Shown: positions 1 to 64,000 of the stretch, in pieces
Layout: every line of letters begins with the position of its first letter
Numbering within the stretch: position 1 is the first letter of the stretch
Origin: Belnapia moabensis DSM 16746
Lineage (GTDB): Bacteria > Pseudomonadota > Alphaproteobacteria > Acetobacterales > Acetobacteraceae
DNA length: 64,000 nt
Reading direction: 5' to 3'
Assembly: GCF_000745835.1 (NCBI RefSeq)
Contig: NZ_JQKB01000001.1
Location: 1 to 64,000 of the forward strand
Made by a program: the position numbers and the translations under genes
Notes under the pieces: model-generated
Told to the model about the DNA's origin: nothing
What the model saw: only the letters and a program-made list of their open reading frames with translations
Databases searched by the model: none

Positions 1-296
1 CCATACAGTAAAGCGGCCGGGTTAAGGACGGAGCGTGCTGCTGCGGGGCGCCCCGCCGCCGCCAATAGGTTGGGCTCACTGGGACTTGGTATTAGCCGTA
101 GGACCTTAGGGAACAGGCTCCGTCGAGACGAACCTGATGGCCTCGACAGGCGCGGAGTGGATGCTGGTCAAGCGGCTCCCAGCCGAGAGATCCGGGTGGC
201 AGGATCGTGCTGTGCCGAACCAAAACTCGACGTGGACGTTTCGTCTGCAAGCCCGCCCGGCTGGTGAGCCGCGAAGCGGGCAGGAGAAACGCCGTC

Positions 297-974
297 ATGC
301 CGGGCTTCAGGGCTTTTGCCGCACTCGCCGGGGGCCTCGCCCTCGGCGCCTGCACCGTTGCACCACCGACCGGGCCCAACGTCTTAGTGTTTCCGGCAGA
401 GGGGAAGGACCTCGCCCAGTTCGGGCAAGAGGACACGGCCTGCCGAGGCTACGCACAGCAGCAGATCGGCGGTGGCTCGCCCCAGCAGGCGGCGAACCAG
501 AGCGCGGTCGGCAGCGCGGCCGTAGGCACGGCGCTCGGTGCGGGTGCAGGCGCCCTGCTCGGGGCGGCGGGTGGCAATCCCGGGGCAGGCGCCGCGATTG
601 GCGCGGGAGGCGGCCTGCTGGCGGGCTCGGCTGTCGGTGCCGGTAACGCGCAGACGTCGGCGGGCAGCCTCCAGCAGCGTTACGACACGGCCTACCTCCA
701 GTGCATGACCGCGAGCGGTAACAGGCAGCCAACCTATGCTGCGGTCCCGTCTTACTCCTACGCGCCGAGCAGCTACTATGCCCCTTACGGCACTCCGTCC
801 TATTGGGGCGCACCCTACTACGGCTACGGTCCCTATGTCGGTGGTCCCGCCGTGTCCTTCGGCTTCTTCGGGGGCGGCTTCGGCCACCGTCACTTCGGGG
901 GCCGCCATCACTTTCGTGGTCATCGGCACTTTGGTGGCTACGGCCATCATGGTGGCCGCGGCCACCGCCGCTAG
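297..974 (+). CDS. Glycine-zipper lipoprotein with His/Gly-rich tail
   Basis: Predicted secreted lipoprotein of 225 residues. The ATG at 297 is chosen over an upstream in-frame GTG-type start because AGGAG lies about ten bases before it and a signal peptide begins at once. That signal ends in a lipobox, LGAC, so the mature protein should carry a lipidated cysteine. The middle third is a glycine-zipper-like stretch of Gly and Ala (residues about 65-125), as in outer-membrane or envelope Gly-zipper proteins. After this comes a Tyr/Pro/Ser segment and then a strongly basic tail of repeated GH, RH and HF units ending at the stop. The tail could bind metal, but that is inference; the nearby metal ATPase is 1.5 kb away on the other strand. 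No enzyme domain is seen. The coding call is firm and the role unknown. Confidence 0.8.
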   Translation: MPGFRAFAALAGGLALGACTVAPPTGPNVLVFPAEGKDLAQFGQEDTACRGYAQQQIGGGSPQQAANQSAVGSAAVGTALGAGAGALLGAAGGNPGAGAAIGAGGGLLAGSAVGAGNAQTSAGSLQQRYDTAYLQCMTASGNRQPTYAAVPSYSYAPSSYYAPYGTPSYWGAPYYGYGPYVGGPAVSFGFFGGGFGHRHFGGRHHFRGHRHFGGYGHHGGRGHRR

Positions 975-1066
975 GACAACCAAACCAGTTAGCCTGCTGC
1001 GGTTCTGAAGTCCAACGGACCGCAACCGGCGATCCGTTGGTTCTGGCCGTCAAACCAAGGCGGTGC

Positions 1067-1801
1067 TCAGATGAACCACTGCCCAGTAGCCTCGAAGTTT
1101 GCCGTAGCCTCGGACGCGATGGCATTCCAGTCGACGACGTCGTTCGGGTTCAGTCCGAGGTCGCTGACCGCCTGGAGCACGTCGGCGGCAGGTGCAACCC
1201 CTGTCAGTTCGCCGGAGGCGACTGGCAGCACCAGCTTGAAGCCAGCGGTGCCGTCAACCTCACCCTCGGTGCCCACACCCTGGTTGGCATTGGTCGTCAT
1301 GCCATGGATGACGATCTCCTTGGCCTCGAGCGGCGTGATGCCGTCGAAGATGGCCTGGGCATTCGGATCGTCCGCCGAGAAGGTGAACACCTCGTGGTAG
1401 CTCAGCTTCCCGTCCTCGCCGACGGTCGGGAATACCGCCTCGTCGGTGTGGTCATGGCCCTCAGTGCCGTGATCATGAGCGGCGTTCTCGGGGTTCAGCG
1501 TCAGGTTAAGCTGGATCGGACCATAGGTTGCCAAACCCTCGGCGAGCTCGACGAAGCCGTCGCCGTCCGTGTCCTGGGCGATGGTGGGCGACTTGGAATC
1601 GGTATCGTCAGCGAAGCCATGGATATGCTGAATGTGCATCGGCCCTGGCTCCAGGCCGCTGGCCTGGATGTCGACGGTCAGGGTCTGGGTGTTCTGATCG
1701 ACGAGCATCACCACCCGACCATCGACGCCTGAGTTGTTCAGGGCGTTGAGATCAGTCGAGTAGAGCAGCTTGCCATCTTGGACGTAGGTGTCGTGTGCCA
1801 T
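1067..1801 (-). CDS. CHRD-like protein without N-terminal signal peptide
   Basis: Protein of 244 residues. The start at 1801 follows GGGAG with six bases of spacing; a longer open frame to 2056 has no such site and reads as non-coding. The N-terminal two thirds resembles a CHRD-type beta domain, with a His cluster (MHIQHIHGF) and acidic DTDGDG, which looks like a calcium-binding loop. A second His/Asp cluster lies in the middle. There is no hydrophobic signal at the N terminus. The last 21 residues (codons at 1070-1132) closely match the last 21 residues of the GH16-like protein at 57375-58097, though the rest is unrelated, so the tail may be an export signal. Function is unknown. The protein family call is moderate, the gene call strong. 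Confidence 0.8.
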   Translation of the reverse strand: MAHDTYVQDGKLLYSTDLNALNNSGVDGRVVMLVDQNTQTLTVDIQASGLEPGPMHIQHIHGFADDTDSKSPTIAQDTDGDGFVELAEGLATYGPIQLNLTLNPENAAHDHGTEGHDHTDEAVFPTVGEDGKLSYHEVFTFSADDPNAQAIFDGITPLEAKEIVIHGMTTNANQGVGTEGEVDGTAGFKLVLPVASGELTGVAPAADVLQAVSDLGLNPNDVVDWNAIASEATANFEATGQWFI

Positions 1802-2463
1802 GGTTGTCTCCCGGGCCGTTTGGACCCAGGAGCAATACAGATGCCCCCAATGCACGGATGCGGAACAATACTTGGAAAAATGCCGAGGACAGCGCGCAAT
1901 ATTCGGTACGATATCTTCATATCTTTGTGGATCACTGGCCAGGAAGCCCGGCTCCGGTTCGCAGCCGCCTTGGCGAGCTTTGACGTGGCTAGAAAGACCG
2001 GCACAGGCCCGGCTTAGCTTCTGCGGCAACGGACGAGCCTGCTGCGCCGCCAGCATCTTTGCCGCTGGAAGCCGTAATGTCCTACCGCCTGCCGCCCGTT
2101 AACTCTCTTATGGCGCTGCTACTGTTATTGCTCCTATCCGCCGCCATACCCGCGGCGGCTCCAGAACGAGCCGATCGAGTTGGCGGAGGGTCCTTTTGAG
2201 ATCACCGACCCGACGGCCGCGCCACGCAGGGCGGCAGAACTTGCCTTCGTCGGGTTGTACGAGCGGGCCAGAAGCGGACACGTCCGCGACACTGGGGGAG
2301 CGGAGGCGGAAATCGAGATGGGCGTCGTGGCGGGGCTCGAGTTCCGCATGGGGGCATGCCTCTGGTGCTGGAACTGAAGCCAGACCGCCTTCAGTGATGC
2401 CGAGGCAGCCCTCGGCGGCAGTGACCGACACTGCGCTGAACGCCTTGTTGTGTCGGCAGATCA
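1802..2463. other. Intergenic stretch with no supported gene; one GC hairpin
   Basis: About 660 bases between the CHRD-like gene and the end of the ATPase gene. Several short overlapping open frames exist on both strands but none has a recognisable domain, a good ribosome site and consistent codon use. A 7-bp perfect stem with a CAGC loop lies at 2399-2416. It is placed just beyond the ATPase stop on the minus strand and could help end that transcript, but no T-run follows it. Confidence 0.4.
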
Positions 2464-4653
2464 TCAGCCATGCGTCGCCACCTGGAACCGGTATCCCAGC
2501 AGCCGCAGGGCGTTCAAGGTCACCAACACCGTGGCACCGGTATCTGCCAGCACTGCGGGCCAGAGGCCGGTGATGCCAACCACCGTTGTCACCAGAAAGA
2601 CCGCCTTCAGGCCGAGGGCGATGGCGACGTTCTGGTGGATGTTGGCCAGCGTCGCGCGCGACAGCCCGACCAGGGCGGCGACGTCCACGACGCGGCTGTT
2701 CAGCAGTGCTGCGTCGGCGGTTTCCAACGCCACATCGGTCCCGCCGCCCATGGCGATGCCGACCGAGGCGGCGGCCAGCGCGGGCGCGTCGTTGATGCCG
2801 TCGCCGACCATGGCCACCGGCGCCTTCGCCTTGAGGCCGCCGATCTCGCGCAGCTTGCCCTCGGGCAGCAGGCCTGCCTGCACGTCGAGCCCGAGCGCGG
2901 AGGCAATGGCCTTGCCGGTCCGCGGGTTGTCGCCGGTCAGCATGACCGCGCGAACCCCAAGGTCACGCAGTGCGCGAATGCCTGCGGCGGCGTCCGCCCG
3001 CGGCTCGTCGCGGACGGCAATGAGGCCGGTGGACGCGCCGTCCACAGAGACGACAACCACCGTCTTTCCTTCGCCCTCCCATTCTGCAACCGCCCGCTCC
3101 GCATCAACCGGGAGAGGCGCCTGCTCGCTAGCGTAGCTGGGCGAGCCGACACTGACCCTTTTGCCGGTGACGACCGCCTCGACAGCCTTGCCCGGGATGG
3201 CCCGAAAGTCCTTGGCTGGGCGCAGCGGGATGCCGTCGGCCGCCGCCCGCTCCAGGATGGCGCGGCCGAGCGGGTGGCTGGACCCGCTCTCCACCGTCGC
3301 AGCGAAGCCGAGCATTGTCCGCTCGGAGCCGGTCAGTGCCAAGACGTCCGTCACGCGCGGGCGCCCCTCGGTCAAGGTGCCGGTCTTGTCGAAGGCGACC
3401 GTGCGGACGCGGCCAATGGTCTCCAGGGCGCCGCCGCCCTTGACCAGCAGGCCTCGCCTGGTGCCGACCGCGAGGCCGGAAGCGATGGCGGCGGGTGTCG
3501 AGAGGACGAGCGCGCAGGGACACGCCACCAGAAGCAGCGCCAGTCCGCGGTAAACCCAAACGTCCCAGTCAGCACCGAGCAGAAGCGGCGGCGCCACGGC
3601 GACCAGGGCCGCGACGACGACTGCGATCGGCGTGTAGATGGCCGAGAACCGCTCGATGAAGCGCGCGGTCGGCGCCTTGGCCTCTTGGGCCTCATCCACC
3701 AGGCGGATGATGCGGGCGATGGTGTTGTCGGAGGCGGGCTTGGTCACCCGGACCTGGAGCGTGCCAGAGGCGTTGATGCTGCCCGCGAAGACGGAGCCGC
3801 CCTCAGTCTTCGGCACCGGCACGGACTCGCCGGTGACGGGGCTCTCATCGACCTCGGACGCGCCCTCGACCACCTCGCCATCGGCTGAGACGCGGTCGCC
3901 AGGGCGAACCAGGACGAGATCGCCGACCTTGAGACTGGCGGCGGGCACCTCCCGCGCCGTCCCGCCCTCGACGAGCAGCGCCGTCCGCGGCACCAGGGCA
4001 CCGAGCGCCTCGATACCTGACCGCGCCCGGCTGGCGGCGACGCCCTCCAGCAGTTCGCCTTTGGTGAACAGGAAGACGACGGTAGCCGCCTCGGAGGTCG
4101 CGCCGATGGCGATTGCGCCGACAGTCGCTATCGACATCAGCATCTCGATGGAGAAAGGCGACCCTGCACGCGTCGCGGCGGCAGCCTTTTGGCCAAAGAA
4201 GGCAAGGCCGAGCAGGGTGGCTGGCAGGTAGGCCCAGTGATCCAGCGAGGGCACGGCGAGGGAGACGGCGAACCCGGCTGCGATCAGGACGGCGAGGATA
4301 GCCGCCAGGCGGGCCTTGGTGCCCCGCCACCAGGGCCGACGGACAGGACTGCGGACCTCGGACCCGGCAGTGCCCGGTTCACCCGCGACCACCCGTGGCG
4401 CTTCGACCGGCGCGATGCCGTAGCCAAGCCTGCGGACCTGCTCCTCAACCGCCGTTCGCGGCGTGGCGGCCTCGTCCAATCGGAAGGCCAGGATCTGGGT
4501 GCCGTAGTTGACCCGAATGTCTCTGGCACCTCGAACGCGGCCGACGGCGGTCTCGATCTTCGAGGCGCAACTTGGGCAATCCATGCCCTCGACCCGGTAT
4601 CTCAGGGCCGCCCGGGAGTGCTCACCCGCTTCAGCCAGTCCTCCGTCAGCCAT
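2464..4653 (-). CDS. Heavy-metal P1B-type ATPase (Zn/Cd/Pb class)
   Basis: Inner-membrane pump that exports soft divalent cations using ATP, 729 residues. It has one N-terminal heavy-metal domain with GMDCPSC (Cys26, Cys29), membrane segments, the TGES actuator motif, the transport-site CPC at about 378-380, the phosphorylated Asp in DKTGT (about 422), the SSHPLG nucleotide-domain motif and GDGIND near the C terminus. The start at 4653 is chosen because an in-frame ATG at 4713 lies inside the -10 region of the promoter. The gene diverges from a MerR-family regulator with a shared operator, the standard metal-responsive arrangement. The regulator has a ZntR/CadR-like cysteine pattern, so Zn, Cd or Pb is more likely than Cu. 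The exact metal cannot be read from sequence. Confidence 0.93.
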   Translation of the reverse strand: MADGGLAEAGEHSRAALRYRVEGMDCPSCASKIETAVGRVRGARDIRVNYGTQILAFRLDEAATPRTAVEEQVRRLGYGIAPVEAPRVVAGEPGTAGSEVRSPVRRPWWRGTKARLAAILAVLIAAGFAVSLAVPSLDHWAYLPATLLGLAFFGQKAAAATRAGSPFSIEMLMSIATVGAIAIGATSEAATVVFLFTKGELLEGVAASRARSGIEALGALVPRTALLVEGGTAREVPAASLKVGDLVLVRPGDRVSADGEVVEGASEVDESPVTGESVPVPKTEGGSVFAGSINASGTLQVRVTKPASDNTIARIIRLVDEAQEAKAPTARFIERFSAIYTPIAVVVAALVAVAPPLLLGADWDVWVYRGLALLLVACPCALVLSTPAAIASGLAVGTRRGLLVKGGGALETIGRVRTVAFDKTGTLTEGRPRVTDVLALTGSERTMLGFAATVESGSSHPLGRAILERAAADGIPLRPAKDFRAIPGKAVEAVVTGKRVSVGSPSYASEQAPLPVDAERAVAEWEGEGKTVVVVSVDGASTGLIAVRDEPRADAAAGIRALRDLGVRAVMLTGDNPRTGKAIASALGLDVQAGLLPEGKLREIGGLKAKAPVAMVGDGINDAPALAAASVGIAMGGGTDVALETADAALLNSRVVDVAALVGLSRATLANIHQNVAIALGLKAVFLVTTVVGITGLWPAVLADTGATVLVTLNALRLLGYRFQVATHG

Positions 4654-4710
4654 AACTACCCATCCCGTCCTTGGATCGCCGCTAGCTTGCGCCGGGGGTG
4701 CATGGCACCT

Positions 4711-4741
4711 CATATGGACCCTATGGCCGCTACAGGGTCAA
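4711..4741 (-). promoter_or_regulatory. MerR-type promoter/operator for the metal ATPase
   Basis: Read on the minus strand there is a -35 box TTGACC, a 19-base spacer and a -10-like CATATG. The long spacer is the hallmark of promoters that MerR-family proteins untwist. The spacer carries an imperfect dyad with arms ACCCT and AGGGT (4718-4738), close to known CadR/PbrR operators. It lies between the divergent ATPase and regulator genes, so the same protein probably controls both. Consensus match is by eye. Confidence 0.8.
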
Positions 4742-4745
4742 GAGC

Positions 4746-5165
4746 ATGCCATCGGAGACCTCACTCAGCATCGGCGACCTGGCGAGGGCAACTGACACCA
4801 AGGTCGAGACCAGCCGCTGGTACGAGCGGGTTGGGGTTCTCGCGGCCCCCGCCCGGACCTCAGGCAACTATCGGGCCTACGGATCGGAGCATCTGGAACG
4901 GCTCAGCTTCGTTCGGCGCGCCCGAGACCTCGGGTTCTCGCTCGACCAGGTGCGTGACCTGCTCCAACTCGCCGACGATCGCAACCAGTCTTGCGACGCC
5001 GTGGACCGCGTCGCCCGCGAGCACCTGGAGCAGGTTGAACGCAAGATCGCTGACCTCAAAGCACTCCGGCACGAACTGCGGGACCTCATCGGCCAGTGCT
5101 GCCATGGGACCGTGGCCGAGTGCCGCATAGTCCGGGCCCTGGCCCCTGATCGAGGGGCGGCATAG
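4746..5165 (+). CDS. MerR-family metal-responsive regulator (ZntR/CadR-like)
   Basis: Transcription factor of 139 residues, predicted to sense a divalent metal and activate the divergent ATPase gene. The N-terminal winged helix-turn-helix begins LSIGDLARAT and contains the typical SRWYERVG and YRAYG motifs. A long dimerisation helix follows (about 80-115). Candidate metal ligands are Cys83, the pair Cys118-Cys119, His120 and Cys126; a CC pair in the C-terminal loop with a later Cys resembles ZntR. The ATG at 4746 is chosen because it precedes the conserved start and lies eight bases after the operator; the in-frame start at 4698 would run through the operator. No strong ribosome site is visible. 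The choice among Zn, Cd and Pb sensors is uncertain. Confidence 0.9.
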   Translation: MPSETSLSIGDLARATDTKVETSRWYERVGVLAAPARTSGNYRAYGSEHLERLSFVRRARDLGFSLDQVRDLLQLADDRNQSCDAVDRVAREHLEQVERKIADLKALRHELRDLIGQCCHGTVAECRIVRALAPDRGAA

Positions 5166-5355
5166 CCGTTAGATCGCCGTCCGCTGGCCGAACTGCTTCT
5201 AGGACCAAGGCAGGACGGGAGATGCCAACAGTGTCTCCCGCCCGATGCTTGGATCCGTGTGGGCCGCATGGCAGGCGAGGTGGCAACGTCTCGGCCGGAG
5301 GGCCCGGCAATCTTCCTCACTATGCTGCCTGCCCCTCCAGTGCTCAGGATGCCCC

Positions 5356-6465
5356 GTGACAGATGCCCCATCCCGACCCGCTCGCAGCCTCACCCGGCGC
5401 CGCCTCGTTGCCCTGCTCGGCGCCGTTCCGGTGCTGGGGGCACTGCCCTGGATCGGTGGCTGTTCCGGCAACAGCATCGCAGCCTATGGGGGCCCAGTAA
5501 GCGATCACTTCAACGGCGAGCGGTTCTTTAACCCGGGCGGAGCCAGTCCGCGTGGCTTCCTTGATCTGGCACGCTGGAAGCTGGGCGGGAACAACGAGGG
5601 CTGGCCGGACTCCTTTCCGAGCCCGTTCCCGCCGGATCGGCCGCCCCGTCGCGTCGAGGGGAAGGCGCTGCGCGTGAGCTTTGTGGGGCACGCGACCTTC
5701 CTGATCCAGGGAGCGGGGCTGAACATCCTGACCGACCCAGTCTGGTCGGAGCGCGCCAGCCCGTTTTCCTTTGTCGGCCCCAGGCGGGTGAATCCGCCGG
5801 GGATTGCCTTCGACAACCTGCCGCCGATTGATGTCGTGCTGGTGTCGCATGGCCATTACGACCACCTGGACCTCGAAACTCTCGCACGCCTCTGGCAGCG
5901 TGACCGACCCCGAATTATCGCGCCACTCGGCAACGATGCCACCATCCGGGGGCGTGACCTGGCCATCGAGGTCACCACCGCCGATTGGGGCGGCGTGGTG
6001 CCGCTGGGCCGTGGCGTCAAGGTTGTGCTGGAGCAGGTCCACCATTGGACGGCGCGGGGCCTGCTGGACCGCAACCGCGCTCTGTGGTGCGGCTTCGTGC
6101 TGCGTGGCCTCAGCGACGGCGTCTTCTTCGCGGGCGACACGGGATTCGACGAGGGCCGCCCGTTCCGGCGCATTGCCGAGCGGCACGGGCTACTCGGGCT
6201 CGCACTGCTGCCAATCGGTGCCTACGAACCCCGGTGGTTCATGGCGGGCCAGCACATGAACCCGGCGGACGCGGTTCAAGGCTTCAAGCTGCTCGGGGCG
6301 CAGCAGGCCCTGGGTTACCACTGGGGCACCTTCAAGCTCACCGATGAGGGGGTCGGCCGTCCGTTGGCAGACCTTGCGGCGGCGCTCGCCACGCAAGGTG
6401 TCGACCCTACCCGCTTCGTCGGTGGCCGTCCGGGTCTGGTCTGGTCGAGAGCGGCGGAAAGCTGA
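5356..6465 (+). CDS. MBL-fold metallohydrolase lipoprotein (UlaG/NAPE-PLD-like)
   Basis: Predicted exported metallo-beta-lactamase-fold hydrolase of 369 residues. The GTG at 5356 is chosen because AGGA lies six bases upstream and the protein then starts with a signal; an open frame from 5245 has no such support. The signal has a twin-arginine-like LTRRRL segment and ends in IGGC, a lipobox, so a Tat-exported lipoprotein is likely. The metal site is VSHGHYDHLD, with further conserved HH and GDTGF motifs and a late YHWGTF segment. Proteins of this type include NAPE-PLD-like and RomA/UlaG-like hydrolases; the substrate is not known. It follows the MerR gene on the same strand after about 190 bases and is probably independent of it. 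Confidence 0.88.
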   Translation: MTDAPSRPARSLTRRRLVALLGAVPVLGALPWIGGCSGNSIAAYGGPVSDHFNGERFFNPGGASPRGFLDLARWKLGGNNEGWPDSFPSPFPPDRPPRRVEGKALRVSFVGHATFLIQGAGLNILTDPVWSERASPFSFVGPRRVNPPGIAFDNLPPIDVVLVSHGHYDHLDLETLARLWQRDRPRIIAPLGNDATIRGRDLAIEVTTADWGGVVPLGRGVKVVLEQVHHWTARGLLDRNRALWCGFVLRGLSDGVFFAGDTGFDEGRPFRRIAERHGLLGLALLPIGAYEPRWFMAGQHMNPADAVQGFKLLGAQQALGYHWGTFKLTDEGVGRPLADLAAALATQGVDPTRFVGGRPGLVWSRAAES

Positions 6466-6516
6466 TTTGCGCCGATGAGTTTTATGGCGCCACCAAGCAG
6501 GGTTTGACATCCAGGC

Positions 6517-7161
6517 TCAGGCTGGATCCTTCCGGTTGCCCCTCGACACGATGAGCATGTCGGCATCCGGCAAGGGACGCTGTAGCTCCCTAGCAACCTC
6601 CCAGGGCGCCTCCAACCAGGTGTCCATCTCGTCGGGCGTCGTCAGCAGCACCGGCATAGCTTTCGGATGAATGGCGCCCACTGTCTCGTTCGGGTCGCAG
6701 GTCAGGAAGCCGTAGAGCTCGTGCTCCCCCTCAACTGGATCAGCCTTGGTGCCGCGAACCCCGGTCCAGGTGGTCCAAATCCCCGCGAAGGCGAACAGCG
6801 GCCTCTCTTCCGACAGCCCGAACCAGACCGGCGTCTTCTTGGGCTTGGTGTCCTCCCACTCGCTGAAGGAGGTGACCGGCACCAGGCAACGATGCGCCGG
6901 TCCGAGCCAGCGGCGCCAATGCGGGCTGCGAGTGTTGCGGATGTTGGTCACAGGGTGCCCGCCATACTGCTCCGGCCCCGGCATGCCCCAGCGCATCATG
7001 GTGAGCTCACGCTCGCCGTCCTCAGCTTGCCGCACCACAGGGGCCATGCTGTCGGGATAGATGGCGGGCAGCGGCGGCAGGTTGCCGGTGCTGTCGCGTG
7101 TGGCCCGGGTGAGCCCCATGATCGCGCGCTGGTTACTGGTCACGCTGTAGAGATTGCACAT
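6517..7161 (-). CDS. SOS response-associated peptidase (SRAP, YedK/HMCES family)
   Basis: DNA-damage protein of 214 residues that forms a covalent thiazolidine link to abasic sites in single-stranded DNA, shielding them. The catalytic Cys2 directly follows the initiator Met (MCNLYS). Other family features are RWGMPGP, the conserved NIRN strand, SFSEWED with the active-site Glu, and AIHPKAMP with the active-site His. Length is normal for the family. The gene starts ten bases after the stop of the 71-residue gene upstream, so the two are probably co-transcribed. No LexA box was recognised upstream of the pair. Confidence 0.95.
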   Translation of the reverse strand: MCNLYSVTSNQRAIMGLTRATRDSTGNLPPLPAIYPDSMAPVVRQAEDGERELTMMRWGMPGPEQYGGHPVTNIRNTRSPHWRRWLGPAHRCLVPVTSFSEWEDTKPKKTPVWFGLSEERPLFAFAGIWTTWTGVRGTKADPVEGEHELYGFLTCDPNETVGAIHPKAMPVLLTTPDEMDTWLEAPWEVARELQRPLPDADMLIVSRGNRKDPA

Positions 7162-7170
7162 GGGTCAGCC

Positions 7171-7386
7171 TCAGGTGCGCTTCTTCCTCACCCGCTTCTT
7201 GGGCGCGGCGTTGGTCAATGCAGCCGCCCAGGGATCGATGACCTGTTTGGTGCCCTGCCGCATCGCGGCCGTCTGATGGCGCTTGGCCTGGCCGAGCATG
7301 ACGCCCCGGGCTGCTCCGGCCCAGGCATTCGCGCCGCTGAGCATCATGCTCATTAGCGGATTCCTCGTAGTCCATGGGTTGAACAT
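7171..7386 (-). CDS. Small basic protein, 71 residues, upstream of SRAP gene
   Basis: Hypothetical protein. The start at 7386 follows AGGAG with six bases of spacing, the best ribosome site in this part; a longer frame to 7422 lacks one. The N-terminal half has a mildly amphipathic Ala/Gly/Met segment (MSMMLSGANAWAGAARG), the middle a conserved-looking VIDPWAAAL, and the end is very basic (KKRVRKKR). Its stop lies ten bases before the SRAP start, so it is the first gene of a two-gene unit. No known domain is recognised; a nucleic-acid contact through the basic tail is only a guess. Confidence 0.7.
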   Translation of the reverse strand: MFNPWTTRNPLMSMMLSGANAWAGAARGVMLGQAKRHQTAAMRQGTKQVIDPWAAALTNAAPKKRVRKKRT

Positions 7387-7598
7387 GTCCGTCTCCTGGG
7401 GCGCCGACTGAGGGCCTCCCAACCTCGTCAGAAGCCAGTCGAGCGCTGACAGTTGCCGAGGGCCAAATGTTCTCTTAACGTTCTTTTCCCTGAGCCGGAG
7501 AGCCTTGTGGAGCCGAGACAGCCTGAACCCGTGCGGCTGCGAATACCGACCGGCCTTGCCGTGTCGCCGTTCCGCATGCTTGCAAATGAGGTTCCAGC

Positions 7599-8733
7599 AT
7601 GTCCGCAGACCACGATGCCGTAGACGACAGCTTATCAGGCGATAGCGACCTTCCGGATAGTGAGCCGGATCTCTGGTTGCCTCGGGCCGTAGACCCAGCC
7701 CAGGTCGCCGTCCGACTCGCGATCCAACGCGCCCTGGCCGAGCAGGGGATCAACGTCGATACCCTGACGGGCGCCGTTGTCATCGAGGTGTTAAGCCCGG
7801 ATTGGGTGTCGCCCGTCAGCTTGGCTTGGCGGGACATCGCCAAGGTGCCCAGCAAGCGGACGTCCACTAGCAGGACAGGCGACATCGAGGTCCGGCCGGG
7901 CGCGTGGATGGTGTTCGATGGCGATGGATCAGGATCGCGCCACCGGCCCAAATACGAAAACGAGCAGATCTCGGAGAGCCTTTGGCAGGGCCAGAGCGTC
8001 TTGGGGGTGTCCCAAGCGCCCGACCGGCTCCTGCCGCCGGACCTGATTCGAGCCGCCGACCTGAGACTCGTCCTGCGGCCCCTGGACGCCGAGGACCTGA
8101 GGAGCGTGGCCCAGTCGGTCACGTCCGACACCACGAACTTGATGCTCGCTCCCGAGGTCTGCGCCGCCGTGTCGCCGATTGTTCTAAAGCTAGCGCGACG
8201 GCCGGGGCAGTCGGCGGAGAACTTCCTGCGGCGTGCCGAAGGGATCGTGGCTCGCGCAGATTCGGGAGCGCCGCGGCCGCGCTTTCGCTGGACGATCTCC
8301 CTGGCATGGATGCTGCGGTAGCTTGGGGACACGACCTGGCGCGCGTCCTGGAGACCTACAGCGCCGGGCGGCTATCCTGGGTGGATATTGACCGCGGTTG
8401 CCTGCTCGCCGGTCCATCAGGGACTGGCAAGACCACCTTCGCGCGCGCTGGCGGCGACTTGCGGCGTCCCGCTTGTCCCTGGCTCCTACTCGATGGCAGG
8501 CATCGAAGGAGGGCTACCTTGGCAATCTGCTTAAGGCGATGGCGGCGACCTTCGATGAGGCACGCAAGGTGGCGCCCGCCATCCCGTCCGTCGAAGAGCT
8601 CGACAGCTTCTGGAGCCGCGGCGCCGACAGCCGTCATCGAGACTGGTAGGCCTCGGTCGTTGGTGCGCTGCTCGACCATCTGGACGGCGGCGTTGGGCGC
8701 GAAAATCTGTCAACTTTGTTGGGGGCGGGCTGA
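7599..8733 (+). pseudogene. Decayed FtsH-like AAA+ ATPase, several frameshifts and a stop
   Basis: The first 222 or so codons (from ATG 7599) read cleanly and look like the N-terminal region of bacterial AAA-family ATPases that follow the pattern of a degraded FtsH-like protein. Near 8262-8283 the homology moves to a second frame, where LDDLPGMDAAVAWG and the Walker A motif GPSGTGKTTFA (8411-8440 plus) lie. Near 8445 it moves again (ALAATCGVPLV), and near 8492 to a third frame with YLGNLLKAMAATFDEARK and a Walker-B-like VEELDSF. A TAG at 8647-8649 then interrupts the frame, after which matching sequence (ALLDHLDGG) continues to about 8733. At least three indels and one nonsense change show that the gene is dead. 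The family is recognised from memory and not by a search. Confidence 0.8.
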
Positions 8734-8746
8734 AGCAGCCGTGTTG

Positions 8747-9292
8747 TCACCCCCTGAATACCACGCGGCTGGCTGTCTCGTCCCAGTACAGCCAGCCGTC
8801 GGTGGTCCGCGCGAGGTGCCGGAGGCGCTCGAAGAACTCGGGCGTCACCACCCCGAGGCTGTCGTGAACCGGCAGCGGCTCCCGCTGGTCGCTATTGACC
8901 CATTCGCGCAACCGGTCTTCGTAGCCGAAGGGAAACGAGCTCGCGTCGTGGCTCTCCGAAATCCAGGCCAGTGCATCGGCAAGCTCGAGTGTCGGGTTTC
9001 GGGAAACGATCCCCTTGTAATCCCGCTTCCAATCCCGCCATCGCGCGACGAGCTCCGGCGGCACCTTGTCGTGCAGCCAGCGTTGAAGCAGGAAGCTGAA
9101 TGCGGAGTGCGGCTGCGGACGCCAAGTGGTCATCCGCGACACCCGCTCCCCAGCGGCGGCGAGCGCGTCCCGGGTGTCCCGGCAAAGGGCCAGAAAGCGG
9201 TCTCGCATTTCCTCCTCGCCCACGGTTAGTGAGAAGGCGTCGTCAGCCTCCTCGGCCTGTGCCGCCTCCCAATCCTGTGGCGGCCCACTCAT
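8747..9292 (-). CDS. Hypothetical partner of the Lon-like ATPase
   Basis: Protein of 181 residues with no recognised domain. It begins at 9292 inside the stop of the preceding ATPase gene (ATGA overlap), which implies translational coupling and a shared role. The sequence is soluble, acidic at the start (EEADDAFSLTVGEEE), Trp-rich throughout, with helices in the middle and a compact end (TDGWLYWDETASRVV). It may be an adaptor or substrate-handling subunit for the ATPase, but only the gene order supports this. The stop lies 13 bases from the end of the decayed AAA+ gene, which converges on it. Confidence 0.75.
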   Translation of the reverse strand: MSGPPQDWEAAQAEEADDAFSLTVGEEEMRDRFLALCRDTRDALAAAGERVSRMTTWRPQPHSAFSFLLQRWLHDKVPPELVARWRDWKRDYKGIVSRNPTLELADALAWISESHDASSFPFGYEDRLREWVNSDQREPLPVHDSLGVVTPEFFERLRHLARTTDGWLYWDETASRVVFRG

Positions 9293-10977
9293 GCGCGCGC
9301 CATCCCCTGATCGCGCGCCGCAAGCACCCCCTCGACCAGGCGCCGCAGAACCCGGAGCGAGCCGCCACGCCACGCCTGCTGGATGGCGGCGAGCTCGACC
9401 CCGTCCACCGGTGCCCCCCAGGACTGGTGCCAGCCGATGTCGTCGATCGTCCGCTTGATGATGTGGTTGGCGAGAGCCTCGGCATGCTCGACGGAGGGGG
9501 ACGGGAACCGGATGATCCGGCAGCGGTCGCGCATAGGTGCGGGGATGCCCTCCAGCGAATTCGCGGTGCTGAGCCAGATGACGTGGCTCAGGTCCACAGG
9601 CCCTTGGAGGAACGGGTCGAGCCAGCGGCATGCGCTCTCCGGCTCCAACATGCCGAGCAGGGCGTCGAGCAGGTTGCCGTTGTGCTTGCCCGTGCCGACC
9701 TTCTCAAGCTCGTCGAGGATGATGCCGGGGGCAGCCGTCCGGAAGCGTCGGGCCAAGGCCACGGGCATGCTCGGCTCGCCCGAGTGCCAGCGCCTCGGCG
9801 TGCCCGCGATTGAGGAGTCGGATGCACCGCCGCAAGGATAGATCTGGTGGCGCACGCCCAGGAGCTCGAGCAGGCGGCGCGCGAATGCCGACTTGCCGCA
9901 TCCTGGCTCTCCAACCAGGATTGTTGGCTTCAGGTGGACCGTGCCGCGTCCCTGGAGGTCGCGCAGGATGGCCTCCGCCACGCCCTCCGCGTGCGGGAAC
10001 TCGTGGATCAGGCGCCGGAGGCTGCGCGGCACTGCGTCGACGTCCAGCGTCGGGAGCGGCAAGGCCCTGCCGACGATTTCCTGCCAGGGCGCCATCGCCT
10101 CCTTGGCCTCTTTGCCGCCGGTGCCGACCTCGCGGACGAGGACGACGCTCGGCACACCAACGGCCGCCCCGCCCTCGTCACTCAGGACCTCGGCGAAGAT
10201 GGCATCGAGATCCTCGGGAACCGTGTAGTCGAGCACCCGCTTCATCGCGCCCGTGCTGCGGCGTGGCTCGCTGTCCACTTGCACGAAAGGAGCGGCGGCC
10301 GCAGGGGCTGCCGCCTCTTCCGCCCTCCGGGCCATACTGTCGTGGTATGCTAGCAGCACCTGCACGTGGGCATGCCCGGCTACCCCCGCCTTGTCGCGGA
10401 GGTCGTCCCAGCGCCCCAGTTGGTCCCTGCTGATGCCGACCGGCTTGGCGTCGGCGGAGATGGCAATCCAGCCCATCGCCCGCTCGGTCAACGCCGCGCT
10501 CTCGGCGGGCGACATGTCGTCGTCCAGAGCGAGCCGAGAGGCAAGCTGGGCAATCTGCACGCAGGCATCGGTGTCACCGAGGATGGCCGCGTAGAGGGTG
10601 GCGCGGTTGGCGCAATCCCGCGCGTCGGGGCCGCTGTAACCCCGGTTGCCGACAGCTTGGTGCAGCAGGTCGGCAGCCGCGAGGCAGGACCTGGCATCGG
10701 GGGAATGCTCGAGCCCCTGCACAGCCATCTGCACGAACAGGTCGATGTCCGCTTCCAATTTCAGACGCCGGAGCACTCGCTGGCACCAGCCGCGGATGTC
10801 GTTCAGCGCGCTGTCTTCGAAGTATGGGCTCCCGGCGATGAGTTCGCGGACGGTCGGGAGGTGGCGGCCCTTCCGGGCCGCTTGCCGGTGCCGGTCGCGG
10901 ACACGGAGATAGCGTGCGTTGGCCTCGTCGTCGTTGTGGATGCGCTTGCGCGTACGGGACGTCTGCTTCTCGAACAT
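9289..10977 (-). CDS. Lon-like AAA+ ATPase lacking a protease domain
   Basis: Protein of 562 residues. The start at 10977 follows AGGAG at good spacing; a longer frame to 11109 has no support. The first 300 or so residues are helical with no known domain. The C-terminal 230 residues form an AAA+ module close to that of Lon: Walker A GEPGCGKSA (about 356-364), Walker B GIILDELEK (about 418), sensor-1 WLSTANS and an arginine-rich MRDRCRIIRF. In true Lon a Ser/Lys S16 protease domain follows; here the chain ends, so any proteolysis would need another subunit. It overlaps the 181-residue gene by four bases. Likely functions are remodelling or DNA-associated disassembly; this is inference. Confidence 0.88.
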   Translation of the reverse strand: MFEKQTSRTRKRIHNDDEANARYLRVRDRHRQAARKGRHLPTVRELIAGSPYFEDSALNDIRGWCQRVLRRLKLEADIDLFVQMAVQGLEHSPDARSCLAAADLLHQAVGNRGYSGPDARDCANRATLYAAILGDTDACVQIAQLASRLALDDDMSPAESAALTERAMGWIAISADAKPVGISRDQLGRWDDLRDKAGVAGHAHVQVLLAYHDSMARRAEEAAAPAAAAPFVQVDSEPRRSTGAMKRVLDYTVPEDLDAIFAEVLSDEGGAAVGVPSVVLVREVGTGGKEAKEAMAPWQEIVGRALPLPTLDVDAVPRSLRRLIHEFPHAEGVAEAILRDLQGRGTVHLKPTILVGEPGCGKSAFARRLLELLGVRHQIYPCGGASDSSIAGTPRRWHSGEPSMPVALARRFRTAAPGIILDELEKVGTGKHNGNLLDALLGMLEPESACRWLDPFLQGPVDLSHVIWLSTANSLEGIPAPMRDRCRIIRFPSPSVEHAEALANHIIKRTIDDIGWHQSWGAPVDGVELAAIQQAWRGGSLRVLRRLVEGVLAARDQGMARA

Positions 10978-11130
10978 TGGCGCTCCTGCTGCTGCTCTCG
11001 GGTCACCAGATAACCGGTGTGCGCGCAGGAGGCGGGGAGCTACCTGCGCTGGCGAATGCCTATGCTGAGCGGGGCGCGGGGACGCATGAGGGGCTCCATT
11101 TCGCGGCAAAATAAAAGCCTGAAAAGCGAT

Positions 11131-11559
11131 CTATGTCAACGCTTTACGGGAAGCCTTCGGTGTTCGATTGCCCTTGTGTCGCTGTGCCGGTGGTTTTGGG
11201 CGGCGGGGAGGCCTGCTCACCGGTGGCAGGGCAAGGACCTCGACGACCGGTTGCGGTCCATCCCGGAGGAGCTCGCACTCACAAGCGACGATCAGGTGCC
11301 AACCCATCTCGCGCAGGGCGGAGTGGTTGCGCTGGTCGCGGGCGACTTTTTCCACGAACTTGCGTTCTTAAAATTCCAGCCTGCTCTTCGGCATTCGTGT
11401 CGGGGGGCAGCGTGGGGCGAGATGCCGGTGCCAGAAGCAGCCGCGAACCTCGACGATGCAGCCCCGGCTCGGCAGCACGATGTTGGGCCGCCCGGGTAGC
11501 CGCTTGTCGTACAGCACGTAGCGCAGGCCAGCAGCGTGCAGAGCCCTGCGCACCAGCAT
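11131..11559 (-). pseudogene. Truncated vsr-like endonuclease with an internal stop
   Basis: Remnant of a very-short-patch repair endonuclease. From Met at 11559 the frame reads VRRALHAAG, LPGRPNIVLP and RGCFWHRH, all typical Vsr motifs. A TAA at 11368-11370 interrupts it, and the same frame then continues with KFVEKVARDQRNH, LREMGWHL and a CECEL in place of the usual WECEL. The N-terminal turn of Vsr (the SKNTRPE-like segment) is missing, and an integrase fragment lies just beyond. The catalytic-site Asp of the intact gene at 17760-18236 is Asn here (GRPN against GRPD). The gene is dead. Confidence 0.85.
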
Positions 11560-11608
11560 CTCTCCGCCGATCCGAAAGGGAGCGGCCGACGTCGACGACT
11601 GTTGGCAG

Positions 11609-11911
11609 GTGCTCGGTGCCATCTGTGGGAACCGGCTGCGCGACCATTGCGACCTCGCGCTCATCGTCTTGGGGATGGCGGGAGCGCTCCGCCGGTTGGA
11701 GCTCGTCGCGCTGCGCCTTGAGGATCTGGAGCGGGTGCCTGAGGGCCTGCGGTTCACGGTGCGCCGGTCTAAGATTGATCAGGAGGCACAAGGTGCCGTC
11801 ATTGCCATCCCGAACGGCAGGCGTCTCTTGCCGCTTGACTTGGTTGAGGCTTGGCTGGCGGCGGGATTGAAGCGACATGGTTCGTTTGGTGATCCCGAGC
11901 GTTCACCGTAA
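11609..11911 (+). pseudogene. Tyrosine recombinase (integrase) fragment
   Basis: A frame of 100 codons from a GTG that matches only the middle of XerC/D-type integrases: LALIVLGMAGALRRLELVAL contains the catalytic Arg region, followed by RFTVRRSKIDQEAQGAVI with the beta-hairpin Lys, and WLAAGLKRH. The C-terminal HxxR, His/Trp and Tyr parts are absent, and there is no N-terminal core-binding domain. It lies head to head with the broken vsr copy, so this 0.8-kb zone is a graveyard of mobile-element debris. Confidence 0.75.
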
Positions 11912-11938
11912 TCGACCAAGCGACGGAGGAGCCGAGGA

Positions 11939-13768
11939 CTACCAGGGCACCTCACCGCGCACGCGCCTTAGCAGGAGCGTTGGGCACACGTCGTCTGGAT
12001 AGGTCACGGCATCGGCAACTTGCCTGAGTGCCTCGGCCGTTAACCCATGAAAATACACTTTGAGCCCTACCGACTTCGGAGCATCTCCCGGACGCTCATG
12101 CTTGTGGCCGAGCATCGTGTCGATCCAGTTCTGCTTTACGGTCTCGCTGCCGAGGATGGTCTCAACATTGTGCCGGAAGCTGTGGAAGACCATGCTGCCA
12201 GGCGTCCCGATTGCGGTCTTGTGTCTGCTGAACTCGCGGCTGTACTCGGCGGCAAGATTGCCATTGGGACCACTAGCGGTGAGTTCGAAGAGGCGCTCCG
12301 CCCCTGCGACCCGGCGTGCTTCCACCATTCTCAAGATCCCTGCCTCGAGCAGCGTCGGATGGATCGCCACAGCGCGCCTTCCCGCAGGGCTCTTCGTTGT
12401 CCAGGCAGGCCTGCCTTTGTCCTTCTCTGCCTTCTGTGTCTGGATGATGAAGAACCAGTCACCCTCGACTTCCACCACGTCCTGCGGTCGGAGACGGGCG
12501 ATTTCCTCAACTCTGGCGCCCGTGTAAGCTCCGATGGCAACGAGCCAAGCATGAGTTTCCTCGGAAACGCGGACTCCCTTTCGGTTTTTGGGATTCCAAC
12601 GGGCCCGCAGAAGACGATCGAGAGCCTCGACCGACCAGGGGAGCCGCTCGCCAGCGACGACCTTGTGTTCGATGCCATCGAAGATGGATTGGTCAGCGAT
12701 CCGCTCGGTAAGATGCTTCCATAGCTGCCGCAGCAGCGAAAAATGCCGTTCGATCGTCTTCTCGCTCAGCCGCGGAATCGCTTTGTCTTTGCTATCCGCG
12801 ATAGCAGCCGGGACCGATATCGGGCGGCGGCTTTTCCCGTGGCTGGCGGGTAGTTGCCGGAGCGCATCCTGGAACCGGAACGCATCGTCCTCCGTGTACC
12901 GGTTTGTGCGCTTATCGCCGACGACCTCCATCCACATCCGGATCGTTGCGCGACTCTGGTGCTCCGTATGCGCTGGGTATTGTTTGGCTTTGAAGAACCT
13001 TCCTACGAGTTCGGAAAGCAGCGGCGGCTCGCCCGTACGATACGAAAGGGTAGCCTCTCCTGCTGCGGGTGTTAATGGTGGCACGTTTGCGGCTGGCGCA
13101 GCGGCTCCAACAGCCGCCTCTGGTGTGGGCTTCGTCCCGGCGAGCAGTTCGGGCTTTGTAGCTTGCGATGCACTGGCCGCGATCTCGGCGAGCCGGGCGC
13201 TGACTGCGGAGTTCACCTCCGCTGCCCTCTGCGTCCGAGCCAGGGTTACCTCCGCCTCGTCGGCACGTGCCTGCTCGCGAATCTTCCGATGTTCCGCTAG
13301 CCCAACGCGATCCAATGCCGCCGCTTGTGCCATGCGGGCCGTTCCGGCCTCCATACGCTCGGCGATTAGCGCCATGTGCTGGGCGAGGTGACGACGCTGA
13401 TCATCCGGCAGCGCCATCACCAGGTCGACAGCCTCTCGGTTAAACAGCAGGCCTGCGAGAGCACCCTCGCCTCGGAGGAGGGCAGCCACCAGCCCATCAG
13501 CCGTGGGCGAGGCCAGGTGCGGCTCATCGAGAAGCTGGTCGATGAGCACCTTGGCGTGGCGCGCGGTCAGGGTAGGGATTTTGGACACAGCTTTGAACAC
13601 GGCCTCCGTCGCTAGCCAGGCCAACCTGGCACGTCCGGCTGCTTTCCTAGGGCAGACTGTATGCAAGCTGCGATTAATTTCTGTGCGTCCGATACGCGTT
13701 CTGAGCGCATCGGGAACTCGGCGCCGGAACCAATAGGTGCCGCAGCGTCGACGCAGGTTGCTGCCCAT
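11939..13768 (-). CDS. Tyrosine recombinase / integrase (left element)
   Basis: Site-specific recombinase of 609 residues. The N terminus (NLRRRCGTYWFRRRVPDAL) is a DUF6538-type segment common in large integrases. A long helical region with an Ala/Pro linker follows, then a core-binding domain (about 245-360) and the catalytic domain. Catalytic residues visible are Arg419 (TGARVEE), His529 and Arg532 (HSFRH), His555 (MLGHKH) and the nucleophile Tyr572 (VYFHG). All appear intact. It begins 91 bases from a copy of the tRNA-Gln 3' end (13859-13878), the same placement as the second integrase beside the tRNA itself, so it should be the integrase of a separate element lying to the left. Confidence 0.9.
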   Translation of the reverse strand: MGSNLRRRCGTYWFRRRVPDALRTRIGRTEINRSLHTVCPRKAAGRARLAWLATEAVFKAVSKIPTLTARHAKVLIDQLLDEPHLASPTADGLVAALLRGEGALAGLLFNREAVDLVMALPDDQRRHLAQHMALIAERMEAGTARMAQAAALDRVGLAEHRKIREQARADEAEVTLARTQRAAEVNSAVSARLAEIAASASQATKPELLAGTKPTPEAAVGAAAPAANVPPLTPAAGEATLSYRTGEPPLLSELVGRFFKAKQYPAHTEHQSRATIRMWMEVVGDKRTNRYTEDDAFRFQDALRQLPASHGKSRRPISVPAAIADSKDKAIPRLSEKTIERHFSLLRQLWKHLTERIADQSIFDGIEHKVVAGERLPWSVEALDRLLRARWNPKNRKGVRVSEETHAWLVAIGAYTGARVEEIARLRPQDVVEVEGDWFFIIQTQKAEKDKGRPAWTTKSPAGRRAVAIHPTLLEAGILRMVEARRVAGAERLFELTASGPNGNLAAEYSREFSRHKTAIGTPGSMVFHSFRHNVETILGSETVKQNWIDTMLGHKHERPGDAPKSVGLKVYFHGLTAEALRQVADAVTYPDDVCPTLLLRRVRGEVPW

Positions 13769-13789
13769 CCGAGCCCCATGAAGCAGGGT

Positions 13790-13812
13790 TGTGGAACAGG
13801 CCTGTGGAACAG
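13790..13812. repeat. Two tandem TGTGGAACAG repeats beside the left integrase
   Basis: TGTGGAACAG occurs at 13790-13799 and again at 13803-13812, a 13-base period, between the integrase start and the tRNA-derived repeat. A similar pair (TGTGGACAC, 11-base period) lies at 23291-23310 beside the other integrase. The shared TGTGGA core and position suggest integrase arm sites or operator half-sites. Confidence 0.55.
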
Positions 13813-13858
13813 ACTCCCACCAAGGCCTGATTCGGCAGCTAAGCTATTGAGAAGTAGG

Positions 13859-13878
13859 GAGTGGCTGGGGGACCTGGA
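13859..13878. repeat. Attachment-site copy: 20-bp duplicate of tRNA-Gln 3' end
   Basis: GAGTGGCTGGGGGACCTGGA is identical to 23382-23401, where it forms the acceptor stem, CCA and part of the T stem of tRNA-Gln read from the other strand. Beyond these 20 bases the two sites differ. It marks the far end of the integrated element. Confidence 0.85.
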
Positions 13879-14256
13879 CCCTCGCAGCCACCCAGCGAAA
13901 CTACCGACTACCTCGGCTACCTGTGCCCCGGACAGGTGGGAGTGGACACGTTGTGGGCATCATCATTGCGGGCCCGGCGAATGGTAGCAAGGGGCTGGGC
14001 GCCGGCCCCCATCGAGGGTTCCCTTGTGTCCGCAAACGACACCCCCGTTCTGATGGAAGAAGAAGCGATCTGGCCGGGGGGGGGGGAGAACGATGTTCGG
14101 TTTCTGTGGCGGCGGCCTCTGCTGACGAAGGCCGAACAACAACAGGGCGTTCAGGCTTTAGCGGTTTTTGCGAAGCCGTCCTGAAAAGGCCCCCAGGACA
14201 CCCCAGCATGATGCTGAAGCCCCAGGAGGCGAGAGCCGGCCACCCGCACAAGCGGC
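13879..14256. other. Left end of the element, no supported gene
   Basis: About 380 bases between the repeat and the first small gene. Open frames on both strands have no recognisable domain. A run of eleven G occurs at 14076-14086, which could slip in replication or be a sequencing error. Confidence 0.4.
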
Positions 14257-14451
14257 TCAGTCCGACTTAGGGGCTTCCTCCGTCCGATCATCGTAGCCCT
14301 GTAGCCATGCCCTGGCAGCGGAGGGGGCATAGCTCACTGGGACGACGCGAGCCTTCCTCTGCTTGGCAGCCTTCCAGCCCTCGATCCACGCATCCAGGCG
14401 ACTGACGTTCGCTTCCGTCTGCCCAGCGGTCTGTCGATCGGTCTGTCTCAA
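14257..14451 (-). CDS. Small protein resembling ribosome modulation factor
   Basis: About 64 residues from a TTG at 14451 that follows GAGG with suitable spacing; an in-frame ATG at 14553 would overlap the resolvase gene and add non-coding-looking sequence. The pattern AWIEGWKAA, VPVSYAP and AARAWLQGYDD follows the RMF-like arrangement of two Gly/Ala helices around a Pro-Tyr linker. RMF-like proteins bind 70S ribosomes and form inactive dimers, and similar small genes occur in phages and islands. It lies 25 bases downstream of the resolvase stop. The start and family are uncertain. Confidence 0.45.
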   Translation of the reverse strand: MRQTDRQTAGQTEANVSRLDAWIEGWKAAKQRKARVVPVSYAPSAARAWLQGYDDRTEEAPKSD

Positions 14452-14476
14452 GGTGAACCTCGCAAACGGAGCTTGG

Positions 14477-15139
14477 TCAGATCCGGGAAGAGCTGCTTGA
14501 TGGCTCGTCCGAGCGAGGGCTGAGTGGGTAGGCGCCCACTTCTGCAAGGACATCTTGGACGGTGGACAGGGCAATCCCGCACTCGGCGGCGATCTTCCGC
14601 AGGGAGACCCCAGCAGCCCGTAGGGACCGCACCCGCTCCCGCACCGCATCGGCCAGCGGCGGACGGCCCAGGCGCTTTCCTTGGGCCTTCACACGGGCGA
14701 TCCCGGCCTTCACCCGATCCCGGATCATCTCCCGCTCAAGCTCCGCGAACACTGCGGACATCTGGAGCATGGCCCGGCCGTGGGCCGTGGTGCCGTCGAT
14801 GGCTTCTCGGTGGCTGTAGGGCTCAACCCCGGCCTCAACCAACTCGGCCAGCGCAGGAGCAACGGCAGCGGTGGAACGGCCAAGGCGGTCGATGGCGGCT
14901 ACCATCAGCACATCGAACCGGCGGCGGGTGGCGTCCTTCAGCATGCGATCAAAGGCCGGGCGCTTGTCCCGACCCTTGGCGCCGCTGATGCCCGCGTCCT
15001 CATAGACCGCCACCACCCACCACCCGCGCCGCTCCGCTACCTCGGCCAGGACCATGCGCTGGTTCTCGGTGGTCTGGCCGTCCGTACTCACCCGAAGGTA
15101 AAGCGCCGCCCGCTTGCCCATGATCCCGGCCCCCATCAC
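14477..15139 (-). CDS. Serine recombinase (resolvase/invertase family)
   Basis: Small serine recombinase of 220 residues (214 if translation starts at 15121, where the conserved MGKRAALYLRVS begins). The nucleophile is the Ser of YLRVSTDGQT. The catalytic domain continues with DAGISGAKGRDKRPAF and IDRLGRS, then the long E helix (ELEREMIRDRVKAGIARV), a LGRPP linker and a C-terminal helix-turn-helix for DNA contact (VSLRKIAAECGIALSTVQ). Length and order are those of Hin/Tn3-type enzymes. It may resolve multimers of the element or act on an invertible site, though no inverted repeats were recognised next to it. Confidence 0.9.
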   Translation of the reverse strand: MMGAGIMGKRAALYLRVSTDGQTTENQRMVLAEVAERRGWWVVAVYEDAGISGAKGRDKRPAFDRMLKDATRRRFDVLMVAAIDRLGRSTAAVAPALAELVEAGVEPYSHREAIDGTTAHGRAMLQMSAVFAELEREMIRDRVKAGIARVKAQGKRLGRPPLADAVRERVRSLRAAGVSLRKIAAECGIALSTVQDVLAEVGAYPLSPRSDEPSSSSSRI

Positions 15140-15419
15140 CGTCCGTTCCGGAATCGATTCTCGCCCAGAATGTACCCAAAATCAAGTGTTTTGCGGTACA
15201 CTCGAAGTAAGGAACTGGGCCGTTGATTTTGCGGGCTTTTTTAAGGGTGCTGCGAGCTGGTTTTTCGGTACGGTCACCGCCTTAGCTGCGGCGTGGTCGT
15301 AACCACCGCTGACTCATCTGCTTGGCCAAAGCTTTAGCTGCCACACGTAGGGGGTAGAACCTTACCGTGACAGTTCTCTTAGCATTGAACAATCTTGCAA
15401 GGTAGCACGTGATGCTAAC

Positions 15420-16382
15420 CTACAAGAGATAGCCACGCTGAAGGCCAGTCTCAACGCCGCCGCCCCAAGGGCGCGTCAGGTGATTGCGAACATATTCATA
15501 CAAATGAAAGACGACATCTGGGTCGATTGGGTTCTTCACATAGCTTTCCTCATAGCGAAACTCCCGGTCTGTGTTTTTTTGCTTTCGAAATACATAGATT
15601 TGGTCGACCCGATATTTCTTTATATTGATTGCGTCAGTGAGCTTCAGCCATTCCATTACTACAATGTAGAGCGCATTTGGATTGCGAGCTTTCAGCTGAT
15701 CGGCCGCACCGGAACTACCTTCCAGCATCGTTTTATCGAGATAAGTCTTGCATTCAATCGCCACTGCGGGAACTTCTAATGCGTGTTTCTCAACAGATCG
15801 AACCCCTTTCGGAGCAAGTTCCATATTGTAAGTCGCGCCAATCACAAAATCGTGGTTCTTCCGTTCGATACGGACAGATGGATTAGTCAGCATCTGAGCG
15901 TAGTTGCCCGGCATGAAAAAAAGATCCTTAAAGGTAGAACTTTTTCCAACCAGAGGCACGCCTCTAAAATCGTCGATCATGTCCCGAAACAAGTAGTAAA
16001 TAAACTCTTCTAGCACTGAGCTATGCAGGTTCGATCTGCTGTCGAAGCACTCTGCGTACCTTCTTAAGTCAATAAAATCTTTGTAATCAGAAAACAACTT
16101 GACCCGCTTGCGGATAATCTCCTTGTCATTCTGATCCGGCGTCTTGCCAGGCCCTTTCAGCTGTATGTTTTGCTGGTGCCAAACATCATATTTTGCTCGG
16201 ATTTCCGCGATAAACTGGCGACTCTGCCGATCGCGGTACTTAGTCCTATGGTTTTCTTTTTGGGTAATGTTCGCTCCATGCGCCAGAACGCCTGGGGTGT
16301 CCATCCCAACAGCAAGGGGGTCCCGTGCCTCCTCTTGGTTCAGCGGTAAATCGTCTTGAGGCGGCAGTAGATCGTCACTCAT
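15420..16382 (-). CDS. Type II restriction endonuclease, Bpu10I-like
   Basis: Predicted restriction enzyme of 320 residues. The start at 16382 lies one base after the methyltransferase stop, so it is translationally coupled; the longer frame to 16448 runs inside the methyltransferase gene. A PD-(D/E)XK core is visible: Asp178 in KNHDFVIG and Glu210-Cys-Lys212 in VAIECKTYLDKTML, with HSSVLEEFIYYLF before it and an ADQLKARNPNALYIVV strand after. The pattern recalls the Bpu10I family (asymmetric CCTNAGC), from memory only. The DNA is clearly richer in A and T than its surroundings. Together with the methyltransferase it should cut unmodified incoming DNA. Specificity is not known. Confidence 0.82.
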   Translation of the reverse strand: MSDDLLPPQDDLPLNQEEARDPLAVGMDTPGVLAHGANITQKENHRTKYRDRQSRQFIAEIRAKYDVWHQQNIQLKGPGKTPDQNDKEIIRKRVKLFSDYKDFIDLRRYAECFDSRSNLHSSVLEEFIYYLFRDMIDDFRGVPLVGKSSTFKDLFFMPGNYAQMLTNPSVRIERKNHDFVIGATYNMELAPKGVRSVEKHALEVPAVAIECKTYLDKTMLEGSSGAADQLKARNPNALYIVVMEWLKLTDAINIKKYRVDQIYVFRKQKNTDREFRYEESYVKNPIDPDVVFHLYEYVRNHLTRPWGGGVETGLQRGYLL

Positions 16383-16383
16383 T

Positions 16384-17670
16384 TCAGGTTCCCAGCATCT
16401 CACGGAGATGCGTTGCAAGGTGGTAGGCAAGGAGTGGAGGCACCGCATTACCGATTTGGTTGTACTGGCAGAGATGTAACTCTTCTGACCTTCCCTCCCT
16501 AGACAGCAAGCGAGTACTCACAACCGTGGGCTTCCCTGAAAAACGATACCAATCTGGGAATGACTGAATGCGCGCTCCCTCTCTCGGAGTGAAGTTCCGG
16601 TGGAGGAAGGGATGAACGAAGTTTGCGTAAAAACTCGCTGGCAAAGTGTGGCAGGGCCGGTCAGGGAAAAGCCTACGATTGTTTTGATCGTACTGCTTTT
16701 CGGATAGGGTTCCTGGTGCTCCGCGACGGAAGGCTGCGTGCTCCTCTGGCGCGTCAGCACTAGACTCACCCCACTTGAGCTTGGAAAACCTTTCAATTAG
16801 GCGCTGTGAATGCCTCATCGACGTATGGTTGAAAACGCGTGTGCTGCCGGCGCGCAACATTCTCTGATAGTCATTTTGGGCTTCGCCAGCTTGCTCCAGA
16901 TCCTCCGCGCCACCACGCGGTTCAACGTGAGGCAGATCGGAAATCGCGTCCCACAGGGAGAGTAGCGGCAGTAACTCGGTCCCGAAGAGCCCGGGGCTTG
17001 CATCCGGAAAATGTGTCGGCATGGGGAAGGGTTTGGTTGTCCCCGCACGAAGGCCAAGGACGAAGAGGCGCGGCCTTATCTGCGGAATGCCATAGTCCTG
17101 AGCCTTCAGAACCTGAACGTAGGCATGGAAGCCGATGCGCTTAAACTCAGCTTCAATAATCGAAATCACCGATTGGTGGTCGTCCGCTGTCCGCTTCAAC
17201 AAACCCGGGACGTTCTCCATGAGGATGGCGTCGGGCTGAAGAACATCAGCAACACGAATAAACTCACGGAATAGCGAGTTTCTGGGGTCCTTGTTCGACC
17301 CACGCGCAGCATTGTTCGCGTGCGAGAAACCCTGACATGGCGGGCCACCTATGATGACAGATGGTTTGCCAAACCACTCTTTGAGGTCGTTGTCGGAAAC
17401 TGCCCTCAGGTCAGCCTTCACAACCTTACTACAATGGGGGTGGTTAGCTTCGAGTGTCTCCACCGCCCAATCATCTATTTCCACCGCTCCGACGAGCTTC
17501 GCTCCAGCAGCCTGAAAACCGAGGCTGAATCCCCCAGCGCCGGCAAATAGATCAAGGACTGTGAACCTCGGCGCTTCAACGTCCAGCAGGCGTTGCCGCA
17601 CGAAGAGATCTATTGGGAGAGAAAGCCTGCGCTCACGCCCGGTGGGGAGGCCTGGGGGGACAAAGTTCAT
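16384..17670 (-). CDS. DNA (cytosine-5) methyltransferase
   Basis: Modification enzyme of 428 residues that methylates cytosine at C5 and protects sites from the adjacent endonuclease. Motif I is DLFAGAGGFSLGF, motif IV GGPPCQGFS with catalytic Cys112, motif VI ENVPG, motif VIII QIRPR and the C-terminal motif X NQIGNAVPP. The variable target-recognition region lies between about 205 and 340. A short N-terminal extension precedes motif I. No strong ribosome site is seen at 17670; the Vsr gene ends 90 bases upstream on the same strand and the endonuclease follows at once, giving an operon in the order Vsr, methyltransferase, endonuclease. Confidence 0.95.
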   Translation of the reverse strand: MNFVPPGLPTGRERRLSLPIDLFVRQRLLDVEAPRFTVLDLFAGAGGFSLGFQAAGAKLVGAVEIDDWAVETLEANHPHCSKVVKADLRAVSDNDLKEWFGKPSVIIGGPPCQGFSHANNAARGSNKDPRNSLFREFIRVADVLQPDAILMENVPGLLKRTADDHQSVISIIEAEFKRIGFHAYVQVLKAQDYGIPQIRPRLFVLGLRAGTTKPFPMPTHFPDASPGLFGTELLPLLSLWDAISDLPHVEPRGGAEDLEQAGEAQNDYQRMLRAGSTRVFNHTSMRHSQRLIERFSKLKWGESSADAPEEHAAFRRGAPGTLSEKQYDQNNRRLFPDRPCHTLPASFYANFVHPFLHRNFTPREGARIQSFPDWYRFSGKPTVVSTRLLSREGRSEELHLCQYNQIGNAVPPLLAYHLATHLREMLGT

Positions 17671-17759
17671 CGCGTGCTATCACCTCTGCATCGCGCATAC
17701 CGCGTTCCCGCTCGATTCGTCCATGCAGCATCACGCGGCATCGGGAGGTAGCTACGCAA

Positions 17760-18236
17760 TCAAAACGTAATCTGGGCGAACTCTGATGGTTCAGGGAAGC
17801 TGGCGGGGCGGACCATGCGTTGAGGCCCAAGAACATCGCGCAAGTTACTCATCCAGAGATTTCCTCTTAAGCTGCACTCCCAAACAGTGTGTACACGCCA
17901 GCCGAGGTCTAGAAGCTTGCCAATGTTTGCGGCGTCTCTCTCCATGTTTCGGCGTAACTTAGGACCCCAATAGTCCAAGCGCACCCTCGGAAGGCGTGCC
18001 AAAGAACATCCAGGATGCTGATGCCAAAAGCAGCCATGGACGAAGATGGCGACTTTGCGCTGCGGGAACACGATGTCGGGGCGCCCGGGTAGCCCACTGA
18101 CATGTACTCTAAACCTATAGCCAACAGCGTGAAGTGCCGAGCGCACTAGGCGCTCCGGCCGGGTGTTCTTGCTACGAATAGCTGCCATGACCCGGCGGCG
18201 GGCTGGGTCAACGTCATCAAACGGCTTCCGGCCCAT
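17760..18236 (-). CDS. vsr: Very short patch repair endonuclease (intact)
   Basis: DNA mismatch endonuclease of 158 residues that nicks next to T in T:G mismatches arising from deaminated 5-methylcytosine. Motifs are complete: AAIRSKNTRPE with the N-terminal recognition turn, VRSALHAVGYR, LPGRPDIVFP with the catalytic Asp, VHGCFWHQHPGC with the catalytic His and zinc ligands, and VWECSL. It precedes the C5 methyltransferase, as expected for a protein that repairs the mutagenic product of that enzyme. A second, broken copy lies at 11131-11559. Confidence 0.96.
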   Translation of the reverse strand: MGRKPFDDVDPARRRVMAAIRSKNTRPERLVRSALHAVGYRFRVHVSGLPGRPDIVFPQRKVAIFVHGCFWHQHPGCSLARLPRVRLDYWGPKLRRNMERDAANIGKLLDLGWRVHTVWECSLRGNLWMSNLRDVLGPQRMVRPASFPEPSEFAQITF

Positions 18237-18242
18237 CGTGGT

Positions 18243-18566
18243 TCAGCCCGTGTTGCCCTCCAGATAACGCACGCGGCTCCCCTCAAATGCTTTGACAGCA
18301 GCCTCCCAATCGCCCTCTTCCGGCGTCACCGAACGCACCCTGAGCAGCGTCACCTGCGCCCCCTTGCTGTAGTAATCCCCCTCCCGCACCGCCAGCCAAG
18401 CCGTGACGCCCTGGGCTGCGATGGCGGCGCCGGCCTGCTATAGCTCCTCCTCGGTGGGGTCCGAGTGGCGGCCGAGAAGAACATGCCGCCCGTCGCTGGC
18501 GAGAATCATCCACACGCGGTCGCGGGTGCGGTTCTTCGGGGTGACGGGGGTTCGGGTGCTGGGCAT
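18243..18566 (-). pseudogene. Hypothetical gene interrupted by an in-frame TAG
   Basis: From ATG 18566 the frame reads MPSTRTPVTPKNRTRDRVWM, then ILASDGRHVLLGRHSDPTEE, and meets TAG at 18438-18440. After it the same frame goes on as QAGAAIAAQGVTAWLAV, YYSKGAQVTLL and VRYLEGNTG to a TGA at 18243-18245. Both halves look like one protein of about 106 residues, so the TAG is probably a single-base nonsense change. Function is unknown. It overlaps the reading frame of the gene that starts at 18921. Amber read-through is possible but no other evidence supports it. Confidence 0.6.
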
Positions 18567-18921
18567 GGGCTGGATTCTGACAGAGGCGGATTCGCCACGC
18601 CAGGGCAGTCACCGGGGGCACGGGATGCTCATCAGGCGAGCACAGGGGAGCGCCGGAGGACGGACGGCAGCGGGCGCCTGCATGCCCCATCCGCCTCCAC
18701 CGATCCGCCGCTTCCCCCAAGCGCCGCAACAGGCTGTCCGGCCTGCGATAGTGCTCCAGACGCCGGGCGATTTCGCCAGCGGCGCGCGGATGCAGCGCAA
18801 GCCGCCCCCGCCGGTCACGGGCGATGCACCGTTGGGAAACCTTCGCCTGCTCAAGGATGCGGTCGAGGTCGCTGGCGGACCGCAGCGGGACCTTTATGGC
18901 CGCTTTGGTAGTGGTGGTCAT
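18283..18921 (-). CDS. Hypothetical protein; only the first part looks coding
   Basis: Starts at 18921 after GAGGAG with nine bases of spacing, inside the end of the polymerase-like gene. The first 80 or so residues look genuine, helical and basic (SASDLDRILEQAKVSQR, RRGRLALHPRAAGEIARR). Beyond about 18600 the frame becomes rich in Pro, Arg and His in the way of an out-of-frame reading, and it overlaps the stop-interrupted gene at 18243-18566. A frameshift near 18600-18660 that removed a natural stop is likely. No domain is recognised. Confidence 0.5.
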   Translation of the reverse strand: MTTTTKAAIKVPLRSASDLDRILEQAKVSQRCIARDRRGRLALHPRAAGEIARRLEHYRRPDSLLRRLGEAADRWRRMGHAGARCRPSSGAPLCSPDEHPVPPVTALAWRIRLCQNPAHAQHPNPRHPEEPHPRPRVDDSRQRRAACSSRPPLGPHRGGAIAGRRRHRSPGRHGLAGGAGGGLLQQGGAGDAAQGAFGDAGRGRLGGCCQSI

Positions 18922-20584
18922 GCGCGTGGGCTCCTCTCATGCCGGGACGCCCTCGGTCGTCGTCATCAAGTCCCAGCATCGGCTTCACGCGCACACGCAC
19001 ACGCGCACCATCCCCGGCGGCTTCGTAGGCACACTCCAGCGCCTCCTTCGCTTCCTCGGCGTGGCTCACCCGGACCAACAGGGCATCGTGCAAGGGGAGG
19101 GCAAGGATGCCTTGGTCCGCCATCCTGAGCATGGCGATGGTTAAGGCCCGGCTCTCCACCCCCATGAGGACATGCCCACACAAGCGCGGCTCGCCGGGGC
19201 ATCCCAGAAGTTCCGGTAGGCGGGCGAGGAACGGGTAACGTCCCAGCACAGCCGCGCGCACATCACGCACGGAGCGCGGGAGCGTCACTCCGGCCTCCGC
19301 TGCGTCCTTCCAGGCCTTGCGGGTCCAGACGCACGGTGGGCCGCCATTGCCGATGGTCGCAGCGATGTATGCCTTGACCACCGCCCGGTCGAAGCCTTGG
19401 AGCGCGTAGGGATCAGCGCCGGGGTCCAATGACTCACCAGCGATGCCGGCGAGCAGGCACAGTTGGGAGGCGCGGGCGTCAACCTCGGCCAATGGCTCCC
19501 CATCAATCCGCAGGGACGGGCGCCCCCATTCCCGGTCCCTCCGCTTGAGGCTCTGGTAGTCGCCGCCAGCGGCATACCAGCGGCCGTGGAGGTCGAACCC
19601 GTGCCCGTAGGTGAACACCCGATACCACTCGGGGCGCAGGGTCACGGGATCGTCGGCCGGGCCGTGGGTGATCCGGTGCTGGTCGGCCACGCGGTTCATC
19701 ATCACGACCTTGCTCCGGAGCCACGCGAGATGGCGCCGGTCCATGTCGCTGAGGCTGTCCGGGTCGATCTCCACCCGCTCCCCGCCGATCCTCACCCGCT
19801 TGCCGTGGAGGTCCGTGGCGACGCGCGACGGGCGCCTCCACTGGACAAGATCGGCCTCGGCAATGTCCAGACGCTCCGGCTGGAAATGGGCCAGCGCACG
19901 ACAAGCGCGGATGCCGTAGTCGGCTTCGGCCATCGCCAGCAGGCGCGAGGTCGGACGGAAGCGGGTGGCCTCGTAGTCGAGGACGCCGGCGCCACCGTCC
20001 TCCCGCCAGCCAGCGACAAGGCGGGCGAACCCCGGCTTCACTTCGATCCAGCCCTGGGTCTCCATGGCTTCGCGGACCTTGGTGAACACCCGGTAGCTAA
20101 TGCCGGTGGCGGTGAAGGCGTTCGGATTGGTGGGATGGCTGCTCCACCGGCCCTGCATCGCATTGACGAACAGGGAGCCGACGAAGCCAGCAGCCGTGCC
20201 CTCCAGGTCAACGCCGGCCTTGGGGGCGCGCCGGTAGGTCGCCCGGACCGCTTCGGTGATCCGCTTGACCAGGGCGTGCGCCTGCGGGCTGCGGGGGCGG
20301 GTCTTCCAGCGCACCGGGCGGCTATTCGAGACGTGGTGCCACCCGTCATCCTTGTCCTCGTCCGCCTTATCGTTATGGATAATGCCCTCGGATGCCGGCG
20401 CCCCTACCTGTGCAGGACAGATGTATGCCGGTGTCTGGTTATGGTGATTGATTGAGGGATCACAGCCAGCGTCAGCCAGTGATCCTGTAGCGATCCATGT
20501 GCCTGGGTCAGCGAAGGCAACCTGGGTGTAGCTGGCTGGCTCATGCTGGCTATGGGTGATCTCTCCATGGTCGTCCATCCTCAT
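18851..20584 (-). CDS. Uncharacterised protein with family-A polymerase-like palm motifs
   Basis: Protein of 577 residues. The start at 20584 follows AGGAG with six bases of spacing; an in-frame start at 20647 lacks one. The N-terminal third has no known domain. The C-terminal part carries three motifs in the order of a family-A polymerase palm: VDARASQLCLLAG (motif A, Asp369, like DYSQIELR), RAVVK (motif B, Arg400 and Lys404) followed by IGNGG, and PLHDALLV (motif C, His499-Asp500). The preceding GFDLHGRWYAAGGDYQSLK also fits proteins of this kind in mobile elements. A replication or DNA-synthesis role is inference. It may be a replication protein of the element. Confidence 0.75.
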   Translation of the reverse strand: MRMDDHGEITHSQHEPASYTQVAFADPGTWIATGSLADAGCDPSINHHNQTPAYICPAQVGAPASEGIIHNDKADEDKDDGWHHVSNSRPVRWKTRPRSPQAHALVKRITEAVRATYRRAPKAGVDLEGTAAGFVGSLFVNAMQGRWSSHPTNPNAFTATGISYRVFTKVREAMETQGWIEVKPGFARLVAGWREDGGAGVLDYEATRFRPTSRLLAMAEADYGIRACRALAHFQPERLDIAEADLVQWRRPSRVATDLHGKRVRIGGERVEIDPDSLSDMDRRHLAWLRSKVVMMNRVADQHRITHGPADDPVTLRPEWYRVFTYGHGFDLHGRWYAAGGDYQSLKRRDREWGRPSLRIDGEPLAEVDARASQLCLLAGIAGESLDPGADPYALQGFDRAVVKAYIAATIGNGGPPCVWTRKAWKDAAEAGVTLPRSVRDVRAAVLGRYPFLARLPELLGCPGEPRLCGHVLMGVESRALTIAMLRMADQGILALPLHDALLVRVSHAEEAKEALECAYEAAGDGARVRVRVKPMLGLDDDDRGRPGMRGAHAHDHHYQSGHKGPAAVRQRPRPHP

Positions 20585-20680
20585 TGCGGTCTCCTTCAGG
20601 GCTTCTCGTTGGTCGCGGGCTAGGTCTTCCGGCCTTCCGACGGTCACGCCCGATCCACATTGGCCGGTTGGTGGCGGGCA

Positions 20681-20893
20681 TCATTCGTCGGGGTACAAGA
20701 GGCGGCATCGGCGCCTCGGCCTCGCGGCGAGTGCTGCGGCAATGGCCTTCGCCTCCCGGTCCTCGCGCCGATCCTCGGTCGTGGTGATGGTCGGCCGCCG
20801 TGCGGACCGGGGTGCGCCAGGAGACGGGTCCGTGGTGGTGGCGGGCGGGCACGGAGCGGCGTGATCGCTCGTTGGCATGGCATCGGTCTCCAT
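20681..20893 (-). CDS. Possible small protein, 70 residues
   Basis: Hypothetical. The end (TTTEDRREDREAKAIAAALA, then a basic stretch) looks like a natural charged helix, while the start is Pro/Ala/Thr-rich. A second start at 20878 has GGAG nine bases upstream. It would be the gene before the polymerase-like one on the same strand, with about 95 bases between. Support is limited to codon appearance. Confidence 0.35.
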   Translation of the reverse strand: METDAMPTSDHAAPCPPATTTDPSPGAPRSARRPTITTTEDRREDREAKAIAAALAARPRRRCRLLYPDE

Positions 20894-21248
20894 GGCTGGT
20901 GGACCTTCGCCATCGGCCTGATGTCATCGCTGTCGTGACAGCACAGGTCATCCGCCTGCCGTCGCTGGCGGCGATGGGCGGTGCGTCGGTCGCGGGTTCT
21001 CTCTTGGTGTGGCACTAATGGGCAGCCAGACCCGGTGCGGGCCGGCGCCATCCATAGTCTGGCGGGAAGCCTCAGCGGGGCACTGGTCCGGCGCTACCTC
21101 TTAAGTAAGCAGAAAGCCTGAAATCAAAGGGTTGGGCCAAAACGCCTAACGCACCCGTAACAATAGTGTGCAGACCCGGCCTAAAGCCCTACCCTAGCCA
21201 CGCCTGCCCGCCCGGCGGGGTGATTGTTGAATGATGCAACAATCGGCA

Positions 21249-21446
21249 TCAATACGTGAGAAAAGAGCTGGGGCGGTCGAGTCCCTTGCGATCCTCTGGC
21301 CGAACCGCCGGCCGAATGTCTGCCAGCGGCACGCCCGCAGAACGCGCCAGGAAAGCCGTGAAAGGCTCGGTGGGGCTGTCCGCTACAACCTTGCGCCCGC
21401 TCCCGCTGTTGACTCCTGCGGCCATCTGCGGGGCTCTGCGGGGCAT
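21249..21446 (-). CDS. Possible small protein, 65 residues
   Basis: Hypothetical. The second half (EPFTAFLARSAGVPLADIRP) reads like a natural helical segment, unlike the other frames here. No domain and no strong ribosome site. It is on the same strand as the integrase, 120 bases downstream of its stop. Confidence 0.3.
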   Translation of the reverse strand: MPRRAPQMAAGVNSGSGRKVVADSPTEPFTAFLARSAGVPLADIRPAVRPEDRKGLDRPSSFLTY

Positions 21447-21563
21447 GTTGGGCGATGGGGTGAAGCACCGGAGCGCAGGGGAGGCGGCTCGGCCTCCATC
21501 GGATGCGGAAAGGGCGCGCCCACACGGGGCATATGAGGGATCGGCGCCGGGTCCAAGCAGGCA

Positions 21564-23321
21564 TCAGGCGGCCACGCCCTCCCGCTGCCGGGTGTAGAGG
21601 TGCGCCAGATCAAGCTCCGGGTACTGGAGCAAGGCCAGCGTCTCCGCTGTGGCCTTCAACCCAGGTCCCTTGTCATACCGCTCCCGGCCTTCGCTGCCTC
21701 CGCGCCCGTGGCCCAGCATGAAGTCAACGTGGCGCTCCTGCTGCACATCCCGGATGCGGTTGCTCAGACGAGTGCGAACGGTGTGACGGAAGGCGTGCAT
21801 CCCAACGCCTTCGCGGTAAATGCCGATGGCCTTCCGATACTCCACGAACCAGCGGGTGATGCGTGGACCGCGCTTGCGATCCTTCCCTTGAGGCTCAAGG
21901 TCCGGGAAGAGCGGATCACCGGGGTTCGGCGCGGTGGTGCGGACGTGATCGAGGAAGCCCAGCCGGATCACCTCGGGATGCAATGGCACCACCCGTTCCG
22001 CATTGGCGGTCTTGAGGCGCCGGCCCTCGGTTTCGGTGATGCGGACGAACCACACCCCCTCATCACAGCCGATGTCCCGGCGGTAGAGGTCCGCAAACTC
22101 CTCAAGGCGCGCGCCGTGGAACAGCGCCAACAAGGGCAGCCAGAACCGGGCATCGCGGATGATCTCCGGTCCTGCCTCTGCCCGCCTCACGGGATGGCAA
22201 CCTGTCCACACGGGCGAGGTGAACAGCCGGGCCAGTTCCTCCGAAGTCCAGGCGTCCCGCTGCTTGCGGGCGCTTCGGTCCACGCGGAACCTGTGATTCT
22301 CCACCAGATCGCCCTTGGCGCTATTGGCGAGGTGGCCAAGGTCAACCGCGAACTGGAAGAACTGCGACAGTGCGGACAGATGGCGCTTCACCGTCTTGTC
22401 CGTCAGGCGTTCTGCTCCCTTTGCATGGGCTTCCGCAATGATGTCCACGAGGCTCCGGTCCTTGTCCTTCGGGCTCTTGCCGTAGGTGGCCGGCAGCCGG
22501 CGCAGGGTATCGAGGAAGCTGCTGATGTCGCCCCGGTGGTAGGCATCTACCGGACGATCCCCGCACACCTCCATGAAGCGCGTGACGGTCCCGCGTTCTT
22601 GGTTCATCACCTGATGCGTGGTCCGGTCCAAGGTCTCACGGCGGTTGAAGTAGGGCTCCACCAACTCGGACACCTTCGGCTTCGCGGGCACGGCGGCTTC
22701 AGGCGCAGCCAATGGTTCGGCCGGGGCCAGGGGAGGGGGCAGCGGCGCCGGGGGCTCGGATTCCACCAACTCCAAGGCTCTGCCGGTGATCCGCTTCTCA
22801 AGCTCACGGTACATCTGGACGTTCGCTTGCAGGACCCCGAGCGAGAGCAGGGGCCGCACTTCCTCGCGCAGATCGTGCGTGGCCATCAAGGCGCCCACCG
22901 TGTCTGCCACCCTAGCGAAGTCGCGTTCCGCAAGGGCTTCCTCGGCCAGCGCCATGCCCTCGGTGATCATCTCCCTGTCGTGGTGGGCCGGCTCCACTTC
23001 GCCGTCCCAGCCACTCGGGTAAACTGGACGGCCGGGCGAGGTCGCCAGTCGCTCCCGCATGTCCTCGGCAAGGGCGTCCTGAAGGTATTGCCGCAGGACC
23101 CGCTTGATGTCCGCGTCACTCATGCCAGCCGCCACCGCACGTTCCCAAGCCGAGCCGAAAGCCTCGTCCACCAGTCCCGCCCGATGCTCGGCTTCCCGAT
23201 AGCGGCGGGTCCGGAGGGAGAGCATCACCTCGCCACGTGCCCGGCCGGGCAGGCGCCGGCGGTAGTGGTAGACACCTCTCCGTCGCGTGATGTGGACACC
23301 CTGTGGACACAGAACAAGCAC
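21564..23321 (-). CDS. Tyrosine recombinase / integrase of the tRNA-Gln element
   Basis: Site-specific recombinase of 585 residues that should catalyse insertion and excision at the tRNA-Gln repeat. The start is a GTG at 23321 preceded by GGAGG with six bases of spacing. The N-terminal GVHITRRRGVYHYRRRLP is a DUF6538-type segment. After a helical region and a Pro/Ala linker (about 187-210) come the core-binding domain and the catalytic domain: Arg405 (HGARLEE), Lys437, His509 and Arg512 (HAFRH), His538 (MLGHGR) and nucleophile Tyr549 (RERYDKG). All are present, so it may be active. It ends up 64 bases from the tRNA. It is only distantly similar to the left integrase, so the two elements are not simple copies. 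Confidence 0.92.
   Translation of the reverse strand: MLVLCPQGVHITRRRGVYHYRRRLPGRARGEVMLSLRTRRYREAEHRAGLVDEAFGSAWERAVAAGMSDADIKRVLRQYLQDALAEDMRERLATSPGRPVYPSGWDGEVEPAHHDREMITEGMALAEEALAERDFARVADTVGALMATHDLREEVRPLLSLGVLQANVQMYRELEKRITGRALELVESEPPAPLPPPLAPAEPLAAPEAAVPAKPKVSELVEPYFNRRETLDRTTHQVMNQERGTVTRFMEVCGDRPVDAYHRGDISSFLDTLRRLPATYGKSPKDKDRSLVDIIAEAHAKGAERLTDKTVKRHLSALSQFFQFAVDLGHLANSAKGDLVENHRFRVDRSARKQRDAWTSEELARLFTSPVWTGCHPVRRAEAGPEIIRDARFWLPLLALFHGARLEEFADLYRRDIGCDEGVWFVRITETEGRRLKTANAERVVPLHPEVIRLGFLDHVRTTAPNPGDPLFPDLEPQGKDRKRGPRITRWFVEYRKAIGIYREGVGMHAFRHTVRTRLSNRIRDVQQERHVDFMLGHGRGGSEGRERYDKGPGLKATAETLALLQYPELDLAHLYTRQREGVAA
23291..23310. repeat. Two tandem TGTGGACAC repeats at the integrase start
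   Basis: TGTGGACAC occurs at 23291-23299 and 23302-23310, one DNA turn apart, at the start codons of the integrase and 72 bases from the attachment repeat. Compare 13790-13812. Confidence 0.5.
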
Positions 23322-23381
23322 CAGCGGCCTCCGGAGCGGGCCGGGGCCTCAAGAGACCAAGGATGTCAGCTTGTTGCGCGA

Positions 23382-23401
23382 GAGTGGCTGGGGGACCTGG
23401 A
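23382..23401. repeat. Attachment-site copy inside the tRNA-Gln gene
   Basis: The same 20 bases as 13859-13878. Here they are the CCA, acceptor stem and part of the T stem of the functional tRNA, so integration at this site leaves the tRNA intact. Confidence 0.85.
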
Positions 23402-23458
23402 TTCGAACCAAGACTGCCCGAGTCAGAGTCGGGAGTTCTACCGTTAAACTATCCCCCA
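23385..23458 (-). tRNA. tRNA-Gln (anticodon CTG)
   Basis: Read on the minus strand: 7-bp acceptor TGGGGGA / TCCCCCA, a D arm, an anticodon stem CCCGA / TCGGG around the loop CTCTGAC, so anticodon CTG for codon CAG, and a T arm with TTCGAAT. Discriminator G and encoded CCA complete it. The 3' part serves as the integration site of the element to its left. Confidence 0.95.
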
Positions 23459-23655
23459 ACGCCCCCGCCGATTGGCGGGGTGGGCTGGCCTGCGAAGCGT
23501 CACCACCTCGCAGGGCGCCGCACCTACCATTTCCCTTTGCGGCCTGCAACCCGCACCTTGCGGAAAGCGCTTGCCCCCGGGGCCGCATCCCCGGATCATG
23601 CTGTTCGGGAAGGTGCGGAGCAGCTTTCCCCGGGGAACCCCCTTGGCCCAAGACG

Positions 23656-24777
23656 ATGCCGGATGACGTACAACCCCTTCGGCTGACAGAGCCCTCGCCA
23701 CCCAACCCGGCTTTGCCGGAGCGGCCGGCCCCGCTTCATGCCCGGTTCGCCGTGCCGCCCGCTCCGGCCTATGCCGCCCTCGATCTTGGTACCAATAACT
23801 GCCGATTGTTGATCGGCTCGCCCACCACGAGCGGTTTCCGCGTGGTGGACAGCTTCAGCCGCATCGTCCGGCTAGGGGAGGGGCTCGCCAGCACCGGCGA
23901 CCTTGCCGAGCCGGCCATGGATCGTGCCGTCGCCGCGCTGGCCGCCTGTGCCGAGAAACTCTCCCGCCGCCCGATCCGCCAGTTCCAGGCCGTCGCCACT
24001 GAAGCCTGCCGCCGTGCCGGCAACGGCGCCGCCTTCCTCGCCCGGGTCGAAGCGGAAACCGGACTGCGCCCGCGTATCATCTCGGCGCGGGAGGAGGCGG
24101 AACTGGCGATGGAATCCTGCGCCCCGCTGCTGGAGGAGACGGATCGTCGCGCCCTGCTCTTCGATATCGGCGGCGGCAGCACCGAGATCGCCTGGATTCG
24201 CGTACCGCCTCGCGGCGGTCGCCCATCCGGCGCGCCGACGGCGGAGCTGATCGGTTATATTTCGCTTCCTCTCGGGGTCGTGACATTGGCTGAGCGTGCC
24301 GGCGCCTCCTGCTTCACCGAGGAGGGTTTTCACTCGGTAGTTGAGGAGGTTGCGACCCATCTCCTGGCCTTCGACCGCGTCCATTGTATCGGCCAGGAAA
24401 TCAGGGCCGGCGGCGTGCGGCTGATCGGTACCAGCGGCACCGTCACCACCCTGGCCGGCGTGGCGCTGGCCTTGCCGCGCTACCGCCGCCCGCTAGTTGA
24501 TGGCCGCACCCTCGACATGGGCATGGCCGATCAGGCACTTGGCGACCTCTTCGCCCTCGGCCGGGCGGGGCTTGCGGCGCATCCCTGCGTCGGACCGGAC
24601 CGGGTGGATTTCGTCCTGCCGGGCTGCGCGGTCTATGCTGCCATCCGCCATGTCTGGCCGTTGCCGGCGCTGACTGTCGCTGATCGTGGCCTTCGGGAGG
24701 GGATGTTGCTGAGGATGATGCGGGCGGATCGTTGGCCAGGGGCGCGGGCGGCAGGCAACAGGCGGACCGTCACCTGA
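23656..24777 (+). CDS. Ppx/GppA family phosphatase
   Basis: Exopolyphosphatase / pppGpp phosphatase family protein of 373 residues, likely acting on polyphosphate or (p)ppGpp. The ATG at 23656 opens a 35-residue leader before the conserved core; the longer frame from 23287 runs through the tRNA gene and is not coding. Motifs: ALDLGTNNCRLLI (phosphate-1 loop), FDIGGGSTEIAW (phosphate-2 loop), and GTSGTVTTLAG. Length fits the short Ppx-like form without the C-terminal HD-like extension. The first core gene right of the island; its end overlaps the rlmE start by 46 bases, so they are probably co-transcribed. Confidence 0.93.
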   Translation: MPDDVQPLRLTEPSPPNPALPERPAPLHARFAVPPAPAYAALDLGTNNCRLLIGSPTTSGFRVVDSFSRIVRLGEGLASTGDLAEPAMDRAVAALAACAEKLSRRPIRQFQAVATEACRRAGNGAAFLARVEAETGLRPRIISAREEAELAMESCAPLLEETDRRALLFDIGGGSTEIAWIRVPPRGGRPSGAPTAELIGYISLPLGVVTLAERAGASCFTEEGFHSVVEEVATHLLAFDRVHCIGQEIRAGGVRLIGTSGTVTTLAGVALALPRYRRPLVDGRTLDMGMADQALGDLFALGRAGLAAHPCVGPDRVDFVLPGCAVYAAIRHVWPLPALTVADRGLREGMLLRMMRADRWPGARAAGNRRTVT

Positions 24778-25442
24778 AAGGCCCGGCATCCGGCGGGCGG
24801 GGGCTCACTACCCGGCTGAAGACCGCCAAGAAGCGCACCATCGGCAGCCAGCGCTGGCTGGAGAGGCAGCTGAACGACCCCTATGTGCGGGCCGCGCAGC
24901 AGCAGGGCTTGCGCTCCCGAGCCGCCTTCAAGCTGATCGAGCTGGATGAGCGGTTCCACCTGCTGAAGCCCGGGATGCGCGTGGTCGATCTCGGCGCCGC
25001 GCCGGGCGGCTGGACTCAGGTGGTGGCGCAGAAGGGCAGCGCTCGCATCGTCGCCCTCGACCTGCTGCCGATGGATCCGTTGCCTGGCGTCACTATGCTC
25101 CAGGGCGATTTTCAGGATGAGGCGGTGGAACAGGCCGTGCTCGCCGCCCTCGATGGCCCCGCCGACCTTGTTCTGTCCGACATGGCACCCAACACCACTG
25201 GACATGGCGCGACCGACCACCTGCGCATCATCGCGCTCGCGGAGCTCGCCCTCGATTTCACGCTGAAGGTGCTGGCCCCAGGCGGCAGCTTCGTCGCCAA
25301 GGTCTTCCAGGGTGGCACGGAGAAGGCGCTGCTCGACCTGCTCAAGCGCCATTTCGCCAGCGTGAAGCACGGCAAGCCGCCGGCAAGCCGCAAGGACAGC
25401 GCGGAGCTTTACGTCGTGGCGACGGGCTTCCGGCCCGGCTGA
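24732..25442 (+). CDS. rlmE: 23S rRNA 2'-O-ribose methyltransferase RlmE (FtsJ)
   Basis: Methylates the 2'-OH of U2552 in the A-loop of 23S rRNA using SAM. The Rossmann motif is VVDLGAAPGGWTQV, and the K-D-K-E tetrad is visible: Lys in RAAFKLIEL, Asp in SDMAPNTTG, Lys in VAKVFQGG and Glu in SAELYVVATGF. The conserved core starts at RLKTAKKRTIGSQRW. The only in-frame start is a TTG at 24732, inside the end of the ppx gene, giving 236 residues; a later non-ATG start is possible. Confidence 0.95.
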   Translation: MARGAGGRQQADRHLKGPASGGRGLTTRLKTAKKRTIGSQRWLERQLNDPYVRAAQQQGLRSRAAFKLIELDERFHLLKPGMRVVDLGAAPGGWTQVVAQKGSARIVALDLLPMDPLPGVTMLQGDFQDEAVEQAVLAALDGPADLVLSDMAPNTTGHGATDHLRIIALAELALDFTLKVLAPGGSFVAKVFQGGTEKALLDLLKRHFASVKHGKPPASRKDSAELYVVATGFRPG

Positions 25443-25494
25443 CCCTTCCCTCGGCCCGCCCGCGCACCGATATGCCGGGTGGAGGATATCGCCC

Positions 25495-26316
25495 ATGCCG
25501 CCTAGCTTGCCTGCCGCCGAGGCGGCGCTCGATCCCTGGCCCTTCCTAATGGAGGAGGCGGAGCGGACGGCCGCCGCGGAGCCGCTGCTCGGCGCCCTGC
25601 TCCATGCCATGCTGCTCAGTCGAAGCAGCTTCGCCGAGGCACTGGGGGCGGTGCTGGCGGAGCGCCTGGCCGATCCCTTCCTCGGCGCCGACCGGCTCGC
25701 TGCCCTGGTCGCCGAGGCTCTGGCAGCCGAGCCGGGCATCGCCGAGGCCGCCCGGGCCGACCTCCGCGCCATTGGCGCGCGGGATCCGGCGGCCGCTTCC
25801 GGCTTGCTTGGACCCTTCCTGCACTACAAGGGCTTCCACGCGCTCGAGGCACATCGGATCGCCCATTGGCTCTGGACTAGGGGGAGGGTGGCGCTGGCCG
25901 GCTTCTTCCAGGCTCGCATCGCCCGGGTGCTCGCCATCGACATCCACCCGGCGGCCCGCTTCGGTCATGGCGTTTTCATCGACCATGGCACCGGCGTCGT
26001 CGTCGGCGAGACAGCGGTTGTCGGCAACGACGTCTCCATCCTTCAGGGCGTGACCCTCGGCGGCACGGGCAAGGAAACGGGCGACCGCCACCCCAAGGTG
26101 CGAGACGGCGTGCTGCTCGGCGCCGGGGCGAAGGTACTCGGCAATGTCGTCATCGGGCGTGGTGCCAAGGTCGGTGCCGGCAGCGTGGTGCTGCGGGATG
26201 TGCCGCCCTGCGCCACCGTCGCCGGCGTTCCCGCCCGGATCGTAGGCTGGTGCGGGGAAGCGGTGCCGGCGCTCGCCATGAACCATGCGCTGCCGGCGGG
26301 CGAGGACGCCCCCTGA
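25495..26316 (+). CDS. cysE: Serine O-acetyltransferase
   Basis: Transfers acetyl from acetyl-CoA to L-serine, the first step of cysteine synthesis. It has 273 residues, with the helical SATase N-terminal domain followed by the left-handed beta-helix of hexapeptide repeats (HGVFIDHGTGVVVGETAV, then VTLGGTGKETGDRHPKV). The catalytic His/Asp pair (FIDHGTG) and the GTGKETGDRHP loop are intact. It begins 52 bases after rlmE. Usually subject to cysteine feedback inhibition through the C terminus; the tail here is short and Ala/Pro-rich. Confidence 0.95.
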   Translation: MPPSLPAAEAALDPWPFLMEEAERTAAAEPLLGALLHAMLLSRSSFAEALGAVLAERLADPFLGADRLAALVAEALAAEPGIAEAARADLRAIGARDPAAASGLLGPFLHYKGFHALEAHRIAHWLWTRGRVALAGFFQARIARVLAIDIHPAARFGHGVFIDHGTGVVVGETAVVGNDVSILQGVTLGGTGKETGDRHPKVRDGVLLGAGAKVLGNVVIGRGAKVGAGSVVLRDVPPCATVAGVPARIVGWCGEAVPALAMNHALPAGEDAP

Positions 26317-26411
26317 GACGCAGGGCGGATATCACCGCATTGCAACGCTCGGACCGGCACCGACGCTGGACGCGGCTGCCGCCCTGGGGGTAAAGGGGGC
26401 CGCCAAGGTAG

Positions 26412-27977
<1,566 letters not shown>

Positions 27978-27981
27978 GGGC

Positions 27982-27996
27982 GGGGGCTCCGCCCCC
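27982..27996. terminator. GC hairpin between convergent guaB and SDR genes
   Basis: GGGGGC and GCCCCC form a perfect 6-bp stem with a 3-base loop five bases after the guaB stop. There is no T-run for guaB; on the minus strand it lies just past the SDR stop. It probably helps end both transcripts. Confidence 0.5.
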
Positions 27997-28011
27997 AAAC
28001 CTCGCCAATGG

Positions 28012-28797
28012 TCAGGGCTGCATGTGGCTGCCGCCCGAGACCGTCATGTTCTCGCCGCTGATGTAGACGGCGCCGTTGGACAGCAGGAAGCAGATCAGCG
28101 GCGCCACCTCTGCCGGCTGTGCCACCCGGCCGAGCGGGATGCGCGAGAGTGTCTGCTCGCGGAAGCGGTCGCTGCGGATCACTTCCGTCATCGGCGTCTC
28201 CACCGTGCCGAAGCCGACCGAGTTGCAGCGCACCCCGTAGCGCGCCCATTCCCGTGCCGCCGTCATCGTCATGCCGAACAGGCCCGCCTTGGCGGCGGAG
28301 TAGTTGACCTGCCCGATGCTGCCCCGCTTCCCGGCGGTAGAGGAGATGTTGACGATGGCGCCCGTGGTGCCGCTCGGCTCCGGCATCGCTTCCCGTGCGC
28401 GGTTGCACATGTGCCGGCCAACCGCCTGGAGCATGAGGTAGCAACCGGTCAGGTTCACGTCGATCACCGCCTGCCACTGCTGGAAGGTCATCTTCTCGAT
28501 CATCGCCGGGCGGGTGATGCCGGCATTGTTCACCAACCCATGCACCGCGCCGAACCGCGCCACCGACTGGGCGACACAGTCCTCGCCGAAGCCTTCCTCG
28601 GCGACATTGCCGTGAACGGCTAGGATGCGGTCGGCAGGCAGCGCCGCCGCCGTCGCCGCCAGCGTCTCGGCATTCCGCTCGACCAGCACCACATTGCCGC
28701 CAAGATCGAGCACCAGCTCGCTGATCGCCCGGCCGATGCCCTGGCCGGCCCCGGTGACGATGATCGTCCGCCCGGTGAGCTCCATCGGGTTGCGCAT
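28012..28797 (-). CDS. SDR-family oxidoreductase (FabG-like)
   Basis: NAD(P)-dependent short-chain dehydrogenase of 261 residues. GGAGG lies eight bases before the ATG. Motifs: VTGAGQGIGRA (cofactor loop), VNNAGITRPAMI, catalytic Ser in NISSTAGKRG and the Tyr-Lys pair in NYSAAKAG, then an end VSGGSHMQP. The sequence resembles 3-oxoacyl-ACP reductases, but many catabolic enzymes look the same. It diverges from the rsmB-like gene by 80 bases, with room for promoters of both. The substrate is not known. Confidence 0.92.
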   Translation of the reverse strand: MRNPMELTGRTIIVTGAGQGIGRAISELVLDLGGNVVLVERNAETLAATAAALPADRILAVHGNVAEEGFGEDCVAQSVARFGAVHGLVNNAGITRPAMIEKMTFQQWQAVIDVNLTGCYLMLQAVGRHMCNRAREAMPEPSGTTGAIVNISSTAGKRGSIGQVNYSAAKAGLFGMTMTAAREWARYGVRCNSVGFGTVETPMTEVIRSDRFREQTLSRIPLGRVAQPAEVAPLICFLLSNGAVYISGENMTVSGGSHMQP

Positions 28798-28877
28798 ATG
28801 TGTTTCCTCCCATTCACGTCCGGGCAGTCTGCGCGGCGTGGCGGCTGGAGGCCAGAGGGGCTAGGGTCCTGCGCCTC

Positions 28878-30206
28878 ATGACCCCTGCCGCACGCCTCGC
28901 CGCCGCCATCGATCTGCTCGATGCGCTGGAGGCCCAACCCCGCCGCCCGGCCGATGCCACGGCCAATGATTTCTTCCGCGCCCGACGCTATATCGGCGGC
29001 GGCGACCGCCGCGCGATCAACGAACTGGCCTGGGGCGTCGTCCGCCAGCGTCTGCGCCTCGACTGGTGGCTGGCGCGCATCCGCTGCCGACCGACCGCCC
29101 GCATGCTGGTCGCGGCGGCGCTGCTGCTGGATGGGGGCCTCGACCTGCCGCAGGTCCTCGCCTCCTTCCCGGGCGGGCAATACGCCGCCGAGCCGCTCGC
29201 CACCCTGGAGGAGCGCCTGCTGCGTCAGCTCGAATCGAGCCGTGGCGGAATCGAAGGCCTGGTCCATCCCGAGATGCCGGAGGCCATCCGCCTCGACCTG
29301 CCCGATTGGGTGCTGCCCGGCTTCCGCGCCCGCTTCGGCGAGCGGCTGGCGGAGGAAGCGGCGGCGATGGAAGGGGAGGCTCCCCTCGACCTCCGCGCCA
29401 ACCTGCTGAAGACGACGCGGGAGGAAGCCGCCGCCGCCCTCGCTGCCGAGGGCATCGAGACCCGGCCGACCCCTTTCTCGCCCTGGGGCCTCCGCCTGCC
29501 GCAGCGGCGCCCCGTCACCCAGACCCGTGCCTTTACCGAGGGCCTGGTCGAGGTGCAGGACGAGGGCAGCCAGCTCATCGCTCTGCTCACTGACGCAAGG
29601 CCTGGGATGCGCGTCGTCGATCTCTGCGCCGGCGCCGCGGGCAAGACCCTGGCGCTGGCCGGAGCCATGCGGAATCGCGGCCGCATCACCGCCTGCGACG
29701 TCTCGGCCCCGCGGCTAGAAGGAGCGGTGAAGCGCCTGCGCCGCGCCGGCGCCGACAATGTGGAGCGGCACCTGCTCGCGCCTGGAGACCGCTGGGCCAA
29801 GCGCCGCGCCGGCCAATTCGACCGTGTCCTGGTCGATGCGCCTTGTACCGGGACCGGCACATGGCGCCGCAATCCGGATGCACGCTTGCGTACAAACCAA
29901 AATGATCTCGCAGAGTTGTGTACAAAGCAGGCCGAAATTCTCGCCGGGGCCGCAGATCTGGTGCGGCCCGGCGGGCGTCTGGTCTACGCTACATGTTCGC
30001 TGCTGCCCGAAGAGGATGAGGCACAGATAGAAGCCTTCCTCGGCCGCCACCCTGATTTCGCCCTTCTCCCCCTGGCCGAGGCCTGGGCCGATTCGGGCGG
30101 TACCGGGGCGCCGCCGGCCGAGGGCCTCTATCTCGTCACCTCGCCCGCCCGGCACGGCACCGACGGCTTCTTTGCCGCGGTCCTGCAACGCCAGCCCGAG
30201 GGGTAG
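28878..30206 (+). CDS. RsmB-like 16S rRNA (cytosine-5) methyltransferase
   Basis: RsmB/NOP-family RNA methyltransferase of 442 residues. The start at 28878 is chosen over 28800 because the protein then opens with the NusB-like helical RNA-binding domain (AARLAAAIDLLDALE). The catalytic domain has VVDLCAGAAGKTLALA for SAM, the motif IV Cys in DAPCTGTGTWRR and the nucleophile Cys in YATCSLLPEE. In E. coli RsmB modifies C967 of 16S rRNA. A GNAT gene follows after 50 bases. Confidence 0.93.
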   Translation: MTPAARLAAAIDLLDALEAQPRRPADATANDFFRARRYIGGGDRRAINELAWGVVRQRLRLDWWLARIRCRPTARMLVAAALLLDGGLDLPQVLASFPGGQYAAEPLATLEERLLRQLESSRGGIEGLVHPEMPEAIRLDLPDWVLPGFRARFGERLAEEAAAMEGEAPLDLRANLLKTTREEAAAALAAEGIETRPTPFSPWGLRLPQRRPVTQTRAFTEGLVEVQDEGSQLIALLTDARPGMRVVDLCAGAAGKTLALAGAMRNRGRITACDVSAPRLEGAVKRLRRAGADNVERHLLAPGDRWAKRRAGQFDRVLVDAPCTGTGTWRRNPDARLRTNQNDLAELCTKQAEILAGAADLVRPGGRLVYATCSLLPEEDEAQIEAFLGRHPDFALLPLAEAWADSGGTGAPPAEGLYLVTSPARHGTDGFFAAVLQRQPEG

Positions 30207-30256
30207 CCGACAGGGGGTCGGCTTCGGGCCTTTCCGGGGGGAGGAAAGCGCGCCCC

Positions 30257-30838
30257 ATGATTTGTATCCGCCGCGCCCGGCCTTCCGATGCCGCTGCCAT
30301 CGGTACCGTCCACGTTGCCACCTGGCGCACGGTCTACCCGGGCGTGCTGCCGGATGGCTACCTCGCCAGCATGTCCACGCTTCGCCATGCCGCCGGTTAC
30401 GAGGCCGCAATCGGCGACCGGCGCCATGGTCACGCCATTTTCGTCGCCGTCGCCATGGGAGCGGATGCTCCGGCGGGGCAGGAGGGGGCGGAGGGCGGCA
30501 CCGTCATCGGCTTCGTCTCCGGCGGCCGCTCACGCCGGCCGCAACTCGGCGATGGCGAGATCGAGACGCTCTACCTGCTGGACGACTACCGCGACCGCGG
30601 CGTCGGCCGCCGGCTGGTGCGCGCCATGGCGGCGCATCTGGCCGCCATCGGCTGCCGCTCCGCCATGCTTTGGGTGCTGAAGGACAATCCGACGCGCTGG
30701 TTTTACGGGCGTCTCGGCGGCCGGCTGATCGCGCGCGAGGCGATCCGCTTCGCGGGGCAGGGGCTGGAACAGCTCGCTTTCGCCTGGGACCCGATCGAGG
30801 CACTGCTGTTGGCGACGGCCCCCGCGCCGGAGGTGTAG
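30257..30838 (+). CDS. GNAT-family N-acetyltransferase
   Basis: Acetyltransferase of 193 residues. The N-terminal IRRARPSDAAAIGTVHVATW is the usual GNAT opening, the acetyl-CoA loop is YRDRGVGRRLVRAM, and the C-terminal strand includes WVLKDNPTRWFYGRLGG, typical of GNATs with a conserved N..A/RFY motif. The acceptor substrate is unknown. It sits between the RsmB-like gene and guaA, 41 bases before the latter. Confidence 0.92.
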   Translation: MICIRRARPSDAAAIGTVHVATWRTVYPGVLPDGYLASMSTLRHAAGYEAAIGDRRHGHAIFVAVAMGADAPAGQEGAEGGTVIGFVSGGRSRRPQLGDGEIETLYLLDDYRDRGVGRRLVRAMAAHLAAIGCRSAMLWVLKDNPTRWFYGRLGGRLIAREAIRFAGQGLEQLAFAWDPIEALLLATAPAPEV

Positions 30839-30879
30839 CGCGGACTTGCCCTTGCCGGTGCATTATGCTGTGAGGCGCC

Positions 30880-32454
30880 ATGAACGAGCCCCTCGCCGCC
30901 GCGGCCCGGCACGACCGCATCCTCATCCTCGATTTCGGCAGCCAGGTGACGCAGCTCATCGCGCGCCGCCTGCGAGAGGCCGGGGTCTATTGCGAGATCT
31001 GGCCTTTCACCGCCGAGGAAGCGCGCATCCGTGAATTCGCCCCGCGCGGCATCATTCTCTCCGGCGGCCCGGCCAGCGTGACCGAGGGCGAGAGCCCGCG
31101 CGCTCCCCAGGCCGTGTTCGAGATGGGCTTGCCGGTGATGGGCATCTGCTACGGCCAGCAGGCGATGGCACATCAGCTCGGCGGCATGGTGGAGAGCGGT
31201 CATCACCGCGAATTCGGCCGAGCCTTCATCGAGGTGACGGCGGAATGCGCCATCACTCAAGGGCTCTGGGCCAAGGGCTCGCGCGAGCAGGTCTGGATGA
31301 GCCACGGCGACCGCATCACCCGCTTGCCGGAGGGCTTCCGCGTCGTCGCCGCGAGCGAGGGTGCCCCCTTCGCCCTGATCGCCAATGACCAGCGCCATTT
31401 CTATGGCACCATGTTCCATCCGGAGGTCGTGCACACTCCGCATGGCGCCGCGCTGCTGAAGAACTTCACCAACCTTGTCTGCGGTTGCCATGGCGACTGG
31501 ACCATGGGCGCCTTCCGCGCCGAGGCCATCGCCCGCATCCGTGCCCAGGTGGGCGAGGGGAGGGTGATCTGCGGCCTCTCCGGCGGCGTCGATTCCAGCG
31601 TCGCCGCGGTGCTGCTGCACGAGGCGGTCGGCGACCAGCTCACCTGCATCTATGTCGACCACGGGCTGATGCGCGCCGGTGAGTCGGAGCAGGTGGTGAG
31701 TACCTTCCGCGACCGCTTCAACATCAAGCTGGTCCACCGCGACGCTTCCGACCTCTTCCTTGCCCAGCTCGCCGGCGTCACCGACCCGGAGCAGAAGCGG
31801 AAGATTATCGGCCGCCTCTTCATCGAGGTCTTCGAGGAGGAGCAGCACAAGATAGGCGGCGCCGACTTCCTGGCACAGGGCACGCTCTACCCGGACGTGA
31901 TCGAGAGCGTCTCGGCGACCGGCGGCCCCTCCGTCACAATCAAAAGCCACCACAATGTCGGTGGCCTGCCCGCCCATATGCGGATGAAGCTGGTCGAGCC
32001 GCTACGCGAGCTGTTCAAGGATGAGGTGCGGGCGCTCGGCCGCGAACTCGGCATGCCGGAGGCAATCATTGGCCGCCACCCCTTCCCGGGGCCGGGCCTC
32101 GCCATCCGCATCCCCGGCGAGGTGACGCGGGAGCGCGCGGACATCCTCCGCCAGGCCGACACCATCTTCCTTGAGGAGATCCGCCTCGCCGGCCTCTACG
32201 ACGCCATCTGGCAAGCCTTCACCGTGCTGCTGCCGGTGAAAAGTGTCGGCGTGATGGGCGATGGCCGTACCTATGAGAGCGTCTGCGCATTGCGTGCAGT
32301 CACCAGCACGGATGGGATGACGGCGGATGTCTATCCCTTCGACATGGGCTTTCTTACCCGCGTCGCCAGCCGCATCGTCAACGAGGTGCGCGGCATCAAC
32401 CGAGTGACCTACGACATCACCTCGAAGCCGCCGGGGACGATTGAGTGGGAATGA
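30880..32454 (+). CDS. guaA: GMP synthase (glutamine-hydrolysing)
   Basis: Converts XMP to GMP using ATP and glutamine. It has 524 residues in the usual order: class I glutamine amidotransferase (IRDFGSQ-like [14 protein letters not shown], oxyanion Cys in [12 protein letters not shown], His-Glu in FHPEVVHT), ATP pyrophosphatase ([13 protein letters not shown]) and the C-terminal dimerisation domain ending PPGTIEWE. All key residues are present. With guaB it supplies GMP. Confidence 0.98.
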
Positions 32455-32664
32455 GGCTCGCGTAGAGCCTGCGGTCTGGCCGCCGGCGGCGAGGCGGCGC
32501 GAACGGAAGCGAACTGAGATTGGGCGCATATGGGAAAGGCGGGGCAGCGCCAATTTCCAACCAGCCTCGGAGATGCCGCCTGAGACTAAAAGAATTGCGC
32601 TTCGCCGCCAAACTTGAGCGGAATCAGGCTGTTGCGGCGCCGTCCCGGGGGGTATTGGACGGTC

Positions 32665-32922
32665 ATGAGCACGAGCCTGATCTATCCCAACGGGTTCATT
32701 GAGCCACGCCCGAGGCTGGAAGTGAAAGTCCAACGCCTGGCTCGCCCGCCGGCACCCTGGCTCTGGTCGATCCATGTCGAGGGTCAGCCGAAGCACCTGT
32801 ATATCGCCAAGAATCGCTACAGCAGCGCTCAGGAGGCCTGGGAAGCCGGCCGCAAGGCGCTCATCGTCCTGGAGCGAGGCCGCAGGCCGCCACGGCCGAC
32901 CGCCGCCCAGCATTCGAAATAG
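32665..32922 (+). CDS. Small hypothetical protein, 85 residues
   Basis: Hypothetical. The ATG at 32665 starts MSTSLIYPNGFIEPRPRLEV; the C-terminal half has a helix (SSAQEAWEAGRKALIVLERG) and a basic Pro/Arg tail. No domain is recognised. A strong hairpin begins three bases after its stop, and this punctuation supports a real gene. It follows guaA by 210 bases. Confidence 0.65.
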   Translation: MSTSLIYPNGFIEPRPRLEVKVQRLARPPAPWLWSIHVEGQPKHLYIAKNRYSSAQEAWEAGRKALIVLERGRRPPRPTAAQHSK

Positions 32923-32924
32923 TC

Positions 32925-32955
32925 AGGCGGCTGCCACGCTGGGCGGCAGCCGCCT
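32925..32955. terminator. Strong bidirectional hairpin between convergent genes
   Basis: AGGCGGCTGCC and GGCAGCCGCCT form a perfect 11-bp stem with a 9-base loop, exactly between the stops of the 85-residue gene and the NTF2-like gene. No long T-run follows on either side. Confidence 0.75.
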
Positions 32956-32961
32956 CTTCCG

Positions 32962-33408
32962 TCAAAGGCGGAAGGCCTGCCTCGCCAGCAAGCGCCAATG
33001 TCCATCCTGCCGCTGCCAGACCTGCAGGACGCCGATATGCACTGGGGACACTTTGCCCTGGCTTTCGGTTTCGCCATCCATGACATGCCGGACGATGGCT
33101 TCGTTGCCCGACAGCTTGATGGTCTGACCGCTGAGCTTGATGCTGCGGAAGGCAGCTGTCTTCGCCAGGAGATCGGCGATGAACTCTTCCTTGGTCTCGA
33201 TCCGGCCGGCCGAATGCCCGTAGCTCAGCGCGTTGGCGCAAAGCGGCTCAAGCTTCGCGCGATCCGGCTCGAGCATGGCCTGGACCAGCGCCTCGACTGC
33301 TCGTGCAACGGCCTGCTCGTCAGCGGATTGCGCGGTGGCTGGCAGGTTTGCGAGCAGCGCCAGCGAGGCCATGCCGCCTGCGATGGCTCGACGTCGTTCG
33401 AGATGCAT
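32962..33408 (-). CDS. Secreted NTF2-like (DUF4440/SnoaL-type) protein
   Basis: Protein of 148 residues. GGGAGG lies five bases before the ATG at 33408. It opens with a signal peptide (RRRAIAGGMASLALLANLPA, cleaved near ATAQS) with a twin-arginine look. The mature part has the NTF2-like pattern: EQAVARAVEALVQAMLEPD, then a helix and curved-sheet segment with SYGHSAGRIETKEEF, and the ending VWQRQDGHWRLLARQ typical of DUF4440 proteins. Function unknown. The gene after the DMFase-like gene on the same strand, 80 bases downstream. Confidence 0.85.
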   Translation of the reverse strand: MHLERRRAIAGGMASLALLANLPATAQSADEQAVARAVEALVQAMLEPDRAKLEPLCANALSYGHSAGRIETKEEFIADLLAKTAAFRSIKLSGQTIKLSGNEAIVRHVMDGETESQGKVSPVHIGVLQVWQRQDGHWRLLARQAFRL

Positions 33409-33487
33409 TGCGTCCTCCCTTTCTCGGCCAGTTGTCCTGGCAGGAGGAAGGTTAGGAGGACTTTGGTGCCGGGTCCATGCGGGGGGT

Positions 33488-35671
33488 TCAGGGTCTGCCG
33501 GCCAGGAAGCCTCGCACGACATTCCCGAGCAGGCGCGAGACCGGCCCGGCGAAGGCGGTGCCGTTCCACAAACTGCCGCAGAAGGTGATAGAGCCGACGG
33601 AGAAGACCGCGCCGCCGCCCGGCACGGTGAAGTAGACAATCTCGCCGCGTTGCAGGTCCCGTGGCCGCTCACCGGTGACGGTGTTCACGTGGGACAACAA
33701 TTCCTCCGGTACGGTGACGAAGGAGGCCGGTGGCGGGCCGGATCGAGCCAGGATCGCGGCATTGGGCGGCGTGCCGAGGCGGATATCGGCGCGGTCCAGT
33801 TCGAAGCCGGCCGCCCCGCCACCGGACAGGCCCGAATCGCCGAATACCTCGGGCACGCCATCCATGATCCAGCCATGCTCCGGTGCCTGCGCCGCCGGAA
33901 GGCACCGGAAATGGGTGCCCTCGAACAGGCCCTGTGCCGAGAAGCCGACGCCGACGAGCTGCTGCGGCGGGCGGCGATTCCGCCGCCACAGGCCGCCGAG
34001 CTGGCCATCGAGCTGATGGTAATACTCGCTCGGCTCTGCATCCCAGGCGCGGATGCCGCCCTCGGCGCGGCGCACCTCGATGAGATGCGGACGGGCAGGG
34101 TCGCGTGCGATGCGCCAGTAGAAGCCGTTACCACCAAGATAGACCAGCTTGCCGCCATTGTCGCGATAGGTGGTCAGCGCATCGAGCATTCGGCCGGTAT
34201 GGTATTCGGGATGCGTACCGGTCAGCAGCACGCGGTAGGGAGCGATCAGCGCCGCGCCCTCGTCGTCGAGATCTTCGTCGGTGACGACGTCGAAGGCGAT
34301 GCCCTGCGCCTCGAGCCAAGCCAGCAGGTGAGTATCGGCCGGGTAGTGCCGCAGGCCGGAGCCGCGCGCATCGTTGAAGGTAAGGAAGCCGGGCCGCATC
34401 GTCAGCACCGGCCGCAGGCGGGAGGATAGCGCGACGCCGCTGCCATCCGGATGGCGGTTGTAGGTCGAGTATCCGTAGGCGCCGTATTGGTCCGGATTGT
34501 GCGGATAAGCACCCCAGGCCGCAACGCGCGCCCAATAGGCCTCGTCGGCATTGCCACGCGCGTGGTTGGCATAGGCCTGGTATGTAAAGGTGGAGGCGAG
34601 GAACACCACCTGGGCCGTCGCCTGGCCGAGCGGCGGGAGCACATAGAAGGGCAGCCAGTCCTCGCCGGTCTCGGTGACGATGTGAAAGGCGTAGCAGCCG
34701 CTCGCCATCCCCTGCGGCACGTCGAACTGGAAGGACGGCGCCCAGCGGCAATCCTCGAGATCGTCGGCATGGAAATGGATGGCGGCGTAGTCGCCGGGCG
34801 CGTGGCGCCAGCAGCTTTCCGCGCCGCTCCAATGCGCGCCCACCACCGCCTGCGTCGGCGCGTTGACCAGGACGCCATGGAGGCCGTCCGGGCCGGCATC
34901 CTCCACCCGGTCGGTGCCGATAGCGCGGGAAAAGTCCCACCGCGCCCGGATGGCCGCCGCGGCCTCCGCCGGAATCGCCAGCGGCTCCGCCCAATCGGTA
35001 AGGAAGGCTGCTGTGGCCATCGGCGCTTCGAGCTTGCCGGTGAAATGGTCGCGCGGCGCATCGAGGCCGCGTGCCGCGATGACGACCCCCGTCACGTCCG
35101 GAGCCGGGCCGCCCGGCAGGGCCGCCTCGGCCGTCACGGCGCCCTCCGCACCGCGTTGGCCAAGGAGGATGCGCCCCGTGGCGGGGTCATGCGAGAGCCA
35201 GAGGCGATGCCAGGCGCGCGGCGCCAGCCCCACCTCCGTGGCGAGAGGGCAGCTTGTGCCGCCGAGCGTTACCTCGGCCTCGGCACCCGCCGTGCCGGCG
35301 CGGAGCACGAGGGAGAAGCCGGGGCCTTCGGCCGAGAGCACCGTCGCGGCCGTCTGCTCGTCGCGCATCCAGACCAGCACCGACCAGCAGCGCGGCTCCT
35401 CCGCTCCGAAGCGCGGACCGTGCGGGATCAGCGCATGGGAGCCGATCGGCACCGGCTGATGCGTCCCGTCGAATTGCATCTCCGGCAGGCCGGGCACCGG
35501 CCGCAGGTCGAGGCCCGGCCCGTCCGGGTTGGGGTCGCCGCTCACCACGCGGAGGATGCGCACGCGGCAGGGGGCCGGTTGGCGCAGGCTGACATGCGCG
35601 GTGAAGCGCTCGCCCGGGCGGCGCGAGGGGCGGTCGAGGTAGCCCGCGACGGGCGGAGTGGCCTGCGTCAT
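33488..35671 (-). CDS. N,N-dimethylformamidase large-subunit-like protein
   Basis: Protein of 727 residues resembling the large (beta) subunit of N,N-dimethylformamidase, which hydrolyses DMF to dimethylamine and formate. It starts at 35671 within the stop of the upstream binding-protein gene (ATGA overlap). A LamG-like beta segment lies in the first third (FAEEP to APMATAAF), followed by the family core: SFQFDVPQGMASGCYAFHI, ASTFTYQAYANH, YGYSTYNRHPDGSG, LTGTHPEYHTGRMLDAL and GGKLVYLGGNGFYWRI. A separate small DMFase subunit was not found. The real substrate may be another amide. The family call is from memory. Confidence 0.82.
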   Translation of the reverse strand: MTQATPPVAGYLDRPSRRPGERFTAHVSLRQPAPCRVRILRVVSGDPNPDGPGLDLRPVPGLPEMQFDGTHQPVPIGSHALIPHGPRFGAEEPRCWSVLVWMRDEQTAATVLSAEGPGFSLVLRAGTAGAEAEVTLGGTSCPLATEVGLAPRAWHRLWLSHDPATGRILLGQRGAEGAVTAEAALPGGPAPDVTGVVIAARGLDAPRDHFTGKLEAPMATAAFLTDWAEPLAIPAEAAAAIRARWDFSRAIGTDRVEDAGPDGLHGVLVNAPTQAVVGAHWSGAESCWRHAPGDYAAIHFHADDLEDCRWAPSFQFDVPQGMASGCYAFHIVTETGEDWLPFYVLPPLGQATAQVVFLASTFTYQAYANHARGNADEAYWARVAAWGAYPHNPDQYGAYGYSTYNRHPDGSGVALSSRLRPVLTMRPGFLTFNDARGSGLRHYPADTHLLAWLEAQGIAFDVVTDEDLDDEGAALIAPYRVLLTGTHPEYHTGRMLDALTTYRDNGGKLVYLGGNGFYWRIARDPARPHLIEVRRAEGGIRAWDAEPSEYYHQLDGQLGGLWRRNRRPPQQLVGVGFSAQGLFEGTHFRCLPAAQAPEHGWIMDGVPEVFGDSGLSGGGAAGFELDRADIRLGTPPNAAILARSGPPPASFVTVPEELLSHVNTVTGERPRDLQRGEIVYFTVPGGGAVFSVGSITFCGSLWNGTAFAGPVSRLLGNVVRGFLAGRP

Positions 35672-37260
35672 GCGCGCCTCAGATTCCAGGGCACTGGGCG
35701 TGGCCCTTCGAGCAGGCCGGTCAACGAGCGGCGATAGGCGGTGCGGATGAAGAACTGCCCGAGCGGCACGCTGGGGACGTCGCGGAAGGCGAGATCCTGC
35801 ATCCGCATGCCGATGGCGAGTCGCCCCGCCTCGTCCGGAGCGCTGAGCCATTCGGCGTTCAGCGCCTCCATCTCGGCGCTCTCGTACCAGCCGTTCCAGC
35901 CGCCGGTGCCCTGGCCGCGAATCAGCGCGTTCTGCGTGGGCGTGACGATGCCCATGCCGCTCCACCAGACCGGATAGATGTTCCAGCCACCCTGGGCGGG
36001 CGGGTTGCGGTTGAGGGTGCGGCTCAACACCGTGCCCCAGTCGGTGGTGACGAACTCCACGTTGAAGCCGATGCGCGTCAGTAAATCCTGACCGATCAGG
36101 CCGAGGGGCGCGATGGAGGTGAAATCCGCCGGGTTCAGCATCACCACCCGCTCGCCGGCATAGCCGCTCTCGCGCAGCAAGGCCCGGGCGCGGTCGAGGC
36201 CGGGCGAGGCCATCGGGTCCTGCGCCGGCGGGCGGCCATAGGGCGTCGTGCAGGGGAAGAAGGAGTGGCAGACATTGAAGGCGCTCGGGTCGCTGTTCGT
36301 CACCGCCGCCATGAAATCCGGCTGGTTGACGGCGGCGAGCACGGCGCGGCGCACCGCCGGCTTGTCGAAGGGCGGTTGCAGATGGTTGAAGCGCAGGACG
36401 CCCATATAGCCGGCCGGGTCGCCATTCGCGATGGCGATGTCGCGCGACCGGCGCAGCACAGGGATGAGGTCGGCGGCGACCTGCTCCCACCAATCCACCT
36501 CACCGGCCTGCAGCGCGGCGGCGGCGGTCGCGGCGTCGGGCATCATGTGCCACTCGACGCGCTCGAAATGCGCCACCTTGCCGCCGGCGGTCCATTCCGG
36601 TGCCTCGGTGCGCGGCCGGTAGCGGTCGAAGCGCGCATAGGCGGCGCGGCTGCCGGCGACGAACTCGTCGGCCAGGAAGCGGTAGGGGCCGGAGCCAATC
36701 ATCTCCGGCACCGGCCGCACCGGGTCGGTGGCGGCGAGGCGTTCCGGCATGATAAAGGCCGGGGCGGTGCCGGCCTTGGCGATGGCGTCCAGCAGCAGGG
36801 GAAAGGGCTTGGCGAGGCGGATGACCAGGGTGCGGTCGTCGGGCGTCTCGTAGTCGCGCACCACCGCGGCCAGGGTGCGGCCGAAAGTGTCGCGGCCGCC
36901 CCAGCGCCTGAGGCTGGCGGCGCAGTCGCGCGAGCGCACCGGCTCGCCATCATGAAAGATCAGGCCCTCGCGCAGCCGGATCGTCCAGGCGAGGCCGTCC
37001 TCGGAGATGCTGTGGCCTTCCGCCATCTGCGGCTGTGGGCGCATCCTGGCATCGATGCCGTAGAGCGTGTCGAAGACGTAGAAGCCGTGGTTGACCGCGA
37101 CGCCGGCCAGCGAGGCGATGGGGTCGAGATTGGTCAGCGCAGCTTGCGGCACGAAGCGCAGCACCCGCGGATCGCCGCCACGCTGGGCCTGCGACAGGCT
37201 CGGCACCGCGAGCGCCGCGGCGGCCCCAAGTGCGGCACGGCGGGTCAATCGGGCTGTCAT
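35668..37260 (-). CDS. ABC transporter substrate-binding protein (family 5), Tat-type
   Basis: Periplasmic peptide/solute-binding protein of 530 residues with a twin-arginine signal (LTRRAALGAAAALAVP). Family-5 signatures are present: MAEGHSISEDGLAWTIRLRE, GLIFHDGEPVRSRD, GSGPYRF and the later RRAVLAAVNQPDF. No permease or ATPase gene lies next to it, so it must use components from elsewhere. It overlaps the DMFase-like gene by four bases, which suggests it captures that enzyme's substrate. It diverges from the TetR gene across about 130 bases, the likely control region. Confidence 0.93.
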   Translation of the reverse strand: MTARLTRRAALGAAAALAVPSLSQAQRGGDPRVLRFVPQAALTNLDPIASLAGVAVNHGFYVFDTLYGIDARMRPQPQMAEGHSISEDGLAWTIRLREGLIFHDGEPVRSRDCAASLRRWGGRDTFGRTLAAVVRDYETPDDRTLVIRLAKPFPLLLDAIAKAGTAPAFIMPERLAATDPVRPVPEMIGSGPYRFLADEFVAGSRAAYARFDRYRPRTEAPEWTAGGKVAHFERVEWHMMPDAATAAAALQAGEVDWWEQVAADLIPVLRRSRDIAIANGDPAGYMGVLRFNHLQPPFDKPAVRRAVLAAVNQPDFMAAVTNSDPSAFNVCHSFFPCTTPYGRPPAQDPMASPGLDRARALLRESGYAGERVVMLNPADFTSIAPLGLIGQDLLTRIGFNVEFVTTDWGTVLSRTLNRNPPAQGGWNIYPVWWSGMGIVTPTQNALIRGQGTGGWNGWYESAEMEALNAEWLSAPDEAGRLAIGMRMQDLAFRDVPSVPLGQFFIRTAYRRSLTGLLEGPRPVPWNLRRA

Positions 37261-37389
37261 GGCCTGGTCTCCGCGAAGGATGCGCCATGCTGGCCGGTTC
37301 TTGAGCGGTGGACAAGAGCCCTTCGCAGCCTATGTCATGCAGTGCCGATGCGGCAGGTTCGGCACGGCATGCGGCGCCGGCGGGGGCAG

Positions 37390-38133
37390 ATGGCAGTACC
37401 GAGGGTCAAGCGGCAGAAGCCGGAACGGGCCGCGCCCCGCGCGGTGGGGCTGACGCGCGAGGCCGTCATCGCCGCCGCGCTGGAGGAAATCGATGCGACC
37501 GGCCTGCCGGGGTTCAGCATCCGTGGCTTGGCGCGGCGGCTTGGCGTGAACCCGACCGTGGTCGTCTGGCATCTGGGCAACCGCAACATGGTGCTGGCCG
37601 AGGTGGTGAATGCCGTGCAGGGCGACCTGGTACCCGCCCGCCCGCCGCACCAGGGCTGGCAGGACCGGCTGCGGCAGATCTTCGCGCGCTCGCGGGAGGC
37701 GGTGCGGCGCCATCCCAATGTCGCGCCGTTGATCGGAGCGGAGATCGTCTCCAATGTCCGCTCCGATTTCCGCTTGGCTGAGGCGCTGCTGGAGGCGCTG
37801 GCCGAGGCGGGTTTCACCGGCGCCGCGCTTTGCCGCGCCTACAACGCGACCCATGCCGCTCTGGTCGGCTTCACCACCCAGGAGCTGGCCCAGATGCCGG
37901 GCGAGGACCTGCCGGGCTGGCAGGCGGGGATGCGGGAGCATCTCACCCGCGCCGATCCCCGGACCCACCCCATCCTCGCCCGCGAGCTGCCGCACCTCGC
38001 CAACCGCGCCTTCATCTTGCGCTGGCAGAATGGCGTCGAGGCGCCGATGGACGAGTCCTTCGCCCTCTATGTGGATTGCTTCATCGCCGGCCTCGCGGCG
38101 CATGCGCTAGGCACCGGAATCCCGGCGAATTAA
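37390..38133 (+). CDS. TetR-family transcriptional regulator
   Basis: Regulator of 247 residues. The N-terminal DNA-binding domain is TREAVIAAALEEIDATGLPG, FSIRGLARRLGVNPTVVVWH, with the recognition helix typical of TetR. The C-terminal part has the helical ligand domain with an AALVGFTTQEL segment as in TetR C-class proteins. The ATG at 37390 is one of several possible starts; earlier in-frame ATGs at 37347 and 37368 cannot be excluded. It diverges from the binding-protein/DMFase-like operon and is the natural candidate to control it. Confidence 0.9.
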   Translation: MAVPRVKRQKPERAAPRAVGLTREAVIAAALEEIDATGLPGFSIRGLARRLGVNPTVVVWHLGNRNMVLAEVVNAVQGDLVPARPPHQGWQDRLRQIFARSREAVRRHPNVAPLIGAEIVSNVRSDFRLAEALLEALAEAGFTGAALCRAYNATHAALVGFTTQELAQMPGEDLPGWQAGMREHLTRADPRTHPILARELPHLANRAFILRWQNGVEAPMDESFALYVDCFIAGLAAHALGTGIPAN

Positions 38134-38136
38134 GCG

Positions 38137-38904
38137 CTACATGGCAGGCGATGGGCGGGCCGCCACCAGCGCGGCGCCTTCCGCGACGAAGGCCGCGGCC
38201 GCCGCCTCTGGTGCTTCCGTCACCAGCGTCCAGCGGGCCGGCAGCGGCGCCCAACAAGGCTGGCTGGCGCGGCCGAGCTTCGAGGCATCCGCCAGGACCG
38301 TCACCGATGCCGCGCGCTGCATCATCAGTGATTTCAGCGAGACCTGTTCCAGCGTCGCCTCGCAGAGGCCGAGGCCGGGTGCCAGCCCATCCGCGCTGGT
38401 CAGCAGCCGGTCGGCGGTCAGGCAGCGCAGCGCCGCCTCGGCCAGCGGCCCGGCGGTGCTCATGCTGATCGGCCGAACCGCGCCGCCCAGCACCACCAGT
38501 TCGATCCCCGGCGCATCCGCCAGCACTGGGATGAGCGCCAGGTTGTTGGTGATGACGCGATGCCGCCGCCCGCGCAATAGCCGGCCGAAGGCTTCGACAG
38601 TGGAGCCGCCGTCGAGGATCAGCGTCTCGCCCTCCTCCACCAGCGCGAGCGCCGCAGCGGCGATCGCTGCCTTGGCGGTGCGTTGGATCCCTTCCCGCGC
38701 GAGGAGACTCTGCTCCTCGGCGGCCGGGGCGAGGATGGCGCCGCCATAGGTCCGGGCGATGGCACGGCGGGCCGAGAGATGCTGCAGATCGCGCCGGATG
38801 GTAGAGGGCGAGACGCCGAAGCGCGCCGCCAGCCCGTCCACATCCGTCTCCCCCGCGGCGAGCGCGGCGAGGATGGCGTCCCGCCGCGCACCGTTGCGCC
38901 GCAT
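38137..38904 (-). CDS. DeoR-family transcriptional regulator
   Basis: Repressor-type regulator of 255 residues. The N-terminal winged helix carries VDGLAARFGVSPSTIRRDLQ, and the C-terminal sugar-phosphate sensor domain carries ILDGGSTVEAFGRLL and ADGLAPGLGLCEATLEQV. The last gene of a unit with the kinase-PdxA2 fusion (8 bases upstream) and the permease. Proteins of this family usually sense a phosphorylated sugar intermediate and bind direct or inverted repeats, so the TGCGCA sites at 42170-42279 are candidate targets. Confidence 0.92.
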   Translation of the reverse strand: MRRNGARRDAILAALAAGETDVDGLAARFGVSPSTIRRDLQHLSARRAIARTYGGAILAPAAEEQSLLAREGIQRTAKAAIAAAALALVEEGETLILDGGSTVEAFGRLLRGRRHRVITNNLALIPVLADAPGIELVVLGGAVRPISMSTAGPLAEAALRCLTADRLLTSADGLAPGLGLCEATLEQVSLKSLMMQRAASVTVLADASKLGRASQPCWAPLPARWTLVTEAPEAAAAAFVAEGAALVAARPSPAM

Positions 38905-38912
38905 GGGCCGGC

Positions 38913-41174
38913 TCAGGCGGGCAGGCGGCGCGGTGCGAGGTCCACCGCCTGGCGCAACGCCTCGATCAGGCTGCCTTCGTCGGCGATGCCCTTGCCGGCG
39001 ATGTCGAAGGCGGTGCCGTGGTCGACTGAGGTGCGGATCACGGGCAGGCCGACGGTGATGTTCACCCCGGCTTCCAGCCCCATCACCTTCACCGGGCCAT
39101 GGCCCTGGTCATGATACATGGCGACGACGAGGTCGAAATCGCCGCGGGCGGCGCGGAAGAACAGCGTGTCGGCCGGCAGCGGGCCATCGACCTTCCAGCC
39201 CTTCGCGCGGCAGGCCTCGACGGCGGGGATGATCTTGTGCTCCTCCTCGCCATGGCCGAAGAGGCCGTTCTCGCCAGCATGCGGGTTGATGCCGCAGACA
39301 CCGATGCGCGGGTCGGCGATGCCAGACTTCACCAGCGTCGCATGGCCGCGGGCGATGACCCGCCCCACCAGTCCCGGCTCGATCCGGTTGATCGCGTCGA
39401 TCAGGCCGATATGCGTGGTGACGTGGATCACGCGCAGCTTCGGCGCGACCAGCATCATCGAGACCTCCGGCGTGCCGGTCAGATGCGCCAGCAGCTCGGT
39501 ATGGCCGGGATATTTGTGGCCGGCGGCGTGCAGCGCCTCCTTCGACAGCGGCGCGGTGCATATGGCATCCGCCTCGCCGGCTTGCACCAACTGCGTCGCG
39601 CGCTCGATGTAGCGATAGGCGCCCTCGCCGGAGAGGGGGGAGAGCTTGCCGAAGGGATGGCCAGGCGGGATCAGGCCGATATCGATGCAGTCGACCGTGC
39701 CTCGGTGGTATCGCGCGCCGGACGGCTCCTGTAGTGCCGCGACCTCAAGGCCGCCGCCGGTGATCGCGCCGGCCTCGCGCAGGCGCCCCGCATCGCCGAC
39801 CACCAGCGGGCGGCAGATGGCGTAAACATCCTCGCGTGCCAGGGCCTTCATGATGATCTCGGGTCCGATGCCGGAGGCATCCCCCATGGTGATGGCGACG
39901 ATCGGACGGCTGGCCGGAGCATTGGCCTGGGCTGCTGACATGGCGGGACCTCGTTCGAGAAGGCTGTGCAGCCGGTCGAGGCTGCGGACGATGGTGTCGG
40001 CCGTGCCGAAGGCGCCGGCCTTGGTCATGACGGGGATGGCATGAGCGCCCAGCGTGACGCCGAGCGGCACGCCCGGCTCCACCTCCTCCAGCAACCGGAT
40101 GCCGGTGACGCCGAGGCGGGACAGCAGGGCACAGGCGGTCTCGCCGCCGGTGGCGAAGAGGCCAGCGACATGCGGCGCCGCCGGGGCGAGAAGGGCGGAC
40201 AGGCGCTCGGCAAGCAACGCACCGCGGGAAAGGTCGGCCTCCGCCTCGGCACCGATATCCACCAGCACATCCTCGCCGGACGCGAGCACCGATGCGATCG
40301 CCGTGCCGGCACGGTTGGCCTCGACCTGGTCGAGCAGCAGGGCAGGCGGCAGGCTGAAGGATCGCACGGCGCCTGCCTCGACCAGGCGAGCTGCGGCGGC
40401 GCGAGAGACCTCGGCGATGCTGCCGACCACGATGAGGATGCCGCCCCGGTTGGCTGCGGGAAGGGCTGGCATGGGCGCCTCTGCCGGCTCTTCGGCGGCG
40501 AGCGCCGCGGCGATGCCGCCCGAGCCCGTCCAGAACAACCGGTCCGCGTAAGGCAGGCTGGCCCTGGCGATGGTGTCCAGATCCTCGGGCAGCACGGCAT
40601 CGCAGACCAGGGCGTCGAGGCCTTGCGCCAGCGCCTGGGCAATTCCCCCGGCCGCATCGCCACGTACCGCGTCGAGCGGCAGAAGTCCTGTACGGAGCCC
40701 TGCCGCTGTCAGCTCCGCAACGAGGTCGGCGCTCGGGTAGCTGTGGTCGCGCGCCCAGAGTGGCGTCGCCTCCAAGGGCGCGCCTTGCAGGCGGATGCAC
40801 CCGCTCTCGGTGGTGCGGCCGGTCGCCGGAAAGGCCGGCGCGACCAGCGCCATCGCGCCCTGGCCCCCGGCCTGCAGCGTCGCGATGGTGGCTCGCAATT
40901 CCGCCACCGGCTGGCCACGAAGGGTGCTGTCGATCTTCTTGATGAGCCGAAGGCCCGGCGCGAGCTTGGCCTCCAGCAGGGTCTGGTGGCGCGCCGCGGC
41001 CTTCGCCGGGCCGAGGCGCCGGCTGTCAGCATCGATGGCGAGCACGGCGGCGTCCGGATGCGCGGGCGCCTCGCCCCAGCCGACCACGGCGGCCTGGCCG
41101 CGGCGGGCGAAGGCGATGCCGCAATCCGCGGCGCCGGTGAGGTCATCGGCCAGGATTAGCCAGCGAAGCGCCAT
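38913..41174 (-). CDS. Four-carbon acid sugar kinase (DUF1537) - PdxA2 fusion
   Basis: Single reading frame of 753 residues with two enzymes. Residues about 1-425 are a DUF1537 kinase of the OtnK/DtnK type (LILADDLTGAADCGIAFARR, KKIDSTLRGQPVAEL, GLFATGGETACALL), which phosphorylates four-carbon acid sugars. After a short Ala linker (ERGPAMSAAQANAPASR) residues about 440-753 are PdxA-like 4-phospho-acid dehydrogenase (ITMGDASGIGPEIIMKAL, HAAGHKYPGHTELLAHLTG, INPHAGENGLFG, MYHDQGHGPVK), with metal-ligand His residues. In the tetronate pathways PdxA2 oxidises the kinase product, so fusion would couple two steps. A true fusion is supported because no stop or frameshift separates the halves. Confidence 0.92.
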   Translation of the reverse strand: MALRWLILADDLTGAADCGIAFARRGQAAVVGWGEAPAHPDAAVLAIDADSRRLGPAKAAARHQTLLEAKLAPGLRLIKKIDSTLRGQPVAELRATIATLQAGGQGAMALVAPAFPATGRTTESGCIRLQGAPLEATPLWARDHSYPSADLVAELTAAGLRTGLLPLDAVRGDAAGGIAQALAQGLDALVCDAVLPEDLDTIARASLPYADRLFWTGSGGIAAALAAEEPAEAPMPALPAANRGGILIVVGSIAEVSRAAAARLVEAGAVRSFSLPPALLLDQVEANRAGTAIASVLASGEDVLVDIGAEAEADLSRGALLAERLSALLAPAAPHVAGLFATGGETACALLSRLGVTGIRLLEEVEPGVPLGVTLGAHAIPVMTKAGAFGTADTIVRSLDRLHSLLERGPAMSAAQANAPASRPIVAITMGDASGIGPEIIMKALAREDVYAICRPLVVGDAGRLREAGAITGGGLEVAALQEPSGARYHRGTVDCIDIGLIPPGHPFGKLSPLSGEGAYRYIERATQLVQAGEADAICTAPLSKEALHAAGHKYPGHTELLAHLTGTPEVSMMLVAPKLRVIHVTTHIGLIDAINRIEPGLVGRVIARGHATLVKSGIADPRIGVCGINPHAGENGLFGHGEEEHKIIPAVEACRAKGWKVDGPLPADTLFFRAARGDFDLVVAMYHDQGHGPVKVMGLEAGVNITVGLPVIRTSVDHGTAFDIAGKGIADEGSLIEALRQAVDLAPRRLPA

Positions 41175-41181
41175 CGCCGCC

Positions 41182-42156
41182 CTACTCCGCTGGTGCGGGG
41201 GCAGGCCGGGCGCCGACGAGGCGCGCCGTCCAGGCGGTGGCGAGCGGCACCAGCACGGTCGTGACGATGACCGCGGCGGCGACGAGGATCGTCGCATGCG
41301 CGGCGGCCTCGCTATAGGCCGGGTTGGCCGCGGCGACAATCGCCGGTACCGCCGCGGCATTGCCGGCGGTCGAGGCCGCGGCGACGCCGGCCACGCCCGT
41401 CCCGCCCGTCGCGCGGTCGGCAAGGAAGAGCGGGATGCCGGTCAGCACCACTACCGCCAGGCCGAGGCCGAGGCCGAGCAGCCCGGCCTGCCAGACCTTC
41501 GCCAGGTCGAGCCCGCTACCGAGGGCGAAGGCGAAGAAGGGGATCATCACTGGCACGGCACGGGAGAGGAAGGTGCGCATCTCGCGGTCCAGATTGCCGA
41601 GCAGCATGCCGAAGAGCAGCGGCAGGATGGAGCCGACCAGCGTCGGCCAGGGAAAGGCCGAAAGCCCGGCGACGCCGAGCGTCACCATGGTGAGGAAGGG
41701 GCCGGATTCCAGCGACATGATGCTGTAGGCGCCGACATCGCGCGGCTCGCCATACTGGCCCATCAGCGCCATGTAGAGGCCGCCATTGGTGTCGTTCATC
41801 GCTGCCACCACGGCGAGTGTCGAGAGGCCGGCGAAGAGGCCGGAGCCGATCGGCGCCTCGCCCAGCCAATGGCCGAAGAGGATGCCGAGCAGGATGGCGA
41901 CGGCGATCTTCACCCCGAACAGCGCGCCGCCCTTCTTCAGGATGTAGGGGGTGGCGCGCACGTCGATGCTCGCGCCCATGCAGACATAGAAGACGGCGAG
42001 GATGGTCAGCGCGCCGCTGAACAGGGCGCCGGTGAAGGAGCCGAAGAATTTCGGCGTGTCCGGAGCGAAGGTGGCCAACAGGGCGCCGAAAGCGAGGGGT
42101 ACCACCATCATGCCACCGGGGACGCGTTCGATGGCTTGCTTGATCGGAATCTGCAT
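41182..42156 (-). CDS. KdgT-like 2-keto-3-deoxygluconate family permease
   Basis: Membrane carrier of 324 residues with about ten hydrophobic segments. GGAG lies five bases before the ATG at 42156. It opens [20 protein letters not shown] and includes [17 protein letters not shown], both typical of the KdgT family of proton symporters. Seven bases separate its stop from the kinase-PdxA2 start, so it is the first gene of the operon. The imported solute is more likely a four-carbon acid sugar than 2-keto-3-deoxygluconate given the downstream genes; this is inference. Confidence 0.93.
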
Positions 42157-42169
42157 CGGAACTCCGGAT

Positions 42170-42279
42170 TTGCGCAAATTGCGCAATAATGGACTGCATC
42201 GTCGGGCTGTGCCGTTACCGGTGCCGCTATATGCGCGTAATGCGCAGGATGACCAGATCGAAACTCCGTGTTCTGCGCA
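42170..42279. promoter_or_regulatory. Repeated TGCGCA operator-like sites
   Basis: TGCGCA occurs at 42171-42176 and 42180-42185, then TGCGCG at 42232-42237 with TGCGCA at 42241-42246, and one more at 42274-42279. Both pairs have the same spacing, TGCGCA-N3-TGCGCA (9-base period). They lie between the KdgT-like operon and the divergent binding-protein gene. The DeoR regulator of the operon is the likely binder, controlling both directions. Confidence 0.6.
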
Positions 42280-42391
42280 TTTTGCCGGCTGCTCCCCAGG
42301 ACCGTGGATCGGTCCCCCCAGCGCCACCGGTTAGTCTGGTCGCGAATTTGCATGGTGGCCCGCATCCGATTCCCGGGAGCGAAGGATCACC

Positions 42392-44020
42392 ATGGACATG
42401 AAACTCAGGCGCCGCGGGCTGCTTCGTGGCGCCGGTACGCTACTTGCTGCGGGCGCGTTGCCTTTTGATCTCGCCCAGGCGCAGGCCGCCAGCGGCACTC
42501 TCCGCGTCGGCATGACCGCCGCGGCGGTGCCGCTGACCAATGGCGTGCCGGACCAGGGCGCCGAGGGGCATCGCTTCATGGGCGTCACCCTCTACGACCA
42601 GCTGGTGCATTGGGACCTTTCCAAGGCCGATGCGCCGGCGGTGCTGGTCCCGGGCCTCGCCACCGAGTGGAAGGTCGACCCAGCCAACCCGAAGCGCTGG
42701 ACCTTCACCCTGCGTCAGGGCGTGAAATTCCATGACGGCAAGCCGCTGACCGCCCAGGATGTGGTCTTCTCCTTCGATCGCGTGCTCAAGACGGATGCGC
42801 CACATTTCGACCAGCGCGCCGCCGCCTTCGGCCGGGTCCGCGTGCCGACCGTCGTCGCCTGGGAGGCGGTGGACGAGCGGACCATCGCCATCGAGACCCG
42901 GACCGTGGACAGCACGCTGCCCTATGGCGTGAGCTGGATCGGCATCGTCCATCAGGTCGCCTGGGAGGCCGCGGGCCGCAATTGGGATGCCTATATGGCG
43001 AAGGCCGTCGGCACCGGGCCGTGGAAGCTCGAGAGCTTCAACATCCGCGAGCGCGCCGTCCTCACCCGCAATGCGGATTACTGGGACGCGAAGCGGGTGC
43101 CGAAATGCGAGCGTCTGGTGCTGCTACCGCTGGCCGAGCCCAATACCCGCGTCGCCGCGCTGCGCTCCAACCAGGTGGACTGGATCGAGGCGCCGCCGGC
43201 GGATACGGTGCCGAGCTTGAAGCAGGCGGGCTTCACCATCGTCACCAACCAGTATCCGCACAACTGGACCTGGCAGCTGGCGACCGCCGAAGGCTCGCCC
43301 TGGCGCGACGTGCGGGTGCGGCGTGCGGCCAACCTCGCCATCGACCGGGCGGCAATGAAGGACATGCTCGGCGGGCTGATGGATGAGGGCGCCGGGCTGC
43401 TGCCGCTCGGCGACCCGTGGAACAGCGTCCCGAGGTTCAAATGGGCCTATGACCTGCCGGCGGCGAAGAAGCTGATGACGGAGGCCGGCTTCTCGCCACG
43501 CAACCCGCTGAAGACGAAGATCGGCATCTCCACCAGCGGCTCCGGCCAGATGCAGCCGATGGCGATGAACGAGGCCGTGCAGCAGATGCTGAAGGAGATC
43601 GGCATCGAGATCGAGTTCGAGGTCTTCGAGTGGAACACGCTTCTGACCATTTGGCGTGACGGCTGGAAGGCGCCTTCCAACCGCGGCATCACCGGGATCA
43701 ACATCTCCTTCACCGCGATCGATCCCTTCACGGCAATGATCCGCTTCCTCCGCTCCGACCTGACGCCACCGGCGGGGAACAACTGGGGCGGCTTCGCCAA
43801 CCCGGACTATGATGCACTCATCGGCCGGATTCTCGCCGAATTCGATCCGGCAGCGCAGACCAGGCTGGTCGCCGAGCTGCATGCGAAGATCGTGGACGAC
43901 GCGCTCTTCCTCTTCGTCGCGCATGACCTGAACCCGCGGGCGATGAACCGGCGGGTGCAAGGCTTCGTGCAGGCGCGGTCCTGGTTCCAGGACCTGACGC
44001 CGGTGCGGGTCAGCGGGTAA
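42392..44020 (+). CDS. ABC transporter substrate-binding protein (family 5), Tat-type
   Basis: Periplasmic solute-binding protein of 542 residues with a twin-arginine signal (LRRRGLLRGAGTLLAAGALP). GAAGGA lies five bases before the ATG. Family-5 features: PGLATEWKVDPANPKRWTFT, RQGVKFHDGKPLTAQDVVFSF, GTGPWKLESF and NADYWDAKRVPK. As with the other binding protein, no permease or ATPase lies next to it. The TGCGCA sites upstream suggest co-control with the acid-sugar operon. Ligand unknown. Confidence 0.94.
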   Translation: MDMKLRRRGLLRGAGTLLAAGALPFDLAQAQAASGTLRVGMTAAAVPLTNGVPDQGAEGHRFMGVTLYDQLVHWDLSKADAPAVLVPGLATEWKVDPANPKRWTFTLRQGVKFHDGKPLTAQDVVFSFDRVLKTDAPHFDQRAAAFGRVRVPTVVAWEAVDERTIAIETRTVDSTLPYGVSWIGIVHQVAWEAAGRNWDAYMAKAVGTGPWKLESFNIRERAVLTRNADYWDAKRVPKCERLVLLPLAEPNTRVAALRSNQVDWIEAPPADTVPSLKQAGFTIVTNQYPHNWTWQLATAEGSPWRDVRVRRAANLAIDRAAMKDMLGGLMDEGAGLLPLGDPWNSVPRFKWAYDLPAAKKLMTEAGFSPRNPLKTKIGISTSGSGQMQPMAMNEAVQQMLKEIGIEIEFEVFEWNTLLTIWRDGWKAPSNRGITGINISFTAIDPFTAMIRFLRSDLTPPAGNNWGGFANPDYDALIGRILAEFDPAAQTRLVAELHAKIVDDALFLFVAHDLNPRAMNRRVQGFVQARSWFQDLTPVRVSG

Positions 44021-44044
44021 GGGCGTTCGCCTCCGCGTCACGCG

Positions 44045-45049
44045 TCACCCCGGCGGCGCATCCGCCGGGGCGCTGCTGACAGCTTTGGCGAGGTCATCGG
44101 CAAACTGCCTGGCTGCTGCCTCGCCGCACTCCCTTGCAAGGTCCTCCATGACGGACGCCCCGTACCGCATCAGCAATTGGCCTTGCGAAAGCTTGTCTTG
44201 GCCGTCGTGGTAGAGGCGTTGCCGCAGCTTGCGGTCGAAAGGCTCGCCGCTGAGTACCGGGTGGTAGATCAAGCCGTCATGGGGCGTCTGCGCAAGCCGG
44301 CTGAGCGCAACGGCATCGAGAAAGCCGAATGACTCCCGGGTATAGAAACTCCGCCCGAACGCGTTTATGTCCATGCAGCGGTAGTTGGCATTCGACAGCT
44401 CCGTCGCGCAGAAGACCTCGTCATTCGGCCACTCCCTCGCCTCGCCGCCGGCAAGGCAGGCTTGATGGAGCGTCGTCAAAACCCGCCGCCGCATGAGCAA
44501 ATACTCAATAGCACGCCGCGACAAGCGGGTGATCGGAAAGAGACAACTGAATACCCGGTCGGCATGGGGCCGCATGCTGGAGTACCAGCTCCAGCCTGAA
44601 TTCGTCTCCCAAAGGCGACAAGCTAGGAAGTCGACATGTTGCTGCCCTGCGAAGAAGGCAAAGAATTCGCCGGGATCGGGCATGTGAATGCGTACATCCG
44701 GCTCAATTAGCCAGAAATACGTCTCCGAGAGGACAGATGCGGCGGCGTACAAAGCGTAGTCGCCGCACCGCCACATGGTATCCGGCCCGGTGAAAAGGCC
44801 CAGCTCCTGAAAGCGCTGGGGCGTCAGTGAGACCTTGCCCGTAGCCGGGCCAAGCTCGACGAACCGCGCCGTCTCGTCCGCAACCAGCCAGACTGCAAGG
44901 CCTGTCGAACGGTGCAGGGCTTCCACGAGGTGGTGCTGAGCTTGGTTCGTGGTATCGGTACGAAGCAAAATCACCGGCTTGTTCGGGTCGGAGGCTTCGG
45001 ACAGCCCAGCTTGGGAGGGTCCCGGCAATGGCTGGTCGGCAGGGTTCAC
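44045..45049 (-). CDS. Hypothetical protein, possible glycosyltransferase
   Basis: Protein of 334 residues starting at a GTG that shares one base with the TAG of the FkbM gene (TAGTG). The N-terminal segment is Pro/Ser-rich and then has a Rossmann-like KPVILLRTDTTNQAQHHL, followed by YFWLIEPDVRIHMPD, which contains a DxD-like element, and a helical C-terminal part. The pattern suggests a nucleotide-sugar-dependent transferase but no family is recognised firmly. Being coupled to an FkbM methyltransferase supports a role in decorating a surface or secondary glycan. Confidence 0.75.
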   Translation of the reverse strand: MNPADQPLPGPSQAGLSEASDPNKPVILLRTDTTNQAQHHLVEALHRSTGLAVWLVADETARFVELGPATGKVSLTPQRFQELGLFTGPDTMWRCGDYALYAAASVLSETYFWLIEPDVRIHMPDPGEFFAFFAGQQHVDFLACRLWETNSGWSWYSSMRPHADRVFSCLFPITRLSRRAIEYLLMRRRVLTTLHQACLAGGEAREWPNDEVFCATELSNANYRCMDINAFGRSFYTRESFGFLDAVALSRLAQTPHDGLIYHPVLSGEPFDRKLRQRLYHDGQDKLSQGQLLMRYGASVMEDLARECGEAAARQFADDLAKAVSSAPADAPPG

Positions 45050-45750
45050 TATCCAACCCTTTCCGCTGGCACCACCATATAGTTCTCGTTGACGTCATAG
45101 CGCCGGAAGCTGCGCAAAACCCTGTAATGATGCGCTTCAGTCCAGGCAAGGAACTCCTCGATGTTGGAGTTCTCGATCTCGATGAACATTGATGGACGCC
45201 ATGTTGCAATCGTGGCCTGAAGGCCGGCCAGAACCCTCATCTCCATGCCTTCGACATCGACCTTGAGGAAGTCAACTGCCCGCCGGGCCAGGATGTCGTC
45301 ACCCCGAACCAGAACCAGGGCGCCATCGGTGATGCCGGTGTCGAGCCTGGTGCCGCCCAGGTTGTTGGTTGGCACCCAGGCATGGGCCCGGCTTGCCACA
45401 TCGGACAGCCCGAGCCCGAGATGGGTAAGGTCGGCTAGGTGCTGAAGGCCATTGAGCCTGAGATTGACCTGAAGCATCGCCATCGCAGGCGGATTTGGCT
45501 CTATGGCGATGATCTGTCTGGGGTGCAGGTACCGTCCAACATAGACCGAGTGGTTGCCAATGTTGGAGCCAACATCAACAAAGACGCCGCCCGGCTTGAA
45601 GAATTCCGCAATGATCTGGAGTTCTTCTACTTCATAGAATTGTCCTTCGGCATGATGCCGTTGGATAACGTCGTTAGAGTCCTGAACGAAAAAGGAAATA
45701 TCCTGTCCGGAGATGGTATTCCGCACAATGAAGCCGTCGAGGCGATCCAT
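45049..45750 (-). CDS. FkbM-family methyltransferase
   Basis: SAM-dependent methyltransferase of 233 residues. The SAM motif is VFVDVGSNIGNHSVYVGRY, followed by IAIEPNPPAMAMLQVNL, then VDFLKVDVEGMEMRVLAG, the hallmark of the FkbM fold, and MFIEIENSNIEEFL. Members O-methylate sugars or polyketides. It starts the two-gene unit with the possible glycosyltransferase. A GGGGAAGG ribosome site precedes the ATG. The start region is slightly richer in A/T than its neighbours. Confidence 0.93.
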   Translation of the reverse strand: MDRLDGFIVRNTISGQDISFFVQDSNDVIQRHHAEGQFYEVEELQIIAEFFKPGGVFVDVGSNIGNHSVYVGRYLHPRQIIAIEPNPPAMAMLQVNLRLNGLQHLADLTHLGLGLSDVASRAHAWVPTNNLGGTRLDTGITDGALVLVRGDDILARRAVDFLKVDVEGMEMRVLAGLQATIATWRPSMFIEIENSNIEEFLAWTEAHHYRVLRSFRRYDVNENYMVVPAERVG

Positions 45751-45979
45751 GCCCTTCCCCCTGAGACATGATCCGCTGCGGCCGCTCGAAAAGATGCGTC
45801 ACGCAGGCTCCACCGAAGCTACACCCCAGGTAGCTGTACCGGTTTTGCCCGAATGGGTTAACACAGTCTGGGAAGAAGAGCATGTCCATGTGCCCACCGC
45901 GCGCATCCCGCGAGATGGGCATGAAGGCGATCCGCGGCGGCGAGGGTGCTGGCGGCGTTCTGGCAGGTGCGGCCCTGCT

Positions 45980-47596
<1,617 letters not shown>

Positions 47597-47600
<4 letters not shown>

Positions 47601-49054
47601 AGCAGGGTCTCCTGCGCCGGCTTGGCGCGCGTTCGGCGCTTTGGCCCAGCCTTGACCCCATCGGCCGTCGCTTGCGCCTCGCCGTCGGCGAAGGTGAGGA
47701 CAAGTCGCGCGCCGGGCGGGACGTCGGTCGCGCTGGTGATGGGCGCGCCCTCGGCATCGCGTATCAGGGCGAAGCCACGGGAGAGAACGGATTGGAAGGA
47801 GCCGCCCTCCAACCGCGCCGCCAGCCCCTCCAGTCGCAGCCGTTTCTCCCGTAGCAGCGACTCGACGGGGCCGGCGCTGAACCGGGCGAGAGGCGGGGCG
47901 GTGCGGCTCCGGGCCTCAATCCGGCCCCATGCGGCGCGGCCGCGAGCTTGAAGCAGGGCGAGCATTGCCCGATGGCCAGCGATGCCTTCGCGTGGGTGCG
48001 GCAGGCGGGGGGCGAGGCGGCCAAGCTCGCCGCGCTTGCGCTGGACGAGGCCAGGAAGGGCGAGGGTGAGGCGCTCGCCACGGTCCTCCAGCCGCTGGCG
48101 CATGGCACCGAGAATGTTGGGCAGGTCGGGCAGGCCGCGCTCGGCCAGCATCAGGCGGCGGCGTGCCCGCTCGACCAGGGTACGGCCGAGCTGGAGCAGC
48201 CGGGCCTCGGTCTGCGCCAGGTCGGCCAGGAGGTCGGTGCGGGCAGGGATCGCCATCTCGGCCGCGGCAGTGGGCGTCGGGGCGCGGCGGTCGGAGGCGA
48301 AGTCGATCAGCGTGGTGTCGGTTTCGTGGCCGACTGCGCTGATGAGGGGGATCGGGCTCTCGGCTGCGGCGCGGACGACGATCTCCTCATTGAAGGCCAT
48401 CAGGTCCTCGAGGCTGCCGCCGCCGCGGGCGACGATGATAACATCCGGCCGCATCGCCCCCTCCAGCCGGCCGAAGCCGCGGATGGCGGCGGCGATCTGC
48501 TCGGCGGCGCCCCCGCCCTGGACGGCGACCGGCCAGAGCAGGATGCGGCGGGGGAAGCGCCGGGCGATGGTGGTGCGGATATCCTGGATGACGGCGCCGC
48601 GCTCGCTCGTCACCACGCCGATGGTGGCTGGCAGCATCGGCAGGCGGCGCTTGCGCTCGGCATCGAACAGGCCCTCCTCCAGCAGCCGCTTCCGCAACAT
48701 CTCGATGCGGGCGAGAAGGGCGCCTTCGCCCGCGAATTCCAGCCGGTCGATGACGAGCTGATATTTTGAGCGGTCGGCATAGGTGCCGATGCGGCCGGTG
48801 GCGATGACCTCGATGCCGTTCTCCGGCTTCACCGCAAGGCGGCCGACCGAGGTCTTCCAGATGACCGATTCCAGCTTCGCCTGCTCGTCCTTCAGCGAGA
48901 GGTAGACATGCCCGGAGGGGTAACGCTTGAGCTCGGTGATCTCGCCGCGCACGCGGACCCGGCCGAAGCTCTCTTCCAGGGTCCGCTTGATGGCCCCCGC
49001 GATCTCGGAGACGGCGAATTCGGGGATGTTGGCGCGCGGCGCGGATGTGTCCAT
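47597..49054 (-). CDS. xseA: Exodeoxyribonuclease VII large subunit
   Basis: Large subunit of the single-strand DNA exonuclease, 485 residues. The N-terminal OB-fold segment is VSEIAGAIKRTLEESFGRVR, VRGEITELKRYPSGHVYLSL. The catalytic part has GVVTSERGAVIQDI, VARGGGSLEDLMAFNEE and SAVGHETDTTLIDFASD, then a long coiled region and the C-terminal end. Small subunit XseB is not in this window. The gene diverges from purD by 45 bases. Confidence 0.96.
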
Positions 49055-49099
49055 CGCCTCAGCTTATGCTAGAGCCGCCGTGGTTTGGAGGGTGCGGCG

Positions 49100-50368
49100 A
49101 TGAAGGTGCTGGTGGTCGGCGGCGGCGGGCGGGAACATGCGCTGTGCTGGGCCATCGTCCACTCGCCGCTGCTGACGAAGCTGTGGTGCGCGCCGGGCAA
49201 TGCCGGGGTTGCGGCGGTGGCGGAGTGCGTGCCGCTCGCGGCTGAGGATGTCGCTGGCCTGCTCGCCTTCGCCAGGGCCGAGGCGGTCGACCTCGTGGTG
49301 GTCGGACCCGAGGCGCCGCTGACGCTCGGGCTGGCGGATGCCCTGGCGGCGGCGGGGATCAAGGTCTTCGGGCCGAGCCGGGCGGCCGCGGCACTGGAGG
49401 GGTCGAAGACCTTCACCAAGCAGGTGGCGGATGCCGCCCGAGTGCCGACCGCGGCCTGGACGCGATTCGAGGATGCGGCGGCGGCCAAGGCCTATGTACG
49501 GGAGCGCGGCGCGCCGATCGTCGTCAAGGCGGATGGGCTGGCGGCCGGCAAGGGCGTCGTTGTCGCGGCGACCGTCGGGGAGGCGGAGGCGGCCATCGCC
49601 GACATCATGGAGAGCCGCATCCATGGCGCGGCCGGGGCGAGCGTTGTCATCGAGGAATGCCTGATCGGAGAGGAGGTCTCCTTCTTCGCCCTCTGCGACG
49701 GGGAGCGGGCCGTTGCGCTCGGCGCGGCGCAGGACCACAAGCGCGTCGGCGACGGCGATACCGGGCCGAATACGGGCGGGATGGGCGCCTATTCGCCGCC
49801 GCCCGCCTTCACGCCGGCGCTGGAGGCGGAGGTGATGGAGCGCATCGTCCGCCCGAGCCTCGCCGAAATGGCGCGGCGGGGCACGCCCTTCCGCGGCGTG
49901 CTCTTCGCCGGGCTGATGCTGACGGCGGCGGGGCCGAAGCTGATCGAGTTCAACGTCCGCTTCGGCGACCCGGAATGCCAGGCGCTGATGGTGCGGCTGC
50001 GCTCCGACCTGCTGGCGGCGCTGCTGGCGGCGGCCGAGGGGCGGCTGGGCGAGGTGGCGCTGGCGTGGGATACGCGGCCGAGCCTCTGCGTGGTGATGGC
50101 GGCGGAGGGGTATCCGGGCGCCTACCGCAAGGGGACGCCGATCCACGGGCTCGACCGCGCGGCGGCTGTGCCGGGCGTGCAGGTCTTCCATGCCGGCACG
50201 GCGGCGGGGCCGGAAGGGACAGTGCTGGCGAATGGCGGCCGGGTGCTCGGCGTGACGGCGGTCGGCGAGACGGTGCGGGCCGCGCGGGACGCAGCCTACC
50301 GCGCAGTCGCCGCGATCGACTGGCCGGAAGGCTTCTGCCGCCGCGACATCGCTTACCGCACCCTTTAA
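49100..50368 (+). CDS. purD: Phosphoribosylamine-glycine ligase
   Basis: GAR synthetase of 422 residues, an ATP-grasp enzyme of purine synthesis. GGAGGG precedes the ATG at 49100; an in-frame TTG at 49085 is less likely. Motifs: [76 protein letters not shown] and [16 protein letters not shown] strong hairpin lies 40 bases downstream. Confidence 0.97.
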
Positions 50369-50408
50369 CTCTGTTTTCCAGAAGCCTCCCGGCCTTTGGT
50401 AGGGAGAG

Positions 50409-50432
50409 CGAGAGGGGCGAAGCCCCCTCTCG
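50409..50432. terminator. Hairpin between convergent purD and TRAP permease genes
   Basis: CGAGAGGGG and CCCCTCTCG form a perfect 9-bp stem with a 6-base loop, between the purD stop and the TRAP gene stop at 50435. It can serve both directions. Confidence 0.7.
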
Positions 50433-50434
50433 TA

Positions 50435-52453
50435 TCAGGCGGCCGCCGCCCGCGACGTGCCGCGCCATTGCAAGGCCAGCAGCACCGCGCCGAGCGCCAC
50501 GCCGATCCAATGCGGCGCCGGCACCGCATTGCCGAAGGCTGCCTCTACCAGCGCCGGGAAGATCATCAGTAGTCCGGCGATGGCGAGGCCTGCCCGCTCC
50601 CACCCCGCCATTGCCCGCCGCGCGAAGCCTTGGCAGGCCGCCGAGAGCGCGGCCAGCCCGGCTGCGGCCAGGAAGACCTGCAGCACCACATCGCCCCAGC
50701 CCATGCCTGGCTTGAAGGCGAGCAGCAGGCCGACGCCGTCCGGGTCGGTAACGAAGACGAAGGGCAGGACGAAGGCGGGCAGGGTGTATTTCCAGGCCTG
50801 CAGCGTCGTCCGGTAGGGCCCGGCGCCGGTGATCGCCGCCGCGGCGAAGGGTGAGAGGGCGGTCGGCGGTGAGACCTCCGACAGCACAGCGTAGTAGAAG
50901 ACGAACATATGGGCCGCATAGTCCGGCACGCCGAGCTTGATCAGCGCTGGCGCGGCAACCACGGCGCAGATGATGTAGCTGGCCGTCACCGGCACGGCGA
51001 GGCCAACGATCCAGACGATCAACGCGGTGTAGAGCGCCGTGATGACGAGGTTGCCGCCGGCGGCCTGGATGGCGATCTCGGAGAATTTCAGCCCGAGCCC
51101 GGTCAGGGTAATGACGCCGACGATGATGCCGGCGCAGGCGCAGGTCGCGGCGATGCCGACCGATTGCACGGCGCCGGAGGCCAGCGCCTCTGCCAGCTTG
51201 CGGGGCCAGAGCGCGCTCTCCCGCCGAAGGAAGGAGAGCAGCACGGCGACGCCCATGGCGTAGAGCACGGAGAGCGTCGGCGAGTAGCCGAGCACCATGA
51301 AGACGACGATCGCCAGCAGCGAAGAGAAGTGAAAGCCGTACTTCTTCGTCAGCGCCCAGGGGCTCTCGACCGAGATGACCTCCCGCTCGGTACCGGCCGC
51401 GGCGTGCTTCGCGCCGATGCGGCGCTGGTCGAGCTCCACCATGAAGAGGAGCGAGGCGTAGTAGAGCACGGTCGGCACGATGGCCATGCGAAGCACTTCG
51501 AGATAGCCGATCTTGAGGTACTCGGCGATCAGGAAGGCGGCGGCGCCGAGGACAGGCGGCGAGATGATGGCCCCCAGCCCGCCGGCCGCCAGCAGCCCGC
51601 CGGCATCATCGGGCCGGTAACCGACACGTCGCATCATCGGCCAGGCCACGGTGCCAAGCGTCACGGTGGTGGCGACGCCGGAGCCTGAGGGGCCGCCGAG
51701 TAGGAAGGATGAAAGCACCACCGTCCGTCCTGCCGAGGTCGCCTTGCCGCCGGTCGCGGAGAAGGAGAAGTCGACGAAGAACTTGCCGGCGCCGCTGAGC
51801 TGAAGGATGGCGCCATAGATGGTGAAGAGGATGATGAGGCTGGCCGAGACATCAACCGCCGTGCCGAAGATGCCGTCGAGGGTGATGGTGAGGTGCGGGA
51901 TCAGACGCTCCGTCCCGTAGCCCTGGTGCCGCCAGGGCGGCGGCAGTAGGTTGCCGAAGAAGGCGTAGAGCATGAAGAGCCCGGCGACGACCGGCATCAC
52001 CCAGCCGGTGGCCCGCCGCGTCACCTCCAGCACCAGCACCACCAGGATCCAGCCGATGACGAGGTCCATGGGTTCCGGGAAGACGTAGCGGTCCAACAGG
52101 TCGTCGCCGCCGGCGATGAGGTAGTAGGTGACGTAGACCCCGGCCGCGAGCAGCAGCCAGTCCCAGGGCATGAAGCGGTGGCGGAAGCGCCGCGCAACAG
52201 GAAAAAGCAGGAAGCCGAGCGCCATGGCGAAGCCGACATGGACGAAGCGAAGCGTCGTCGTCGGCACAATGTCCCAGGCGGCCCAGAGGTGGAAGAGCGC
52301 CATCGCCAGCGCCACCCCGGTGCCGACCCAGCCGAGCCAGCCGGAGAAGCGGTTCTGCGCGCCCTCTTCTTCCTCGATCAATGCCTCGACGCGGGCGGCG
52401 GTCTGGTCGTCGAGCGCGCCCGGCGGGATTTCGGGCGGAAGGGTAGTGCTCAT
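50435..52453 (-). CDS. TRAP transporter fused permease (TAXI type)
   Basis: Inner-membrane secondary transporter of 672 residues combining the small (DctQ-like) and large (DctM-like) subunits in one chain. The N-terminal third has about four hydrophobic segments, and the rest about twelve, with FLLGGPSGSGVATTVTLG and AGGLGAIISPPVLGAAAFLI typical of the fused TAXI-TRAP permeases. The start at 52453 (MSTTLPPEIPPGALD) is the most likely; the frame to 52528 adds non-coding-looking sequence. The extracytoplasmic TAXI binding protein that it needs is not next to it. Confidence 0.94.
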   Translation of the reverse strand: MSTTLPPEIPPGALDDQTAARVEALIEEEEGAQNRFSGWLGWVGTGVALAMALFHLWAAWDIVPTTTLRFVHVGFAMALGFLLFPVARRFRHRFMPWDWLLLAAGVYVTYYLIAGGDDLLDRYVFPEPMDLVIGWILVVLVLEVTRRATGWVMPVVAGLFMLYAFFGNLLPPPWRHQGYGTERLIPHLTITLDGIFGTAVDVSASLIILFTIYGAILQLSGAGKFFVDFSFSATGGKATSAGRTVVLSSFLLGGPSGSGVATTVTLGTVAWPMMRRVGYRPDDAGGLLAAGGLGAIISPPVLGAAAFLIAEYLKIGYLEVLRMAIVPTVLYYASLLFMVELDQRRIGAKHAAAGTEREVISVESPWALTKKYGFHFSSLLAIVVFMVLGYSPTLSVLYAMGVAVLLSFLRRESALWPRKLAEALASGAVQSVGIAATCACAGIIVGVITLTGLGLKFSEIAIQAAGGNLVITALYTALIVWIVGLAVPVTASYIICAVVAAPALIKLGVPDYAAHMFVFYYAVLSEVSPPTALSPFAAAAITGAGPYRTTLQAWKYTLPAFVLPFVFVTDPDGVGLLLAFKPGMGWGDVVLQVFLAAAGLAALSAACQGFARRAMAGWERAGLAIAGLLMIFPALVEAAFGNAVPAPHWIGVALGAVLLALQWRGTSRAAAA

Positions 52454-52622
52454 TCTCGGGCGGGCTCCTGCCGGCTCGGGGGATTCGGCTTCCCCCGTTG
52501 CGCCCTCATCTACCCGGCAGCACGGCATTCGCCCATCCCCTACGGATTTGTCACCGGAACAGGCTTGGCCGTTCTCTCCCCTCGCGCGTCAGATGCGGCA
52601 TCGCCTTCAAAGGGAACCCGCC

Positions 52623-53225
52623 ATGGCCCTGACCGATACCCAGCCCGGACCGATGACACTCACTGGCCGCTTCCCGCTGGTGCGAATGATGGCACGCGGC
52701 TGGTGGATGTTCCTGCTGCGCGGCGTCTTCGCCATCCTCTTCGGACTGCTCGCCTTCCTGGTGCCGGGGCTCGGTCTCGCGGTCATCCTTGGGTGCCTTG
52801 CGGCCTGGATGGCGCTGGACGGGGCCGGGACGCTCTATCAGGCGGTGAAGGGGCCACCGGAGCGGCATGGCGCCTGGTTCTGGATCGACGGCATCCTTTC
52901 CCTCATCGCCGCGGCAGCGCTGCTGCTGGCGCCGGTGGCCTCGGCGATCGGGCTGGTCTTCCTGGTGGCGGCCTGGTCGGTGGTTACTGGCGTGGTGCGG
53001 CTGGTGATGGCCTTCCGTCTCGGCAGCGTGCTGATGGGGCTGTTCGGAGCGATCTCGGTCTTCATCGGCGCTTGGATGATCGCGGCACCGGGCGCGGGGC
53101 TGCTGGCGCTGATCTGGCTCGTTGCCATCCAGGCGGTGGCGACCGGGGCGGTGCTGCTCGGCCTCGGCTGGCGGCTGCGGCGGATTGCGCATGACCCGCA
53201 TGGGCCGGATATGGGTCGGGGCTAG
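52623..53225 (+). CDS. HdeD-family (DUF308) membrane protein
   Basis: Integral membrane protein of 200 residues with six hydrophobic segments. AGGGA lies seven bases before the ATG at 52623. The first segment block is RGVFAILFGLLAFLVPGLG, followed by two similar repeats (AAWMALDGAGTLYQAV, then AAWSVVTGVVRLVMAF), as in HdeD acid-resistance proteins. The role outside enterobacteria is unknown. Its TAG stop overlaps that of the HNH gene by three bases, in convergent orientation. Confidence 0.9.
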   Translation: MALTDTQPGPMTLTGRFPLVRMMARGWWMFLLRGVFAILFGLLAFLVPGLGLAVILGCLAAWMALDGAGTLYQAVKGPPERHGAWFWIDGILSLIAAAALLLAPVASAIGLVFLVAAWSVVTGVVRLVMAFRLGSVLMGLFGAISVFIGAWMIAAPGAGLLALIWLVAIQAVATGAVLLGLGWRLRRIAHDPHGPDMGRG

Positions 53226-53779
53226 GCTTCCAGGCTCGCATCCCAGTAGAGGAAGTCCTGCCAGGTCCGGTGCAGCTTCTCGCGCGGGGCCTGGCGCTTG
53301 GCCGCCTCGTCGATCTGATGGGGCGTCGGCTCGATCGGCGTGCAAAGCAGCTTCAGCCCGCTCTCCCGCAACGAGCGGCTGCCCTTGAACAGGTTGTCCC
53401 GCTGGCAGCAGGTGACGACGTTGGTCCAGGAAGAGACGCCGCCTTTGCTGCGAGGCACCACATGGTCGAAGGTCAGCTCCTTCGCCGGCAGCGTCTCGCC
53501 GCAGTACTGACAGCTGAAGCGGTCACGCAGGAAGACGTGGTAGCGGGTGAAGGCGACCTTCCGCCGCTTGTGGAAGCGCTTCAGCGCCACGACCGAGGGA
53601 ATGGCGAAAGATTGGCTCGCCGAATGTGCCTCGAACTCGTAGTCGACGATGCGGTTCACCCGGTCCTGCAGCACGGCGACCAGCGCATCCTGCCAGGACC
53701 AGACGGAGAGGGGGCCCCAGCTGAGCGGCTGCATATCCGCGTTCAGCACCAGGGTCTGGAGATTCGACACATGGGTCAT
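53222..53779 (-). CDS. HNH endonuclease
   Basis: HNH-family nuclease of 185 residues. A zinc-binding CQYCGETLPAKELTFDHVVP segment leads into VVPRSKGGVSSWTNVVTCC, with the first His of the HNH motif in DHV and later N and CxxR-type cysteines (CCQRDN). Proteins of this type are common in the Rhodospirillales core genome and are annotated only as HNH endonucleases; a housekeeping or damage role has not been assigned. It is not linked to a mobile element here. Confidence 0.93.
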   Translation of the reverse strand: MTHVSNLQTLVLNADMQPLSWGPLSVWSWQDALVAVLQDRVNRIVDYEFEAHSASQSFAIPSVVALKRFHKRRKVAFTRYHVFLRDRFSCQYCGETLPAKELTFDHVVPRSKGGVSSWTNVVTCCQRDNLFKGSRSLRESGLKLLCTPIEPTPHQIDEAAKRQAPREKLHRTWQDFLYWDASLEA

Positions 53780-53992
53780 CCGGGCCGTCCCGCCTTGCGG
53801 AAAGGGGCCTGAGGGATCACCCCGGTGAGATAGCCATCGCCGTCAGGCAAGCGCCGCTCCCTGTTCGGTGCGGTGCCAACAAGCCATGGGGCCTGCCACG
53901 GCGGAGAGGCCCCATATTCTGTGGCGCCGCCGATCTACAGGCGCATTCTTGCCAGTCCGGTTGCCGCGGTGCAACAGGCTGGCGGTTTTCTT

Positions 53993-54652
53993 TCATCCCG
54001 TTGTCATGCCGAAGGCCCGGGCGAGCGCCCGGGCGCCGGCCTCGATCCCGGTCGGGTCGATGGCATGGGGCAGGGCAGGGCGGTAGATCGCCTCGACTGG
54101 GACGCCCGCCTCACGCAGCGCCGCCTCCGCCGCACGGCTGGCGGCGACGGGGACGATATCGTCCGCCTCACCATGGACCAGCAGCACCGGGGGCCTGCCG
54201 GTGAGCTCGGCTGCCAGCGACTCGGGTGCCAGCAGCGCGCCGGAATAGGCGAGGATGGCGGCCGGGGTCGGGCAGCGGCGGAGGCCGAGCTGGAGCGCCA
54301 TCATCGCTCCCTGGCTGAAGCCGGCGAGGGCCAGCGCCTCGGGTGGCAGGCCGAAGCGGGCGAGTTCGGCCTCTATCAGCGGGCCGAGGATGGCGGCGGC
54401 GCTCCGGACGCCGGTGGTCATTACGGCCGGGCTTCGATCTTGCACGCTGAACCATTGTCTGCCGTATGGGGCCATGTCGCAGGGTTGGGGAGCGTCCGGC
54501 GCGATGAAGGCGGCTTTGGGCAACGCCTCTGCCCAGTCGGGCGCCAGCTGGATCAGGTCCTGCCCATCGGCACCGAGGCCATGCAGCACCACCACCAGCT
54601 GCCGTGCCTGGCCCGGCTTGGCGCCGAATCGGGGTCCGTCGAGGCCTGCCAT
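53993..54652 (-). CDS. Alpha/beta-hydrolase, phospholipase/carboxylesterase family
   Basis: Serine hydrolase of 219 residues resembling YpfH and carboxylesterases. The nucleophile is the Ser of AGFSQGAMMALQ, the acid the Asp of HGEADDIVPVA, and the base His lies in LPHAIDP. The oxyanion segment is VVVLHGLGADGQDL. It has no signal peptide. GGGAG lies nine bases before the ATG. It diverges from gluQ with 44 bases between. Confidence 0.92.
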   Translation of the reverse strand: MAGLDGPRFGAKPGQARQLVVVLHGLGADGQDLIQLAPDWAEALPKAAFIAPDAPQPCDMAPYGRQWFSVQDRSPAVMTTGVRSAAAILGPLIEAELARFGLPPEALALAGFSQGAMMALQLGLRRCPTPAAILAYSGALLAPESLAAELTGRPPVLLVHGEADDIVPVAASRAAEAALREAGVPVEAIYRPALPHAIDPTGIEAGARALARAFGMTTG

Positions 54653-54696
54653 CGCCGCTTGCTCCCTTGCCGCCCGACCCGCTACCCCGGCGGGCT

Positions 54697-55545
54697 ATGC
54701 CTGTCATCACCCGCTTCGCACCGAGCCCGACCGGGCTGCTGCATCTCGGCCATGCCCACGCCGCCCTCACGGCCTGGAGCGCAGCGCGCTGGGCTGGCGG
54801 GCGGTTCCTGCTGCGGATCGAGGATATCGATGGCACGCGCTGCCGACCAGAATTCACGGCCGCCATCCTCGAGGACCTAGCTTGGCTCGGTCTCGATTGG
54901 GCAGGAGAGGTGCGGGTGCAGTCGCGCCATATGGCCGAGTACCGGGCGGCGCTCGACCAGCTCGCGGCACGAGGGCTGCTCTATCCCTGCTTCTGTACCC
55001 GGGCCGATATCGCCCGGGAGGTCGCGGCCGCCGGCGCGGCGCCGCACGGGCCGGATGGGCCGCTCTACCCCGGCACCTGCCGCCGCCTGGCCCGGGCATC
55101 TCGGGAGGCCCGGATGGCATCCGGCGAGCCCTATGCCCTCCGCCTCGACATGGCGGCGGCGATGGCGCTTGCGCCGGCAAATCTCTCCTTCGAGGAGGCT
55201 GGTGAGGGACGGATCGGCTGCGACCCGGTGCAATTTGGCGATGCAGTGCTGGCGCGGAAGGAGGTGCCGGCCAGCTACCACCTCTGCGTGACCCATGATG
55301 ACGCATTCCAGGGCGTGACCCTCGTCACCCGTGCCGAGGACCTGAAGCCGGCAACCCACCTGCATCGTCTGCTGCAGGTGCTGCTGGGATGGCCTGAGCC
55401 GCGTTATGCCCATCACCGGCTGCTGACCGATGCCACGGGGCGGCGCCTCGCCAAGCGGGACGGGGCGCCGAGCCTCCGCGCCCTGCGGGAGGCAGGCCGG
55501 AGCCCCGCCGAGGCGCGTGCCCTGGCCGGATTCGCCGACACATGA
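54697..55545 (+). CDS. gluQRS: Glutamyl-Q tRNA(Asp) synthetase
   Basis: Attaches glutamate to queuosine at the wobble position of tRNA-Asp. It has 282 residues, the size of a GluRS catalytic domain without the anticodon-binding part. HIGH-like signature is [20 protein letters not shown], and the KMSKS-like motif is [13 protein letters not shown] zinc-site-like CFCTR and a second cysteine cluster (CRRLA) fit the GluQRS group. The ATG at 54697 is five residues before the conserved RFAPSPTG. coaA starts 5 bases after its stop. Confidence 0.95.
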
Positions 55546-55549
55546 CACG

Positions 55550-56512
55550 ATGATGGCCATGGATGCCGCGCCGCCGCCCGAAGACCCGCCCCTTGCCGAA
55601 CCCGCCTACCGGGTCTTCGATCGGGCTGCCTGGGCGGCGCTCCGCGCCAGCACGCCGCTCTCCCTGACACGGGCCGACATTGCCGCGCTCAAGGGCCTCA
55701 ACGAGACGGTCTCACTCGCCGACGTGCAGGAGATCTACCTGCCGCTCTCGCGCCTGCTGAATCTCCAGGTCCGGGCGGCGCGGCGGCTGGCCATGGCGCA
55801 GGATGCCTTCCTCGGCCACCAGGCGGCACCGCCGCCCTATGTCATCGGCATCGCCGGCAGCGTGGCGGTGGGGAAGAGCACGTTGGCCCGCGTGCTGCGC
55901 GCCATCCTGGCGCGCTGGCCCGATCATCCGCGCGTCGAACTGGTGACGACCGACGGCTTCCTTCACCCGACCAAGGTGCTGGAGGAGCGGGGGCTGATGC
56001 GGCGCAAGGGCTTCCCTGAGAGCTACGACCTGAAGCGCATGCTCGCCTTCCTCAACGCTTTGAAGGCAGGCGAGCCGGAGGTGGCGGCGCCGGTTTATTC
56101 GCACCTGAAATACGATATCATCCCAGGCGAGATGCAGGTGCTGCGCCGGCCCGACATCGTCATCTTCGAGGGGCTGAACGTGCTGCAGCACGCGGCCGGT
56201 GCGCCGGTCGTCGCTTCGGACTATTTCGACTTCTCGGTCTACCTGGACGCCGCCATCGGCGAGATCGAGGCCTGGTACATCGAGCGCTTCCTGCTACTGC
56301 AGAAAATCGCCTTTCCCAACCCCGACAGCTATTTCCATCACTACCGCGACCTGCCGCTCGATGAGGCGAAGGAGGTAGCGCGGGGCATCTGGCGCAGCAT
56401 CAACCTGCCGAACCTGCAGCAGAACATACAGCCGACGCGGCACCGCGCACGTCTCGTGCTGCGCAAGGGGCGCGACCACTCGATCGAGCAGGTCTGGCTA
56501 CGGCGCATGTAG
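55550..56512 (+). CDS. coaA: Pantothenate kinase, type I
   Basis: First step of coenzyme A synthesis, phosphorylating pantothenate. It has 320 residues with the P-loop [37 protein letters not shown], and [19 protein letters not shown] with the catalytic Asp, plus NVLQ. Feedback by CoA acts on this enzyme in E. coli. Three in-frame ATGs (55550, 55553, 55559) crowd the start; none has a clear ribosome site, so the gene may be translated through from gluQ, whose stop is five bases upstream. Confidence 0.95.
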
Positions 56513-56985
56513 CCGCTCGCCCCGCCGCTTCAGCCAGTGCGCGACACCCATCAGCAGGGCGGTCAGCACGACGGTGAGGGTGGAGACGGCGGCGATGGTC
56601 GGGTCGATGGCGTAGCGCAGGTCGTCCCACATCCGCCGCGGCAAGGTGACGGCGCCAGAGCCGGAGAGGAAGAGCGGGACGATCAGCTCATCGAAGGAGG
56701 TGATGAAGGCGAAGAGCGCGCCGACCAGCACCCCGGGGCGGATCAGCGGCAGGGTCACTTGGCGCAAGGTGCCGAGCGGCGTCGCGCCGAGGCTCGCCGC
56801 GGCCTGCGCCAGCCGTGGGTCGAGCCCGGCGAGGCTGGCGCTGACGCTGGTGACGACGAAGGGCACGGCCAGGCAGCTATGCGCGAGCACCAGACCGAGG
56901 GGCGAGCCGACCCGCCCATAGCGTGAATAGGCATAGTAGACGCCGATGGCGACGACGATGCCCGGCACGATCAGACTACGGAAGG
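56498..56985 (-). pseudogene. C-terminal remnant of a PotC-like ABC permease
   Basis: The sequence SLIVPGIVVAIGVYYAYSRY, SPLGLVLAHSCLAVPFVVTS, VSASLAGLDPRLAQAAASLG and FITSFDELIVPLFLSG is the second half of a spermidine/putrescine-type permease, with the EAA-loop-like AAASLGATPLGTL. The first half of the protein is missing: near 56976-56990 the DNA changes to the flavin monooxygenase fragment. It cannot make a full permease. It ends overlapping the end of coaA by 15 bases. Confidence 0.85.
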
Positions 56986-57231
56986 ATCCTGCCGCGGCAC
57001 CGAAAGCCCATGCTTCAGATAGACCTCGGCGGAGCCATTGAAGCTCTCCCCGACATAGGAGCTGTCCTCCAACAGGATGTAGTCGAAGCAGGCCCGCTCG
57101 AGACTGCGCGCCATGTCGAGGAAGAGAGTTGGCTGCATCCAAGTGGTGCCGATATGGCCGGTTCAGCTCTCGCCCCAGGCCTGGACGCTCGATCCTTACA
57201 GGAGCCAGGCAAGGTGGTACGGCTTCGGCAT
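56986..57231 (-). pseudogene. N-terminal remnant of an LLM flavin monooxygenase
   Basis: From ATG 57231, which follows GGAG, the frame reads MPKPYHLAWLL, TAA at 57196-57198, then GSSVQAWGES, TGA at 57163-57165, then TGHIGTTWMQPTLFLDMARS, LERACFDYILLEDSSYVGES and KHGLSVPRQDP. These are the first 80 or so residues of NtaA/DszA-type flavin-dependent monooxygenases. Two nonsense changes and a truncation where the permease remnant begins show that it is dead. The join points to a large deletion between two genes of one former operon. Confidence 0.85.
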
Positions 57232-57374
57232 TGCGGTGCTCCGCCAAGTGTCACGTCAAAGCTCTGCAATCCGCATTCCAGATGTCGTTCCGCGTGCTGT
57301 GCCGGCACCCTTCCGGTTGCCGTGCGTTGGAGGCGAAAGCCGCCAGCCAGGACGGCAGCGGCCAGACCGGGACA

Positions 57375-58097
57375 ATGATGATGGCAACGACTGATATCGA
57401 AACCGATGTGCCCTTCCATGAGAGCTTCGACAACCGCAACGGGGCACTGACGGACAACTGGGGCGCCGATTACTCCGTCCCCGGCCAGGTGACGCTCACC
57501 GGCAATGCCGGGATGATGGAGCCGGCGGAAGCGATCACCTCGGGCCATGGCTACGGCACCTATACGGTGACTGCGAAATTCGATGGCACCATGCCTGGGT
57601 CCGCCATCATCCTCTGGCCCGGCGACAACAACTGGCCTGGGCAGGAGATCAACCTCGCCGAGGTCGCCAATGATGGAAGCGGGCGGCAATACGCCACGCT
57701 GCACTGGAACAACAATGGCGAGGACGCCATCCGCGTGCATTTCCACGAGGGCGTCAAAGGCGGCGTGTTCCACACCTACCAGCTCGTCTGGGAACCGGGG
57801 CAACTGACTTGGCTGGTCGATGGCCAGGTGACCGCGATCGACCGCGAATATGTGCCGCGCGACTACGACCATGGCGGAATGAACAATGTCATCGGCGTGC
57901 TCAACAACAGCCCGGACACGACGCTGACGGTGACGGATGTGGATTACGTGCCGCTCGGCGGCACGCCGCCCGTTGCCTCTCCGCCGCCCGCGGCCGAGCC
58001 TGTCCCGGCGCCCGTCGCCGAGGAACCGATCGATTGGTACGCGCTCGCGGCCCAGGTGCAGGCCAATTACGAGGCAACCGGCGAGTGGTTCTTATGA
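57375..58097 (+). CDS. GH16-like glycan-binding or hydrolase protein, no N-terminal signal
   Basis: Protein of 240 residues with a GH16 (beta-glucanase) fold. Recognised segments are FHESFDNRNGALTDNWGAD, GYGTYTVTAKF, the active-site-like WPGQEINLAEV and FHTYQLVWEPGQLTWLVDG. The usual GH16 active site is ExDxxE; here it reads EINLAE, so the central Asp is Asn. After a Pro-rich linker the last 21 residues (58032-58094) match the tail of the CHRD-like protein. There is no signal peptide at the start. Three ATGs (57375, 57378, 57381) compete for the start. Catalytic activity is uncertain. Confidence 0.85.
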   Translation: MMMATTDIETDVPFHESFDNRNGALTDNWGADYSVPGQVTLTGNAGMMEPAEAITSGHGYGTYTVTAKFDGTMPGSAIILWPGDNNWPGQEINLAEVANDGSGRQYATLHWNNNGEDAIRVHFHEGVKGGVFHTYQLVWEPGQLTWLVDGQVTAIDREYVPRDYDHGGMNNVIGVLNNSPDTTLTVTDVDYVPLGGTPPVASPPPAAEPVPAPVAEEPIDWYALAAQVQANYEATGEWFL

Positions 58098-58104
58098 CCG
58101 CGCC

Positions 58105-59202
58105 ATGCTGATCCCGAGCCGGCTGCACGGCCTGATTGACTACGGCGTGGCGGCGATGCTGGGCGGGCTCGCCGCCTCGCGCAGCCTGCCGCCGCCGGTG
58201 CGGGGTCTGCTCGGCGCGGCCGGCGCCTATCACACCGCCTATTCGGCGGTGACGGATTACGAGATGGGGCTGCAACCGCGCCTCAGCCTGCGGCAGCATT
58301 TGGGGCTGGACGCCTTAGGCGGTGCGGCGCTTGTCGGCGCCGGGCTCGCCATGCGGCAACAGCCGGGCGCGGCGCGGGCGCTGCTTATCGGCCTCGGCCT
58401 CACCGAGCTGGCCGTGGTCGCGCTGAGCGAGGATCGGGCGGCGAGCGGCCCTCGCTTGCTCGGCACCGAGGCGCCGCCCGGCTACCCGCCGCTCGACGTG
58501 CCGAAGCCGGTGGCGGAAGGCGTTTATATCGTCGACAGCCTGATGGACGGCCCGCTCGGCATGCAGCTGCCGGTGCGGATGACGGTGCTGCGCCTACCCG
58601 ATGGCAGCTTGCTGCTGCATTCGCCAACGCGTTTCTCGCCCGCGCTCGGTGAGGCGATCGCCGCCCTTGGCCCGGTGCGGCACTTGGTCGCGCCAAATAT
58701 TGCGCATTGGACTTTCCTCGAAGCCTGGCAGGGCGCCTGTCCGCAGGCGGTGACCTGGGCCGCGCCCGGCCTCCGCGAGCGCGGCCAGGTACGGCGCAGC
58801 CGGGTGCGGCTCGACTACGATCTGCGCCCGAGCCCTCCGGCCGCCTGGGGCGGCGCCATCACCCTGGTCACCGTGCCCGGAGGGATGGGCTTCCAGGAGG
58901 TCGCCCTGTTCCATGAGCCGAGCCGGACGTTGGTGCTGACCGACTTGGTGCTGAACCTCGAGGCGCCGCGCCTGCCCGCGCTGCTGCGGCCCGTCGCCCG
59001 CCTCTTCGGCAGCTTGGCGCCGGATGGGATGCCGCCGCCCTATCTCCGCGCCGTCATCCGCTGGCGACGCCAGGCCGCAAGCCGGGCCGCCGAGCGGCTG
59101 CTGGCCCTGGAGCCGGACCGGGTGATCTTCGCCCATGGCCGCTGGTTCGAGCAGTACGGCACCACGGCGCTGCGCCGCTCGCTGCGCTGGCTTCTCGGTT
59201 GA
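58105..59202 (+). CDS. Membrane-segment plus DUF4336 protein
   Basis: Protein of 365 residues starting eight bases after the GH16-like gene. The first 125 or so residues contain hydrophobic stretches (DYGVAAMLGGLAASRS, LDALGGAALVGAGLA). From about 135 there is a DUF4336 domain (VAEGVYIVDSLMDGPLGMQL, LPDGSLLLHSPT, HLVAPNIAHWTFLEAW), a metallo-beta-lactamase-like fold whose catalytic role is unknown. The two parts look like a real fusion, since the frame is unbroken. Confidence 0.85.
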   Translation: MLIPSRLHGLIDYGVAAMLGGLAASRSLPPPVRGLLGAAGAYHTAYSAVTDYEMGLQPRLSLRQHLGLDALGGAALVGAGLAMRQQPGAARALLIGLGLTELAVVALSEDRAASGPRLLGTEAPPGYPPLDVPKPVAEGVYIVDSLMDGPLGMQLPVRMTVLRLPDGSLLLHSPTRFSPALGEAIAALGPVRHLVAPNIAHWTFLEAWQGACPQAVTWAAPGLRERGQVRRSRVRLDYDLRPSPPAAWGGAITLVTVPGGMGFQEVALFHEPSRTLVLTDLVLNLEAPRLPALLRPVARLFGSLAPDGMPPPYLRAVIRWRRQAASRAAERLLALEPDRVIFAHGRWFEQYGTTALRRSLRWLLG

Positions 59203-59683
59203 TGCGCGGCGGCCGCCTGCTCGCCATGCTCAACTTGGCGACGGCGGTGAACGGGCTGCTAATGACTGGAACCGCACACATCTCTTCAATCCGCGCTGGC
59301 CGCCCGCGCGCTTCCATGATGCGATGACGATCAGCTTCGGCCTCCTGCTCGGCGGGCTTGGCCTGCATGCGCTGCGGCAGGGCGATGCGCACGGTGCGGC
59401 GCTTGGCCCGGCGCTGTTCTTTGGCGCACAGCTCTCGGCCTTCGCCTATCCGGGAGCACGGGGCATCGAGTCGGAGTTTTCCTGGCTGGCGCCGCGGCTT
59501 GGCCCGATCCGGCTGAACGAGGCACCTATCGCCCTTGCCATGCTTGGCCTCACCGCCGTCGGCTATGCTCAGGCCGCCATGTTGTCGAGCAGCCGCACGC
59601 CGCCGAGCCGGGCGGCGGCGATCAGCCGGCCGGGCGGCGCCTCGACCTCGCGCAGGCTCTCCGGCTCCACCAGGGCGAGGTAG
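59202..59683 (+). pseudogene. Frameshifted DUF6640-like membrane protein
   Basis: The ATG at 59202 overlaps the DUF4336 stop (TGATG). Frame 1 reads MRGGRLLAMLNLATAVNGLL and then drifts; near 59260 the matching sequence continues in another frame as ANDWNRTHLFNPRWPPARFHD, TISFGLLLGGLGLHAL and FFGAQLSAFAYPGARG. A one-base indel separates the parts. The final part overlaps the end of panC, which lies on the other strand. A sequencing error cannot be excluded. Confidence 0.6.
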
Positions 59684-60393
59684 TCGAGGGCGAAGCCGGC
59701 GGCCGCCAGCCCCGCCCGCGCCGTCGCCAGCGCCGCGGCGGGCGAGGTGCCCCGGGCCATCGCCTCGATCGCCGCCCGCATCGCGCCCGGCAGCGCCGCC
59801 GCGCGGGCGCGAGCCTCCGGGTCGAGGTAGCGGTTGCGGGAGGACATGGCGAGGCCATCCGCTTCACGCAGTGTCGGGCAAGGAAGGATACGGACGGGTA
59901 GGTCGAGATCCCGCACCATGCGGCGGATCACCTGAAGCTGCTGCCAGTCCTTTTCGCCGAAGGCGGCGACCCGTGCGCCGGTCTGCAGAAAGAGTTTGGC
60001 GCAGACCGTGGCGACACCGCGAAAATGGCCGGGCCTTGCGGCGCCTTCCCAGCCTTCGGCCGGGCCTTCCACCTGAATCGTCGTTGCTCGGGCGGGCGGA
60101 TACATGGCCTCGACACTTGGCAGCCAGGCGAGGTCGCAGCCGGCCTCGCGCAGCATGGCCAAGTCGGCCTCCTCCTGCCGTGGATACCGGGCGAGATCCT
60201 CGCCCGGGCCGAATTGCAGCGGGTTGACGAAGATCGAGGCGACGAGGGTCCCGGCCTCGCCTACCTCGCGCCGGGCGGCTGCCAGCAGCGAGAGGTGGCC
60301 GGGATGCAGTGCCCCCATGGTCGGCACCAAGGCGACGGGGCCCATGCCGTCGAGGGCATGGCGGAGGCTCGGTAGGTCTCGGGCGATGCGCAT
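59569..60393 (-). CDS. panC: Pantothenate synthetase
   Basis: Joins pantoate and beta-alanine with ATP, supplying coaA's substrate. It has 274 residues, with the HIGH-like VALVPTMGALHPGHLSLLA, FVNPLQFGPGEDLARYPR, GVATVCAKLFLQTG, the AFGEKDWQQLQVIRRMV motif and MSSRNRYLD. The start at 60393 is the second in-frame ATG of the reading frame, chosen because conserved sequence begins there; 60423 is an alternative. Together with coaA at 55.5 kb it places two CoA pathway steps in this window. Confidence 0.95.
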   Translation of the reverse strand: MRIARDLPSLRHALDGMGPVALVPTMGALHPGHLSLLAAARREVGEAGTLVASIFVNPLQFGPGEDLARYPRQEEADLAMLREAGCDLAWLPSVEAMYPPARATTIQVEGPAEGWEGAARPGHFRGVATVCAKLFLQTGARVAAFGEKDWQQLQVIRRMVRDLDLPVRILPCPTLREADGLAMSSRNRYLDPEARARAAALPGAMRAAIEAMARGTSPAAALATARAGLAAAGFALDYLALVEPESLREVEAPPGRLIAAARLGGVRLLDNMAA

Positions 60394-60471
60394 GCCCAAG
60401 GCTATTCCGTCGGTCGGTCGCATGGAAGCGGGCCTGGGCAGCCGAAGCTCGGCAGCCTGGGCGAGAGCAGG

Positions 60472-61353
60472 CTACCGCGCCTGCCCGGACTTCCGGCGCC
60501 GTTCGACCGTATGCGGGATGTCGAGCGCCGCAAGCGCCCGGTTGAATTCCGGCAGGTCGGCATCCTCGGGCAATCTGGCCAGCAGCATGGCCAGGAGGTC
60601 GGCCTGGATCTCCAGCGGTATGTTCTGGAGATACTCGGCGGCGAGCACGGTCCTATCCTCGCCACCGAGGCTTGTCGCCAGGGGCAGGAAGGTAAACGTT
60701 TCCGGCACGATCTCGTTGAGCGCCTTGCCGCTGGCCAGGGGCAAGCTAGTCTGCGTCTGGTCCGAGATGGCGCCAGCGGCGGTCAGGAAGGTGGCGCGGT
60801 TCTGCGGGGTCAGCAATGTCCTGGCGGGGCGGTCGAGCTGCCGGCCGAAGAATGGGAAAGGTCTGCGGAAGATCGGCGGCAGCCGAATGCGGACGAAGCC
60901 GCGCACCTCGAAATTCGGCATGACGAGCGGCGTCGGCTCGATCGGGTCGATCACGCCGAAGGCACTCGGCAGCACCGCGACGAGGGCTGTGCCGCCGGCT
61001 GGAACCGTGATCAACCGATCGCCGGCAGCCGGGAAGGGGGACGGGCTGACCGTCGGAAAGCGGGGCGTGAATACGCTGGATGCGAGCGACCCGTTCAGCA
61101 CGCCGAAGCGGTTGTCCGTGCCGCCGGTATCGACGATGCAGAGCGTATTGCCGGCCAGGCTGCGGAAGGCCTGGTTCGGTGTGCCGGCTGGCGGCGGAAA
61201 GATGACGAACTCCAGCGCATATCGCAGCGGCACGGGCTCGAGATTGGTGATCTCGAGGAAATATCCTTGGAGGACGCGGTCCACCGCCATCGAGCCGCTT
61301 GGGGCCGCAGGGGATTGGGGCTTCAGGAGCAATTCGAAATTTGAGACTTCCAT
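60472..61353 (-). CDS. Hypothetical protein, 293 residues
   Basis: GGGAGG lies five bases before the ATG at 61353. The N-terminal half is beta-rich (VLQGYFLEITNLEPVPLRYA, LEFVIFPPPAGTPNQAFRSL, then a Gly/Thr-rich segment) and includes a Pro-rich FGVIDPIEPTPLVMPNFEVR; the C-terminal half has Arg/Leu helices (LLAMLLARLPEDADLPEF). No signal peptide and no recognised domain. It is followed by panC on the same strand after about 80 bases. Codon use matches the neighbours. Confidence 0.8.
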   Translation of the reverse strand: MEVSNFELLLKPQSPAAPSGSMAVDRVLQGYFLEITNLEPVPLRYALEFVIFPPPAGTPNQAFRSLAGNTLCIVDTGGTDNRFGVLNGSLASSVFTPRFPTVSPSPFPAAGDRLITVPAGGTALVAVLPSAFGVIDPIEPTPLVMPNFEVRGFVRIRLPPIFRRPFPFFGRQLDRPARTLLTPQNRATFLTAAGAISDQTQTSLPLASGKALNEIVPETFTFLPLATSLGGEDRTVLAAEYLQNIPLEIQADLLAMLLARLPEDADLPEFNRALAALDIPHTVERRRKSGQAR

Positions 61354-61560
61354 GGCTGCCTCCCTGTTCGGCGGGAAGGGCCCGGCCTTTTGGTGTGTCG
61401 GCCTTGTATTTCCTCCCTGCCATCTGCGAAGGGCAGTAAGCGCTGCCGGTAATGCAATGCCGATGGCGGATTGTGCCGGTGATGTGCGAAGCATTGGCCG
61501 AACGCACCTTCCGGTGAAGTCCTGCGACAAACCGCATGGACTTGCGGGCAGGGCGGCGGC

Positions 61561-62757
61561 ATGGTCCGCCGCCTCATGCTGCACCCACTCATCCGCCTGC
61601 TGCCCGGCCGCGACCGCCGGGTGAAAGCCGGCCACCCCTGGGCCTTCTCCAACGAGATCACCATGACGCCTGCGGCCAAGGCGCTGCCGCCCGGCGCCGT
61701 GGTGCGGCTGGAGGGGGATGACGGCCAGCGCCATGGCACCTGGCTGTTCAACCCGCACAGCCTCATCGCCGCCCGGCGACTCGATCGGGACCCGGAGGCA
61801 GCGATCGATGTCGCCTGGCTGCGCGGCCGCCTGGGTACCGCCCTGGCGCTGCGGGAACGGCTGTTCGATGCGCCGCATTACCGGCTGGCGCATGCCGAGG
61901 CGGATGGGCTGCCGGGCCTCGTCATCGACCGCTACGGCGATGCGCTGGCACTCCAGGCCAATACCGCCGGGATGGAGGCGCTGACGCCGGCCCTGGTGGA
62001 AGCCTTGCAGGGGCTGGCCGGCCCTCGCCTCATCGTCGCCCGCAACGATGCTGCGGTGCGCGGGCTCGAGGGCCTGCCGCAGGAAACGCGGCTGCTGCTC
62101 GGCGAGCCTGGGCCGGTGCATGCCGAGGAGGGCGGGCTGCGCTTCACTGTCGATTTGCTCGGCGGGCAGAAGACTGGCTGGTTCTTCGACCAGCGCGAGC
62201 ACCGGGCTCGCGTCGCCCGGCTCGCCGCCGGCGGCACGATGCTGGATGCCTTCTGCCATACCGGCGGCTTCGGCCTCAGCGCTGCCGCAGCGGGTGCGAC
62301 GCGGGTGACGCTGCTCGACCGCAGCGCCCATGCGCTCGACCTCGCCATGGCGAGCGCGGCGGAGAATGGGCTGGCGGAGCGCGTCTCGGCGGAGCGCGGC
62401 GAGGCGATGGAAGCGCTGGAGCGGATGGGCCAGTCCGGCACCCGCTACGACATGGTGGTCGCCGATCCGCCGGCCTTCGCCAAGAGCCGTAAGGACCAGC
62501 CGGCCGCGCTGCGGGCTTATGGCAAGCTGGCCCGGCTGGCGGCGGGGCTGGTGGCGCCGGGCGGGTTCCTGTTCATCGCCAGTTGCAGCCATCATGTGGC
62601 ACCGGGCGAATTTGCCGATGCTGTTATCTGGGGCATCGGCCGTGCGCGGCGGGAGGGGCGGCTGCTGTTTCAGGGCGGGGCGGGACCGGACCATCCGGTG
62701 CATCCCTTGCTGCCCGAGAGCGCTTACCTGAAAGCCATGCTCTTCCAACTCACATGA
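61561..62757 (+). CDS. RlmI-like 23S rRNA cytosine-5 methyltransferase
   Basis: Class I SAM-dependent rRNA methyltransferase of 398 residues, close to RlmI (m5C1962 in E. coli). The N-terminal PUA segment is RRVKAGHPWAFSNEITM, followed by a central RNA-interacting part (LVIDRYGDALALQ, DLLGGQKTGWFFDQREHRAR) and the SAM core (MLDAFCHTGGFGLSAAAAGA). The catalytic loop is VVADPPAFAKSRKDQP. The ATG at 61561 gives a short tail before the PUA domain; 61576 is an alternative. Its stop overlaps the next gene by four bases. Confidence 0.93.
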   Translation: MVRRLMLHPLIRLLPGRDRRVKAGHPWAFSNEITMTPAAKALPPGAVVRLEGDDGQRHGTWLFNPHSLIAARRLDRDPEAAIDVAWLRGRLGTALALRERLFDAPHYRLAHAEADGLPGLVIDRYGDALALQANTAGMEALTPALVEALQGLAGPRLIVARNDAAVRGLEGLPQETRLLLGEPGPVHAEEGGLRFTVDLLGGQKTGWFFDQREHRARVARLAAGGTMLDAFCHTGGFGLSAAAAGATRVTLLDRSAHALDLAMASAAENGLAERVSAERGEAMEALERMGQSGTRYDMVVADPPAFAKSRKDQPAALRAYGKLARLAAGLVAPGGFLFIASCSHHVAPGEFADAVIWGIGRARREGRLLFQGGAGPDHPVHPLLPESAYLKAMLFQLT

Positions 62758-63146
62758 ACACCGGCCTGATCGCCGCCTATTGCCGCACCATCTACGAGGC
62801 CGATGGCGCCCGCGCCCGCATTGGTCGGCGCAGCGCCGCGGTCGATGCGCTCCTGCGGCGCCTGGGCACGCGGGAGGGGGCCTTCGTCACCGCCTGGAAC
62901 CCTTTCAGCCGGCGGATGCCGCGTGGCTGGAACGACCGCATGCTCGGTCGGCTGCGCGAGGCAGCGCATCGCCTGCCGCGGGCCGAGGGTGATGGCGGCG
63001 CCGGGGGCTGGGAGGAGCGGCATCTGCTGATCGGCGGCGATCCGCGCCGCGTCGCGGTGCTTGGCCGGCGCTTCCGGCAGGTGGCGATCGTCGCGGTGCG
63101 GCGCGGCCAGCCGGTGCGGCTGGTGATGCTCCAGCCTCAGAGGTAG
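62754..63146 (+). CDS. DUF3293 domain protein
   Basis: Small protein of 130 residues beginning inside the RlmI-like stop (ATGA overlap), so co-translated with it. It has the DUF3293 pattern: a variable start, then GAFVTAWNPFSRRMPRGW and VAVLGRRFRQVAIVAVRR with the end VRLVMLQPQR. Function unknown. Its end overlaps the last bases of the patatin-like gene on the other strand by ten. Confidence 0.85.
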   Translation: MNTGLIAAYCRTIYEADGARARIGRRSAAVDALLRRLGTREGAFVTAWNPFSRRMPRGWNDRMLGRLREAAHRLPRAEGDGGAGGWEERHLLIGGDPRRVAVLGRRFRQVAIVAVRRGQPVRLVMLQPQR

Positions 63147-64000
63147 CGCTGGATGTCGAGCGTGCTCTCCTTGCCGAGCGTGTCGAAATGCTGCGCGAGG
63201 AAACGGTCCGCTGCCTCCCGCCCGTAGCGGCGGAGGATCTGCAGGAATTCCCAGTCGCCATTAAGCTTGGTCGAGAGCTTGAACTCCCGCATCCGTTCTT
63301 CATCTTCGATGACGTGGAGGAAGATGCGGCGGTAGCGAGGCTGCTCCAGCCGTCCCGCATCCAGCAGACGCTGCACGAAGTCGATCGCCCGCATCTCAGC
63401 CATCAGGGAGGCGTTGAAGTTGATCTCGTTCAGCCGGTTCATGATGTCGGTGGCGCTGGTCGGCAGCTCGGCCCGCATGATGGCGTTGATCTGCACCAGC
63501 ACGATGTCGGGCGCGCCCCGCTCGTAGTAGAGCGGCCAGAGCGCCGGGTTGCCGACATAGCCGCCGTCCCAGAAGGCTTCGCCGTCGATCTCGACCGCGC
63601 GGAAGACATTCGGCAGGCAGGCCGAGGCCAGCACCACATCCGTGCTGATCTCGGCCCGGGTGAAGACGCGGGGCTTGCCCGTCCGCACATTGGTTGCCGA
63701 GATGAAGAGGCGCACCGCCTTCGGGTCGGTGCGCAGCCGCCGCCAATCCAAGTTGTCGTCCAGCACCTGCCGCAGCGGGTTGAACTCCATCGGGAATGGG
63801 TTGAACTGGTAGGGTGAGAAGACGCGGGTCAGCGTCTCGAAGGTCTGGTAGGCAAACGAATAGGTCAGGTCGAAGCCCCAGAGCGCCTTCTCGAAGGGGG
63901 TGTTGCGCAGCGGGCTGACGGCGAGCCGCGCCGCCACGTCGCGCCACATGCGGTCGAGGGCAGCGATCGCCCCCCGCCGCCCGCCATCCGCCAGGCCCTG
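63137..64000 (-). CDS. Patatin-like phospholipase (partial, runs off right edge)
   Basis: The 3' part of a patatin-family lipid acyl hydrolase, 288 codons to the window end. The visible frame (GLADGGRRGAIAALDRMW) continues upstream without a stop. The catalytic Asp lies in FWDGGYVGNPALWPLYYERG, the conserved DGG motif. The Ser-bearing GxSxG box is beyond the edge. Further segments (TDIMNRLNEINFNASLM) are typical of the larger bacterial patatin-like proteins. Role and substrate are not known. Confidence 0.88.
   Translation of the reverse strand, partial: QGLADGGRRGAIAALDRMWRDVAARLAVSPLRNTPFEKALWGFDLTYSFAYQTFETLTRVFSPYQFNPFPMEFNPLRQVLDDNLDWRRLRTDPKAVRLFISATNVRTGKPRVFTRAEISTDVVLASACLPNVFRAVEIDGEAFWDGGYVGNPALWPLYYERGAPDIVLVQINAIMRAELPTSATDIMNRLNEINFNASLMAEMRAIDFVQRLLDAGRLEQPRYRRIFLHVIEDEERMREFKLSTKLNGDWEFLQILRRYGREAADRFLAQHFDTLGKESTLDIQRYL

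Follow-up and report, generated by a model that had tools for sequence, protein, structure and literature searches.

A 21-residue helical tag on unrelated enzymes of Belnapia moabensis and its relatives, probably sending them out of the cell and keeping them in the sugar slime layer

The window analyzed here, i.e., the first 64,000 nucleotides of contig NZ_JQKB01000001.1 of Belnapia moabensis DSM 16746, encodes two proteins with different cargo domains that end in the same short module (Table 1). The first is a CHRD-like protein, whose Pfam match (E 1.4e-4, 23.2 bits) lies slightly under the cut-off of 24.1; the ORF list has it start at 2056, upstream of its likely start, the ATG at 1801, which has GGGAGA upstream. 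The second is a GH16 protein, whose likely start at 57375 is one of three adjacent ATGs and whose structure model matches GH16 enzymes in the PDB. Its active-site stretch, EINLAE (57645-57662), keeps both glutamates, with N in place of the D of the usual GH16 motif. The N termini of the two proteins, MAHDTYVQDGK and MMMATTDIETDV, are not signal-peptide-like by eye or in a crude hydropathy scan, in agreement with the original prediction. A viral origin of the CHRD-like protein was considered and rejected (three pattern stretches, no relative).

Table 1. Cargo proteins, linker and tail modules in the window.
Feature	Position	Strand	Basis and remarks
CHRD-like cargo protein, 244 aa	1067..1801	minus	ORF; single C-terminal module; no signal peptide seen
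CHRD protein tail module DWNAIASEATANFEATGQWFI, 21 residues, then stop at once	1070..1132	minus	genome and profile searches
GH16 cargo protein, 240 aa	57375..58097	plus	Pfam GH16 E 1.4e-8; single C-terminal module; no signal peptide seen
Pro/Ala-rich linker, GH16 domain to module	57969..58013	plus	residues 199-213, pLDDT <50
GH16 protein tail module DWYALAAQVQANYEATGEWFL, 21 residues, then stop at once	58032..58094	plus	genome and profile searches

When the two proteins are compared by BLASTP, the tail alone aligns (12/22 residues identical, E 3e-07) and the remaining two pieces have E values of 58 and 73, as expected from the claim that the likeness is confined to the tail. The codons differ at 7 of the 12 identical residues, which had also been predicted, and the bases match at 43 of 63 positions. 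The window has 429 stop-terminated ORFs with a length of 80 aa or more; when all of them are compared in pairs, this pair ranks first, with 12 matches in the last 21 residues. However, the runner-up, an unrelated pair whose similarity is compositional, reaches 11/21, so that identity within the window is not decisive alone; it is the genome-wide search that decides that the tail is real. With a single 21-residue query, this search found 14 tail copies in nine proteins of the genome (E 1.2e-9 to 4.3e-4), five of the nine carrying two copies. By profile the same 14 copies were found at E <= 4.6e-11, the profile being partly built from them.

The consensus of the tail is DWNALAAQVTANFEATGxWF[LIV]. 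All 31 aligned copies have D1, W2, N12, G17, and W19; across 91 distinct terminal copies this remains true of W2 and W19, and D1, N12, and G17 are kept in 89 to 90. In the GH16 model, a 15-residue helix spans residues 221-235, the last two blocks having a mean pLDDT of 90 and 89, and the linker ahead of it has low confidence. The CHRD model also has a helix at the tail, at low confidence (mean pLDDT 43), and was not relied on. The module is thus modeled as a short helix, which would start at D-W and end before T-G-x-W. It is absent from the family libraries searched: no Pfam or NCBIfam model lies over the tail in the proteins scanned, and a PDB sequence search over the tail returned just two cytochrome b5 sequences (10 residues, E 1). 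Similarly, the tail is not described, among the matches listed, in the titles or abstract starts of open-access literature on secretion or exopolysaccharide in Acetobacteraceae, Roseomonas, or Belnapia, or on non-RTX C-terminal signals, a sequence motif itself not being text-searchable. A longer, weaker variant of about 35 residues, read by eye as roughly DWxxIxxxVxxYHxATGxWxxYDxIxAxxW, occurs in linkers or N termini of the module-bearing proteins L028 (G004), L049 (G022), L090 (G232), and L212.

With a profile of 31 copies, tails were found in 24 of the 397 genomes of the window's family, representing 9 of its 102 genera; an earlier single-sequence search matched none of 24 genomes of other families. 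A pattern search was run over 84,980 species with a strict degenerate DNA pattern, in which G or C is fixed at most third positions, so that low-GC relatives would be missed. All 24 stretches that it returned come from Acetobacteraceae-type records, under the names Belnapia, Paeniroseomonas, Craurococcus, Roseomonas, Acetobacteraceae or Rhodospirillales bacterium; the two Rhodospirillales bacterium assemblies (G022 and G190) are members of the window's family. By the searches made, the module occurs in one bacterial family only. In the NCBI taxonomy, Paeniroseomonas and Craurococcus belong to Acetobacteraceae and Belnapia to Roseomonadaceae, all within Acetobacterales. The original prediction had been staked on a tail that recurs in related genomes and on two proteins that are unlike outside it, and both were found.

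From the matches whose flanks were fetched, a part of those of the family profile search, 115 tailed ORFs were collected, including two genes twice (L026/L048 and L059/L145). Once the modules were masked, these ORFs fell into 26 BLASTP groups, single linkage merging GH16, CBM60, and other proteins in one group of 61. The cargoes recognized by Pfam are CHRD (just under the cut-off), GH16, GDPD, 5'-nucleotidase, alkaline phosphatase, CBM60, GH5 with CBM2, phosphoesterase, phytase-like with exonuclease/phosphatase, and RTX; several tailed cargoes have no Pfam match. In four genomes of genus g16 (L088, L093, L147, L153), two tailed genes of the GH16-containing group adjoin, and both tails of each pair end in H-L rather than F-I.

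No Sec signal peptide was seen on these cargoes: 101 of the 102 tailed ORFs scored in a crude hydropathy scan stayed below 2.0 (13 were not scored). In a control, the scan gave at least 2.0 in 9/12 GDPD homologues with a signal by eye and in 0/5 others. Regular GGxGxDxUx nonapeptides of the RTX type occur in 7/115 tailed ORFs, and more than one solely in L079. This protein and L100 match PF00353, for which no match was found in the seven proteins scanned of the nine tailed ones in the genome of the window.

Homologues of the cargoes differ from them in domains and termini. The tailed 5'-nucleotidase of the window's genome starts with MAADFSLQILHASD and has two modules at its end. Nonapeptides are absent in 4/4 tailed 5'-nucleotidases, and 7/7 outside homologues that were read to the stop, from other families of the class, carry 4 to 14 RTX nonapeptides, five of the seven with type I-like ends such as LTVADFAVA or LRSDDFSFA (the nine outside genes include two, that of G428 and a second of G576, whose reading did not reach the stop and which were excluded). 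Among 17 outside GDPD homologues, the N terminus is of Sec or lipoprotein type by eye in 12, four have no visible signal, and one lies within a protein of at least 1,528 residues that ends SSDDLWV; none of the 17 ends in the tail. The four homologues without a visible signal mean that type I export cannot be deduced from a missing signal peptide alone. In the case of CHRD, the only genome with homologues among 278 of the class is that of the window, where a paralogue without tail ends EVDAVIA. For comparison, among 43 RTX ORF ends from tailed and tail-less genomes, D[FY] stands in the last six residues in only 19 (e.g., DFLFA or DYLFS), which makes the ordinary type I end itself a loose one, and D followed by any of FYWIVL in 29.

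A candidate exporter was found in most of the genomes concerned. PrtD (TIGR01842) is present in 22/24 tail genomes vs. 104/373 others (p 4e-10), and in 19/19 vs. 94/312 when genomes are restricted to those with a completeness of 90% or more and a contamination of 5% or less; the two tail genomes without a match are 75 and 68% complete. We infer that PrtD is cognate to the tailed proteins, although its frequency in tail-less genomes counts against this explanation. The genome of the window has one PrtD at E <= 1e-100. Encoded in the same locus are HlyD, sugar transferases, a protein of the Wzy_C type, a GH5-like one, an acyltransferase, and a beta-barrel porin. In this genome the contig with prtD has no tail gene; clustering of tail genes with the exporter was not seen, and operon evidence is therefore absent.

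The neighbors of PrtD are themselves characteristic of tail genomes. Relatives of the Wzy and acyltransferase proteins flank PrtD in 8/8 tail genomes read vs. 2/24 tail-less ones; this count leaves out L217 and L219, extra exporters of G005, and five of the 24 tail-less loci (L300, L302, L305, L306, and L310) are at most 15.0 kb long, so that neighbors may be cut off. Both tail-less exceptions belong to genera with other tailed members. More generally, a close orthologue of the Wzy gene (E <= 1.6e-145, against 1.4e-59 for the following match) occurs in 17/19 tail genomes vs. 5/260 others, in a set of 279 family genomes taken as G000-G035 and G060-G302, the 19 tail genomes lying within it on that assumption. 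In the same set, PrtD occurs in 18/19 vs. 61/260, and among PrtD-positive genomes Wzy occurs in 17/18 vs. 5/61. The Wzy gene thus marks tail genomes more specifically than does PrtD. It lies less than 7 kb from PrtD in 13 of the 17 tail genomes, and on a different contig in the other four (G136, G190, G214, and G265).

Relatedness explains part of this exopolysaccharide link: the PrtD tree, whose bootstrap had not settled, places 15 of its 20 tail genomes within a single clade of 19 rows and the other five within the g119 clade of seven. In the pairs of near relatives G214 and G093, G028 and G066, and G288 and G181, tail and Wzy are both present or both absent. Against the link, Wzy is found without tails in five genomes (G125, G156, and three of genus g25), and tails are found without a Wzy match in G205, which is 78% complete.

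The position of the module within proteins was then compared. Position 21 is the last residue in 99/115 ORFs and one residue follows it in two, i.e., 101/115 in total. Among the other 14, twelve ORFs (ten genes) have an N-terminal module, and L040 and L066 continue for 27 and 17 residues. Of the ten genes, whose start codons are in some cases uncertain, one has nothing but the longer variant, at a weak 10 bits, and in another the sequence breaks off ahead of the C terminus; the eight with a clear N-terminal module and a visible C terminus have no C-terminal module. In addition, two small proteins without a Pfam match, L015 and L132, are each made up entirely of three modules and linkers, and L079 has an RTX block and an RTX-type end, LGAEDITFA, followed by a Pro-rich linker and then the tail. 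L040 is an alkaline phosphatase of the window's own genome (1791-3476, minus strand, G000:C159), and the related tailed alkaline phosphatases L101 and L119 stop at the module. L069 and L081 (G118) are near-identical N-terminally tagged GH16-like copies, distant on one contig, whose C-terminal ends differ.

Internal copies contain as much information as terminal ones (70.2 and 69.4 bits). Their pN/pS ratio of 0.15, against 0.11 for terminal copies (three cargo families), shows that they are under purifying selection. The two sets differ at position 20, which is F, Y, or H in 91/91 distinct terminal copies and D or E in 7/29 internal ones (Fisher p 3e-5, without correction for relatedness). Together, these values indicate that the core of the module is selected wherever it is placed and that its last residues matter more at a protein end.

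The closest working model that we have seen in print is the PrsDE system. As far as it is described in the parts of the sources drawn on, PrsDE of Rhizobium leguminosarum exports many substrates encoded by dispersed genes, including exopolysaccharide-cutting glycanases; the Ra/CHDL domain lies in the C-terminal region of PlyA and PlyB and at the N terminus of RapD, RapA consists of two such domains only, and RapA2 and RapD bind the exopolysaccharide (PMC9298526; PMC2275737). The tail module is seen in the same three arrangements, on partly similar cargo and in genomes with a related exporter. However, Ra/CHDL is a cadherin-like domain of 100-120 residues with a calcium-dependent beta structure, whereas the tail is an unrelated 21-residue modeled helix without a Pfam match, and its exopolysaccharide link is one of genomic association.

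In view of these three arrangements, the cargo, and the exporter, one module with two roles is proposed. It is hypothesized that a PrsDE-like exporter has substrates with a repeatable helix, which acts as an export signal when terminal and as a matrix-retention module elsewhere; we give this reading a probability of about 0.5. Export of the tailed proteins from the cytoplasm would bypass Sec and use a PrtD/HlyD type I exporter, in a similar way to Rhizobium, and this step, which co-occurrence and domain swaps support better than the others, is likely. In a terminal module, the aromatic-aliphatic end [FYH][LIV]-COOH would probably serve as the type I signal, and would replace both the RTX repeats and the terminal signal of ordinary substrates. 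Outside the cell, the most likely task of the module would be to retain enzymes, glycanases and phosphatases among them, in the exopolysaccharide that the cell itself makes, or on a partner therein; judged on its genomic association, direct binding of the module to the exopolysaccharide is a plausible role with about even chances. Such retention would account for copies that are in tandem or N-terminal, for proteins made of modules only, and for the association with one exopolysaccharide locus. A more specific version is offered tentatively: the position-independent tandem helix may be an address label for one particular exopolysaccharide, gained and lost with its Wzy locus, which would bring glycanases, phosphatases, and structural proteins into the slime, the terminal copy doubling as export signal.

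Compared with RTX substrates, the tailed proteins share the lack of a visible Sec signal, a predicted identity as extracellular enzymes, a hydrophobic C-terminal pair, and a PrtD-type exporter in the genome. They differ in having a tail that is helical in the model, repeated, and also N-terminal, and more than one regular nonapeptide is found in 1/115. In the parts of the source consulted, RTX substrates favor [FLI][VAI] at the last two positions and their C termini are reported to be helix-poor (PMC8861453). The helix modeled for the tail counts against the proposed explanation in this respect. Other short sorting elements are more distant. The choline- and glucan-binding repeats of Gram-positive bacteria are likewise short and aromatic and stand at the termini of various enzymes, and they form beta hairpins with a known ligand; they are likened to the tail module by description, not by sequence. 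PEP-CTERM and the type IX C-terminal domain are, like the tail, common C-terminal sorting elements on unrelated cargo. Both act after Sec export, and PEP-CTERM has a membrane helix. In the tailed proteins no Sec signal was seen, and the GH16 model has a helix of 15 residues, whereas the type IX domain is described, in the part of the source relied on, as a beta-sandwich (PMC4804311).

A first alternative is that the tail only anchors or binds, as Ra/CHDL does in Rap proteins, and that another signal of the cargo directs export. The tandem copies, the modules at both termini, the module-only proteins, and the Wzy association all suit this view. It is nevertheless rather unlikely, since in 101/115 ORFs the module is itself the C terminus, where type I signals are placed, and the last residues of terminal copies are under extra constraint.

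Conversely, the tail could be a plain non-RTX type I signal, with internal and N-terminal copies as leftovers of duplication or shuffling. The predominance of C-terminal modules, their constrained hydrophobic end, the tailed 5'-nucleotidases without RTX repeats, and the occurrence of PrtD in 22/24 tail genomes agree with this, but we consider it unlikely: internal copies are as conserved as terminal ones and under purifying selection, eight genes with an N-terminal module have no C-terminal one, two proteins are made of modules only, and L079 has an RTX-type end before its tail. N-terminal copies cannot be ordinary type I signals. The C-terminal signal of the original prediction stands in part. 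A shared tail on different cargoes without visible Sec signals is supported by the domain swaps and by co-occurrence with PrtD; that it is purely a C-terminal signal is contradicted by the same N-terminal, internal, module-only, and L079 cases, and by an exopolysaccharide gene that goes with the tail more specifically than does the exporter.

The original prediction had also left a choice between a type I-like and a dedicated system. PrtD co-occurrence and the domain swaps speak for the former. Recognition by a dedicated transporter or sortase of a so far unknown kind would fit a tail that no curated family covers and the extra PrtD-like exporters of some tail genomes; it is very improbable given that a single PrtD of the window's genome exceeds the family cut-off and adjoins an exopolysaccharide locus, and that the 5'-nucleotidase homologues have a type I architecture. 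Finally, chance similarity, despite the 11/21 matches reached by unrelated ORF ends in the window, and homology of the two proteins are practically untenable, the former being rejected by the 14 genome copies and the tails in 24/397 family genomes and the latter by a BLASTP alignment of the tail only.

If the proposed explanation, a terminal export signal that doubles as a retention module, is true, a very short tag serves both to export an enzyme by a type I system in the absence of RTX repeats and to fix it in the matrix. Unannotated proteins of Belnapia, Paeniroseomonas, Craurococcus, and some Roseomonas could then be recognized as matrix proteins, and the tag would provide a testable code for the sorting of biofilm enzymes and possibly a compact tool for secretion and display.

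Two further observations concern the exporter loci. In L213, two small proteins of 87 and 159 aa (minus strand, 6900-7160 and 10342-10818) without a Pfam match are encoded beside HlyD and PrtD, and relatives of the 87-aa protein are found in most PrtD loci read, tailed or not. The genome G005 has three PrtD exporters (L217, L218, and L219), two of which share only 44-46% identity with the exporter at the exopolysaccharide locus.
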